This document shows, piece after piece, positions 1 through 64,000 of a stretch of 64,000 nucleotides of DNA (position 1 is the first letter of the stretch; the number at the start of each line of letters is the position of its first letter). Origin of the DNA: Nannobrachium achirus (lineage: Eukaryota > Chordata > Actinopteri > Myctophiformes > Myctophidae); contig OY997641.1 in the NCBI GenBank assembly GCA_963921795.1, positions 72,530,272 to 72,594,271 on the forward strand. Reading direction: 5' to 3'. The translations under genes were made by a program, and so were the position numbers. Below the pieces are notes generated by a model. The model worked only from the letters and a program-made list of their open reading frames with translations, was not told the DNA's origin and did not search any database.

Positions 1-269
1 AGTATCTCTGGTCAGTTATAATTCTCTCAACAAACACTTGGGGCCCTATTTTTGACCATCCTAAACGCTAAATCGCTAAACTTCTTTACCATTTAGATTT
101 TTATTAAGTGGTTCAAATAGCTGATCTACAACTAGCTGATCTACAGCTACCGTATATAAACAAACAATCAGGATTTGACGGTGCATGAGCAGCATGAGGC
201 ATGCGCAGCAGAAGCGGACCAGAGCATGATCTACAAGCTCACAACATGTCGATGTAGATCGGCTATTAG

Positions 270-1178
270 CAGTGTTGGGTGTAACGTCGTTATAACTAAC
301 GACGTTACGTAACGACGTTAGTTTGGCGGTAGCGGAGGAACTTAACGAGTTACATTTTACAATATAACGGTTAGTTACTTAGTTATATTTTCAAGAAAGT
401 AATCTCGTTATTTTTTTAAAAAAGTGTCCCATTTTCACTGTTCATTTTGTTCCCACCGATTAAAAAAGAAGCCCCGAGTCACATTTCCTCCTTCTGTCTT
501 ATTCTGTCAACAAATACACGTGTGTGTGTAGCTGTCTGTCTGCCTGTCTGCGGCTCTGCCTGCCTGTCTGCCTCCCTTGTATGTCAGCCAATCACGTTCC
601 TTCCTCTGCAGCTCAACCAGGAAATCAATTCACTCTGTTGTTGACTTCTACGGTGCTAGTCCATGTCCCACGAAACAACTGGAAGTTATAATTTATGGCT
701 ACTATTGCCTACGTGTTGATCGTTCCTCATAACGGGGAGATATAGTAGCGTCCGTGCCTTTAGTTGACTGTGTGTAAAAGTCCGCGTCGGTAGGGTATTC
801 AAATGGATTTACTGTACATCATTGGATCGTATCTGGAGTGTCGGCGGACAACGGTGGATTCGGACCCGGACCGGCCATTTAACTCCGTTATAGAGCCTCC
901 ATATCAACGCCATGGCACCGAGGTACTGTACAGTTTAATGCTGGGGAGCGTTGGTCGATTGAAGAGGACGCATGAGCTATTAAAGGAGGCTGCATTCTTG
1001 TGTTTTTATGTTTACCAAACGTCCACGCTGGTGGGTTTTAATGGTCGGTAACGGTAACGGTAACTCGTTAAGTTACAATTGTCATTGGGTAGCGGAGTAA
1101 CTTAACGGATTAGTTTTTCAAGTCAGTAACTAAAGTAACATAACAAGTTACTTCAAAATGTAACGATACCCAACACTG
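270..1178. mobile_element. Non-autonomous hAT element, 909 bp
   Basis: The ends are inverted (CAGTGTTGGG at 270 and CCCAACACTG at 1169-1178) and flanked by the perfect 8-bp duplication GCTATTAG (262-269 and 1179-1186). Units 2 and 3 show the uninterrupted site. Terminal regions are rich in AACGTTA/GTAACG motifs. The interior (447-1051) has short open frames of 65 and 82 codons without recognisable transposase motifs, so it is probably an internally deleted or captured-sequence derivative. Confidence 0.85.
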
Positions 1179-1186
1179 GCTATTAG

Positions 1187-1544
1187 CAAGAGGCATGCGC
1201 AGCAGAAGCGGACCAGAGCATGATCTACAAGCTCACAACATGTCGATGTAGATCGGCTATTTTGAGTATTAAAAACGATATAATCAAAATAGTAACAATG
1301 CAAAGAAGTTTAGGGGTTTAGGATTTAGCATGGACGAAAATGGGGCCCTTGGTCTCAAAATATAATTGATTGTGGACTCCGATGCAACTAATCAGTGTTA
1401 CGATTTTCTTCTCCAATTTTACATTACATCATTTTGTTCATGTGAAGATTATATAAAAACTAGAAAAGAAAATATCTAAGAAATTTTAAGTGTGCCTGCA
1501 GCTCGCTAAGTGTGTGCAACCTTGTATAGCAGTTGGTGTTAGTA
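1187..1544. other. Unit spacer, no gene seen
   Basis: Collinear with 29105-29370 and 54910-55190. It is AT-rich, has no open frame of note and no RNA gene that I can see. Confidence 0.6.
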
Positions 1545-2682
1545 TTAGCATTTTGCATTAACATTAACATCATTATTAGAATGTTTTACATCAGCATTTT
1601 TATCATTAGCTTTAACATTAACATTTTTATAAGCATTTGTTAGCATTAGCATTTGTTACCATTAGCATTAGCATAAGTTAGCATTAGCATTTGTTACGAT
1701 TAGCATTTGTTAGCATTAGCATTTGTTAACATTAGCATTAGCATAAGTTAGCATTAGCATTTGTTAGCATTAGTATTTATTAGCATTAGCATTAGCATTT
1801 TTAGCATTAGCATCTGTTAGCATTAGCATGTGTTAGCATTAGCATTGGTTAGCTTTAGCATTTGTTAGCATTAGCATGTGTTAGCATTAGCATTTGTTAG
1901 CATTGGCATGTGTTAGCATTAGCATTTGTTAGCATTAACATTTTTAGCATTAGCATTAGTATGTGTTAGCATTAGCATTTTTAGCATTAGCATTAGTTAG
2001 CATTAGCATGTGTTAGCATTAGCATTTTTAGCATTAGCATTTTTAGCAATAGCATTTGTTAGCATTAGCATTTGTTAACATTAGCATTAGCATAAGTTAG
2101 CATTAGCATTTGTTAGCATTAGCAATAGCATGTGTTAGCATTAGTATTTGTTAGCATTAGCATTTTTAGCATTAGCATCTGTTAGCATTAGCATGTGTTA
2201 GCATTAGCATTGGTTAGCTTTAGCATTTGTTAGCATTAGCATGTGTTAGCATTAGCATTTGTTAGCATTAGCATGTGTTAGCATTAGCATTTGTTAGCAT
2301 TAACATTTTTAGCATTAGCATTAGTTAACATTAGCATGTGTTAGCATTAGCATTTTAGCATTAGCATTAGTTAGCATTATTATGTGTTAGCATTAGCATT
2401 TTTAGCATTAGCATTTTTAGCAATAGCATTAGGATGTGTTAGCATTAGCATGTGTTAGCATTAGCATTAGCATTTGTTAGCATTAGAATGTGTTAGCATT
2501 AGCATTTGTTAACATTAGCATGTGTTAGCATTAGCATTTGTTAGCATTAGCATTTTTAGCATTAGCATTTGTTAGCGTTAGCATTTTTAGCATTAGCATT
2601 TTTAGCATTAGCATGTGTTAGCATTAGCATTTGTTAGCATTAGCATGTGTTAGCACTAGCATGTGTTAGCATTAGCATTTGA
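1545..2682. repeat. TTAGCATTAGCAT minisatellite
   Basis: About 1.1 kb of degenerate tandem repeats built from TTAGCA hexamers in 16-bp-like higher-order units (TTAGCATTAGCATTTG and a GTG-ending variant). Longer blocks recur imperfectly (for example 1800-1990 and 2165-2330), suggesting several rounds of duplication. Confidence 0.9.
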
Positions 2683-2685
2683 CAC

Positions 2686-3160
2686 CACCCACAAGTCTGT
2701 ACGACAAACGGTTCATGAGACAAAGGGTCACTTCCTGTTTGGTGAGGGGCACTTCCTGTTTGGCGAAATAGGCCCCAATTAAGGTTAAGGACTCTTAATC
2801 AAGTCATATGACGCCATCCGTGCGTCTGTACGACAAACGGTTCATGAGAAAAAGGGTCACTTCCTGTTTGGCGAAGGGCACTTCCTGTTTGGCGCAGGAA
2901 GCACCAATTAAGCTTAAGGACTCTTAATCAAGTCATATGACGCCATCCGTGCGTCTGTACGACAAACGGTTCATGAGAAAAAGGGTCACTTCCTGTTTGG
3001 CGAAGGGCACTTCCTGTTTGGCGCAGGAAGCACCAATTAAGCTTAAGGACTCTTAATCAAGTCATATGACGCCATCCGTGCGTCTGTACGACAAACGGTT
3101 CATGAGATGTAGAGGCACTTCCTGTTTGGCGAAGGGCACTTCCTGTTACAGAGGGGGCGG
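2686..3160. repeat. 129-bp tandem repeat, related to the foldback satellite
   Basis: About 3.5 copies. The marker ACGCCATCCG starts at 2811, 2940 and 3069, giving a period of 129 bp. Each unit holds GTCTGTACGACAAACGG and two CACTTCCTGT (ETS-like) blocks. A 118-bp version of the same unit fills the centre of the foldback element (5740-6475). Confidence 0.9.
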
Positions 3161-3278
3161 GGCTTAATCAATTACAGCTCATCCCTATTGGTCGGAAAAA
3201 GACCAAAGTTGTGTGTGCATTTTAAAGTTTAAGTGACGTAATGTGGGGCCAAATTTTCTGGTTTTTTTTCAGAGTTCC

Positions 3279-4033
3279 CCATTCAAAGTCAATGGGGGGT
3301 TTTGAGCTTAGTTTTTTACGAATTACGTTGCCATGGTAACGCGGATCAGAAAGAAAAGTAATAGCACACCATTCCCGGCCGCGTGATTATAGATCCCACT
3401 GGGAAAGATGGATGGAAACGGCATAGAGCGCTCGTTTTCAGTTATTGTCCACGACATTGCAAGCGGCGCGAAGGCCAGCGGTCCTTGGTCCTGCTCTTCG
3501 CCCCCGAGCGCCGCAGGCGCGAGTGGCCGCGAAGAGCGGGCCAGGGCCCGCGCCGCGCGAGTTACGAAGCCGTGGTGAATGCAATCGTTATATTTATGCC
3601 CAGGCCGTAAGGCCTGGGCAAGCGCACGATAAACGCAACGTTTGGTGCACCTCGCGCGGTCCAAGTGACTACAACGGAGCGCTTCCTACGTCCGGTTCAG
3701 ACAATCACAAGCTTCAAAAATGAGTCCGGGGCGTGGTTATCCATCTTTCCCAGTGGGATCCATAATCACGCTTCCCGGCCGAGCCGCACATTTTGATGTA
3801 TATATTGCGGGGGTGGCGTAAATCTTGCGGCAGTTATTACGTGCCGAAATTTCCCCCATTCTAAGTCAATGGGGTTTTTGGGCGTCGTTTTTTGCGAATT
3901 ACGTCGTCATGGTAACGCGGATCGGAAAGAAAAGTAATAGCAACCTATTCCCGGCCGAGCCGCACGTTTTGATGTATATATTGCCTGGGTGGCGTAAATT
4001 GTGCGGCAGTTATTACGTGCAGAAATTTGCAAG
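3279..4033. repeat. 177-bp direct duplication, first copy interrupted
   Basis: Two direct copies: 3279-3855 (177 bp once the 391-bp insert and its 9-bp duplication are removed) and 3856-4033. Both contain a CCATGGTAACG or TCATGGTAACG block and CCCGGCCGAGCCGCAC. The second copy supplies the empty site for the insert. Confidence 0.75.
3381..3771. mobile_element. 391-bp inverted-repeat MITE with 9-bp TSD (MULE-like)
   Basis: The ends GCGTGATTAT and ATAATCACGC continue into about 35 bp of imperfect inverted repeat around a GATCCCACTGGGAAAGATGG core. The element is flanked by TTCCCGGCC at 3372-3380 and 3772-3780, and the empty site is intact in the neighbouring repeat near 3945. Nine-base target duplications are typical of MULE elements. 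The interior (3440-3640) is GC-rich, carries a CCCAGGCC-GTAA-GGCCTGGG hairpin and is shared with 26025-26215. Confidence 0.75.
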
Positions 4034-4501
4034 AACATTACTTACTTACTGACTTAAGTATGGCGGATTACAATAAGTGTTTTGCCATTACATGGCAGGC
4101 ACACTTAATGACAAATGGTTTATATAGCTGTAGATCAGCTAGCTCAGCTTTTTGAACTATTTAAAAAATCTCCCTCCTATAGGTGTAAACAGGATCATGT
4201 GGGGGTTTCAGGAGATCGCCATTGCCATTGCCATTCTCAGCTGGAAGAAATGAGTGAGTGAACGCAGTATGACGTCAGGCCCCGCCAGGCTAGGGGGGAG
4301 GGGGGATACGGGATAGGGGATGTTTTTTTTTTTTTTTTTTTTTTTTACTCATAATAATGTACATTGTAATCTACATGTGAGCCTCTGTGCTACTTCTATT
4401 TGAAAATGTATTGCACATATTTGAAAAGAAAGATTATACTAAGATCCCAATGGCAGTTATTTTTGCCACTTCTAGTTTTTCCCCCTGAAATGACACCTCT
4501 C
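4034..4501. other. Unit spacer, no gene seen
   Basis: Mostly collinear with 29360-29735 of unit 2. It holds a poly-T run at 4322-4346. No coding signal. Confidence 0.6.
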
Positions 4502-4649
4502 TTACCTGACTTTCGCCAGATGGTGGCAGCATTATGGAGCCAGAACAGTCTCATAATTCACAAATGCGTACCTCCAGTTTTGTAATTTTTGAAATTTTGT
4601 GTTTCCACATTTTGAACTCACATGCCCAGATTTGAAACTCACAAGGTCA

Positions 4650-5100
4650 GATTCTTGTGTATTTTGTATCTGTGATTTGTATCTGTGTTTTGTATTTGTG
4701 TTTTGTATCTGTGATTTGTATTTGTGATTTGTATTTGTGTTTTGTATTTGTGATTTGTATCTGTGATTTGTATCTGTGATTTGTATTATTATTTGTTATT
4801 TGCATCTCTGATTTTCAAATCCACAAAATACAAATCCACAAAACACAAATCACAGATACAAATCACAGATACAAATCACAAATACAAAACACAAACACAA
4901 AACACAGATACAAATCACAGATACAAATTACAAATACAAAACACAAATACAAATCACAAATACAAATCACAGATACAAAACACAAATACAAATCACAAAT
5001 ACAAAACACAGACACAAAACACAGACACAAAACACAGATACAAATCACAAATACAAAACACAAACACAAAACACAAATACAAATCACAAATACACATCAT
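4650..5100. repeat. Low-complexity ACAAATACAAATCACAGAT-type repeat, left arm
   Basis: Degenerate repeats of CACAAATA, CACAGATA and AAAACACA words. They change strand sense near 4815, giving a local mirror inside the arm. The same sequence is inverted at 7100-7540. Open frames here encode only KYKSQIQ-like or LCFVF-like repeats and are not genes. Confidence 0.85.
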
Positions 5101-5739
5101 ATAAATCCACAGATCATGCACGTCTGCTGTGAGGATTTTTTTTCCGCCACTAGGGGGAGCTGTTTTGCAGTGGATCTGTTTTACAGTGGATCTGTTTTGC
5201 AGTGACTTTATGAGACTCAGTCTGACGGTTGAGTGACAGGCCTCCCAGACCCAGTTGTTGCCATGTCTGCTTATTATAAGCGACTTTATTATTACCATTA
5301 TTATTATTAATATTAATAGTAATTCTTCATCTCCAGAGGCGAGGGGCCGGCGGCCGACCGAGGGGCCTCTGGAGTCGGGGTCTGACCACCCGGGGACCCC
5401 CTGGAGCCCTGGGGACCCCCAGCGGACCCCCTGCTATCTAGTCCCATGTATTTAAAAAATGTTCGGCTCTACAATGGTTTCAATGGGAGGGCTGACATTT
5501 TTTTGGGGAAATCCGGGACTTAACCCGCACGGACACCCTCCAGGGGGCCCAGGGACCCCTGCAAAATTATAGCGCCGCCTAGCGGCGGCGCGCCGCCACT
5601 GCAGCACACATAAACTTCCATAACTCGGGCTAGGAGCGACCGTTCGAGACGGGACCGGTACCCACACGTCCGGCTCGGGTCCCCGGAGCCGGCCGTGCCA
5701 CTGCGCCGCCTGGCGGCCGACGCCAAACAGGAAGTGCCT

Positions 5740-6475
5740 CTATATCTCATGAACCGTTTGTCGTACAGACGCGTGGGTGGCCTCATATTACTTGATTAGG
5801 AGTCCTTGACCTTAATTGGTGCAACAGGAAGTGCCCTTCGCCAAACAGGAAGTGCCTCTGTATCTCATGAACCGTTTGTCGTACAGACGCGTGGGTGGCC
5901 TCATATTACTTGATTAGGAGTCCTTGACCTTAATTGGTGCAACAGGAAGTGCCCTTCGCCAAACAGGAAGTGCCTCTGTATCTCATGAACCGTTTGTCGT
6001 ACAGACGCGTGGGTGGCCTCATATTACTTGATTAGGAGTCCTTGACCTTAATTGGTGCAACAGTAATATGAGGCCACCCACGCGTCTGTACGACAAACGG
6101 TTCATGAGATATAGAGGCACTTCCTGTTTGGCGAAGGGCACTTCCTGTTGCACCAATTAAGGTCAAGGACTCCTAATCAATTCATATGACGCAACCCACG
6201 CGTCTGTACGGCAAACGGTTCATGAGATATAGAGGCACTTCCTGTTTGGCGAAGGGCACTTCCTGTTGCACCAATTAAGGTCAAGGACTCCTAATCAATT
6301 CATATGACGCAACCCACGCGTCTGTACGGCAAACGGTTCATGAGATATAGAGGCACTTCCTGTTTGGCGAAGGGCACTTCCTGTTGCACCAATTAAGGTC
6401 AAGGACTCTTAATCAAGTCATATGATGCCACCCACGCGTCTGTACGACAAACGGTTCATGAGATATAGAGGCACT
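5740..6475. repeat. 118-bp tandem repeats meeting head-to-head at the palindrome centre
   Basis: Left-arm units are spaced 118 bp apart (GCGTGGGTGG at 5771, 5889 and 6007). They meet inverted units near 6062/6063. The inverted side holds slightly more copies. Each unit contains CGTTTGTCGTACAGACGCG and two AGGAAGTG (ETS-like) motifs. Confidence 0.85.
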
Positions 6476-7544
6476 TCCTGTTTGGCGTCGGCCGCCAGGC
6501 GGCGCAGTGGCACGGCCGGCTCCGGGGACCCGAGCCGGACGTGTGGGTCCCGGTCCCGTCTCGAACGGTCGCTCCTAGCCCGAGTTATGGAAGTTTATGT
6601 GCGCTGCAGTGGCGGCGCGCCGCCGCTAGGCGGCGCTATAATTTTGCGGGGGTCCCTGGGCCCCCTGGAGGGTGTCCGTGCGGGTTAAGTCCCGGATTTC
6701 CCCAAAAAAATGTCGGCCCTCCCATTGAAACCATTGTAGAGCCGAACATTTTTTAAATACATGGGACTAGATAGCAGGGGGTCCGCTGGGGGTCCCCAGG
6801 GCTCCAGGGGGTCCCCGGGTGGTCAGACCCCGACTCCAGAGGCCCCTCGGTCGGCCGCCGGCCCCTCGCCTCTGGAGATGAAGAATTACTATTAATATTA
6901 ATAATAATAATGGTAATAATAAAGTCGCTTATAATAAGCAGACATGGCAACAACTGGGTCTGGGAGGCCTGTCACTCAACCGTCAGACTGAGTCTCATAA
7001 AGTCACTGCAAAACAGATCCACTGTAAAACAGATCCACTGCAAAACAGCTCCCCCTAGTGGCGGAAAAAAAATCCTCACAGCAGACGTGCATGATCTGTG
7101 GATTTATATGATGTGTATTTGTGATTTGTATTTGTGTTTTGTGTTTGTGTTTTGTATTTGTGATTTGTATCTGTGTTTTGTGTCTGTGTTTTGTGTCTGT
7201 GTTTTGTATTTGTGTTTTGTATCTGTGATTTGTATTTGTGATTTGTATTTGTGTTTTGTATTTGTAATTTGTATCTGTGATTTGTATCTGTGTTTTGTGT
7301 TTGTGTTTTGTATTTGTGATTTGTATCTGTGATTTGTATCTGTGATTTGTGTTTTGTGGATTTGTATTTTGTGGATTTGAATCACAGATAAAAATCAGAG
7401 ATGCAAATAACAAATAATAATACAAATCACAGATACAAATCACAGATACAAATCACAAATACAAAACACAAATACAAATCACAAATACAAATCACAGATA
7501 CAAAACACAAATACAAAACACAGATACAAATCACAGATACAAAA

Positions 7545-8195
7545 GTAAGCAATTTACCCCGAGTGAGAGGACATTATGCTCTCATAATGTCCTGAGTGCG
7601 GGTGTTATCGGACGAGGCGCAGCCGAGTCCGATAACACCCGCACTCAGGACATTATGAGAGCATAATGTCCGACCCCGAGTGGTAAATAGCTTTTCTACC
7701 ACTTTTTCCCGTATACATGAAAGAAAACACATAGTTGTAACTTGCAAGGATCTTAAGTTACAATCATTATTGCCTATAAAACTTCCGCGAGACAGCAGAT
7801 AGTTCCACAAACAACATCTTCTACTCACCAACAGATGGCGCCAACTCCATAGTAATCCATGCGTCTAGCTTACAGCTAAGCTAACGTCAGTTAAAAGCAC
7901 CGTTCCGGCCGTAAATAGAGGCTGTTCGCTTCCAGAAAGGCATAGGTTCAGAGAAAAGGGGCTTTAAAGTTGGCGGATTGCATTGGATCCAAATAAATCG
8001 GCGACGATAGTACGCACGTTAGTAAACATAGGACCGCTGCGACCTTCATTTGTTGGTTGGGGGAAGTCCCCGGATGTACACTGAGGCGCATTGATCTCGG
8101 ACACACAACTTTGCGGCAGTAGTCCTCTCATAACCTCCGGAATTTAGCCAATCAGAATCCAGTATTTGAACACGTGACTCGAAAAAGTGGTAGAA
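7545..8195. mobile_element. 651-bp hairpin-ended element, non-autonomous relative of the recombinase element
   Basis: The opposite arm of the host palindrome (near 4657-4672, inverted) gives the exact empty site, so the ends are known: GTAAGCAAT at 7545 and GGTAGAA at 8195, with no target duplication. The left end is a long hairpin (7545-7695). A 15-bp perfect inverted repeat follows: TTCTACCACTTTTTC at 7694-7708 against 8181-8195. The sequence AGCCAATCAGAATC (8146-8159) near the right end and the AAGCAAT, GCTTTTCTA and TAGAA motifs are all shared with 52706-54883. It has no coding capacity. Confidence 0.8.
7569..7671. repeat. Perfect 45-bp-arm hairpin with side-arm palindromes
   Basis: Left arm 7569-7613 and right arm 7627-7671 are perfect complements around a 13-nt loop. 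Within each arm GGACATTATG-N4-CATAATGTCC is itself an inverted repeat, so either strand could fold into a branched (cross-shaped) structure. An imperfect outer stem (AAGCAATTTACC against its complement before 7695) extends the pairing. Confidence 0.9.
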
Positions 8196-8324
8196 TACAC
8201 AAGAATCTGACCTTGTGAGTTTCAAATCTGGGCATGTGAGTTCAAAATGTGGAAACACAAAATTTCAAAAATTACAAAACTGGAGGTACGCATTTGTGAA
8301 TTATGAGACTGTTCTGGCTCCATA

Positions 8325-8659
8325 CAGCATTGCTTATGCATTGCTTTACCATCTGGGTTCACTTGCGGAGGAGGGGTTCCCTTCGGAATGTCCCTGGCCG
8401 GACCAATCAGCGGCAGCTATGGGCGGGCTCTGAGCGGCTCTGAGCCAATAGAGTCTGATTGCAGACCACGTGGAAACCCAGGAGGCGGATTCTGGGTGCA
8501 ACGTCATGCAGACAGGCCAATATGAGTCGTTGGAGTTGGCACGGCCATATCCAATCACCTGCTTTAGAATTTAAAAAAATGGCCCGCCCCTTACATCGGT
8601 TGTGCTGGACCGAGTCCAGATGGTAGAAGCAGAGCGTTATGCAGGCATACGCAATGCTG
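8325..8659. mobile_element. About 335-bp insert with imperfect inverted ends, CCAAT-rich
   Basis: It interrupts the right arm of the foldback between sequences that are adjacent in the left arm (near 4530). The ends CAGCATTGCTTATGC and GCATACGCAATGCTG are inverted, but part of the right end may be target sequence, so the boundaries are approximate. Four CCAAT motifs lie within about 160 bp (near 8403, 8445, 8518 and 8551), giving it a promoter-like look. No clear target duplication. Confidence 0.5.
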
Positions 8660-9781
8660 CAAACCATCTGGCGAAAGTCAGGTTAACACCTCTCTGGTTC
8701 CGATTTAAACAATTTGCTTCTCGAAATAAATGGCAATTTAAAACTTGACTGAATTAAAGAATTCATTGTTTCCGTTAATCAATTCAAAATTAATGTAAAA
8801 ATATAGCTGCAAGCAGCGATAAAGTGTCCAAGGCATAAAAAGCAGGAAAGCAAAAAGGCATCAAGGGAAAGCAAAGAAGACATCAAAGAAAAACTAGAAG
8901 CAGTGTTCTTCCGAACAGGACTCCGGCAGGTCAGGTAGGTTTTTTTTTGCCTAGTGGTGACTCTATAATAGGCCAAAGTGAAAAGGGTGCCACGTGTTCT
9001 TGGGCCTTTCACGGCAATCGGACGCTGCATGCGGGATTTGAAGCATTTTGTTCCAAAAATATGTTTTGCTAAATTTGACCTGCTGGTGGCGCTATAACAG
9101 GCCAATGTGAGAAGGGTGGCATATGTTCCTTGGCCTAGTGGGAATGTGTGTGCAAAATCTCACACACATAGCAGGCTGCGTTTGAGACATTTTGTTCAAA
9201 AAGGAGCAATCCTGCAAACCTTGGAATTCAATGTTAGCCAATTAGATAGAATATGATATCTGACAAATCCGTCATGATTACATCACTGTAGAGATGTGTA
9301 CTGATTTGTGTGATTTTCGGATAAAATCTGAAGGAGTAATATCGAAGAATGTGTTTTACATACTGTAAGTCGGCCTTCTGGTGGCGCTATAAATGGCAGA
9401 TGTGAAAAATGCAGGGCACAGGTTTTTCCTTGGCCTCTGGGAAGTGTGCATACAAAGTTTTACACTAATCGGTGGTTATAGGTAAAAGCACAAATTGGCC
9501 TCTAAACAACATGTATGCAAAAGACTGTAGGCCTATATGCAACAGACATAAAAAAAACTGTGATACTATGCACCTGGACAGTTTGATGATGTATATAGTA
9601 AGCCTTGCTGAGCTATGAAGACCATATGAATCGGCCGGGCTATGAATCTCTTAGGGCGCCTATCTCCTGTTTCATGACGCTAGTATGTCGCAGGGAATTA
9701 CCCCCAATCCAACCCTTGATGCTGAGTTTCAAGCAGCGAGGCACTGGGTCCCATTTTTTAGAATCTTTGGTATGACTCGAC

Positions 9782-9845
9782 ACGGGTTTGAACCCGGATC
9801 TCCCAGTCTCAGGGCAGACACTCAAACCACTAGGCCACTGAGCTG
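9782..9845 (-). repeat. tRNA-derived SINE head (minus strand)
   Basis: On the minus strand, AGCTCAGTGGCCTAGTGG resembles an A box and GGGTTCAAACCCG a B box at tRNA-like spacing. It is followed by a non-tRNA body towards about 9640. No cloverleaf good enough for a working tRNA, so this is a SINE remnant. Confidence 0.6.
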
Positions 9846-10081
9846 GTACATGATATCATTGCAATCCTTGGAAATCACAACATAGGTGTAGACATGACAG
9901 TTTGTATTATAATGCTTGTTTCAGGATTTATGATGCAAAATACATTATTTAGTAATGGCGGATATTAAAATACGCATCAAGGGGGGTTGGGGGACATTTT
10001 TAGGAAGGCTCCATATGAGACATTGTTCAAGGAACCAAACTGTAAAGTCTACCAAATGTCATGGTTTTATGCTTATATAAA

Positions 10082-10152
10082 CCCCAGGCGGGATACGATC
10101 CAACGACCTTCTGCATGAAAGGCATATGCCCTGACCACTACACTAGGCAGCC
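10082..10152 (-). repeat. tRNA-like SINE fragment (minus strand)
   Basis: The minus strand reads GGCTGCCTAGTGTAGTGGTC, then a CTTTCATG anticodon-like loop and a degenerate B box (TTGGATCGTATCCC). Glu-tRNA-like overall, but the stems are imperfect. Confidence 0.5.
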
Positions 10153-10457
10153 ACAGGATCTGTTTGTTAAAAAAAAAGTTCTATGTAGGCTGAGTGCCTT
10201 GATTTTATTGATTTATTTTCTATATTTTGGAGGCTTGGGGTGAAATCAATCTGAGTAAATGTAATTTCTGAGTATTTCTGACATTTTCGAGTGATCATAT
10301 TTTCTTTTACTCAGAACAGAAAAAAAACGGCCGGTAGAGAAGGGCTCATTTTAAACATGAACGTGATCTGGAGTTAGATCAGACGTGTCAACATTAAAGA
10401 GTTTGACATACGCACATGCCATGGGCATCAAGGATGTTAACATCAACTCAACCCGAC

Positions 10458-10525
10458 GTGGGGTTTGAACTCATAACCATCCGTATATCAGGCACAGGCA
10501 CTGACCACTACACTACGGCAGTCAC
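10458..10525 (-). repeat. tRNA-like SINE fragment (minus strand)
   Basis: The minus strand carries TGCCGTAGTGTAGTGGTCAG followed by a degenerate B box (GAGTTCAAACCCC). Third tRNA-like insert inside the same host repeat. Confidence 0.5.
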
Positions 10526-11671
10526 ACATAATGGACCTGTCATAATAAGAAAAAAAAAGTTTCATGTAATGTACTTGACGCCTTCTTTCAAAATGATATA
10601 GCGCCCCCCTTTGGCCAATTGGGGTAAGATTGGTTTCAGTGATATTTGGACTAACCCTCTACAGTAGTTCATCATGAAAATTTTACTTTGCATGTATGTT
10701 TTAGAGGCAGAAGAATAATTTGCATAAAACTTGCAATATTGATTGAATTATTAAAAAAGCACGTTTCAATTTTTAAAAAATCCGATCTGACAGATCTTTA
10801 GATATTGGTCCAAAGTTAATGTAAAAAAAGTTCCGTGCACATGATGCTAAAGTTCCGGAATAAAAGCGGGTTTAAGCGTTTTACAAACTGCTCAAAATGG
10901 CGGAAATCGAAGGGCGGATCTTACTTAACAAAGACATAGATGTCTTCTGCTTGAGTCAAGGCACGCGTGTAAGCAAGTTGCATGTCTTGAAACAAAACGA
11001 GGCATGACTTATGACCCTTTAAAGTTTGAGTTTTCAAACGCTTCGTATAGCGCCCCCCTTTGGCCAATTGGAGTAAGATTGCTTTCAGTGATATTTGGAC
11101 TAACCCTCTACATATTTGCCAAATGCCATGAACGTGTCACTTTGCATGTATGATTTAGAGGCAGAAGAATAATTTGCATGAAACTGCATTATACAGTGAA
11201 TTATTAAAAAATAATGTTTCGCTTTAAAAGAAATCCGGAAAGTTCATGTAAAAAAAGTTTCGCGCACGTTACGCGAAAATCCCAGGAGGAGATAGATTTT
11301 GACTGTTTTTCATATAATTCAAAATTGTGGGAGAAGTAAAGGTCAGAGGTCAAAAGTCAGAGCGTAAAAGTTGTTCGGCATGAGGAGACACATAAGTGTA
11401 TACAGGTTTCATTGCTGTACCTGAAACAGGGCATGAGCTACACCTGTTCAAAGTTGGCATTTTTCAAAGGCTTCCTACAGCGCCACCCTTTGGCCGATTG
11501 TTGCGAGCTTCGCGTTTTAGCCGTTTGGCATAGTCCTCTGCCATACTGCCGAGTTTCGTAAAAAGCGACTGCACGGTCTAGCCGCTAGAGAAAAAGTGGC
11601 GGAAGAATAATAATAATGGGAAAGTCCAATATCAATAAGTGGCCATTTGCCACTTCATGGCCTTGGCCACT

Positions 11672-12897
11672 AAATATCAACAAAACATGTTGATATATAC
11701 ATTTTGAATGGATGCTGTAATTCTATTGATCTGTTACAGAGGATTAAATTACTAAGCAGTTTTTTCTTTGAAATTAAATTTTAAGTCTGTTTAAAAAGGA
11801 TGTACTTTACCATTCACTTAGTCAGGGGACTTGATTACTTCATAGACATCTGTGTTGCCTAAAGGTAAACAAGCATTAATTAGGTGCTTATAAATGTTAT
11901 TTCAATTTAATTAATTCCATTAATTCATATTAAAAATAACCAGATGTCAGAAATGTTCTTGACCGATGTGATTGGTTTAAACTGGTTTAAGACTGACCAT
12001 GCTGTAGTGGGCAGTACACATGATCAGTAACTCCACTTTGATTGGTCCTCTGGTCTGCAGCTGAGCCCTGATTGGTGTCCTCATACTCAATGGGCCTGTT
12101 ATTAAAATAAAATAAACATTTATCAGAAATGGCGTAATCAAGATGTAATCTACTGCTGTCATGCATGTTGATGAATAGACAGAGTATTGTACTTACGTGA
12201 TATAATCTGGATCTGTAAATTAAAAACATATTATTTGAATCAAATAAAAACATTTAATATAAGTTATTTGTCAGTATTTTGTCTTCATGTTAAAGCAATA
12301 GGACACTTTATCAGAGGTTTGTTTTGGTTGTTTAACTACCTTATTATATTATTATATATATATAATATATTATTATATGCAATACTCGTTATACCCATTG
12401 GGTGGTTCTGGGAAGTCTTTGTGCAATCACAAACATCTGGGGGGTAGCTCTTCAAGTCTTCATACCCAATCCAATGACACCTAGTACTTTCAAAAATGAA
12501 TAAGAAATACATTTGAGCTGATCAGATTATTTTTCATTGACATCAGCAAAAATCTTGGGCTGCCAGCATTAACAGCCAATAGCCACTTTTCCTAGGTAAA
12601 TTCTAGTCTGCAAGAGCTTATGATTTGTTGTCATATCTCAAGAACTGTTACCATTGGTCATATAACTTGGTGTTCTGTGTTCAGATAACCGAGGCTGTTC
12701 CAATGGCACCATGAACTGTACCATAACAAAAAATAAAAATAAAATTGTAGATCTGCTGCTTTTGTGGACAAACAGCCGGCCATATCTCAAGTTGAGAACG
12801 TAACTGTGCCTTGTATCTTGCATTGCTGGATTCAGCATTCAAATGCCTTTCCAATTTGCATTTTAGCCTTTCATAGGAACAGGGGGGTTTGGTTTTC

Positions 12898-12984
<87 letters not shown>

Positions 12985-13575
12985 GCGTGCGCGTGAAATA
13001 CAAATATTAATATCAGTAATTTAAGACAACAAAAAAGTTAAGACAACCCGGTTTGAGAGTGGTGTCTTCGGATCGGTCTCGTTGAGACGGACGCAATGGC
13101 ACCTTCCTGGTTTACGTAGGACTAAGGGAACTAGAGAAAGGCAAAGGGGAAGTTCTCAAAGAAATATACAGCAAATGTGCTGGGGAATTTGTTGGTTGAA
13201 AAACTGAAACTACGGACAGTTTCCTTGTACTCAGGGGAGTAAGGTGCACCCAGCTGTGCAGTGAATTTGAATGGCAATATTGATGAATATATTTAATGTA
13301 TTGATATATTAAAAATACGATTTTTATGAAAAAGTGAAAAAATGTGAATAAGGGCGCTGCAACGTTGAGGAAGTGACGGCTAAGACGTCCTCAGAATTCC
13401 GAACGCAATGGTGCGCCATTCAACGACGCCGGACGCACCATTCGGCCGGTATCGCACATTCCCCACCGAAAAGAATTAAAGAATAGCATATATGCTGAAT
13501 TTTTAATAACTTCACGGAAAAATTCTTCCATATAAAAATGTTATTTGCATTACGATCGCGTCGTCGAAATACATA
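11672..13575. other. Unit 1 spacer, no gene seen
   Basis: Collinear with 29850-31500 and 60746-62510. It includes TTAA at 11781-11784, the empty site of the Kolobok-like insertion, and a (TA)-rich run at 12340-12378 replacing sequence found in units 2 and 3. No open frame above 88 codons. Confidence 0.6.
12902..12990. repeat. (GT)n microsatellite
   Basis: About 40 GT units ending in GTGCGTGCGCG. The orthologous tracts in units 2 (30933) and 3 (61903) have different lengths. Confidence 0.95.
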
Positions 13576-13738
13576 TGTGGCGGAGAGAGTCGCAGCCCCA
13601 GCCTGAAGCCTCAAAAGTCTAGTATCTGCTCTCATTCCATAGGGATATCCCTTTGGAGTAATGGTTAAGACATTGGACTTTCATGCGGGAGACCTGGGTT
13701 CGAAGCCGGGTGGGGACGTTCGGATCACCTCCGTTACG
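13576..13738 (+). mobile_element. Solo LTR of a miniature LTR retrotransposon (TRIM)
   Basis: A 163-bp copy matching both LTRs at 34174-34547. It begins TGTGGCGGAGAG, ends CTCCGTTACG, and is flanked by the perfect 4-bp duplication CATA (13572-13575 and 13739-13742). It includes a tRNA-like stretch (about 13648-13716) with a perfect B box GGTTCGAAGCC. It sits at the same unit position as the complete element in unit 2, so LTR-LTR recombination after duplication is the simplest history. Confidence 0.8.
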
Positions 13739-14187
13739 CATATAACTTATTTGATTCACTTTGGGAAGTTTGGGGCGTGATAACTGTTATGTTATGTTAT
13801 TGCTACTCATATGTTGTTTTGCATTTTATTGTAGGCCTATTGTCTTTTGTCATTGAAAGTCTCGATGAACTGAATACAAAGGAATGCTTTTTTCTTTTTT
13901 TTCTTTTTTTTTTACAATGTCGTCAATTAAATGAAGTCCCTTCACATCTGTGGGCAAATTACATCCTGCACATAATTCCACATCAAACTCTGCTCTGAGT
14001 CTAATGATCATTACATCCTGATGTGAAAGAAAATGTGTCAAAAGAATAAAACATGACGGTTGTTATGCAGTTCTTTCTTTTTCTTTTTACCCCTTGTTCT
14101 CCCCAATATAGTAGTTATGCCAAATGATTCTTCCCCATACTCATTTCTCTCTTTTCACTGCTGTTGTATCCTACTGACTCACTAGTG
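13739..14187. other. Promoter-distal upstream region, no gene seen
   Basis: Collinear with 34548-34964. T-rich runs near 13886-13915. No coding signal. Confidence 0.55.
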
Positions 14188-14536
14188 CAGGGGTTTTCAA
14201 AGTGGGTGACGGGGCACCCTGGGGTGCCGCGACAGCAGTCCAGGGGTGCAAGATCATTTGATGATATTTGGAATTTACTCCAATTATTACTTAATTAACA
14301 ATATATATTTAGTATAATTTTAAACTTGAAGTAGGCCTACAGAGCAATGTTCAGTCACTTCTAAGTCTTAACCAAAATGGGTATTAGGCCTATCTCACAA
14401 GTCACAACATAATCACTAAAATATGCTATAAACATCAGGTGCTGGGAGTGAAAATTATGAATATAATGTAGGGGTGCCTCGGATGAAAAGAATATTTATA
14501 GGGGTGCCCTGAACCAAAACAGTTTGGGAATCCCTG
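14188..14536. mobile_element. hAT MITE (unit 1 copy)
   Basis: The ends CAGGGGTTTTCAAA and TTTGGGAATCCCTG are inverted and flanked by CACTAGTG at 14180-14187 and 14537-14544 (8 bp, perfect). The orthologous copy at 34965-35297 shows that the insertion predates the duplication. Confidence 0.85.
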
Positions 14537-14632
14537 CACTAGTGAATCAGTCTGTCAGTCATTCAGTGACAGTTACACATCTCCTCCACCAGGGGCGAAA
14601 GGCATTAAAGCAACAGTGTCTGGATCCATTAT

Positions 14633-14680
14633 TGCGCATGCGCTAAACACGTTGATCCGGAAGCCGGATCTTCCGGAAGT
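14633..14680 (+). promoter_or_regulatory. NRF1 + tandem ETS promoter of zinc-finger gene 1
   Basis: TGCGCATGCGC (14633-14643) is a perfect palindromic NRF1-type site. Inverted and tandem CCGGAAG/CTTCCGG ETS-type sites follow at 14657-14680. The block is kept in unit 2 (35395-35442) and sits in a CpG-rich stretch about 370-410 bp before the start codon. The transcription start itself is inferred to lie between 14680 and 15045. Confidence 0.65.
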
Positions 14681-15044
14681 AGAATGTTTCTCGCGTGGCG
14701 TTTCCACAACAAAGGAACCGTTGGTGTTTCATGGTGGTTTTGGGACGCGACCAACAAACCTAAGCATAAAGGTGGTTGCTGGGGGGCAAGGAGCTCCGCT
14801 GTGTTCACTTGGACCGCGCGGAGGTGCCGAAAGTCGGGGGTCGAAGATGTACTATTCTGTCCCTATCAGGACATAACTCGGACGGACTTTGCAACGCTCC
14901 ACACGGAGACTCGCAAGCTTCAGCTCGGCTGCGGTGTCTCACGTGGATCAAGTCCGCTTGAGTGTTGGTGTTTAGTTTCATGGTGGTTGGGACACAGCGC
15001 GTGGTGAAAAGCTTCTCATATTAAAAGGAGTTAAAACGCTTCAA

Positions 15045-18000
15045 ATGGAGTCTGTACGGCTGAAGATAAATGAACACATGACGTCGGTGGGAGTGGAGAT
15101 ATTGTGTGTTTTGGAAAAGCAACAAAGTGTTGATGTTTGTCGCGTGAAGCTCGATGTCAGAGTGTTTGTGTTGGAGCGCCTCCGTGCGGCCGCAGAGGTC
15201 ATGTGCAACCTCTTCCAGAGAGAGATGGAGACACTACACAACACCCAACTACACACTGCAGGTATGTCTGTTACACACACAACACCACACTACACACTGC
15301 AGGTATGTCTGTTACACACACAACACCACACTACACACTGCAGGTATGTCTGTTACACACCCATCACCCAACTACACACTGCAGTGTCTGTTACACTTAA
15401 ACATACCTGTCTCGGAAGCTTAATTTCAAATATAAAGTGCTTATTCCATGGCCATAGATGTTGCAATTCTCTTCGGGTGGGTACAAGTAACCGTATCTTC
15501 AGTAGTGTTCAATGAAAATGCATTTTAATCTGAATGGTGGCCATTTTTGGCGTATTTCCTCCATTATGTTTCAACTACAAAATCCAGTTGGGGGTTGTTT
15601 CGAGGTCCCAGTAGACAGAGGCTAACCTGCCGACGCGAGTGAATGCTAACCTGCTCATGCAGGTGAATGCTAACCCAAAGCCTAAACCCTAACATTAAGC
15701 TTAAACCTAACCCCTACCCTTACCCTAACCATAACCCCTACCCTTACCCTAACCAGACTACTGGGACCTCGAAACAATAGAAATAACAAGATTCTGCCTT
15801 TGGTTGGGCAGGTGTACGGCACTCTGAAATGGCCACTCTTTATTGAAAGATACGGAAGGTAAGGGCAGCAGTGGCTTGATTGATTGATTGAAGAATTTAT
15901 TAGAAGTTTGCAATAGAAAAAAGTACAGTTTCATGACAGTACAAATCACTGGTACAAGGTCAACTAAAAGGAGATCCTAGAAAGCCGAGGCTTATTTCCA
16001 CAGGAATCACACTTTAAGTATCTCATATAACATTGAAAGACAGACGGATAGAACATAGTACTTTATCTAGGATAATATCAGTTTCAAAAGCATAACATCA
16101 AATACAAAGGCAGAAAAAGAGAAGAAAAAAAAAAGGGGGGGGGGGGAGCACGGGGGCTTAGTCTATTTACAAGTCACGGGTAGCAGCTGTCTGAAGGTGA
16201 CTTTTCATACCAATTTTGAAGGAGGCTAGGGATTTGCTCTCCTTTAGGGCTTGTGGAAGGGCGTTCCACATGTTGATGGTGTAGCAGGAGAACGAGTTAG
16301 AGCCTTGTTTAGTGTTAAATCTACGTTGATGATGATTAGTGGAGCTGCCTCTGGTGTTGTGATCGTGAACATCCTTGACCTTTAAGAAGTAGTTTGTCAG
16401 GTACATGGGAATCTTGGAGGTGTAGTGTATCTTGTACACCAGGCCCATTGCAAGATGCTGTACTCTGTCAGCTACTTTGAGCCATCCCACGCTTTCGTGG
16501 TGATGATCGGTAAGGTGGGTCTGAGGAGGGAGACCAAGCACAACCCTAATTAGTTTGTTTTGGGCTGTTTGGAGCTTTAACTTTAAGGCAGCTGGGGCGT
16601 CGCGATACCAGACAAGGACTCCGTAATCAATGAGGGGCCCAATAAGAGCACCTCCTAGTGTCTTTCGGGATTTAATATTGATCAGCGGGGCAACCCTTTG
16701 CAAGAAGCGAATTCGTTGGTTGACTTTATTGATTACCTTGGTGGTCATTTTTTCACTGGATAGGTTAGCCTCCAGGATGCAACCCAGGTAGCAGATGTAG
16801 TTTTTTTCTTTCTATCACAGTGTCACCTACTTCAATTGTGAAGTTCTCAACTAGGCTAAGTTTCTGACTAGATCCAAAGAGGATACATTCAGTTTTGCCT
16901 AGGTGAATTGAGAGTCTGTTGTCATTGAGCCAGGTGCAGATCCTGTTAAGTTCACAGTTAAGGGCCTTTTCAACCTGCGATATGTCTGCCTGAGACTAAG
17001 AGAGCCGAGTCGTCCGCGAACAGAAACAGATTGCAGTCACAAGCAGATGACATGTCGTTTTATATTAAGAACAAGGGGCTCAGGGGTAGAGAAACAGTCA
17101 TTAGAACACAGAGTCATTAGAACACAGAGGGTTCCCGAAGGATTCCCAGTTTGATCCCGGACTCCCTCAGAGTTGGTGTTGAAGAGTCCTTGAGCAAGAA
17201 CCCCAGGTTGCTCCCGATGAGCAGGTTGGTGCCTTGAATGGGTGAATGTAAATCTATGTAAAGCGCTTTGGATAAAGTCGCTATATAAATGCACCATTTA
17301 CCATTTAAGGGTACTTCTGCGGGCCTGAAGAGAATTGTAGAATCAGTGGTCATCGAGTAAGCACTTTATATTTCATATATTTATATTTATAGATCAGGCT
17401 TTTGCTGTGGTAGCCTATATCCCTACTCTCTCTCTCATAATGTTCATAGGGCTCAATAGTGGGCACGTTTGTCCCACTACAACCAGACAGGTTAAAAGTA
17501 TCAATTTCAGACATATATTTCCAACAACCTATTGAAAAAAATATATATAATAATAAAAAAGCTGAAACTACCGAACGAAACCACTTTGCACAGTGAAATC
17601 GATGGTTAGTTAATCGAAGGATAGTCGCTCAGTCGTAAGTTGTAACTCATGACATGAGTTTTGTTTGTAGTAGTCCCATACATACATCATTGTGTTCATG
17701 CTTAGCTGCACACTTCTCAAAATGAAAATCAAAACATATCGGGCGAGACTGATTCATCAACAAAAGAAGTCATGCCCATATGGGCTGTCCAGATATGGGC
17801 ATGAAAGGGACAAGGACTGACAGATATGTATGGTCATATCAGTTGGATTGGCGGTGCGACAGAGGTGGGAGTGCTCCATTGTGGCCCAAACTCTTGACCT
17901 ATAGCAACGAAAATAGCTTACATCAGGATGGGGACAATTAATTTATCTCTTAGAACAAGTAGTGACTGATCCTTTCAACTGAACAAAAGTACAAAACATA

Positions 18001-21000
18001 CTAAACGTCTATAGTTGTCTCCACCAGCCGAAGGCATGGGGGAGAGTATGTTTTCCCCTTTGTCCGTTGGCCTGGTCGCTGCCAAAGTGAGCAAACACAT
18101 TCCCTGGATGCCAATCTAGAACCTCTGCCCCACATTTTTCAAATGGGCCTTTTCTAGCGCCACCTAGTGGCCGATGTTCACAAAAAACATTTCTGTGCGC
18201 TACTCTTACAGATTTTGTCCAAAAATCCTCGGTAGGCAGTATCTCGACAGTCATGTGATCGACACGGATCTGTCCGATTTTGCATATTCCATCCTGATTG
18301 GCTAAGATTGGCTTACAAAGTTTGTAGGATTGAGCCGTTTTGAACAAAATGCCTCAAATCACAAATGCAAAGTGCAATTATCATGAAATCGCGCACACAC
18401 GTTCCCACTAGGCCGAGGAAGAAATGCCACTTATTTCTTTTTAAATCAGCCTCATGGTGGCGCTATAACAGGCCGATTTGTGGTTTTACATATAACTCCA
18501 CCGATCAGTTTCAAACTTTGTAAGCGCACTCCCTAGAGGCTAAGGATAAACCTTTGCCACATTTTTGGATATTACTCCTTGAGATTTTATCCAAAAATCA
18601 CGCAAATCGGTACACAGTAACTCTATAGTCATGTGATCAAGTTCGATCCGTCTGATATTTCATATTCCATCCTGATTGGCTAATATTAGCTTCCAAAGTT
18701 TGCAGGATTGCTCCGTTTTTGAACAAAATGCCTCAAATCATCAACGCAGCTTGCAATTACCATAAAATTTGCCACACATATTCCCACTAGGTCAAGGTGC
18801 AAATGCTACCTTTTTCACATTGGCCTGTTATAGCGCCACCAGCAGGTAGACTTTAGAAACACAATGCTTCAAATCATGCAGCATCCAATTGCTATGAAAG
18901 ATCTAAGGTGAAGAACATATGCCACCCTTTTTACATTGGCCTATTATACAGTAGCACCACCAGGACGCACAGCCTGGTGGAGACCTGTGCTCGGAAGAGC
19001 ACTGCTTCTAGTTAGATTTGATTATGTCATGGTATAATATACGGTTGCTGCATGGTAACCAAAAGTTCTTTCTACTGGTGATTTCCACAGAGCACCACAG
19101 GGAGAGGTCTTCAGAGTCTAGAGAGACGGCCTCCCAAACATATTCAACGTTGTCAGAGGAACAGCGAGAGATGGACAAGGGACGTGGACTGTTGGATGCA
19201 ACGATGCAACCTGTAGTGAAGTTGTACAGGATAGGTATGTAGTGTTTTATTTACTTTACAACCTGTAGTAAAGTTGTACAGGATAGGTATGTACTGTTTT
19301 ATTTAATGTGGTTTAATCCTGTAGTAATGTTGTACAGGATAGGTTTGTAGTGTGTTAATGAATACAAGAATTCAAGCCCAAAACACGCTTGCCCCGTGTC
19401 AAATGCTGGCGATATTGCAACGTGCGGCACCAGGTATTCCTAAAAGCAACCTCTATGTCTTAACTTATTCCTAAACTTAACCTTAGTAAAACTAGGTCTA
19501 AACCAAACCTTATTCTTAAACCTAACTTCAGTAAAACTATGCTTAAACCTAACCTTCTTCCTAAACCTCTGAAAACTATTCCTTCTGTGGAAAAAATGGG
19601 AGTATGTTTTGGGTTGAGCTTTCCGGTTACCCTTAATTCTTATGACAATTATTATTATTATTATGAGAGTGTACAAATGTAACCAAATGGACCCTTACGG
19701 GTTGATCTGGTTCCATTTGTACACTCCCAGAGTTAAACACCCGTAAGGGACCATTTGGAAGAGAGACTTGTATTCGAATCGAATATTCGAAGCTTCGTTC
19801 GAAGGCACGGTATTCGAATTTAAAAAAGAAATTCGAATAATCGTCCGTTTGTCCTTTGGGGGGGGCGCGTGCCTTAGCTTGCGCCTCGCTCCACTCTAGC
19901 GTGATAGCGGCACCCCCTTCTCATACACGTGTTAACATTAATAACTAGCCAACAACAACAAGAGCAAGCATGAAGCCATCAGAATGGTCGCCGATGAAGA
20001 AAAGAAAAGACAGCGCGCTGTCACATATAACCGCGTGCATGGGTGTTGCACCGACTTTGGTTTGGCGGAGAAATGTGTGACACCAATGTCTGAGCAACAT
20101 CACCCAATGTAACTATGCGCAGTGATGGGCAGTACAAGTAGCGACGCTACATAGCTTAACTAAATTCTTCAGTAGCGTCACGGTAGCGCCGCTCGTTTTG
20201 AACCAATAGCTTTTAGAGCTATTTTTAGACCCCAGTAGTGACGTAGCGTCCACCAAACGCTACACGTTACTAATAAAGGTTGTGCGCAAAAAAATCCCCG
20301 GAGAAAAGCCATGGTACAGCCTGTGCACATGAATCACAGCTCGTTTTATACTTCTATAGTACAGCGGTGTCATTTGCAAAAAAGGACTATCAAGCTATCA
20401 ACGTGTCTCGGCTCGGCAGGTTGTTCGCTTGAAGATTGGACCCCCCCCCCCCCCCATTCCCGCAAGGTTCCCATTGACACTGTGAAGAAAGCCTATCCCC
20501 CCCACACCCCCTCATGCGCTTCCCACCCTCCCACCCTCAAACACCTGTTGTTGTGTCTTCTGGACTGTTCCAGCCAAGGATGTCTCATAGCCCAAACATC
20601 GCGGAGAGACAATTATCGCACTGACACCAGCGGAAAAGACATTCTGACCTAGGCTGCTATCTGGAAGCCTCTACACAGACTCACGCTAACACAAACATGA
20701 CTCCCAGACGTACACGCATGCACACACACAACCATACACCCGCCTTTCAACCCCCCCCCCCCCCCCCCACGTTTTGTCAGGGCCCTTTTTTCCCCTCTCC
20801 CACGCAGTTCCTCCCAAACCTGGAGGCGCAGTATGGAAGCAGAGTTTTTTATCGCCCAAAATTCCTGCAAACCCCCCCCCCCCTCACCCCCACGCAAAGC
20901 TTGCACCCCCCCTCTCTCACAACTCTTTCTTCCCCTCCTGTGTTCTTGTTCGTCAACCTGTTTTGGTTTTCCTTATGTCTGTTGTTTTTTTGTTTGTTTT

Positions 21001-22194
21001 TGTTTGTTTTGTTTTTGTCTTCATGTGGGGACTACGGATGAAATTTAGCATTCTTGCTAATTCCGGTGTATTTACATTGCATTCATGTAGTGTTCATTAA
21101 TATGCATTGTCCCGTCTAAATAAACAAATAAATAAATAAATAAATACCCTTGCTTCCATGGCTCCTCCCCAATAGCAAGAAGTCACTGCTCTCATTCTGC
21201 ACCGGTGCACTCACTGCACACAGAGAGACACGGAGAGACGGAGGGGATATGGAACTAAACATACACAGTGAAACTAAAGTTATTTGCAACGTTTGCAATG
21301 TTAGAACTTCACTCGTTATAACTTTAACCAAATGCGGGTGAAACAGTGAAGGGGACACCGCACCGCATGTAGAGTGCACGGAACGTCGGACTCGGACTGG
21401 ACATACCTCGCATATCGATCAAAAACAACCATTCGCACCTCGTTTAAAAAGCGTGCCTCAACGACGTGAATTAACATAAGAATGAGCCATCAGCTGGATG
21501 CATATTGCATATCTGATCCATTGTGTGACCTGCTAAATTAGTGCTAAAGGTTCTGTTCTGTCTAAAGCAGAGATGGAAAAAGTACTCACAATTTGTACTT
21601 AGTAAAAGTATCAATACGTCGCTGTAGATGTACCCCATTACAAGCGAATGTCCAGAATTCAAAATGTACTCGAGTAAAAGTATGAAAGTATTGGCATCAA
21701 AATGTAGGTCTACTTAAAGTACCAAAAGTAAAAGTAGGCTACTAAATGTTTGAAAATAACCAAGGAAGGTATAAAATAGGGCTAAAGTGGAATAATGTAG
21801 TCTATATTTTATAATATAATCTTTCATAGCTGTAAAGTAACTAGTAACTAAGTTTTCAAATAATTGTAGTAGAGTAAAAGTACAATATTTGGATTTGAGA
21901 TGTAGTGAGTAGAAGTAAAAGTACTGAAAACTGGAAATACTCTGGAAATACTCAAGTGATGTACAGAAACCTCAAAATTGTACTTAGTGTAAGTAGGCCT
22001 ACAGTAAATCTACTTTACTTTACACCACTGGTCCGAAGTAGTCAAAGTAGAACGTTACACTCAACTCACCATCTATCTGCACTACAGTACAAAATGATTG
22101 TATAACATGAATCAATTCAAATGAGAATGTTACAATACTGACTGACTGACTGACTGACTGACTGACTGACTGACTGACTGACTGACTGACTGAC

Positions 22195-22237
<43 letters not shown>

Positions 22238-25200
22238 AGATCTGCTATTTTCACAATATTTATCGGTGGAACAGAGTGAAACTAAATGTAATGCCTCAAC
22301 TCCTAATTCCAATTGCTTGTCAGGGTGGGGTCCCAAGTTCAAATAGGATTTTTTGGGGGGGTCACAGCCTGAAAAGGTACACATTTAATTTAAAAAGTAA
22401 ATGAAAGGATGAAACAAAAAGCCAGACACGAGGGCTTTTTTCCAGTTTTATAATAATCAATTGAACTGAGCATTTTTTGCCTGACTATTTGTTTGGTGGA
22501 AAGTTGCACTTGGTCATGAAGTTGATAAAAAAAAAAAAAAAAAGTAGCTTTGTTGTAGTTAGCTACTTTTGCCATGTAGCGTGTAGCTTGCTTTGCTACA
22601 TTTTCTGTGGGTAGCTTCGTTGTAGCTTAAGCTATATTTCATCAAGAGTAGCTTGTAGCTTAGCTTACTACATTTTCCAAGTAGCTTGCCCATCACTGAC
22701 TATGCGATGCAGTCGCCTGTGCCGGGCCTGTGTCGGTGTAACATGCATGCGGTTGCTGTATTCCAAGTTCCACACGCACGCTGACAGACACATAAGCTTG
22801 TTCTTCAACAGGGAACAAACAGCGAAAATTGGATTTTACAAAACGGACTCCGTCAGCGTTGATCCCGTTTTAAAGAGGAAAATAGAGCTTAAAACCAACT
22901 TGCTAGGCTTATGTCGTCGTGATGTTGATGAAGACAAGTTTATATCGGATCTGCGAGCTCAAAACTAGACGCACCCGCATACTTGTCTGAGTTGTATGAG
23001 TGGAACGTTAAATCAGACTGCAGTGCAATTATTTACTATAAAATCTACTATTACATTTGCGTGTACAGTGGGACTTGGGAGTTAATCTGTTATATAGGGC
23101 TCGTGATCGCGCTGCTGCTGTTGGCTGTTGCAGCCGCGATGTGTTACATTACAGACGTGATTTGATTATGTCAATCCTACTGTGTTTTGATTTAATGAAA
23201 ATAGGGAGCACATTTCCTTAACGGTCATCACTAAAAAATGCAATCGAAGGTCAGCCCTACCTGTAACACACAACTGCCTCTCGATGCTGAACCCCTATCT
23301 GCTCCCGATGAGCAAGTTGGTGGCATGGTTTCCTCCCCCATCTGTGTGTGAATGGGTGAAAGCAAAGCAATGCACAATCTATGTAAAGCGCCTTGGATAA
23401 AGGCGCTATAAACATTTACCATACAACAGAAGCTTAACACACAAGGCCTTTATAAATAAATAAAAGACAATGTTGCTCTCTACTAACTGCGAGAGATGGC
23501 CAACCCACTTTTTCATATAAATATGCAAGTCCTTACTCATGTCATATCAAATAAAAAGTCCTTATTATATTCCTTCATTGCAGACCAGTGTGCAGAGTCC
23601 AGCCTGAAGGTGAAGATGAGTTGGAGTGTTTGTGTTAAACAGGAACCTGAAAACCACCTGGACATCAGTACGTTTCATGCCTTCTCTTCTCTTCTCTTCT
23701 CTTCTCTTCTCTTCTCTTCTCTTCTCTTCTCTTCTCTCGCTGTCTCTCTTAGAGAGAATGTTTGCAGGAAATGTCTTTTTTTTAATGCATGAGAATAGAC
23801 TCATGATTTGGAACTACCAAAGCTATAACACAGAGGAAACACTGCATAAAATAACAAAGTACAAACCTTTAATGTTTTTTCTCTCATTTTATCTTTTTAT
23901 TCTCCCCTAGACTTTCTTTCCCTCCCTGTGTGTAAAGAGGAGCTTTTCCCTGAACATCAGGAGAGGAGTCCCAGTCTGGAGGAACCACAGCCTCCACAGA
24001 TTAAAGAGGAACAGGAGGAGCGACTACAAGAGGAGGCTGATGGATCAACGTTGACAGCAGTGAAAAGTGAAGGTGATGATGAAAACAGAGAGACAGAGGC
24101 TGTAGCCAGCACCTCAACTGAACACATGAAAACACAAGCTGATGTAGAGGACTGTGGAACATCACAACCAACTAGTGGTGACCAGCTCCTCTCTCCACAC
24201 TGTTCTCAATCTGGCGTCACTGAAGACAGTGATGAGTGGGAGGAGACCAGGGAAGGTCAGTCGGTTGTAAACACACTGGATTCACACAAGACACACAATG
24301 TGGAAGGACAAACATTGTCTTTAAGCCACAAGCTGTCCCAGGATCTGCCATTGTCAAAACAAACTCACTCCAAGAACAGCCACACAGGGAAGAAAAGTTT
24401 TAGTTGTACGGTGTGTGGCAAAATGTTTAATTGCAAGGAAAATCTGAAGAGGCACACTGTTGTTCATACAGGGGAAAAGCCCTTTACTTGTACTGTTTGT
24501 GGTAAAGGCTACGGTCAAAGTGGTAATTTAAAAACACACATGAGAACTCATACAGGGGAAAAACCCTTTACTTGTACAGTTTGTGGTAAAGGCTGTGGTC
24601 AAAGTGGTAATTTAAAAGCACACATGATGACTCATACAGGGGAAAAACCCTTTACTTGTACAGTTTGTGGTAAAGGCTGTGGTCAAAGTGGTAATTTAAA
24701 AGCACACATGATGATTCATACAGGGGAAAAACCCTTTACTTGTACAGTTTGTGGTAAAGGCTACGGTCAAAGTGTTAGTTTAAAAACACACATGATGACT
24801 CATACAGGGGAAAAACCCTTTACTTGTACAGTTTGTGGTAAAGGCTGTGGTCAAAGTGGTAATTTAAAAGCACACATGATGACTCATACAGGGGAAAAAC
24901 CCTTTACTTGTACAGTTTGTGGTAAAGGCTGTGTTCATAGTGGTGAGTTAAAAGTACACATGAGGACTCATACAGGGGAAAAACCCTTTGCTTGTACAGT
25001 TTGTGGTAAAGCTTTTAGTGAAAGTGGTAAGTTAAAAGTACACACGAGGACTCACACAGGGGAAAAGCCTTTTACTTGCACAATATGTGGTAAAGGCTGT
25101 GTTCATGGTGGTGAGTTAAAAGTACACATGAGAACTCATACAGGGGAAAAACCCTTTACTTGTACAGTTTGTGGTAAAGGATGTGGTCAGAGTGGTGAGT

Positions 25201-25400
25201 TAAAAGTACACATGAGAACTCATACAGGGGAAAAACCCTTTACTTGTACAGTTTGTGGTAAAGGCTGTGGTACCAGTAGTGATTTAAAAACACACATGAG
25301 GACTCATACAGGGGAAAAGCCCTTTACTTGCACAGTTTGTGGTAAAGCTTTTAGTCTAAATAATAATCTAAAAGTACACTTGAGGACTCATACAGGTTAA
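15045..25400 (+). CDS. C2H2 zinc-finger protein, 644 aa, four coding exons (gene 1)
   Basis: Predicted nuclear DNA-binding protein of the large teleost C2H2 family. Coding exons: 15045-15261, 19091-19234, 23584-23667 and 23911-25400, all with GT donors and AG acceptors. The phases join without a break (217+144+84+1490 nt). The ATG at 15045 opens exon 1 in both paralogues. Residues 1-72 are helical and start MESVRLKINEHMTSVG. Exon 2 contains LLDATMQPVVKLYRIG, a motif usual in fish zinc-finger N-termini. Exon 3 holds a WSVCVKQEPE motif. Exon 4 holds VCKEE, an acidic PPQIKEEQEE block and twelve fingers. Intron 1 (3.8 kb) and intron 2 (4.3 kb) are filled with repeats. No KRAB domain is seen. Gene 2 at 35830 is its tandem paralogue. 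DNA target unknown. Confidence 0.88.
15254..15384. repeat. 41-bp minisatellite duplicating the exon-1 splice donor
   Basis: Three direct copies of a unit holding ACACACTGCAGGTATGTCTG, so GT donors occur at 15262, 15303 and 15344. Only the first keeps exon 2 in frame. Unit 2 has two copies (donors at 36047 and 36090). Confidence 0.85.
15385..15860. other. Intron 1 sequence with CCCTAA-like run
   Basis: Collinear with 36130-36370 and 37813-40610 of unit 2. The run at 15662-15755 repeats CCCTAACC/CCCTTACC motifs irregularly. It also has the AA junction near 15774 that marks the empty site of the 37872-40525 transposon. Confidence 0.6.
15876..17077 (-). mobile_element. 5'-truncated L2/CR1-type LINE, minus strand
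   Basis: Its 3' end is at 15876 with a TCAATCAATC-type tail on the minus strand. The body extends to about 17077, where the SINE resumes, and a short GGCT-like duplication flanks it. Unit 2 has the SINE without this insertion. A 3' end of the same family recurs on the + strand at 40700-40770. Confidence 0.7.
16167..16748 (-). pseudogene. C-terminal fragment of LINE reverse transcriptase (193 codons)
   Basis: The frame encodes MTTKVINKVNQRIRFLQR, then an LIDYGVLVWYRDAP stretch and the LVYKIHYTSKIPMYL and FKIGMKSHLQ motifs. These are typical of the region after the palm/thumb of L2/CR1-type reverse transcriptases. The polymerase motifs (FxD, YADD) are absent because the copy is 5'-truncated. 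The frame upstream (16749-17040) is broken. Not expected to be functional. It lies in intron 1 of gene 1, antisense to it. Confidence 0.7.
17313..18018. other. Intron 1 of gene 1, no element seen
   Basis: Collinear with 41078-41768. It holds the same short inverted ATGCCCATAT/ATATGGGCAT pair near 17775-17800. No open frame or RNA signal. Confidence 0.6.
18019..19008. mobile_element. Unclassified repeat with TAGCGCCACC blocks (intron 1)
   Basis: Absent from unit 2, where 41768 reads straight through. It starts GTCTCCACCAGCC and ends near GGTGGAGACC...GCTTCTAGT, with GTCTCCACCAG-type inverted sequence near both ends. A TAGT duplication is possible. Related in inverse to 8893-9450. It lies just upstream of exon 2. 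Confidence 0.5.
19235..20119. other. Start of intron 2: donor-region repeats and TTCGAA-rich stretch
   Basis: The stretch after exon 2 repeats the last exon bases plus donor (GTTGTACAGGATAGGTATGT at 19221, 19273 and, degenerate, 19329). The segment 19551-19680 is a small repeat also at 44360-44480 and 49556-49675. At 19770-19850 TATTCGAAT/ATTCGAA motifs form palindromes typical of a hAT end, but I find no partner end. Confidence 0.5.
21568..22030. mobile_element. Nested hAT-like MITE
   Basis: The ends CAGAGATGGAAAAAGTAC and CTTTACACCACTG are roughly inverted. The flanks GTCTAAAG and GTCCGAAG agree at 6 of 8 bases. It is full of AAAGTA/TACTTT subterminal repeats. Confidence 0.6.
22137..22236. 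repeat. (ACTG)n-(TGTC)n compound microsatellite
   Basis: About 14 ACTG units pass directly into about 10 TGTC units. Confidence 0.95.
22707..23243. other. Intron 2 region with no recognised element
   Basis: Sequence private to unit 1. Short frames at 22702-22968 (88 codons) and 22983-23165 (60 codons, hydrophobic C-terminus) show no motif I recognise and no paralogue in units 2 or 3. I do not call a gene. Confidence 0.4.
23244..23412 (+). repeat. SINE/LINE-tail fragment (unit 1)
   Basis: It contains GAATGGGTGAAAGC, then GTAAAGCGCCTTGGATAAAGG and CGCTATAAACATTTACC, the same tail type as the SINE at 17225-17312. Paralogous with 46178-46335. Confidence 0.65.
23681..23737. repeat. (CTTCT)n pentanucleotide in intron 3
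   Basis: About 11 units starting 13 bp after the exon 3 donor. The paralogous run in gene 2 is at 46603-46660. Confidence 0.95.
23911..25400 (+). CDS. Exon 4 of gene 1: acidic region and 12 C2H2 fingers
   Basis: The exon opens at 23911 after a pyrimidine-rich CCCCTAG acceptor and ends at TAA 25398-25400. Twelve fingers with HTGEKP linkers run from about 24400. Cys2 and His2 are kept in all. The core position usually held by Phe is Cys in seven fingers (3, 4, 6, 7, 9, 10, 11), Tyr in two (2, 5) and Phe only in 1, 8 and 12. Fingers 3, 4 and 6 are nearly identical, a sign of recent internal duplication. Contact positions (-1,2,3,6) include QGNT, QGNA (three times), QVST, HGEV (twice), EGKV, QGEV, TSDT and LNNV. 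The reading frame stops where a 13th finger would start. Confidence 0.9.
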
Positions 25401-25830
25401 AACACCTTTACTTGTGCAGTATGTGGTACGCTCCATGGATTTATTTTGTCACTTGGCTTCTCAGTCTGGACAGTTTCCTTTCTCCAAGGGGAGGTGAGAC
25501 ATAGACTGCGAGCGGAATCCAAATGTGGCTTCTTATTGGTCTGTGGTGGGGGTGGGACAAATACACCAGTGTGTTTGGCTGGCTGATAACGTAGCTACCC
25601 TAATCTACTCTGATTTGTTGGAACAACGTCCAATCAGCAACAACGTCGCCTCCGTCAAAACTGATATCCGAGTCAATTGAATCATGGCCAGACTGAGAAG
25701 CGCAATGATAAAACTGATCCACGAAACGTAGTGTAGCAGGCTGGCACCCTGGCTTCATACAAGCAGGCAAACCCTTTAGCTGCGGTTTGTGTCAAATGCT
25801 TGGTCAAGATAAGGAGGATTCAAATAACTG
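25401..25830 (+). pseudogene. Fossil zinc fingers downstream of gene 1 stop
   Basis: Immediately after TAA the frame continues NTFTCAVCG, i.e. a TGEKPFTC-type linker and finger start whose Glu codon has become a stop. At 25776-25830 a second finger-like remnant reads as a degenerate linker, then CGLCQMLGQDKEDSNN in a shifted context. The middle part (25440-25770) is unrelated sequence. The same arrangement follows gene 2 (48070-48505). Confidence 0.6.
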
Positions 25831-25913
25831 GGTATGCTCTGGGGGTGGGGGGTGCTGAGGGTGCTACAGCCCCCCTGGTACTTTTTTTTTTTTTTTTTTT
25901 TTTAAGATATATA

Positions 25914-26441
25914 TGTCACGGTTTGTTAGAGAAACAGGACGGTCGAGAAACGGAGCACTCGTGGTGCCGCACGGGGCGGAGCAAGCGGTCGCCACAACAA
26001 CGTCCTCCAGGCGGAGCCGCTCGATTGTCCACGACATTGCAAGCGGCGCGAAGGCCAGCGGACCTTGGTCCTGCTCTTCGCCCCCGAGCGCCGCAGGTGC
26101 GAGTGGCCGCGAAGAGCGGGCCAGGGCCGGCCGCGCGAGTTACGAAGCCGTGGTGAATGCAATCGTTATATTTATGCCCAGGCCGTAAGGCCTGGGCAAG
26201 CCCACGATAAACGCTCATAGTAAGCTAATGGCTAAGCTAATGGCTAAGCTAATGGCTAAACACCGCCCAGCTAGGCTAGTAAATAAAGAAAGAGAGTCGC
26301 AAACGAGTGACGTCAGCGCCTGCACTAGTGAATGGCTGTCTATGGGCTGTCGTCGCCATCTGGTGGTGATTAGTGTGTGGTGAACGACAAAACAAGCGCT
26401 CTTACTCTTACCGTCCTGAGTTACCCAAACATACTGTAACA
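25914..26441 (+). mobile_element. Candidate solo LTR, 528 bp
   Basis: It starts TGTCACGGTTTG and ends ACATACTGTAACA, fitting TG...CA termini, between TATA at 25910-25913 and 26442-26445. The AT-rich flank makes the duplication weak evidence. The interior includes the GC-rich segment shared with 3440-3640, so it may be composite. Confidence 0.4.
26025..26215. repeat. GC-rich segment shared with 3440-3640
   Basis: Near-identical to the interior of the 3381-3771 element. It includes GCAAGCGGCGCGAAGGCCAGC and the CCCAGGCC-GTAA-GGCCTGGG hairpin near 26176-26195. Open frames in it are GC-driven and overlap on both strands. Confidence 0.75.
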
Positions 26442-26445
26442 TATA

Positions 26446-27713
26446 TACACACAGAGCTATATTAAAACAATAATGTATTTGACTTTGGGGAATACACTAT
26501 GTTGAAACGAGGTGTTTGATTATCACATGTTTACCTTGCCACCTCCGGTTGGAAGGGAAGTTGAATTAAAATTTTGTTTTCAAATAAATCCCGCTTTGAT
26601 GGCACAACAAAGTCTATTTATTTGAGAACTATAAGCTGTCTTGTAGGCTCATTGTTGCAAACTAACACTGTTGTGTATGGGGAATAAAAAACTGTAGAAA
26701 ACCATTACAAAAATAATACCCAATGTTGTAGTGTGTGTGTGTGAGTGAGTGACTGTGTGTGTGTGTGTGTGTGTGTGCATGCGTGCTGTGTGTTGCACTG
26801 TGTGCTAAAATAACTAATAAACAGTTACTTGTTACACCGTTGTGTGGGAAATAAGCACCCAAAACAGTAATACAAATAACCCAAAACCTCTCAAGAAAAA
26901 GAGAGGAGGAGGTAGAAAAGACTATTGGCCACTATTTCTGACCAGCTGAGAATCGATAAGAGAATCGATAAGAGAATCGAATCGATAAGCAGAACCGGAA
27001 TCGGAATCGCTAAAATCTTAACGATACCCATCCCTAGTCTTGTGGAGGTGCGTTGATGCAACGCTGAGGAAGGCCGAAGGGCCGAAACGCGTCCGTATAC
27101 TGTCCATGCATTGAGGTAAATAAAATCATCTAAAAGGGATATTCCATGAGTGCTGGCTACCACTTCTTTCTCATTGTGGAGGTGTGACCAATGCCATTTT
27201 GCTATTGTGGTTGCGGAATTCTGCACACTGCATCAAATCGGTTCACGGTAAAACGGCCCTGAATTAGTCACAATTGGGTGTTACTTTAATCAAACCAATC
27301 GGAGAGAGTATCAGCTGCCATTCCCTTTAAGATCAGTGCAAGACATGCAGATAACAGCAAAGTGACAATTTAAGGACTTAAGACATAATACAGAAAATAA
27401 TTAAAAAAGTAGTGTCGATTTGGCTGGCTACTTTTGCCATGTAGCTTGTAGCTTAGGTAACTACATTTCTTTGGGGATAGCTTTGCTGTAACTTTAGCTA
27501 TGTTTAATCGAGTGTAACCTGCCATGACTCAATGGAGAGGACTTTTCAGTTAAAGCTTTTTTAATACACGTTTGAAGGACCTCGATAAAGACTTTTATGT
27601 TTGTAAGACCAGCATTTCACAAAAGCAACCAGCAGGAGTACAGTCATACACTTAGTCTCAAAGGATCACACAAAAAAGCCCAGTGAACTTGTCTCAATTG
27701 GGGTCCTATAGGC
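26446..27713. other. Downstream region of gene 1, no gene seen
   Basis: It contains a (GT)n run with GA/TG variants at 26731-26778, an AATCGATAAG-rich stretch at 26948-26985 and a GTAGC-rich hAT-like remnant at 27425-27520. From 27177 it is collinear with 48530 onward. Confidence 0.55.
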
Positions 27714-28033
27714 CAGTGGTTCTCAACATTGTTTTCTCACTCAACAGTAAACAAACCAACATAAAGTTTAAATGTATATGCAAATGATAAACATTGGTCA
27801 AATTGTCAAACATTAAAGGCAGAAATTGTGAACATAGCCGATTTACATGCTCACAACGCCTCACGTTGCGAGGCGTTGTGAGGCGTTGTAAGCATGTAGA
27901 TCTGCTATTTTCACAATAGAACCTTATTATACAAAATGTAATGCCTCATCTATTAATGCTCGTCAGGGTGGGGGGTCCCCAGTTAAAATAGGATTATTTA
28001 GGGGTCGCGGCCTGAAAAGGTTGAGAACCACTG
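27714..28033. mobile_element. hAT-like MITE
   Basis: CAGTGGTTCTCAAC (27714) and GTTGAGAACCACTG (ending 28033) are perfect inverted ends of hAT type. No flanking 8-bp duplication was found. An internal hairpin of GCTCACAACGCCTCA type lies at 27850-27895. Confidence 0.6.
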
Positions 28034-28130
28034 CTGAGTGCTGATATAGGCCGCTGTTTCCCAAACAGTGTCTCGGGACCCATTTGTGGATCATGGACCA
28101 ATTTATACGGGTCCCATTTTATTTTCCTAC

Positions 28131-31502
<3,372 letters not shown>

Positions 31503-34073
31503 CAAAGCTCTCCGCTGAGGATGCTTTACTGTACAGTAGGAGAACAGACACTCTTTTAAGTGAAGTTCAATTGCCTATGGATGCCTTAGTATGTGGTGTC
31601 AATTGTGAAGATGCCAATCACAGAAATGAACTTTGCACTATGTATAGGGGCATAGTGGATGCTCTTTCTGTGGCCAGCAAACCTCTGTTCACTCAATTTA
31701 GAGGGCCAAATAAAGTCAAGCCGGGCTGGAATAAATATGTAGCTGGTCACCATGAAGTAGCTAAGGAAGCCAATAGGGCCTGGGTTACGGCTGGGAAACC
31801 GAGACAGGGACCTGAGCTAGAGTACAAAAAGTCAATGAATGCTAGATATAAACATGCTGTGCGGTTTGTGGGAAAGAATGAGCAAACCCTGAGAGCAGAT
31901 TCTGTGGCTGGGAAACTTCTAGGTAATAATGGCAATGGGTTTTGGAAAGAGGTCAAAAATATAAACAGGTCTAAAGCAGTACTGCCTTGCCACATTGATG
32001 GTGTGTCGGGTGCAGACAATATAACTGAATTATGGAGAAAGCATTATGATGCCCTATTTAACTGTGTAAAAAGTTAACCCTTTTGTATAGGCAATATTGA
32101 TGAGGAAGGAGTAATTTTCAGACCTAATGAGATTTATCAAGCTATAAGACAACTAGCTGATAACAAAGCGTGTGGCTTGGATAATATTACAGCAGAGCAC
32201 CTTAAGTTAGCCAGCCCAAGAGTCGCTACACTGCTGTCCATCTGCCTTACAGGACTGATGTCTCATGGTATCTTGCCAGACTCTATGCTCACAGTTACCC
32301 TAGTGCCTGACTGTCATTAAGGACAAGGCTGGTAAGGTAGGGAGTATGGATAATTATAGACCCATCGCCCTAGCCAGCATACTGTCTAAACTATTAGAAA
32401 GAATTTTACTTGATAGGCTAAGTGTTTTTATTCGCACCACAGACAATCAGTTTGGCTTTAAGGCCAAACATAGTACGGACTTATGTATCTATGCCTTAAA
32501 AGAAACAGTAGAAACATAGACAACTTGGGTCTACCATGCTGGTAGGTTTTGTCGATGCTTCCCAGGCTTTCAACAGAATAAATCACCACAAGCTCTTTGT
32601 CAAACTAAAGCAGAGGGGAGTGCCTGGATGCATCATACGCCAACCAGACCATGAGGGTGAAATGGGGGTACAGTTTCTCCTCCCCCTTCAGGGTGGGCAA
32701 TGGGGTCCGGCAGGGGGGGCTTCTGTCCACTGCCCTCTTCAATCTGTATATGGATGACCTGTCCAAGCAGCTAGGAGGGTGTAGGACAGGCTGCATGATA
32801 GGTAACACCTTGATAAACCATTTCATGTATGCGGATGACTTGGCAATTCAGTAGCGAAGTGTGATGTCACTTCCGTGAAATGGCGTGAAATGTCGCCCTC
32901 TACGGGGTTCATGCTGGTATATTTTTGTATTCAAATCGCCATTGGGGATTTTGCGATCACCGCATATAAGAACTGTGTTAAAAATATAAACACACCATGC
33001 TCTCGGATTGACCCAAATGGATATGAAGCATCGACTAAGGTAGAAATGTACAGATTTACCCAAAGAGTAACACAATAAACGCTAGAAACGAGTTACAACA
33101 GGGCCAGGCTCTATCAGATATGAATGAAATCATAAACTATGCAGAACCCCCCCCCCCCCGCTGACAGAAACGCGCACATGGTGTGTTTATATTTTTAACA
33201 CAGTCCTTATATGCGAGGAACGCAGAATCTCCAATGGCGATATGAATACAAAACAATACCAGCATGAACCCCCCAGAGGGCGACATTACGCACAAATGAC
33301 GACATGGCTTCGTTTCTCTATTGTATCCCCTAGTAGTGCAGGGTTTCGGCAGCTACTGAACATATGCTCAGAATATGGGGTTAAGTGTGATGTAAAATAC
33401 AATGCCAAAAAGAGTGTGGTAATGATATGCAGGACCAAGGATGACCTGAAACTCAATTTACCTTTCCCTGTATTTTATTTGTCTGGTCAGACCCTCACTG
33501 TGTGTAACAGTTGCAAATACTTGGGGCACATCATTAATGATAAGATGGAAGATGATTCTGACATGCACAGACAGAGACGTATATGTGCAAGCAAACATGT
33601 TAGTCAGGAGATTTTACTACTGCTCAGATGAGGTCAAGGTGAATTTGTTCAGAGCCTACTGTACTCCTTTATATACAGCCCCCTTATGGGTGAACTATAA
33701 AAAAGAGAGCTTGCGAAAGCTTAAGGTAGCTTATAATGATGCACTCAGGATTCTCCTGAAAAGGCCAAGGGGTGGCAGTGCTAGCCAGTTGTTTTGTGAC
33801 TCATGTCTCACCACCTTTCAGGCTCTTCTGAGAAATCTTATGTTTAGTTTTAAAAGTAGACTTGATGGGTCTCAAAATGAGGTGATTAAGATGTTGATCA
33901 ATCCCAAGTACAGCTCTGTACAATATCAGTCTCACATGTGGAAACATTGGTACGAGTGTCTTTTATAGATGTTTTTTATCTGTGTTTTTTTTTATATTTT
34001 ATGATTTTTTATTGAATTTTTAAATGTTTGTCTACCTTTGGCTTTGTGCCGTAATAAAGTTTTTGATGATGAT
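31503..34073 (+). pseudogene. Non-LTR retrotransposon (LINE), 5'-truncated and degraded
   Basis: Sequence diverges from unit 1 at CATTCGG and rejoins at TCCCCACCG, so this is an insertion shared with unit 3. Frames along it encode a pre-RT region (31503-32074), an RT palm with FVDASQAFNRINH (motif A), GNGVRQGGLLS (motif B) and YADDLAIQ (motif C), then a C-terminal region (33330-33968). The 3' end is AATAAAGTTTTTGATGATGATT. Frameshifts, the stop at 32074-32076, an in-frame stop near 32517, a deletion near 32640 and a MITE after motif C make it dead. No endonuclease domain is present. Jockey/CR1/L2-like by motif style; the exact clade is uncertain. Confidence 0.75.
32849..33319. mobile_element. 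471-bp MITE inserted in the LINE
   Basis: Absent from the unit 3 LINE (63868). Inverted repeats of about 200 bp each (GTCGCCCTCT...GTTCATGCTGGTAT near 32893 and its complement near 33262-33285; AAAATATAAACACACCATG at 32980-32998 and its complement at 33178-33198). The ATT duplication at 32846-32848 and 33320-33322 suggests a 3-bp target, as in PIF/Harbinger types. A poly-C run lies at 33148-33159. Confidence 0.7.
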
Positions 34074-34173
34074 TCCCCACCGAAAAAAAATGAAAGAATA
34101 GCCTATGCTGAATTTTGAATAACTTCCATACAAAAATGTTATTTGCATTACGATCGCGTCGTCGAAATACATA

Positions 34174-34547
34174 TGTGGCGGAGAGAGTCGCAGCCCCAGC
34201 CTGAAGCCTCAAAAGTCTAGTATCTGCTCTCATTCCATAGGGATATCCCTTTGGAGTAATGGTTAAGATATTGGACTTTCACATGGGAGACCCGGGTTCG
34301 AAGCCGGATGGGGAGGTCCGGATCACCTCCGTTACATTGGTGCCGTGACCCGGATCCGGGCTTCCCCATAGGAGGAGGTCAAAGGGGGGTGAGTGTGGCG
34401 GAGAGTCGCAGCCCCAGCCTGAAGCCTCAAAAGTCTAGTATCTGCTCTTATTCCATAGGGATATCCCTTTGGGGTAATGCTTAAGATATTGGACTTTCAC
34501 ACGGGAGACCCGGGTTCGAAGCTGGGTGGGGAAGTTCGGATCACCTC
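34174..34547 (+). mobile_element. TRIM: miniature LTR retrotransposon with tRNA-like LTRs
   Basis: LTR1 is 34174-34336 (TGTGGCGG...GTTACA, 163 bp), the internal region 34337-34393 (57 bp) and LTR2 34394-34547 (its last bases deleted, with a 2-bp indel near the start). The interior begins with primer-binding site TGGTGCCGTGACCCGGAT (34338-34355), complementary at 17 of 18 bases to the 3' end of tRNA-His as I recall it. It ends with a purine-rich tract AGGAGGAGGTCAAAGGGGGG. There is no coding capacity. Each LTR holds a tRNA-like stretch (34245-34314) with A-box-like AGTAATGGTTAAGA and perfect B box GGTTCGAAGCC. The stems are degenerate, so it is not a working tRNA. The solo LTR at 13576-13738 confirms the unit. 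Confidence 0.8.
34338..34355 (+). promoter_or_regulatory. Primer-binding site, tRNA-His type
   Basis: An 18-nt TGG-starting site one base after LTR1, where reverse transcription would start. The match to tRNA-His is from memory of the vertebrate tRNA 3' end. Confidence 0.65.
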
Positions 34548-34964
34548 GTTTGATTCACTTTGGGAAGTTTGGGGCGTGACAACTGTTATGTTATGTTATT
34601 GCTACTCATATGTTGTTTTGCATATTATTGTAGGCCTATTGTCTTTTGTCATTGAAAGTCTCGATGAACTGAATACAAAGGAATGCAATGGAAATGAGCC
34701 CTGGCTTTTTAGTTTTTTTTTTTTCTTTTTTTACAATGTCGTCAATTAAATGAAGTCCCCTCACATCTGTGGGCAAATTACATCCTGCACATAATTATAT
34801 AAAGAAATAAAGAAAATGTGTCAAAAGAATAAAACATGACGGTTGTTATGCAGTTCTTTTTTTTTACCCCTTGTTCTCCCCAATGTAGTAGTTATGCCAA
34901 ATGATTCTTCCCCACACTCATTTCTCTCTTTTCACTGCTGTTGTATCCTACTGACTCACTAGTG
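34548..34964. other. Upstream region of gene 2, no gene seen
   Basis: Collinear with 13745-14187. A small deletion at the LTR2 junction removed about 20 bp that unit 1 keeps. Confidence 0.55.
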
Positions 34965-35297
34965 CAGGGGTTTTCAAAGTGGGTGACGGGGCACCCTGGG
35001 GTGCCGCGACAGCAGTCCAGGGGTGCCACGAGATCATTTGATGATATTTGGAATTTACTCCAATTATTACTTAATTAACAATATAGTATAATTTTAAACT
35101 TGAAGTAGGCCTACAGAGCAATTTTCAGTCAGTTCTCAGTCTTAACCAAAATGGCTATTATCTCGCAACATAATCACTAAAATATGCTATAAACAGAAGG
35201 TGCTGGGAGTGAAAATTATGAATATAATGTAGGGGTGCCTCGGATGAAAAGAATATTTATAGGGGTGCCCTGAGCCAAAACAGTTTGGGAATCCCTG
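34965..35297. mobile_element. hAT MITE (unit 2 copy)
   Basis: Same insertion as 14188-14536, with CACTAGTG at 34957-34964 and 35298-35305. Confidence 0.85.
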
Positions 35298-35394
35298 CAC
35301 TAGTGAATCAGTCTGTCAGTCATTCAGTGACAGTTACACATCTCCTCCACCAGGGGGTGAAAGGCATTAAAGCTACAGTGTCTGGATCCATTAT

Positions 35395-35442
35395 TGCGCA
35401 TGCGCTAAACACGTTGATCCGGAAGCCGGATCTTCCGGAAGT
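35395..35442 (+). promoter_or_regulatory. NRF1 + tandem ETS promoter of zinc-finger gene 2
   Basis: TGCGCATGCGC (35395-35405) and the CCGGAAG/CTTCCGGAAGT cluster (35419-35442) are unchanged relative to unit 1, although flanking sequence has small indels. Confidence 0.65.
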
Positions 35443-35829
35443 AGAATGTTTCTCGTGTGGCGTTTCCACAACAAAGGAACCGTTGGTGTTTCATGGTGGT
35501 TTTGGGACGCGACCTGGCGTTTGCCAACAAACCTAAGCATAACGGTGGTTGCCGGGGGGCGAGGAGCTCCGCTGTGTTCAATTGGACCGCGCGGAGGTGC
35601 CGAAAGTCGGGGGTCGAAGATGTAGCCTACTATTCTGTCCCTATCTGGACATAACACGGACGGACTTTGCAACGCTCGACGCGGAGACTCGCAAGCTTTA
35701 GCTCGGCGGCGGTGTCTCACGTGGATCAAGTCCGCTTGAGTGTTGGTGTTTAGTTTCATGGTGGTTGGGAGTTGGGACACAGCGCGTGGTGAAAACCTTC
35801 TCATATTAAAAGGAGTTAAAACGCTTCAA

Positions 35830-37231
35830 ATGGAGTCTGTACGGCTGAAGATAAATGAACACATGACGTCGGTGGGAGAGGAGATATTGTGTGTTTTGGA
35901 AAAGCAACAAAGTGTTGATGTTTGTCGCGTGAAGCTCGATGTCAGAGTGTTTGTGTTGGAGCGCCTCCGTGCGGCCGCAGAGGTCATGTGCAACCTCTTC
36001 CAGATCGAGATGGAGACACTACACAACACCCAACTACACACTGCAGGTATGTCTGTTACACACACAGCACCACACTACACACACTGCAGGTATGTCTGTT
36101 ACACACCCATCACCCAACTACACACTGCAGTGTCTGTTACACTTAAACATACCTGTCTCGGAAGCTTAATTTCAAATATAAAGTAGTGTTCAATAAAAAT
36201 GCATTTTAATCTGAATGGTGGCCATTTCTGGCGTATTTCCTCCATATGTTTCAACTACAAAACCCAGTTGGGGGTTGTTTCGAGGTCCCAGTAGACGGAG
36301 GCTAACCTGCCGACGTGAGTGAATGCTAACCTGCTCATGCAGGTGAATGCTAACCCAAAGCCTAAACCATTAAAGGGGTGGTGACATCCAAAAATAAATT
36401 TTGAGTTTTTTATGCTTTTTTTAATGTTTCCTGGCCTCAATTACACCAAAAAAAACGCAACTTTTGACATGCAGTGGTTTTCCTGCTATCTGTGTGTTTG
36501 TGCTGGTTTCTGCATAATGAGTCTCAAACGCGCAGTTCATTGGCTACTGGACTCATACGTCGTCAGTCGATTCACCTCTCTCCCCTCTCCCAGTGTCCCT
36601 GTCTGTATTTCTCCACAGCCCAAGTTTTGAGGAAGTGACCTCTTACATTATATTATCCTTTAATTGTAAATATGGGCATATAAAATATATTTACCCATTC
36701 GGATATATTTACATCAATATCCTTCATATCAAGTAGTCAGTTTATGCTTTTGTGAAATAATGAAAATCGCTATATATCGCTATGTATTTTCCGCCCTGGC
36801 TGGGTCCATGGGCAGCGCCTCCCTCCTCATCACCAAGTCCCCGAGGACAGCGCACTTCTCCCGGGGGCAGAGCTCCGTGGACCGTGGAGCAGCCGACTAT
36901 AACTCCACGCTGCCCTGTCCTCCCTCCACACACACGGGCACGGCGACTCAGAGAGCAGAGACAGTAAAACGCTATGATAACACAAGCAATAGGTGGTTCT
37001 CTAAACGGAGGCATTTAGACAAAATATGTTACTATAATAACTACAGAAGGACCGTGAAGTGTTTCTGCAGCGCGGAGCAGAGCTATAACGGTTACCGCGT
37101 ACGGTCTAAATTGAACTCCGCGGGGGTACAGATGTAACCACAGAGATCCGGTAACGTCGGTCCCGGGGAAGAAAAAAACACTCGCGACTCTCGATGCTGT
37201 TTGTGTGTGCCTCGTCAGGGCTCAGCTCAGC

Positions 37232-37298
<67 letters not shown>

Positions 37299-37329
37299 AC
37301 AGTGTGTCTTGTTCAACAAGACACACTGT

Positions 37330-37378
<49 letters not shown>

Positions 37379-37464
37379 GACTTGTACCAAAGCAAAGCAG
37401 CGAAACACATGCATCGCGTCTGCGAGCATGCATCTCTCGGTCATTGTGTTGGAGCTGGGCGGAC

Positions 37465-37559
<95 letters not shown>

Positions 37560-40500
37560 CGTGCGTGCGTGTGGCCAGTGGCCACTTTGGGTACCAGTTT
37601 GAGAACTGCTGAGTGGGACTGTGGGAGAGAGAGGCTCCCCTGGTGGTGATTATAGAGTATTTCAGGTGACAGACCGTTTTTCATGACACCTAAACAGAGA
37701 GAGAGACCATGGCTCCATGGAGTGGATTTTCAAGTTTAAACATTTTAAAACATGTTTTTAGGACCAGGGCAAAGACTTTTATGATTGGTAAAAACAGAAT
37801 GTCATTTAACCTTTAAGCTTAAACCTAACCACTACCCTTACCTTAACCAGACTACTGGGACCTCGAAACAACCCACTGAGCAATAGACGGATATTAGACG
37901 TCTAGTTTTTTTCTAGATGCAATTTCAACCGTCTAGCTTATGTCTATATTTAGACCGAAATTAGACTTTGCCTTTTTTCCCCACAATTCAATAACTATTT
38001 ATCAAAAAAACTACAGTAAGCTGCATAACTGATCTCCTAGTATTGGACTATAATAATAATAACATGCGCTGGTCAATTTAAAGTATAGTTTAGACTTAGC
38101 CGTGATTTAGACGTCTAAATCAATACCGCGTATCAACGTCTATATCTAGACCAAATTTAGACGATTAAACGTAATCCATATTTCAATAAATATATAATTA
38201 AAAAAATAACTGCACGATCTCCAAATATTGCTTTAAAATTATTTTAACAGTCATTCGTCAATATAAGGTATCCGTCTAGATGTACACGTCTATTATACCG
38301 CTTTTCAACGTCTATGTTTAGACCATTATATAAGTCATTTGTTTTCAACCGGTGGTACGTGGACCACTATAGTGGTCCGCAGAGGTATAGCAGGTGGTCC
38401 GGCTATGCATTCATTAAACAAAAGGTACTTTAACTTTTTTAACTTTCCTTATATTTTAATTTTGAACTCTACTGATAGAATGATATAGGCTTATGCGCCT
38501 ATCAATACAATTAGTTTCCTCAACAATGCGTACTACCCTAAAATTAACACAGGTGGTGTGAGTCTCATTGATTAAACAAAATAATTGTAATCGATAGGCT
38601 TATGCTGCGCCTATCAATACATTTAGTTTCCTCAACAATGCGTACTACCCTAAAATTAACACAGGTGGTGTGAGTCTCATTGATTAAACAAAATAATTGT
38701 AATCGATAGGCTTATGTTGCGCCTATCAATACATTTAGTTTCCTCAACATGAGCACAGGTGGGCAACGTCACCTTCTAATAGGGCCAGAAAGACAACACT
38801 AACATATCTGCATTGATGGCTCAGTGGACTGTGCTTGGGACTTGTAAGCCAGAGATCGTCAGTTCGAACCCCACCGACAACCTTGATTTTCACTATTTTC
38901 AACGGCCCGTTATGGATCAATATTGACCCATAAAGTGGGTACTCGGGACCAGCCTGGTTCCCCCGGGGGGTCCCTGGAATGCCTGGCCGGGCCCCGGCGC
39001 TCGGTTGTCGGCTAGGGACCACTGGAAGGCCCCCCTGGAGGAGCGGCGGCCTAGTTGTGCGCCGGCAGCCGGCCAGAGTGCGTGGAGCCCCCGGCCGGGT
39101 CCGGGGCGGCGAGCCGGACGCGTGGGCGCCTGGTTCGAATCCGCACGGCAGTGGAGCTGCGGTCGGAGAAAGCCTGGAGCTCGGAGCGTGTTCAACCGAT
39201 ACACTTAGGCTCATTTTCCCACGTTTAGATTTTTTTACAATTTCTCCTGGGGCCCGCGAACGGCATGGCGGGGCTCCATGGGCTGCCAGGGACCCCCAGA
39301 GAACCCCCCCTGAGAAGCGGACCCCTACCCGGCCGGGCCACGCCGCGTGGAGTGGAGCATTGGCTTGTAGATCGGCTACTTTTGGCTATTTTTCCATATC
39401 TTTTTCCAGGGGGTCCCCGGAAGTCCGGGGGTCCCCTGCGGTGGCCCTGCCCCCGGGGACCCACTGGGAGCCAGCCCTGTTCCTCCCGGTCACACGGGGG
39501 CCGAGTTACAGCCTTTTTAGCTGGCTGCAGTGGCGGGGGTCGACCAATAGGTGGCGCTCTACGAGCGGCATGCTCTGGGGCGCAGAGGCCAACGCGTGGG
39601 TACCACCCCCGGCTCTCCCGGCTGCTCCTAGCCCGAGTTATGCCATTTTATGCGTGCTGCAGTGGCGGGGTTCTGCCAATAGGCGGCGCTCTACACGCTC
39701 TCCCGGCCGCTCCTAGCCCGAGTTTTGCCATTTTTTAGCTCTTTGGCGGTGTCGCCAGGGGGTCCCTGGGGGTCCCCAGGGGTCCGGGGGGTCCGGGGGC
39801 CCCCAGCCACTCTGCGGCCCCAGGCCGAGGCCCCAAAGTCGGACAGGAGCGGAGCGGCGGCCTGCCTGGTTCTCCATAGCCATATCCCCGGGTCCACGGT
39901 CATATCGCCAGGGGTCCCTGGAGGTGGTCCCCGACCGGGGGTCCCTGGAGGTGGTCCCCGAGCGGGGGTCCCCGGACTCTGCGGTCCGAGGCCGAGGCCC
40001 TGGAGTCGGATTCGAGTCGAGCAGCGAAGGCCTCTCAAATCATACTCATGTTGTCAATGATGTCATATTCAAATAGGACGAAACATCCATTTTAACTAAC
40101 AGGTTCCAGTGGAGCAGAGGATGAGTACAGGACTAAAGCACCAGAGGTAGTAAGTTCGAATCCCACTCACAATGTCAATGATAATGTCACAATCTAATAT
40201 GGTCAAATACCCATTGAGCAGAGCATCAGAACAGAACTAAAGCACCCGAGGTAGTGAGACAATCAGTTTTTCACTACTTTTGACGGCCGTTAAGGTCAGT
40301 TTTTCACTACTTTTGCTGGCCGTTAAGGTCTAAATATAGACGTCTATTAGACGTCTAAATTTAGACCCAGGTATAAACTTAGACGTCTATTAGACGTCTA
40401 GTCTAAATATAGTCGTCTAATAAATTTCCATTTCTAGACCATTTTTAAACCATTTCTAGACGCGTCGTCTAGGTGACATATAGACGTCTAATAGACGTCT

Positions 40501-43500
40501 AATAGACATAAAAATGCTCGGTGGGAATAGAAATATCGAGATTCTGCTTTTGGTTGGGCAGGTGTACGGCACTCTGAAATGGCCACTCTTTATTGAAATA
40601 TACGGAAGATAAGGGCGGCAGTGGCTCAGGGGTAGAGAAACCGTCATTAGAACACAGTGGGTTCTCGAAGGATTCCCAGTTTGATCCCGGACAGTTACAT
40701 GTGTCCTGTGTCATGAAACTGTACCTTTTCCTATGCAAACTTCTAACAAAGTCTTCAATCAATCAATCCATTCCGACATGTCTCCTTTCCGACATTTCTC
40801 CATTCCGACACTAACTCTATCTCTAACCCTAACCCTCTACCTAACCTCTATGGAAGTGCTGCCACTCTGACAATAAGAAGTAATTGTCGGAGTGGCGACA
40901 TGTCGGAATGGAGAGCAGTCACCATCCCGGACTCCCTCAGAGTTGGTGTTGAAGAGTCCTTGAGCAAGAACCCCAGTTTGCTCCCGATGAGCAGGTTGGT
41001 GCCTTGAATGGGTGAATGTAAATCTATGTTAAGCGCTTTGGATAAAGTCCCTATATAAATGCACCATTTACCATTTAAGGGTACTACTGCGGGCCTGAAG
41101 AGAATTGTAGAATCAGTGGTCATCGAGTAAGCACTTTCTATTTCATATATTTATATTTATAGACCAGGCTTTTGCTGTGGTAGCCTATATCCCTACTCTC
41201 TCTCTCATAATGTTCATAGGGCTCAATAGTGGGCACGTTTGTCCCACTACAACCAGACAGGTTAAAAGTATCAATTTCAGACATATTTCCAACAACCTCT
41301 TGAATAAAAATAAAACAAAGCTGAAACTACCAAACGAAACCACTTTGCACAGTGAAATCGATGGTTAGTTAATCGAAGGATAGTCGCTCAGTCGTAAGTT
41401 GTAACTCATGACATGAGTTTTGTTTGTAGTAGTCCCATACATACATCATCGTGTTCATGCTTAGCTGCACACTTCTCAAAATGAAAATCAAAACATATCG
41501 GGCGAGACTGATTCATCAACAAAAGAAGTCATGCCCATATGGGCTGTCCAGATATGGGCATGAAAGGGACAAGGACTGACAGATATGTATGGTCATATCA
41601 GTTGGATTGGCGGTGCGACAGAGGTGTGAGTGCTCCATTGTGGCCCAAACTCTTGACCTATAGCAGCGAAAATAGCTTACATCAGGATGGGGACAATTAA
41701 TTTATCTCTTAGAACAAGTAGTGACTGATCCTTTTAACTGAACAAAACATACTAAACGTCTATAGTTTGATTTGATTACGTCATGGTATAATATACGGTT
41801 GCTGCATGGTAACCAAAAGTTCTTTCTACTGGTGATTTCCACAGAGCACCACAGGGAGAGGTCTACAGAGTCTAGAGAGATGGCCTCCCAAACATATTCA
41901 ACGTTGTCAGAGGAACAGCGAGAGATGGACAAGGGACGTGGACTATTGGATGCAGCGATGCAACCTGTAGTGAAGTTGTACAGGATAGGTATGTAGTGTT
42001 TTATTTACTTTACAACCTGTAGTAAAGTTATACATGATAGGTATGTACCGTTTTATTTACTTTACAACCTCTTGTAAAATTGTACAGGATGGGTATGTAC
42101 TGTTTTATTTAAAGGAGTGGCGACACCGGCCGAAATGTAACTTTATGATACATTAGGTCACGTGGTGTTTCTTCAAACAGTCTGAAAAGGAGGCGGGCCA
42201 TATCAGTTAGTAGTGAATGTATACTTCGTCCATCGGGCGGTGCCTTGCAATGTAGACTTCGTCCGCCGTGCGGTGCCGCACACAACGTGATGGCTTGTTG
42301 TTAGCGTGTAGCCCGGCTAACGCTGCACCGCACAGCTATTTGCGAGAGCTATTGTACACACACACGCACGCGTGCGAAAGCACACACACACAGAGTGTAT
42401 GAGCCACGGAGCACGGACCTCAGTCCGGCCGCTGTGCTCCGGTGAGACAGCAGGACATGGCTTGCTCCGGTCGGTCTGGTGCTCCAGTCAGGGTAGGGCA
42501 AGAGACAGCAGGGTATGGCCGACAAAACCGTGTCATAGACGGGGAGAAGCGTGTTGACCCTCGTACACCTTTTTTGAAACCTTTTTTGAAGAAGTCATGT
42601 ACTTTTTTATTGGTCTAACAATTGATTTTATAGCGAATGCTATATAATTTTTACCCCTAGAACTGATAGTTTTAAAGTTGGTTTAGAAAGTCGGAAACAC
42701 ACCTCGGACAGCTTTTTTTGGGGCAGTTTCAAAAGATAATGATATGGATAATCGACTCCGCCCCTCCCCCATATTAGCCCAATCAAATTAATTTATTTCA
42801 GTTACTGTACAGAAAGTACTACTTTCAGTACAGTAACTACAATACATTAATTTGATTGGGTCATTTAACATGGGGGTACTTGACGTCATTAAATAAATTC
42901 ATTTTTAGCCCTATTAGGCTATGTTTTCCCAATTTCCCATAGGATTTTTTTTAGAGATGTTACCGATCAATCGGCAATGGATCGGATCGGGCCGATCAAA
43001 GCGTGATCGGCGATAATCGGTGGTTTAGATCAAAAGGTAAATTCACCGATCCGATCCGATCGGTGCATCCGATCAACCAGCCGTTCAGTATGCCCACTTG
43101 AGGCCATTTTGGGGTATTGATTTCCACAGTGCTGAAGGAATAATTAGTTACTGCTATGATAATAAATACATAGTAATGCTGGTAAATAACTATAAGGCAA
43201 ATATATAAATTAATTCATGAGTGAATTAATTAATTAAAGTTAAAACATTAACATTTAGAAAATATAAATAATATATAAATAATAACTTGATCGGATCGGT
43301 GATTGATCGGTATCGGGTGATCAAACTTTTGTGATCGGTGCTCGGTGATCGGTTCCAAAAAACCTGATCGGACCATCCCTAATTTTTTTGCTAAAATATT
43401 TTTTTAAATACTCAAGCGGTCCCTGGCCTAACACATGTCAACTTCTCCTTGGTTGATCACGCAGTCAGGAGTTCCTTGATGGACATGGTGAGCTTCATCT

Positions 43501-46500
43501 CTGGATGAAGACTTCGTATCATTTAATGACTGATCCATATACCTAATATTACCTATCAAAGACAACTTGACCCTCAACATAGCCAGTGGAACATCGTTAT
43601 GATGTGTTGGTTGAATGCATCCTGAAGATCTGACAGCTTCCGCTTGCTTGGTGTCTTTTTCATGTTCTGAAGCACACCCATGGCATCAACTATAAAAACT
43701 TTGACAGAATAATCGTCCTCCGGCTCTGCCCTGGCATCTTCAATTGCATGCAAAATCTGAACCCCCTCATTTTCTGACAGTTTCCGTTTTGGCCAAAACA
43801 GAAAAGAAGAAGAAAATAGGGAATACAGAGCCGAATAGGGCCAAAGCTGAAGTGACCTCCACCTAGGGAAATGGGGGAGGGGTATGCAAATGTGAACCCT
43901 GTCATTTTCTGATAGTTTGGTCCCTATAGAAGCCAAAACAGTAAACAAATCAATATTAGCAAAAAAAAGGGGAAAAAAAACTATGGGAAATTGGGAATAC
44001 ACAGCCGAATAGGGTAAAAACTGAAGTGATCCACCCCCAGTAATGGGGGGGGGGGGGGGGGGGGGTCTGAACATTTGACCCCCATCATTTTCTGATAGTT
44101 TGGACCTTATAGAAGCCAAAACAGGAAACAGATCAGTATTGGCAAAAAAAAAAATATATATATATATGGGAAATTGGGAATAGCCGAATAGGGCCCAAAC
44201 TGAAATGACCCGCCCCCAGGAAATGAGGGAGGGGTCTGAAATTTGACCCCCATCATTTTCTGATAGTTTGGACCCTATAGAACCAAAATATGCAAAAAAA
44301 ATCAATTTTGGCACAAAAATTCTAAAGGAGCTATATTTTGGACATAGCATACCGCACTATAACCTTATTCCTAAACCTCTGAAAACTATTCCATCTGTGG
44401 AAAGAAATGAGTGTGTGTTTTGGGTTGAGCTTTCCGGTTACCCTTAATTCTTATGACAATTATTATTATTATGAGAGTGTACAAATGGAACCAAATGGAC
44501 CCTTTCGGGTTGATCTGGTTCCATTTGTACACTCCCAACACCCCACCATTTGGAATCACCCCAAGGAACCAGGATCCCTGAACCACACCTTGAGGACCAC
44601 TGGTAGAGATGTGCCAATTGATCGGCCGAGGGCCGATAATGGCCATATCGGTTTTGATCGGTGTTTCCATAATTGGATCAAAGCGAGCCGACGTTGCGTG
44701 TGTGCGCGCGCGTGCGTGCAGCTCCAATGGAGCCGCATGGACATGGAGCCGCTCCATGTTCACTTCTCTCTGTGAGCCACTTAATTCTCCGCCCTCCCCT
44801 TCTACACACACATGCACGCTGCACCAGAGGAGAGACAGAGAGAGACTCAAAAGACTGTTTTTTGTTTTAAAAATATTGGATAGTGGATACACCACTGGAA
44901 TAATTCATCATAGATCAGAATATAAGTAGCCTACTTCTACCTTTGTAGTCATCTCAAAGTAAAATCCACGTTTTGCTTGCTTGGATTAGAATCCAGAGAA
45001 GTGATCACTGTTGCCAGCCAGCTGTGTTGTTAGGTTAACGAGGCTCGTAGAGAATGACCCTGATTTACATAGATGTGCGTTTTGCGTCTCTCTCTCTCTC
45101 TCTTAGGTTAACGAGGCTCTCTCTCTCTCTCTCTCTGCGACGTGAGAGATAACTGCTGTAACGTTGCTGTAAACTTAGTTCCTAAAAACATAATTCCAAA
45201 GTCATTGGAGTAGATATGGACAACAGTTGTTGTCGATCTAAGGGTAAAGTTTGTAGTTCCCTTAAACGGTCATTTCCACAGGAGCTAACAGTTAGAAGCT
45301 AGATGTAAGGAGGATGAAGTGTTGCCATTCAGTTTCTGCGACAGAAACAAGCAAACAGGTCTATAAAAAAGGGTTGCCAGATCCTGTTTTTGCCAGCAAA
45401 CAGGTCTATAAAAATAAAAAATAAACTGGGGAAGGTCAGTCAAACAGAAATGTTGTCTGATATTGTTTAAGAACAGTGGTTCTCAAACATTTTCATGCCA
45501 AGAGCAAGGACCCCAAATGTGTAATATAGTGTACAGAAAATGGGGTCTATTTGGCCTATTATTGTTGCTATTAACCATTATAACCAAATAACCTTGAAAA
45601 TAATGAAGGGTAGACAATAGTGCCACTATCTTATACGATATGATAATATATCGTATCGAGAATCGAATCATGACCTTAGAATATAAAGTTGAATTTAATT
45701 AATATATACAATGTCAATGTTGTGTAAGAGGAATCATTAAATATATAAATGCTCAGTGACACAATAGAATAATTTATGGATTTCACGCTGTGATCGATCG
45801 GTAATATCGGGATTGTCAGATGTTGATTACTCGCTGTGATCGATCGGAAATATCGGGATTGTCAGATATTGATTACACGCTGTGATCGATCGGTAATATC
45901 GGTATTGGCAGATATTGATTCCAGCTGATCGGTATCGGCCCCAAAAAAACCTGATCGGAACATCTCTATCCACTGGTGTAGCAGAGTGTTTCCAGCGAGA
46001 CAAGATGCACAATGTTTGATCAGAATGGAACTGAGCCTTCATTCATTATCATTAGCTACACCTGTGAAGAAAGTAAGGAAGAGGCCCAATGGTTTCTATT
46101 ATGGCTTGCATGGAGCCTAATGGGCTGGTGAGTGGTGCTAGTACCGCTATATTGTAAATAGTCAATGCTTACTTGTCCTGTAACGCACAACTGCCTCTCG
46201 ATGCTGAACCCCTAATGCTCCCGCCGATCAAGTTGGTGGCATGGTTTCCTCCCCCATCTGTGTGTGAATGGGTGAAAGCAATGCACAATCTATGTAAAGC
46301 GCCTTGGATAAAGGCGCTATATACATTTACCATACAATGGAAGCTTAACACACAAGGCCTTTATAAATAAATAAAATACAATGTTGCTCTTTACTAACTG
46401 CGAGAGATGGCCAACCCACTTTTTCATATAAATATGCAAGTCCTTACTCATGTCATATCAAATTCCATATCTTAATAAAGTCCTTATTATATTCCTTCAT

Positions 46501-48069
46501 TGCAGACCAGTGTGCAGAGTCCAGCCTGAAGGTGAAGATGAGTTGGAGTGTTTCTGTTAAACAGGAACCTGAAAACCACCTGGACATCAGTACGTTTCAT
46601 GCCTTCTCTTCTCTTCTCTTCTCTTCTCTTCTCTTCTCTTCTCTTCTCTTCTCTTCTCTTGCTGTCTCTCTTAGAGAGAATGTTTGCAGGAAATGGCTTT
46701 TTTTAATGCATGGGAATAGACTCATGATTTGGAACTACCAAAGCTATAAAACAGAGGAAACACTGCATAAAATAATAAAGTACAAACCTTTAATGTTTTT
46801 TCTCTCATTTTATCTTTTTATTCTCCCCTAGACTTTGTTTCCCTCCCTGTGTGTAAAGAGGAGCTTTTCCCTGAACATCAGGAGAGGAGTCCCAGTCTGG
46901 AGGAACCACAACCTCCACAGATTAAAGAGGAACAGGAGGAGCTTCTACAAGAGGAGGCTGATGGATCAACGTTGACAGCAGTGAAAAGTGAAGGTGATGA
47001 TGAAAACAGAGAGACAGAGGCTGTAGCCAGCACCTCAACTGAACACATGAAAACACAAGCTGATGTAGAGGACTGTGGAACATCACAACCAACTAGTGGT
47101 GACCAGCTCCTCTCTCCACACTGTTCTCAATCTGACATCACTGAAGACAGTGATGAGTGGGAGGAGACCAGGGAAGGTCAGTCGGTTGTAAACACACTGG
47201 ATTCACACAAGACACACAATGTGGAAGGACAAACATTGTCTTTAAGCCACAAGCTGTCCCAGGATCTGCCATTGTCAAAACAAACTCACTCCAAGAACAG
47301 CCACACAGGGAGGAAAAGTTTTAGTTGTACGGTGTGTGGCAAAATGTTTAATCACAAGGTACATCTGAAGAGGCACACTGTTGTTCATACAGGGGAAAAG
47401 CCCTTTACTTGTACTGTTTGTGGTAAAGGCTACGGTCAAAGTGGTAATTTAAAAACACACATGAGGACTCATACAGGGGAAAAGCCCTTTACTTGTACAG
47501 TTTGTGGTAAAGGCTGTGGTACCAGTGGTATTTTAAAAAAACACATGAGGACTCACACAGGGGAAAAGCCCTTTACTTGTACAGTTTGTGGTAAAGGCTG
47601 TGGTCATAGTGGTGAGTTAAAAGTACACATGAGGACTCATACAGGGGAAAAGCCCTTTACTTGTACAGTTTGTGGTAAAGGCTGTGGTCAGAGTGGTGAG
47701 TTAAAAACACACATGAGGACTCATACAGGGGAAAAGCCCTTTACTTGTACAGTTTGTGGTAAAGGCTGCGGTACCTGTAGTGATTTAAAAGTACACACGA
47801 GGACTCACACAGGGGAAAAGCCTTTTACTTGCACAATATGTGGTAAAGGCTGTGTTCATGGTGGTGAGTTAAAAGTACACATGAGAACTCATACAGGGGA
47901 AAAACCCTTTACTTGTACAGTTTGTGGTAAAGGCTGTGCTACCAGTAGTGATTTAAAAACACACATGAGGACTCATACAGGGGAAAAGCCCTTTACTTGC
48001 ACAGTTTGTGGTAAAGCTTTTAGTCTAAATAATCGTCTAAAAATACACTTGAGGACTCATACAGGTTAA
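35830..48069 (+). CDS. C2H2 zinc-finger protein, 560 aa, four coding exons (gene 2)
   Basis: Tandem paralogue of gene 1. Coding exons: 35830-36046, 41845-41988, 46506-46589 and 46832-48069, with the same phases and exon lengths as gene 1 for exons 1-3 (217, 144 and 84 nt). The N-terminus differs from gene 1 at few positions (GEE for GVE, FQIEME for FQREME). Exon 2 carries the conserved LLDAAMQPVVKLYRIG. Exon 4 has VCKEE, the acidic PPQIKEEQEE block and nine fingers. Intron 1 (5.8 kb) holds the TTAA element, a 2.65-kb transposon and a SINE; intron 2 (4.5 kb) holds two hAT elements and a minisatellite. Expected to be a nuclear DNA-binding protein; target unknown. Confidence 0.88.
37252..37376. 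repeat. (GT)n-(CA)n perfect hairpin
   Basis: A (GT)n tract, then TCACAGTGTGTCTTGTT, a single C at 37314, and its exact complement running into (AC)n. Arms are about 62 bp with a 1-nt centre. Confidence 0.85.
37466..37570. repeat. (GT)n microsatellite
   Basis: About 45 GT units ending in GAGCGTGCGTGCG. Confidence 0.95.
38485..38750. repeat. 112-bp tandem repeat (about 2.4 copies)
   Basis: The marker GCGCCTATCAATAC starts at 38495, 38607 and 38719. Copies are nearly identical, so the array is young. Confidence 0.9.
38815..38881 (+). repeat. tRNA-like SINE head
   Basis: GATGGCTCAGTGGACTG (A-box-like) and AGTTCGAACCCC (B box) about 35 nt apart. Weaker relatives with GTTCGAATCC lie near 39130 and 40152. 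Stems are imperfect. Confidence 0.5.
38900..40060. other. GC-rich block inside the transposon, no credible gene
   Basis: Rich in GGGGTCCC/GGTCCCC words and a repeated CTCCCGGC(T/C)GCTCCTAGCCCGAG block (near 39615 and 39700). The word CTCCTAGCCCGAGTT also occurs in the foldback element (6572). Long open frames exist on both strands (up to 245 codons) but overlap antisense and have Pro/Arg/Gly-biased translations, as expected from GC content. Confidence 0.55.
40612..41077 (+). mobile_element. SINE (unit 2 copy), interrupted
   Basis: GGCGGCAGTGGCTCAGGGG head, AGTTTGATCCCGG B-box region and GCGCTTTGGATAAAG tail. It is interrupted at 40691-40926 between duplicated CCCGG. Confidence 0.65.
40691..40926 (+). 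mobile_element. LINE 3' end plus downstream foldback, one insertion
   Basis: The segment begins with a + strand 3' end of the L2-type family seen at 15876 (CATGAAACTGTACC... AATCAATCAATC). It continues without a break into CCATTCCGACATGTC...GACATGTCGGAATGG, a small foldback (40768-40912). CCCGG occurs on both sides. This looks like a LINE insertion carrying 3'-flanking sequence. Confidence 0.45.
41078..42112. other. Intron 1 / exon 2 neighbourhood of gene 2
   Basis: Collinear with 17313-18018 and 19016-19320 of unit 1; exon 2 is at 41845-41988. After exon 2 the exon-end-plus-donor sequence is repeated twice (near 42018 and 42080), as in unit 1. Confidence 0.6.
42113..42951. other. Probable one-ended TTAA element and flanking sequence
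   Basis: TTAA followed by AGGAGTGGCGACACC (42109-42127) resembles the left end at 36374, and unit 1 reads through here. I cannot find the matching right end. An inverted pair CAATCAAATTAATTTATT / AATACATTAATTTGATTG flanks 42780-42860. No gene. Confidence 0.4.
42952..43381. mobile_element. 430-bp hAT MITE rich in GATCGG
   Basis: The ends TAGAGATGTTACCGATCA and CGGACCATCCCTA are inverted. ATTTTTTT is duplicated at 42944-42951 and 43382-43389. Subterminal GATCGG repeats match the larger element at 44604. Confidence 0.75.
43720..44300. repeat. Minisatellite, 135-185-bp units
   Basis: Four degenerate copies marked by CATTTTCTGA(T/C)AGTTT at 43767, 43903, 44087 and 44258. Each includes GGAATAC...GCCGAATAGGG and a (C/G)-rich run. 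The 258-codon minus-strand frame across it is a by-product of the repeat. Confidence 0.75.
44604..45968. mobile_element. 1.37-kb hAT element rich in GATCGG
   Basis: The ends TAGAGATGTGCC and GGAACATCTCTA are flanked by ACCACTGG (44596-44603) and TCCACTGG (45969-45976), 7 of 8 matching. It contains (CT)n runs at 45089-45134 and three 46-bp tandem copies of CGCTGTGATCGATCGG at 45786-45925. No transposase frame found. Confidence 0.75.
45969..46505. other. Intron 2 end of gene 2, with SINE tail
   Basis: A SINE/LINE-tail fragment at 46178-46335 (paralogue of 23244-23412). The remainder is collinear with 23413-23583. Confidence 0.6.
46603..46660. repeat. (CTTCT)n pentanucleotide in intron 3 of gene 2
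   Basis: About 11 units, paralogous with 23681-23737. Confidence 0.95.
46832..48069 (+). CDS. Exon 4 of gene 2: acidic region and 9 C2H2 fingers
   Basis: Nine fingers from about 47328. All Cys2His2 ligands and HTGEKP linkers are intact. Core Phe is present only in fingers 1 and 9; finger 2 has Tyr and fingers 3-8 have Cys. Contact positions (-1,2,3,6) read HVHR, QGNT, TGIK, HGEV, QGET, TSDV, HGEV, TSDT and LNRI. Most differ from gene 1, while linkers and framework are almost unchanged. Gene 2 lacks the block of near-identical QGNA fingers found in gene 1, and its first finger has HKVH for CKEN. It ends in TAA with a fossil finger after it. Confidence 0.9.
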
Positions 48070-50107
48070 AACTCCTTTACTTGTGCAGTTTGTGGTACGC
48101 TCCATGGATTTATTTTGTCACTTGGCTTCTCAGTCTGGACCGCTTCCTTTCTCCAAGGGGAGGTGAGACATAGAATGCAAGTGGAATCCAAACGTGGCTT
48201 CTTATTGGTCTGTGGTGGGGGTGGGACAAATACACCAGTGTGTATTGGCTGGCTGATAACGTAGCTACCCTAATCTACTCTGATTTGTTGGAACAACATC
48301 CAATCAGCAACAACGTCGCCTCCGTCAAAACTGATATACGAGTCAACTGAATCATGGCCAGACTGAGAAGCGAAACGATAAAACTGATCCACGAAACGTA
48401 GTGTAGCAGGCTGGCACCCTGGCTTCATACAGGCAGGAAAACCCTTTAGCTGCGGTTTGTGGCAAATGCTTGGTCAAGATAAGGAGGATTCAAATAACTG
48501 TATTATGGATGTCTTAATTAACGCCAGGTCTTGTGGAGGTGTGACCAATGCCATTCTGCTATTGTGGGTGCGGAATTCTGCACACTGCATCAAAGCAGTT
48601 CACGGTAAAACGGCCCTGAATTAGTCATGGGTGTTACTTTAATCAAACCAATCGGAGAGTGCATCAGCTGCCATTCCCTTTAAGATCAGTGCAAGACATG
48701 CGTTAAGCGGCGAGACCAAAAGAATAAGAAACGTCATATTGAAAGGAGAAAAGTGAATGCATCGCCATAATCATATATGGTTGCAATCCCAATGCTTGCT
48801 TTATAAGCTGTAGCTTTGATTGCAGACAGTTGAATAAAACCATGTGTAAGTGGGTTATTATCATCCACATGTTACTGATTCTAGAGAATGTCATGACATT
48901 CACAAACTGTTAATTAGTGCTGCCGAGCAGTGTTAACTATTCAGCTGCACTTAGGTTCTCAAATCATTGTATTTATACAGACTAACATCTCAGCGGTAAA
49001 CACAATTGACACAAGACATTGAAACAACTCATGTCTTCTCATTATAGTAAAATCTGAATCATAGAGATTTGTTGAGAATTAAGAGAGTGGGAGCCTCCCG
49101 ACTCCAGACATTTCAGGACATTAGAGGGAGGAAGGGAACGCACACTCACTCACTTCATTTGTTTTCTTTAAAGCTATGGAACAACACCTCAACCATTCTC
49201 TGATGATTGTCATTATTATTTCTGATTTGTTTGCTGTACATGTTTGGTTTCTGATATCTGACTGTGTTTTGCATAGTATTGTCATCTAATGTTTCAATGA
49301 ATTGAGTACAAAGGACCCCAATAGAAGCAAGCCATAGTGCTTTGTTGGGTTAAAATCCTTTACTTTCCTGTGCTTTTTTTTCCTGTGATTTTTTTTCTTC
49401 TTCTATGAACTACTAATAGAATATATAAAAAAAGGTTTTCACTGCTACAAATGTTTTATTTTTGTTATATATCACACCAGAAATGTTCAATATGATAATA
49501 TGATTTTCTATACTTTCAATCTTTCTTTATATTTTGAGATGTTTTGGCTTTTTCTATCTTATTCCTAAACCTCGGAAACCTATTCCTCCTGTGGAAAGAA
49601 TCCGGCCGAGTGTGTTTTGGGTCGAGCGTTCAGTTTACCCTTAATTCTCATGACAATTATTATTATCACAGATAGAAATTGTAAAAATGCAGATTTCTTT
49701 CATCAGCTTACCAGTTTTTATAGCGTAGTTTGTTGACTGCATTTGATGCAGTATTAACAGACTTTTTTTCTTTTCTTTCCTTCTTTAAAAAACGTTACTG
49801 TCCTGACCCACAGAACAGAATTCAGAGCAGAAGAGGAAGTAAGCTCTGTATTGGCACCTTGCCTCTAAATTAACACGAGAGATAATTAATTCCATCATTA
49901 TTCTGCTTTATGTGTTTACAGCAGAGAAGATTTAAAACGCCCATAATCCAGTCAATCATGGTGATGATTAATGGAAAGAAGTTAAATCTATTATTGTATC
50001 CTGGGGCGCCCGCTGACCTAGCGGTCCAGGTGCATATACCACATAGGCTCTGATGCATGAGAGCGTGTCACAGGTTTGAAAAAGAGCTCTAAAAGAGCAC
50101 CTAAATA
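48070..50107. other. Downstream of gene 2, fossil finger then no gene
   Basis: 48070-48505 repeats the post-stop finger remnants seen after gene 1. 48530-48700 matches 27177-27350. 48700-50000 is private AT-rich sequence without coding signal. 49556-49675 is a third copy of the small repeat at 19551 and 44360. 50010-50085 looks like a tRNA-derived SINE head (GGGCGCCCGCTGACCTAGCG). Confidence 0.5.
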
Positions 50108-50874
50108 AACTCAGCACAAAACAAAAGGAAACATATTCATAATTAATTATATCTCCCCTCTAATAATACCAAATTGTATTGTGTTTATATCATTGTTATC
50201 GTTGATTCGTCACCTTTGCAACGAGGTACAGCTTGTAAGCATCGGGCATTCGAGGCATGAGCTACACAGCCAAACGTGTGGGTGGTGCCGACCAGAATTT
50301 GCCAAAACTTGGTCCATTATATTTCCCCTTTAATTATGCCAAATGGTATTGTGTTTGGTATCATTGTTATCTTTGATTCGTCACCTTTACAACGAGGTAC
50401 AGCTTGTTAGCATCGGGCAGTCGTGGAATGAGCAACACAGCCAAACGTGTGCTGTGGGCAGCGCCCCTCCAAAAATGGTCAAAATGGCCTGGCAGGCCTG
50501 CAATACTGTTCTTTTGGTGCATTTGGAGCATTGAATGACTGCACTCTACCACAGTAATAAGGAAAGAAAAAAACAACACATATTGGCCATTTTTACACTT
50601 TGTTAATGTTAAGCTCAGTGTCAGGGAAGCCCAAAACTAGAGTAAATGCCAGCAGAACAGTGTATTGCAAACCATTTTTACAAAATTCTGGTCGGTGCTA
50701 CCCACACGCTTGGCTGTGTAGCTCATGCCTCGAATGACCGATGCTTACAAGCTGTACCTCGTTGTAAAGGTAACGAATCTACGATATAAATGATATAAAA
50801 CACAATACAATCTGGTATTATTAAAGGGGATATAATTAATTATTAATATGTTTCCTTTCTTTTTGTGCTGAGTT
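50108..50874. mobile_element. 767-bp foldback MITE with TA target
   Basis: The ends AACTCAGCACAAAA and TTTTGTGCTGAGTT are flanked by TA (50106-50107 and 50875-50876). Inverted repeats run about 200 bp inward. An extra direct copy of the inner arm sequence (GTATTGTGTTT...GTACAGCTTGT) lies at 50347-50460. A Tc1/mariner-type MITE is possible from the TA target. Confidence 0.65.
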
Positions 50875-52240
50875 TATATCGTCAATTTGTACCTGGCCTC
50901 TGCAATAAGTCTGCTTACTGTACATTTTAGTTCATGTTTTGACTACTCGTGTATAGGCCTACGTTGTTTTTGTCATTAAATGTCTTGTTGAATTCACCCT
51001 TTGTCAGCCTTTTGGTTGGTCCCTGACTGACCAACCAGCAGGCTCTATCTGCCTTGTCCCGCCCTGGTTCCGCCTTTTTGATCTTGAATTTGCTAAAACA
51101 TAATTGTTGTAGAAATAAAAACATGCTGAGTCACTATATTGCCACTGAGCAGCTCCATTTGACTGAAACCAAGTTTTAAATTAGAATTGAACACACAGAA
51201 TAACAATACGAAGCAACTGAATTAGAATGGTAGTGGATGGAGTGTCCCACCGAATGTCCCACCAAGACACTGCAACCAATGGGTGTGAAGAGGGATGGGA
51301 CAATGGGCGGGACTTGACAAAGGGTGAATTGAATATGAAGGACCTCAATGGAAATGAGCCCTGGGGGTCATCCTTTAAGCATCCTTTTGTATAAATCTGT
51401 ACCACTGCAACTGTTAATAAAGTATCATTTTAATCAATCAATGCCGTATGTGGCTCCCTCTACTTGATTAAACACAATTAGTTTTTCTGAAATAAAAATG
51501 TTGAATTTTTCGTATTATTATTATTATTATTACCCGTATTACCTTTATTATTATTATTATTAATCATTGGCACTGATGGGCAGTAGCTAGCCACAGGTAG
51601 CTAAGCTACATAGCTTAACTACACTTCTAAGTAGCATAACGGAAATTTGCTAACTTTCTTTGGGGATAGCTTATAGTGTAGTTCAGCTATATTTAATCAG
51701 AGTAACTAGTAATGTAGCTTGCTACATTTTCCAAATAGCTTACCCATCACGGTTGGGAAAAATGAATAAAAAAATAAACCAGTCAATTGCAATAGTGAGG
51801 GGACATTCAAGAGTCCCCAGATGATTAACTTAATGTGCAACATTGTTTTCTCACTCAACAGTAAACAAATCAACATAAAGTTTAAATGTATATGCAAATG
51901 ATAAACATTGGATGCGTTTCGGCCCGGCGGGCTTCGAGTTTTGAAACGCTGAGGAAGGCGTTTTTTCATCCCAGTTACCCAGTGATTTCCGTGGCCAAAT
52001 AATATAGGCCTACACATTAATTTGGGGGTCCTTGACGTGAATATGTTTGAGAACCACGGATCCTTAATATCACCAGGGGCCATTCTAAGAAGACTGGAGG
52101 CATGTTTTGAAATATAGATGATATATAATCAAATACAATTATTATTGTGTGTGTGTGTGTGTGTGTGTGCGCGTGTGCGTGCGTGCGTGCGCGCGCGTGC
52201 ATGCGTGTGCGCATGTGTGTGCGCGTGTGCATGTCCGTGT
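50875..52240. other. End of unit 2, degraded repeats, no gene
   Basis: 51180-51445 ends in TAATAAAGTATCATTTTAATCAATCAATG, like a LINE 3' end. 51576-51748 is a small hAT-like MITE (CACTGATGGGCAGTAGC ... GCTTACCCATCACGG). 51844-51995 matches 27730-27800 and 28465-28560 of unit 1. 52147-52236 is a (GT)n/(GC) run. Confidence 0.5.
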
Positions 52241-52706
52241 TTGCGTGTTACATGGTCCTTGTATGGTTACACACATAAATGTTACCCCACATTCATTGGT
52301 GATGATCCATTTGCATGTATGTTACTCTATGTTGGTATAGATCCATTTGTCTTTATCCACATGTGCAGTGTGGGGTATTCCTACACAGCTGTATCAAAGG
52401 AAATGAAACAGAGTTACAGTTAATATTTAAAACAGGATACTGTGTCATCAAACATGCAGTATAAAACGTAGTATAATTCCTTGAGTGTTGACTGTGAATT
52501 CATGTATTCACATGTAGCTCATTCAGTTTGTATATTCATTAAGTTCAGCTTTCATCTCAAAACATCCCAAGTATCTCTGGTCAGTTATAATTCTCTCAAC
52601 AAACACTATTTTTGACCATCCTAAACCCTAAATCCCTAAACTTCTTTTTTTTTAAATAGTTCAAATAGCTGATCTAAAACTAGCTGATCTACAGCTACCG
52701 TATATT

Positions 52707-52839
52707 AAAGCAATAAGCCACAAGAGGCGAGTGGTTACCGGGGGAGTATACACCAGCTGAGAGGCGTAGGAGTCTCCGACCCTCTCAGCTGGTGTATACT
52801 ACCCCGGTAACCACAAGCCTCGCGTGGCTTATTGCTTTT
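52707..52839. repeat. Terminal hairpin of the recombinase element
   Basis: The arms AAAGCAATAAGCCAC...GTATACACCAGCTGAGAGG and their complement differ at only a few positions. The loop region contains GGAGTCTCC. Inner CCAC-N9-GTGG repeats within both arms could form side arms, the same branched plan as at 7569-7671. Confidence 0.85.
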
Positions 52840-53130
52840 CTAAAACGGTCACAATATGGCAACATGAAAAATCATAGACGTACCAATTAAAACTGTTCTA
52901 TTTCACTAATAATTCACTATAAGGTCTGCTCTGCAAGAAAGTAGTCCCCAGCTACAAGAAAGTAGTTCCCGGCCAGGCTGCAGAAACAACACACGTGTTA
53001 CTTGCAATCACTTTATTTTGAACAGCCCCCTTCCCCAAGCAGTTTATCGACGTTACAGACTGTCATTTTTGCCAACAACACAGGTGCAGATAATTAATTG
53101 AACAAAACAAAAGTCACAAAGTAAGCATTC

Positions 53131-54543
53131 TTAACACGTAGTGTCCCTATTAACATTTATCTGTATATCACCGAGAATTGTGCAATTGGTAAAGTACTGT
53201 TCTGCCATGTTGTTGGCAGTGCAACTTCTCTTAGCTGGGGGGACAGGGGCGGGAGTTGACTCTGCACAGGAGGTGCGTTTGTTGCCCGCAAGGACATTGC
53301 TCCAGCTTCTCCTATCATCGTAGTTTGGCTGCCAGTAAGATAGCAGGGACGACTCGCATTTGTGGCCGGTCACTGCAATGATTTCTCTTCCCTCCAAGCC
53401 CGCATCAGAGAGTTTTTGTATCGTGGTGCTTCGCAAGCAGTGGTTGGTGTATACAGTTCCAGTTCCAGCTGCTTTGCAAATCCGAGGCAACATACTGGAG
53501 AGGTAGTTTACTCCCATGGGCTCTCTGGTATACCTAACGTTAGGCGAGACAAGAGAAAATGTTGTCACTGTTGAGTAACCAAACTACACTGTAACTATGA
53601 CACAGTAGAGCAGAATAGGCTACAAATAAATAAACAAATAGCTAACTTACCACAGCTCATTGGTGTAGTTTGCTCGCTTCGGGTGGAGATAGAATGCGGG
53701 TGGATTATCCGGCAGCAACGACAGATATTTCTCCAGTGAAGCGACAGGACACAGTGGGTTCCCAGGCAGCTCGAACATAAATCCCCGGAGAGACTGTTTG
53801 TTTCTTTCGTTGGGGTCTTTGTGGTTTTTAGTGTATTCGTTGAATGCTAACGTCACATACTTGAGACCGTTCTCATCCTGGCGGATGGCAAATGAATCAG
53901 GTTTCAGTTCACGGTTGCCCTCTTTAGCTCTGCGTCCCATATGTAGCTGCACGTCAAACCACACTTTATTGACGAGACCCGCTGGTGTATTCGGATTCAA
54001 TGCTGAAGAGTTCTTGATTTTTTGAAAGTCTTCCTCTGTTATCGCTGGGTGATGCGTTGTTGTGTCACGTCCTTCTCGGCGGAGTTTTTTCACTACTGCA
54101 ACAAAGACGTTGTTACTGGTGGTGAATTCAGAATCTTTCAGTAGACACCAGGACCGGCTCACCGGTGGGTCATTTATGTACCTGTTGAGCCCAGCACGTA
54201 GTCCCACATAACTGCTGAAACCATAGGATTCGCCTTTTGTGGTTTTCACGCTGGCATAGAAGCGCCTCAGAGTCTCATTCAAGTCCATTTTGGTGACAGT
54301 TTTAAAGTCAACAGACACGTCCTTCTCGGTACACCAGGTCTGAAAACAGCGAACTGCCCACATTGTCTGTTTCACAGTCGTCTTTTCATTTCTTGTCATT
54401 TCCAGCTTTTCTAGTTCATTGTCACTTATTTCAGCATGTCTTCGTTTTGCCTGTTCTTCCTCCATATTGTCGCTTTCTTGTTGTTGTAGCCACTCGTCCA
54501 TAGTTAGTCCCCCCAACAGATCAAAATTCACTTTCCATTCCAT
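53131..54543 (-). CDS. Tyrosine recombinase, Crypton type, 431 aa in two exons
   Basis: Exon 1 is 54543-53651 and exon 2 is 53533-53131, joined by GTAAGT and TAACGTTAG (893+403 nt). The split Trp codon restores ...NELW-YTREP. Residues 30-50 are charged; about 55-150 resemble the SAM-like core-binding domain; about 165-400 form the catalytic domain. Candidate catalytic residues: Arg in GRRAKEGNREL (204/205), H329 and R332 in NHCLR, H355 in TGHK, and Tyr 364 in LLSYWQP. All are present, so the protein may be active. Vertebrate relatives include domesticated Crypton-derived (DUF3504-type) genes. The tail after about 375 is Pro/Ser-rich. The start is the first ATG of the frame, 340 nt from the element end. 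Confidence 0.85.
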
Positions 54544-54883
54544 AACAAAGCAGAAGAAAGGCAGTTCCGGGTATCGCTGTTGTGCGCGGAGTGATCTGTG
54601 ATGCGGTCAGCAGCACTGTTGAATGGGGAATGTGGGGCGCTTGCTGTTTTTACAAGCCCTGCCCGGTGCCATCTTATGCATGTGGGCGGTGCTTAGAAGC
54701 CCCGCACGGCAGGATTTACGTGAAAATCAAGCGCCCCCTTCTCTAGTCTAGGTTGACAATACTGTAGAAAGAAATAACGCACCTGGGTTTGATATAAACT
54801 GATTCAAGGTATGGGTTACAGTCTCAGGTATACCATGGCAACCAGCCAATCAGAATCAAGGAATGGAACTAGCCGTTTTAGAA

Positions 54884-55519
54884 AAACAAACAATCAGGAT
54901 TTGACGGTGCATGAGCAGCAAGAGGCATGTGCAGGAAAAGCGGACCAGAGCATGATCTACAAGCTCACAACATGTCGATGTAGATCGGCTATTTTGAGTA
55001 TTCAAAATAGTAACAATGCAAAGAAGTTTAGGGGTTTAGGATTTAGCATGGAAGAAAATAGGGCCCTTGGTCTCAAAATATAATTGATTGTGGACTCCGA
55101 TGCAACTTATCAGTGTTAAGATTCTTTTCTCCAATTTTACATTACATAATTTTGTTCATGTGAAGATTATATAAAAATGATAAATGACAAATCGTTTATA
55201 TAGCTGTAGATCAGCTAGCTCAGCTTTTTGAACTATTTAAAAAATCTCAGCTGTAAACAGGATCATGTGGGGGTTTCAGGAGATAGCCATTGCCGTTGCC
55301 ATTCTCAGCTGGAAGGAATGAGTGAGTGAACGAATAAATGGCAATTTAAAACTTGACTGAATTAAATAATTCTTTGTTTCCGTTAATCAATTCAAAATTA
55401 ATGTAAAAATATCAACAAAACATGTTGATATATAGATTTTGAATGGATGCTGTAATTCTTTTGATCTGTTACAGAGGATTAAATTACTAAGCAGTTTTCT
55501 CTTTGAAATTATATTTTAA
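54884..55519. other. Unit 3 spacer, no gene seen
   Basis: Collinear with 29070-29470 and 29765-29948. No coding signal. Confidence 0.6.
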
Positions 55520-56165
55520 AGGACAACTTTAGTTTTTTGCAACAAGGGTTCATATTTTAGATTGTAGTTAAAGAATATAAAAGATGAGTGTTAAAAGGAT
55601 TTCATTTACTTCTTTTTATTGTTTTAGAGATTCTTATTTCAGTGGTTGGGGGCATGCGTACAAGTGGCTAAATATGCCATTTTACACAGAATAAGCCCAT
55701 TCCCAAGATACAACGCAACCTTTCATGGTTGGATGTGACTTATGGGGGCTAGAAGTGTTACTGTAAATAATAATAAAGAAACTGCTGGCTTATTGTGTCT
55801 AAAAGACATATTTAGCAGCTTGTACGCATGCCCCCATGTGTACGCATGCCCCACATTTTAGCACGGTAAACGCGATAAAACAATAGAACAAGGCAAATGA
55901 AAACATTTTAACACTCACTTTTTCTTTTCTCTAATTACAATCTAAAATATGAGTTCATTTGCAAAAACAGATAAACGCCATTTTGGGAAAAAACGAGCTG
56001 ACTATTGTAAATAATGGTTAAGTTAGCGTTTTTTTATAATATAAAATTCATTTTGTTGCAAAGGCCGATATATCCCATTCTAAACGCCCTCAAAGATCAG
56101 GTTTCATTGCAAAAGCAGACAAACGACACAGCCCTGTGTTTGCAGAAACAGATACGTCCATTGGG

Positions 56166-56210
56166 CCAATCAGCGCAGCGTGTTTAGACCACGTGATCCA
56201 AGATGGCGCA
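56166..56210 (+). promoter_or_regulatory. Putative transposase promoter: CCAAT, CACGTG and YY1-like sites
   Basis: CCAATCAG (56166), CACGTG (56190-56195) and AAGATGGCG (about 56200-56208) cluster 30-70 bp before the start codon. AAGATGGCG is the core of YY1 sites used by several transposable elements. Motif reading only. Confidence 0.45.
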
Positions 56211-56235
56211 TCCCTGCTGAACAGAGTGGTGCGTC

Positions 56236-58992
56236 TTGAATGATTGTTTTAATAACAAAACGCTTAATATCACAATGATTGGCATGGATTTATTTGATGA
56301 GACAGAGGAGGCTGTTGTGTTATCGCCATCTGGACGGAAAAAGAAGAGAAAACCGGACACATACGCTCGTAATTTGGCGAAAAAAGCGCGACATTGTGGG
56401 GGGACACCCTCGGTAGCCTGCAACCACAATACAGCTGTCTGTCAAGCAGCGACGTTGTCCGGTGAAGAAATCACCGGCATACACCAAGTGCTTTATGCGA
56501 CGTCAGATAAAGTAAAACAAGATGCCACCCTGCTGTCTTACATGGAGATAACACCAGTAAAACGCAGGAGAGTCAAAGTGGACAATCCAGCTAAACAAAA
56601 GCCAAGAGAGGTGACTGTGAAGTACTCCATTCTGAAGGAGAAAGGAGAGAAAGACAAGGAGAAGATTCCAGTCTGCAAAGCATCGTTCATGAGCTTGTTT
56701 TGTGAGTATTTAACATCACTAATGACTATGATTATGTTTAGCATGGGCGTTTATTTTTCTCTATTCAATGGTGTGCCCACATTTGCATTTCTATGGGAGT
56801 AAGCCAGTAAGGTGTGAATTGGCCAAGTAGCAGGAATGTGTATGACTCAGATGAGGGAGAACTTTCTATAACTGTGCATTAGTTACCAGGCGTACACTAT
56901 ATCTCTGCCCATGATGTTTAGGAATTAGGATAGCTTTTATTTTATCTCTTATTGTTTGAAAATAAATGGAAAATAACCTAGAAGCATAGTCTGTGTGCAT
57001 AGTTTTTTTTTTTTATAATAAATCAGTTAGGCCAGGGGCGTCCCAAGTGGGGGGGAAAGTGGGACTGAGTTACTAGGGCCCAAGGTGGAGGGGCCTTAAT
57101 TATTTTATAAATAGCAGCTGGCTTGTATATCTGCTATTTTTGAAAATATTTTAGTTTTTTAAAGCAGTGTTTAAAAGCAATAACAGTGTTGTAACACAAA
57201 ATAATTTAGCTTCTTGGCCTTGGGGGACCCTCAATTTTTTCAAAAATAGCAGATCTACAAGCTTGCTGTGAGCTTGTAGATCTGCTATTCTTCAATAGTT
57301 AAAACACAAAATGTGTAGTAATGCGTTCCCCTATGAAGAACATTCATGGGGGGCCCACACAGTGAATCCAGATCCCAGAAGGTGGGACGCCCCTGAGTTA
57401 GGCTGATGGCTTCAACAATAATGTATCACTGTGACGTCTACAAACACTGTTTTGGCTACTAATTTAAACAAATGTGATTGGCAGGGGGGGAGGTAGCCTC
57501 CATCAATGTAATGTATTCTTTCCAGGCTATCCAGTAGCACTCCATGTTCAGTTTACACACATGAATAAATAAGGCAGGTTTGTGGAATAGTTACAAAATA
57601 AAATAAAACACATTTTATTCTGTAATTCCAGGCATCAAGAAAGATCGCCTCAGCCACATTGCCAGGTACTGGATGGAGAACGGGGTGCCAATGCCAGAAA
57701 AACGCGGCGGAGCTCGCAACACAGAGGAAGGAGCAGCCAAGAGACAACATGTGGTGGATCACATTAGAACATTTACCTGTAGAGCCAGCCATTATGCTCG
57801 CCGTGGTGCACCTGGTAGGAAATACCTTCCTGTTGATTTGAACGTGAAGAAGATGCATGAACTCTTCCGCCGCCAAAATGAGGAGCAGATCTCATACGCT
57901 TTATATTATAGTGTATTCATGTATAACTTTAACCTGGGTTTCGGACACCCTGCAAAAGATGTCTGCAGCACCTGCGTTAAATTTCGATTGAAAATGAAAG
58001 ACCCAGAACTCTCAGATGAAGTAAAGCGTAATCAAGCTGCCCTCTTTATGTTGCACAGGCGGAGAGGACGTAAATTTTATGACCTTCTAAATGCTGTGAA
58101 TGAATCTTTCACAATCTCATTTGATATGATGCAGAATATGGTGCTGCCAAAGTCACCCATTGGGCAGACATACTATTCGAGACAGCTGTACCAGTATGTT
58201 TTCGGTCTCGTTCGTCATCGCGGTCGTGATGAGAAGCAGAGGAAAGAGGACATCCATCTTTATACGTGGTTGGAGAATGAGAACAAGAAGGACAGCAACA
58301 TGGTGGCGTCTGCTTTGCAACATTATTTGGGGAGTGTTGCTCACGATGAACTCTGTGAGTATAAGAACCTGAGGCTTTTCTCAGATTCTTGCTATGGGCA
58401 AAACAAGAACGTTAATGTATTAGCCATGCTTTTTGCCCTGAGGAAGCAAAAATTCAAAGAATTAAGAATGGAGTATACCTTTCCAGTCCGTGGCCATAGT
58501 TTCATGCCCCCTGACCGTGTGTTTGGTCGATTGGAGCAAGAGATTAGGAAAAAGGAAACCATACTGCTACCATCCGAATACCTGGAGATCATGCGCAAAC
58601 ATGGAAACGTCCATGTGTATGGAGAACATTGGCACTGCTATGACTTTAAAGCTGCAGCAGGTAAACACTGTCCTTCCGCTCGATCATTCAAAATCAGTGA
58701 GGCCAAGGTATTGGAAATCAACAGCGACAGGTTGGGCTTTAAACCGCTGTACAGTGGTGACTTCTGTTATCATTCTCTTTTGAAGCGTGGTAAGAAGTGG
58801 GAAACCTTCAAACCAGCTCTTGCTCCAAAGGTCAACTGTGTCAAGGAGCCAAAGAAGGCTGATGTCCTCAAACTGCTCGAGGAACTTGGGGTTGGTGAAA
58901 CTGTCCGCACGTTCTATGAGGATGCCATGGCTGACGCCGGGCATGATGTGGGCAGACAGGACTTGGAGGAAAGCAGTGATGAGGGGGAATAA
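56236..58992 (+). CDS. Transposase of Kolobok-like element, 608 aa in two exons
   Basis: Exon 1 is 56236-56701 (donor GTGAGT at 56702) and exon 2 is 57632-58992 (acceptor TTCCAG). The junction codon TGC keeps frame and joins FMSLF to CIKKDRLSHIARYW. Residues about 33-45 are a basic GRKKKRK nuclear-signal-like run. A C-x2-C pair lies at 267-270 (VCSTC). Blocks FDMMQN (D320), SDSCYGQNKN (D407) and HSFMPPDRVFGRLE (D450/E457) look like an RNase H-type D-D-E/D core; this reading is mine. The protein resembles a family of uncharacterised fish and insect proteins (I recall the DUF7869 label, not certain). The C-terminus is acidic (SSDEGE). Uninterrupted frame, so possibly active. An in-frame ATG at 56275 is an alternative start. 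Confidence 0.8.
57033..57395. mobile_element. hAT MITE in the transposase intron
   Basis: The ends CAGGGGCGTCCCAAGT and the complement of GGTGGGACGCCCCTG are flanked by AGTTAGGC at 57025-57032 and 57396-57403, perfect over 8 bp. It lies wholly within the intron, so splicing could remove it. Confidence 0.85.
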
Positions 58993-59029
58993 GCTAATCT
59001 GATGAACTGACTCCAATCCACTAGGAATA

Positions 59030-59370
59030 CTGAATGGAGTAATACTGAGTAATGTAATACTGACTAAAACTGAACATTGAATACTGAGCAGTACTGAATT
59101 CTGAATGGCACTGACTACTGTTGCAGAATAGTGTAACACTGAATTCTGAATGCACTGATTACTTTAGCAGAATAGTGTAACACTGAATTCTGAAGGCACT
59201 GATTACTGTAGCAGAATACTGTAACACTGAATACTGAATGACACTGATTACTTTATTAGAATAGTGTAACACTGAATTCTGAATGACACTGATTACTTTA
59301 GCAGCATAGTGTAACACTGAATTCTGAAGGCACTGATTACTGTAGCAGAATACTGTATAACACTGAATCC
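59030..59370. repeat. 44-45-bp minisatellite after the transposase stop
   Basis: GTGTAACACTGAATTCTGAA-type units at 59131, 59175, 59219, 59264 and 59309, with more degenerate copies upstream to 59030. Confidence 0.8.
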
Positions 59371-59463
59371 ACTTTAGCCTCAGACTGATGACATTACTGA
59401 TGACATCATCACTGACATCTCTGAACTGTCTTCCCCAGCCAGGAAAAATGTTCGTTATCCATT

Positions 59464-59825
59464 CCTGACTGACTGGCTGGCTGGCTGGCTGGCTGACTGA
59501 CTGGCTGACTGGCTGACTGACTGACTGGCTGACTGGCTGGCTGACTGACTGGCTGGCTGACTGACTGACTGACTGACTGGCTGGCTGGCTGACTGACTGA
59601 CTGACTGGCTGACTGGCTGGCTGACTGGCTGGCTGACTGGCTCACTAGTGATGACATAATACGTTATCCATTCCTGACTGACTGGCTGACTGACTGACTG
59701 GCTGGCTGGCTGACTGGCTGGCTGGCTGACTGGCTGGCTGACTGGCTGGCTGACTGACTGGCTGGCTGACTGACTGACTGACTGACTGACTGACTGACTG
59801 GCTGGCTGACTGGCTGACTGACTGA
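59464..59825. repeat. (GACT/GGCT)n tetranucleotide arrays
   Basis: Two arrays, 59464-59645 and 59675-59825, separated by a short repeated spacer (TTATCCATTCCTGACTGACT). Minus-strand frames give only SVSQPASQ repeats. Confidence 0.9.
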
Positions 59826-60080
59826 CCCCAAAAAGCCTTCACTTGACCATGACTAGCTTTAAGGAATATTGTTGTTTGCGTTTACAATCGGTTTTCATTT
59901 TAAAATGTTGTACTTTACCTGCAAATTTTATACCTTTTACCTCTGTGTTTTTATGATGAATAGCACAACTAACATTGACTTCATAACCTGACTTTGCCAG
60001 GTGGCAGCAGTATTGAACTCTCAACTATACCTTTTACCTCTGTGTTTTTATGATGAATAGCACGAGTAACACTGACTACA

Positions 60081-60194
60081 TAACCTGACTTTGCCAGGTG
60101 GGGCAGTATTGAACTCTCAACTGAGTTCTCAATACAGCTTGAGACCTCAGTTGAGAGCTCAATACTGCCACCATCTGGCAATTAAGTCAGGTTA
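60081..60194. mobile_element. 114-bp foldback sharing ends with the 4502-8685 element
   Basis: TAACCTGACTTTGCCAGGTGG and its complement ending GTCAGGTTA match the terminal sequence of the large foldback (TTACCTGACTTTCGCCAGATGG). The flanking 9-mers CTGACTACA and CTGAATACT agree at 7 of 9. A half copy lies at about 59986-60025. Confidence 0.6.
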
Positions 60195-60745
60195 CTGAAT
60201 ACTGTGAAAACTGAATACTGAGTAGCACTGACTATGGAGTGTGGAACACTGCAAAATAGCTGTTTTCCCAGCTTAGGTTACCGGATGCCTGGGTTTGTTT
60301 TTTCTGTTTTCTGTTTGCACTGTGCAGTTTTGAACCATTTATCTCATTGTTTTATGATAAATGAAATTTATCTTGTCATTAGAAGTAGCACAGAGCCATT
60401 ATATGGCCACATTCAATGTTAAAACATCAAATGTGGAGTTATCTGTTTTTGCTAAAAAACGGCTGTTGGATTTATCTGTTTTTGCCAAAAAACAAAGTTT
60501 AAATGAAAAGAAAAACTATTTTCTAATAAAGTTAGATTTTTTATGATACATCTATTTTGTTATGTCATTTTTACTTTGTCAAATCCACCCAACTTCAGTT
60601 TGATTGATATTACTTTGAGTGCACAATAAAAAAACAGGATTTGTGAACATTTATAAAAACGGATTTATCTGTTTTTGCAAATGAACTCTTCAATTACAAT
60701 CTAAAATATGAACCCTTGTTGTAAAAAAACAAAGTTGTCCTTTAA

Positions 60746-61912
60746 GTCTGTTTAAAAGGGATGTACTTTACCATTCACTTAGTCAGGGGACTTGATTACT
60801 TCATAGACATCTGTGTTGCCTAAAGGTAAATAAGCATTAATTTGGTGCTTATAAATGTTATTTCAATTTAATTAATTCCATTAATTTATATTAAAAATAA
60901 CCAGATGTCAGAAATGTTCTTGACCGATGTGATTGGTTTAAAGACTGACCATGCTGTAGTGGGCAGTACACATGATCAGTAACTCCACTTTGATTGGTCC
61001 TCTGGTCTGCAGCTGAGCCCTGATTGGTGTCCTCATACTCAATGGGCCTGTTATTAAAATAAAATAAACATTTATCAGAAATGGCGTAATCAAGATGTAA
61101 TCTACTGCTGTCATGCATGTTGATGAATAGACAGAGAATTGTACTTACGTGATATAATCTGGATCTGTAAATTAAAAACAATACGTTATACATATTATTT
61201 GATATCAAATAAAAACATAAGTTATTTGTCAGTATGTTTTCTTCATGTTAAAGCAATCGGAAACTTTGGCAGAGGAATGTTTTGGTTGTTTAACTACCTT
61301 GTCATGGAGAAACTAGTCCAATTAGGGAGATTGCTGCATCACACAGGTGATTAGAAATGAACTAGCCTGGGAACGATGCAAATTGGGAGCGATGCAAATA
61401 AGGAATGCATGTCCTGCTGTTATATGCAATACTCGTTATACCCATTGGGTGGTTCTGGGAAGTCTTTGTGCAATCACAAACATCTGGGGGGTAGCTAGTC
61501 TTCATACCCAATCCAATGACACCTAGTACTTTCAAAAACGAATACGAAATAAATTTGAGCTGAAATTGACATCAGCAAAAATCTTGGGCTGCCAGCATTA
61601 ACAGCCAATAGCCACTTTTCCTTGGTAAATTCTAGTCTGCAAGAGCTTATGATTTGTTGTCATATCTCAAGAACTGTGTGACCATTGGTCATATAACGTG
61701 GTGTTCTGTGTTCAGATAACCGAGGTTGTTCCAATGGCGCCATGAAACTGTACCATAAAAAGAAAAAAAAATGTATCTGCCGGCCATATCTCAAGTTGAG
61801 AACGTAACTGTGCCTTGTATCTTGCATTGCTGGATTCAGCATTCAAATGCCTTTCCAATTTGCATTTTAGCCTTATAGGAACAGGGGGGTTTGTTTTTCA
61901 TTTGTGTGTGTG

Positions 61913-61995
<83 letters not shown>

Positions 61996-62513
61996 CGTGC
62001 GTGTGCGTGCGTGCGTGTGTGCGTGTGCGTGCGTGCGTGCGCGAAATACAAATATTAATATCAATAATTCAACGTTAAGACAACCCGGTTCGAGAGTGGT
62101 GTCTTCGGAACGGTCTCGGTGAGACGGACGCAATGGCACCTTCCTGGTTTACGTAGGACTAAGGGAACCAGAGAAAGGCAATGGGGAAATTCTCAAAGAA
62201 ATATACAGCAAATCTGCTGGGGAATTTGTTGGTTGAAAAAATGAAACAAAAATAATCATAAGAAATCCAAATATGGGCCTAAGAATTAACGGACAGTTTC
62301 CTTGTACTCAGGGGAGTAACTTGCACCCATCTGTGCAGTGAATTTGAAAGACAATATTGATGAATATATTAATATATTAAAAATAAGATTTTTATGAAAA
62401 AGTGAAAAAATGTGAATAAGGGCGCTGCGACATTGAGGAAGTGACGGCTAAGACGTCCTCAGAATTTCGTACGCAATGGTGCGCCATTCAACGACGCCGG
62501 ACGCACCATTCGG
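60746..62513. other. Unit 3 spacer, no gene seen
   Basis: Collinear with 11785-13440 and 29949-31502. It includes the (GT)n tract at 61903-62042. No coding signal. Confidence 0.6.
61903..62042. repeat. (GT)n microsatellite (unit 3)
   Basis: The longest of the three orthologous tracts, with GTGCGTGC variants distally. Confidence 0.95.
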
Positions 62514-64000
62514 CAAAGCTCTCCGCTGAGGATGCTTTACTGTACAGTGGGAGAACAGACACTCTTTTAAGTGAAGTTCAATTGCCTATGGATGCCTTAG
62601 TATGTGTTGTCAATTGTGAAGATGCCAATCACAGAAATGAACTTTGCGCTATGTATAGGGGCATAGTGGATGCTCTTTCTGTGCCCAGCAAACCTCTGTT
62701 CACTCAATTTAGAGGGCCAAATAAAGTCAATAAATAAAAATGTAGCTGTTCACCATGAAGTAGCTAAGGAAGCCCATAGGGCCTGGGTTATGGCTGGGAA
62801 ACCGAGACAAGGACCTGAGCTAGAGTACAAAAAGTCAATGAATGCTAGATATAAACATGCTGTGCGGTTTGTGGGAAAGAATGAGCAAACCCTGAGAGCA
62901 GATTCTATGGCTGGGAAACTTCTAGGTAATAATGCCAATGGGTTTTGGAAAGAGGTCAAAAATATAAACAGGTCTAAAGCAGTACTGCCTTGCCACATTG
63001 ATGGTGTGTCGGGTGCAGACAATATAACTGAATTATGAAGAAAGCATTATGATGCCCTATTTAACTGTGTAAAAAGTGAACCCTTTTGTATAGGCAATAT
63101 TGATGAGGAAGGAGTACTTTTCAGACCTAATGAGATTTATCAAGCTATAAGACAACTAGCTGATAACAAAGTGTGTGGCTTGGATAATATTACAGCAGAG
63201 CACCTTAAGTTAGCCAGCCCAAGAGTCGCTACACTGCTGTCCATCTGCCTTACAGGACTGATGTCGCATGGTATCTTGCCAGACTCTATGCTCACAGTTA
63301 CCCTAGTGCCTGTCATTAAGGACAAGGCTGGTAAGGTAGGGAGTATGGATAATTATAGACCCATCGCCCTAGCCAGCATACTGTCTAAACTATTAGAAAG
63401 AATTTTACTTGATAGGCTAAGTGTTTTTATTCGCACCACAGACAATCAGTTTGGCTTTAAGGCCAAACATAGTACGGACCTATGTATCTATGCCTTAAAA
63501 GAAACAGTAGAAACATAGAAAACGTGGGTCTACCATGCTGGTAGGTTTTGTCGATGCTTCCCAGGCTTTCGACCGAATAAATCACCACAAGCACTTTGTC
63601 AAACTAAAGCAGAGGGGAGTGCCTGGATGCATCATACGCATCCTGGCCTACTGGTATGCCAACCAGACCATGAGGGTGAAATGGGGGTACAGTTTCTCCT
63701 CCCCCTTCAGGGTGGGCAATGGGGTCCGGCAGGGGGGGCTTCTGTCCCCTGCCCTCTTCAATCTGTATTATGGATGACCTGTCCAAGCAGCTAGGAGGGT
63801 GTAGGACAGGCTGCATGATAGGTAACACCTTGATAAACCATTTCATGTATGCGGATGACTTGGCCATTGTATCCCCTAGTAGTGCAGGGTTTCAGCAGCT
63901 ACTGAACATATGCTCAGAATATGGGGTTAAGTGTGATGTAAAATACAATGCCAAAAAGTGTGGTAATGATATGCAGGACCAAGGATGACCTGAAACTCAA
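62514..64000 (+). pseudogene. LINE (unit 3 copy), cut by window end
   Basis: Same insertion as 31503. Frames show the pre-RT region, a stop at 63036-63038, then DNYRPIALASILSKLLER, FGFKAKHST, a stop near 63517, FVDASQAFDRINH (motif A intact), GNGVRQGGLLSP (motif B), a frameshift near 63768, MYADDLAIVSPS (motif C) and VKCDVKYNAKK. It lacks the MITE found in unit 2. The stops and frameshift make it inactive. Confidence 0.75.

Follow-up and report, generated by a model that had tools for sequence, protein, structure and literature searches.

At positions 52706–54883 of the window, by which we mean the whole analysed stretch of 64,000 nucleotides of Nannobrachium achirus DNA, lies a transposon with a single recombinase gene, whose assignment to CryptonA is supported by protein identities and Pfam matches. 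Its features are collected in Table 1.

Table 1 Features of the element and of its empty sites (window coordinates)
Feature	Position	Strand	Remarks
Complete element, family I, assigned to CryptonA	52706..54883		2,178 bp; two empty sites in sister units
Empty site, sister unit B	29058..29074	+	junction 29065/29066
Empty site, sister unit C	150..166	+	junction 157/158
Left target half-site TAT (TAN rule)	52703..52705	+	flank of 52706–54883
Left-end six bases TAAAGC, supplied by the element	52706..52711	+	TAAAGC in 31/38 copies
Terminal hairpin, 132 nt, apex shortened in the window copy	52707..52838	+	DNA fold
Inner hairpin foot TTCTAAAACGG, partner of the right end	52838..52848	+	11/11 complementary to 54873–54883
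AATAAA poly(A) signal	53012..53017	-	between recombinase gene and hairpin
Tyrosine recombinase exon 2	53131..53533	-	carries HxxR, GH, Y; stop codon 53131–53133
Predicted intron GTAAGT...TTAG	53534..53650	-	GT-AG, 117 bp
Tyrosine recombinase exon 1, from ATG	53651..54543	-	ORF and Pfam
Right end CCGTTTTAGAA	54873..54883	+	same in 32/38 copies, small changes in a few

The insertion limits are unambiguous in the alignment with two sister units of the surrounding repeat that lack the element, and the exact ends that a sequence-only reading had drawn from these two empty sites were confirmed at both sister-unit junctions. The element is preceded by CCGTATAT and followed by AAACAAAC, with neither duplication nor loss of the target; the left junction reads GTATAT^TAAAGC, the right junction TTTTAGAA^AAACAA, and the empty site GTATAT^AAACAA. 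The absence of a target duplication, also claimed in that reading, holds at both empty sites of the window, and no consistent duplication was found in the 38 family I copies examined, two of which (L013 and L025) sit at different places of one repeat and served as a basis for this test.

The recombinase gene encodes a protein of 431 aa in two exons on the minus strand. The protein matches PF12012 (DUF3504) with an E value of 1.8e-13, and a match to Phage_integrase falls under the cut-off of that model. As the sequence-only reading had stated, the gene is intact and the catalytic set is complete (R205, K239, H329, R332, H355, and Y364); R205, K239, and H329 are invariant across an alignment of 20 recombinase sequences. 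A protein search yielded 130 relatives (120 listed), the best of them from fishes, with identities of 64% in an electric fish, 63% in a cyprinid, 57% in a grouper, and 47% in medaka (P0034). No relatives were found in the viral and prokaryote contigs searched, nor did a sequence search find any among solved structures. The tyrosine recombinase is the sole enzyme found in the element, in which no DDE transposase and, at a threshold of 150 aa, no second ORF besides the two recombinase exons was detected.

The host genome (1.66 Gb) was searched with the hairpin, 40 of 1,585 candidate places were scored, and 39 of these 40, all except the window, were retrieved. L011 and L012 were dropped as duplicates of L010, leaving a family I set of 38 copies that includes the window. 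One copy, L028, was retrieved on the wrong side. Both ends are present in 32 of the 38 copies, with lengths of 232–2,178 bp, and no right end was found in the other six (L014, L024, L028, L029, L032, and L039). The left six bases are TAAAGC in 31 copies, TGAAGC in four, and three other sequences once each, the differences in the first bases being those of L020, L039, L040, and the TGAAGC group. The search for further copies that the sequence-only reading had proposed thus returned, in the host genome, a left end that recurs with varied flanks, and the sequence shared by the 38 copies begins at the outer foot of the hairpin. At 514 places the genome exactly matches a pattern that starts with TA, leaves the next seven bases open, and ends with the 18 that come after the first six of the left end. 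Querying with the recombinase identified three more near-identical intact copies (97–99%) and many diverged ones; all three near-identical copies have the right end at the expected place, two of them (C1 and C20) have the hairpin, and in C14 no element DNA stands at the expected place of the hairpin.

The terminal hairpin in family I and its relatives

The segment 52690–52860 of the window folds with −70.4 kcal/mol (DNA parameters, z −16.5), and none of 200 shuffled sequences was as stable; the segment folded comprises the hairpin with 16–22 nt of neighbouring sequence. The hairpin had been described as branched, of 133 bp, and present at the left end only. The last point was borne out, the length is 132 nt, and the branched form was rejected, the minimum-energy fold being a single stem with small internal loops. 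Across 37 aligned copies (L011, L012, and L028 omitted), 97.6% of 1,780 stem cells are paired. Three pairs are changed on both sides, a number reached by 41 of 500 shuffles, and 12 cells carry a double change, which none of 500 shuffles reaches; the compensatory signal within family I is modest and could reflect arm-to-arm conversion.

Nine diverged recombinase loci (L048–L056) were retrieved from the host genome, and seven of them (L050–L056) have one hairpin of 137–147 nt at the left end, about 330–590 bp past the last matched part of the recombinase and on the same side as in the window. These seven, whose best stretches show 46–62% tblastn identity to the window protein, were grouped into family II (L050, L051), family III (L053, L054), family IV (L055, L056), and family V (L052); the family II proteins also show stretches at 36% and 76% identity. 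L048 has the family II right end and no such hairpin within 3.9 kb, and neither such a hairpin nor the family II right end was seen in the stretch retrieved for L049. Scores between hairpin arms are 136–154 for families III and IV, 100 for I and V, and 85 for II and V, and only 48–59 for family I against II, III, and IV, a range that includes the score of 55 obtained for shuffled arms in 977 of 3,000 cases (mir-763 test). Families I and II–IV therefore differ in hairpin sequence yet share the fold, and III and IV are related. Between family I and families II–IV the site is thus kept as a fold and not as a sequence, as in integron attC sites.

Family II has probably moved very recently: all 40 scored matches (of 1,202 candidates) are 100% identical over 181 bp, and nine of 20 retrieved copies, counting the first, are identical to the first over 600 bases, with the remaining copies differing from it in an ungapped comparison.

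The full family I apex is seen in L081, and the apex CGAGGCGNAGCCGAG is common to this copy, families II and III, and L056. In family V the inner stem is inverted (CGAGCCGAAGGCGAG), and the loop of L055 is four bases long. Family I (L081), II, III, V, and one of the two family IV loci have GA/GA next to a GNA loop at the apex; GNA loops and GA/GA mismatches are known to be stable in DNA. The apex motif is kept in just two of 40 family I copies, so that it is either dispensable for the movement of some copies or was lost afterwards. On the + strand, the unpaired bases of the stem are mostly purines: 16 of 18 in family I (L081), 11 of 13 in the window, 20 of 28 in family II, 17 of 20 in family III (L053), 11 of 12 in both family IV loci, and 19 of 23 in family V. 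The + strand is the more stable one in 24 of 39 family I copies and 16 of 22 family III copies, with a small difference in fold energy from the other strand (+0.1 to −4.0 kcal/mol). Fold energy was rejected as a means of choosing the strand, this difference being too small, and the choice consequently rests on loop composition.

Pairing of the ends, end-to-end joins, and target sites

The inner foot adjoins the hairpin exactly, and its complement CCGTTTTAGAA forms the last 11 bases of the element. The perfect 11-bp inverted repeat that had been noticed between the inner side of the hairpin and the right end was thus upheld at all 11 positions, and when the inner flank was aligned locally to the right region, none of 500 shuffled queries was as good. 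When the family I right end was joined to the left end in a script, the product folded into one longer hairpin, in which the pairing around the joined ends is disturbed solely by a 2-nt bulge, TA, exactly where they meet. Since the joined ends fold as one longer hairpin, the crossover lies within one arm of a long palindrome, and a copy, once integrated, therefore shows its hairpin at just one of its ends.

The same relation was found in other families. In family II the foot and the right end match perfectly over 15 bp, with none of 500 shuffled queries as good, and in the autonomous copies of family III one gap interrupts the match (equalled by 25 and 14 of 500 shuffled queries). In family IV, L055 matches over 12 bp (six of 500 shuffled queries as good), and the right end of L056, which was taken by motif at 3273 after alignment had given an AT-rich match, matches with one mismatch. 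The ends of family V are tentative, since 41 of 500 shuffled queries do as well as the 11 bp matched there. Taken by itself, the agreement of foot and right end is weak in families III, IV, and V. Foot and right end are both present in 19 of the 20 short copies of family III, and they pair perfectly over 13 bp in 12 of these and with one mismatch or wobble in seven; foot and right end both differ between long and short family III elements, yet still match each other. Six of the seven imperfectly paired short copies share one flank. The extra nucleotides at the end-to-end join are TA in family I, GT in family II, and TA in family III, so that two extrahelical bases, another attC-like feature, stand at the crossover in these three families; the family IV join differs by two bases, with a mismatch. 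Seven of 11 family I and three of three family III short elements, folded whole as DNA with flanks of 25 nt, have right end and foot paired in the minimum-energy structure, which places both cut points side by side; this closing pairing is missing from the minimum-energy fold in four of the 11 short family I elements.

End-to-end joins are also present in the genome. Nine instances of the family II join, GTGGTAGAA^GTAAGC..., were found, five on one strand and four on the other, and a backward-pattern control gave no match. Four of five joins examined are tandem pairs of whole units: in L108 the right end of one 1,340-bp unit meets the left end of an identical second unit, and L110, L111, and L113 are pairs of units of about 640–660 bp, whose outer left flanks end in TAT, TAT, and TAA, respectively. 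The fifth, L112, contains the join pattern preceded by an unusual sequence that is not the usual family II end, and no upstream unit lies within the stretch in view. Circles inserted next to a copy, or dimers, would yield such tandem pairs.

Families I and III prefer a symmetric target, TAN^N6NTA, with a six-base centre. Of 38 family I copies, 25 have TA at −3,−2, as do 14 of 17 in family III, and at +8,+9 the dinucleotide is found in 13 of 32 copies of family I and in 14 of 16 of family III, against a background of 0.086; the family III left-flank set comprised 22 copies, of which five were dropped for an identical flank. The window element itself has CA instead of TA at +8,+9 in its right flank, AAACAAACA. 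The TAN rule does not clearly hold in family II, where TAN precedes two of the four left ends that were not selected by flank (L050, L051, L083, and L085). A set of 20 family II copies was set aside for this count, as the 181-bp query held two flank bases that fixed AA at −2,−1; at −3, which was free, T is present in two of the 20.

Possible routes of movement

Given these observed ends, architecture, paired right ends, target rule in two families, and end-to-end joins, together with the one-sided junctions described below, we consider it fairly probable, by analogy with integron cassettes, that site-specific exchange of one strand of folded DNA is what moves the element. In single-stranded form, the window's + strand would fold so that the left end forms the long hairpin, and the right end would pair with its inner foot, bringing both ends side by side. 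The recombinase would then cut at GAA^ in the right end and at ^TAAAGC in the left end and join the two, closing the element into a circle, in which a single full hairpin with a bulge of about 2 nt would span the junction, while the target is resealed. For insertion, the folded circle would be exchanged by one strand only into a double-stranded and symmetric site, preferably at TAN^ of TAN-N6-NTA in families I and III; the second strand would stay unexchanged, and replication would resolve the intermediate, a pathway that the available text of PMC4792948 describes for integron integrases. The anatomy is well supported, and from it we infer the single-stranded chemistry, the order of the cuts, and the replicative resolution. 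The sequence-only reading had offered the hairpin as a recombination substrate on the attC analogy, and the copies, the families, the pairing, the joins, and the one-sided junctions support this role, whereas action on a folded single strand stays a proposal. The one-hairpin plan extends to most relatives examined in the host genome, and by the same analogy it suggests movement as a folded strand.

The six bases at the junctions bear on the number of strands exchanged. In families I and III, the left end carries the element's own six bases and the target's six stand at the right. With the six positions left open, 95 of the 100 listed family I matches (of 514) have TAAAGC or TGAAGC and five a one-base variant, and in family III (156 matches) 95 of the 100 listed have GTATGC and five a one-base variant; these matches include duplicated copies and are not all independent events. 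A reciprocal second-strand product was absent from the 200 listed of 670 left-end matches, and the element's six bases follow the right end in none of 32 family I and none of 16 family III copies. Two-strand exchange without repair bias would yield both six-base arrangements, whereas one-strand exchange followed by replication would, by the integron analogy, yield only the observed one, an outcome that a strong and consistent mismatch-repair bias could mimic. These counts speak against a classical Crypton, in which a double-stranded circle would be inserted by two-strand exchange and the hairpin would be a palindromic cluster of recombinase sites or a duplex cruciform. Excision as an extrachromosomal circle, by prokaryote analogy, is the model cited in the available text of Kojima and Jurka (PMC3212892), the symmetric target with its six-base centre in families I and III agrees with it, and double-stranded circles would also give end-to-end joins. 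We nevertheless judge it unlikely, since the reciprocal heteroduplex products that it predicts were seen at none of the 200 listed left ends or 48 right ends, and since it leaves unexplained both the pairing of the right end with the hairpin foot and the purine excess of unpaired stem bases on one strand.

For a replication or packaging signal, the alternative named in the sequence-only reading, we found nothing beyond the hairpin itself. Long hairpins have a replication role in some single-stranded DNA viruses, and tandem units do occur here, which would fit a replication origin or an end-replication structure of a hairpin-ended or rolling-circle-like kind, with the recombinase acting elsewhere. 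Such a function is very improbable in view of the lack of a second ORF of at least 150 aa in the element, and of a cut that lies within the hairpin arm and a right end that completes the hairpin exactly.

The hairpin also has a possible connection to microRNA genes. Only five of 20,000 dinucleotide shuffles matched the mir-763 consensus as well as the family I arm (fitted p 0.001), and none of 3,000 plain shuffles did; the arms of the other families show no such resemblance (151 to 2,252 of 3,000 shuffles as good), and mir-763 was not listed in a covariance scan of the whole window. A resemblance to mir-4788 was rejected as no better than chance (777 of 20,000). Rfam miRNA matches were likewise rejected as proof of homology, other hairpins and simple repeats of the window matching with up to 65 bits, so that a covariance score by itself carries little weight. 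The resemblance to mir-763 is accordingly a lead and not proof, based on sequence comparison. A review, in the part available, links mir-763 to a MITE, and Kojima 2018 (PMC5753468), in the text at hand, classes Eulor5/6 as Crypton by their ends; the words hairpin or palindrom are absent from PMC5753468. A function of the hairpin at the RNA level, such as in a small-RNA precursor or at a transcript end, is less probable even than one in replication: the family I arm does resemble mir-763, and the available text of PMC3495686 calls mouse mir-763 solely an Eulor5A repeat, but the hairpin lies behind a poly(A) signal both in the window and at five of six other loci checked, the hairpin stands at the recombination end in every family possessing one, and other window hairpins and simple repeats match miRNA models too.

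Taken more widely, the proposed one-strand route leads us to a view that we hold with somewhat less assurance, namely that animal Cryptons may form a eukaryotic single-strand system, with an attC-like hairpin made from both ends, single-stranded circles, and one-strand insertion, the hairpin perhaps surviving in mammals as Eulor5A/mir-763. The mobility of Cryptons has so far rested on analogy, and the animal ones were described without terminal repeats; with its ends delimited, a target rule recognised for two of the families, and numerous copies that are nearly identical, the element now offers a testable substrate. If one-strand exchange is true, tyrosine recombinases would recombine single strands of folded DNA in vertebrates as they do in bacteria, annotators would gain a means of locating Crypton boundaries, and the long-hairpin form of some conserved vertebrate repeats and of a miRNA gene could find its explanation.

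Comparison with known systems

The element is like CryptonA, as presented in the available text of Kojima and Jurka 2011 (PMC3212892), in that a DUF3504-type recombinase is the only gene found, in its non-autonomous derivatives, and in the lack of terminal inverted repeats at both outer ends; it is unlike CryptonA in its long terminal hairpin, which is confined to one end and with whose foot the opposite end pairs. According to the same text, the survey of animal Cryptons detected no terminal repeats, in agreement with the earlier remark that a hairpin end is no part of the classical description, and the one-sided hairpin and the foot/right-end inverted repeat depart from this feature. The lack of terminal repeats in CryptonA is something reported and does not define membership. 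Among the openly accessible papers listed, judged by titles, abstract openings, and passages of PMC4455052 and PMC9345347, none was found to describe Cryptons with a hairpin end. Eulor5/6 and the salmon Crypton-N1_SSa (PMC5753468, text at hand) are likewise vertebrate relatives of Cryptons classified by their ends; Eulor elements, compared here by description only, differ in being ancient non-autonomous fossils.

Among bacterial systems, SE-6945 and its kin, according to the partial sources available, share tyrosine recombinases, a circle derived from one strand, and a 6-bp central region; they differ in having four shared genes, a circle made without leaving an empty site, and, in SE-6945, att sites in which no inverted-repeat structure was detected. 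The single-strand transposons IS200/IS605 have ends recognised as hairpins and form single-stranded circles, and, unlike the present element, use an HUH transposase and have hairpins near both ends.

In its proposed mode of action, the element is likened to integron attC sites, which, in the available texts of PMC4792948 and PMC3053210, are palindromic and kept by fold, have bulged bases, and recombine by a crossover in one arm, with one-strand exchange into a double-stranded partner. The present element differs as a eukaryotic transposon with its own recombinase, with TAN instead of AAC targets, and with a right end that supplies one arm of the site. Where integrons have an attI platform, intI, and a cassette array, it is a single-gene transposon dispersed in an animal genome. 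The element is not a member of the integrons but may well work in the manner of integron attC recombination.

Family II copies and left ends

In the second Crypton family, family II, whose recombinase is diverged and which shares the hairpin plan, at least 40 copies are identical across 181 bp (G000:C19:19792017 and 39 other places in the host genome), and nine of the 20 copies fetched, counting the first, are identical over 600 bases. From its sequences, this family has apparently been active very recently.

Four family II left ends of alternating orientation are regularly spaced at G000:C19:10394815-10399290; in the one pair inspected among them, one member seems truncated. At L048, a fetched locus with a family II right end, an imperfect palindrome of 410 bp (636-1045, gene-minus orientation) lies next to a family II recombinase, and the usual hairpin is absent from the stretch fetched.

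Hairpin variation in family I

Among fetched copies of the left end of family I, to which the window element belongs, the hairpins of L031, L036, L042, and L043 carry differing apex deletions, and their arms are altered from copy to copy. In a further copy, L028, the left arm is similar in sequence to the opposite arm, as if one had been converted to the other.

Separately, two family I left ends lie in opposite orientation less than 80 bp apart at G000:C1:12102890-12102968.

Other features of the window

The two zinc-finger-like frames listed below possibly belong to the repeated context.

Further inverted repeats and open frames in the window
Feature	Position	Arms	Remark
Inverted repeat	4858-7350	1,209 nt, 97% complementary	75 nt between arms
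Long open frame	23850-25400		C2H2 zinc-finger protein, judged by eye
Long open frame	46771-48069		C2H2 zinc-finger protein, judged by eye
Further inverted-repeat element	55550-55952	77 nt, 83%	Near neighbour of the Crypton
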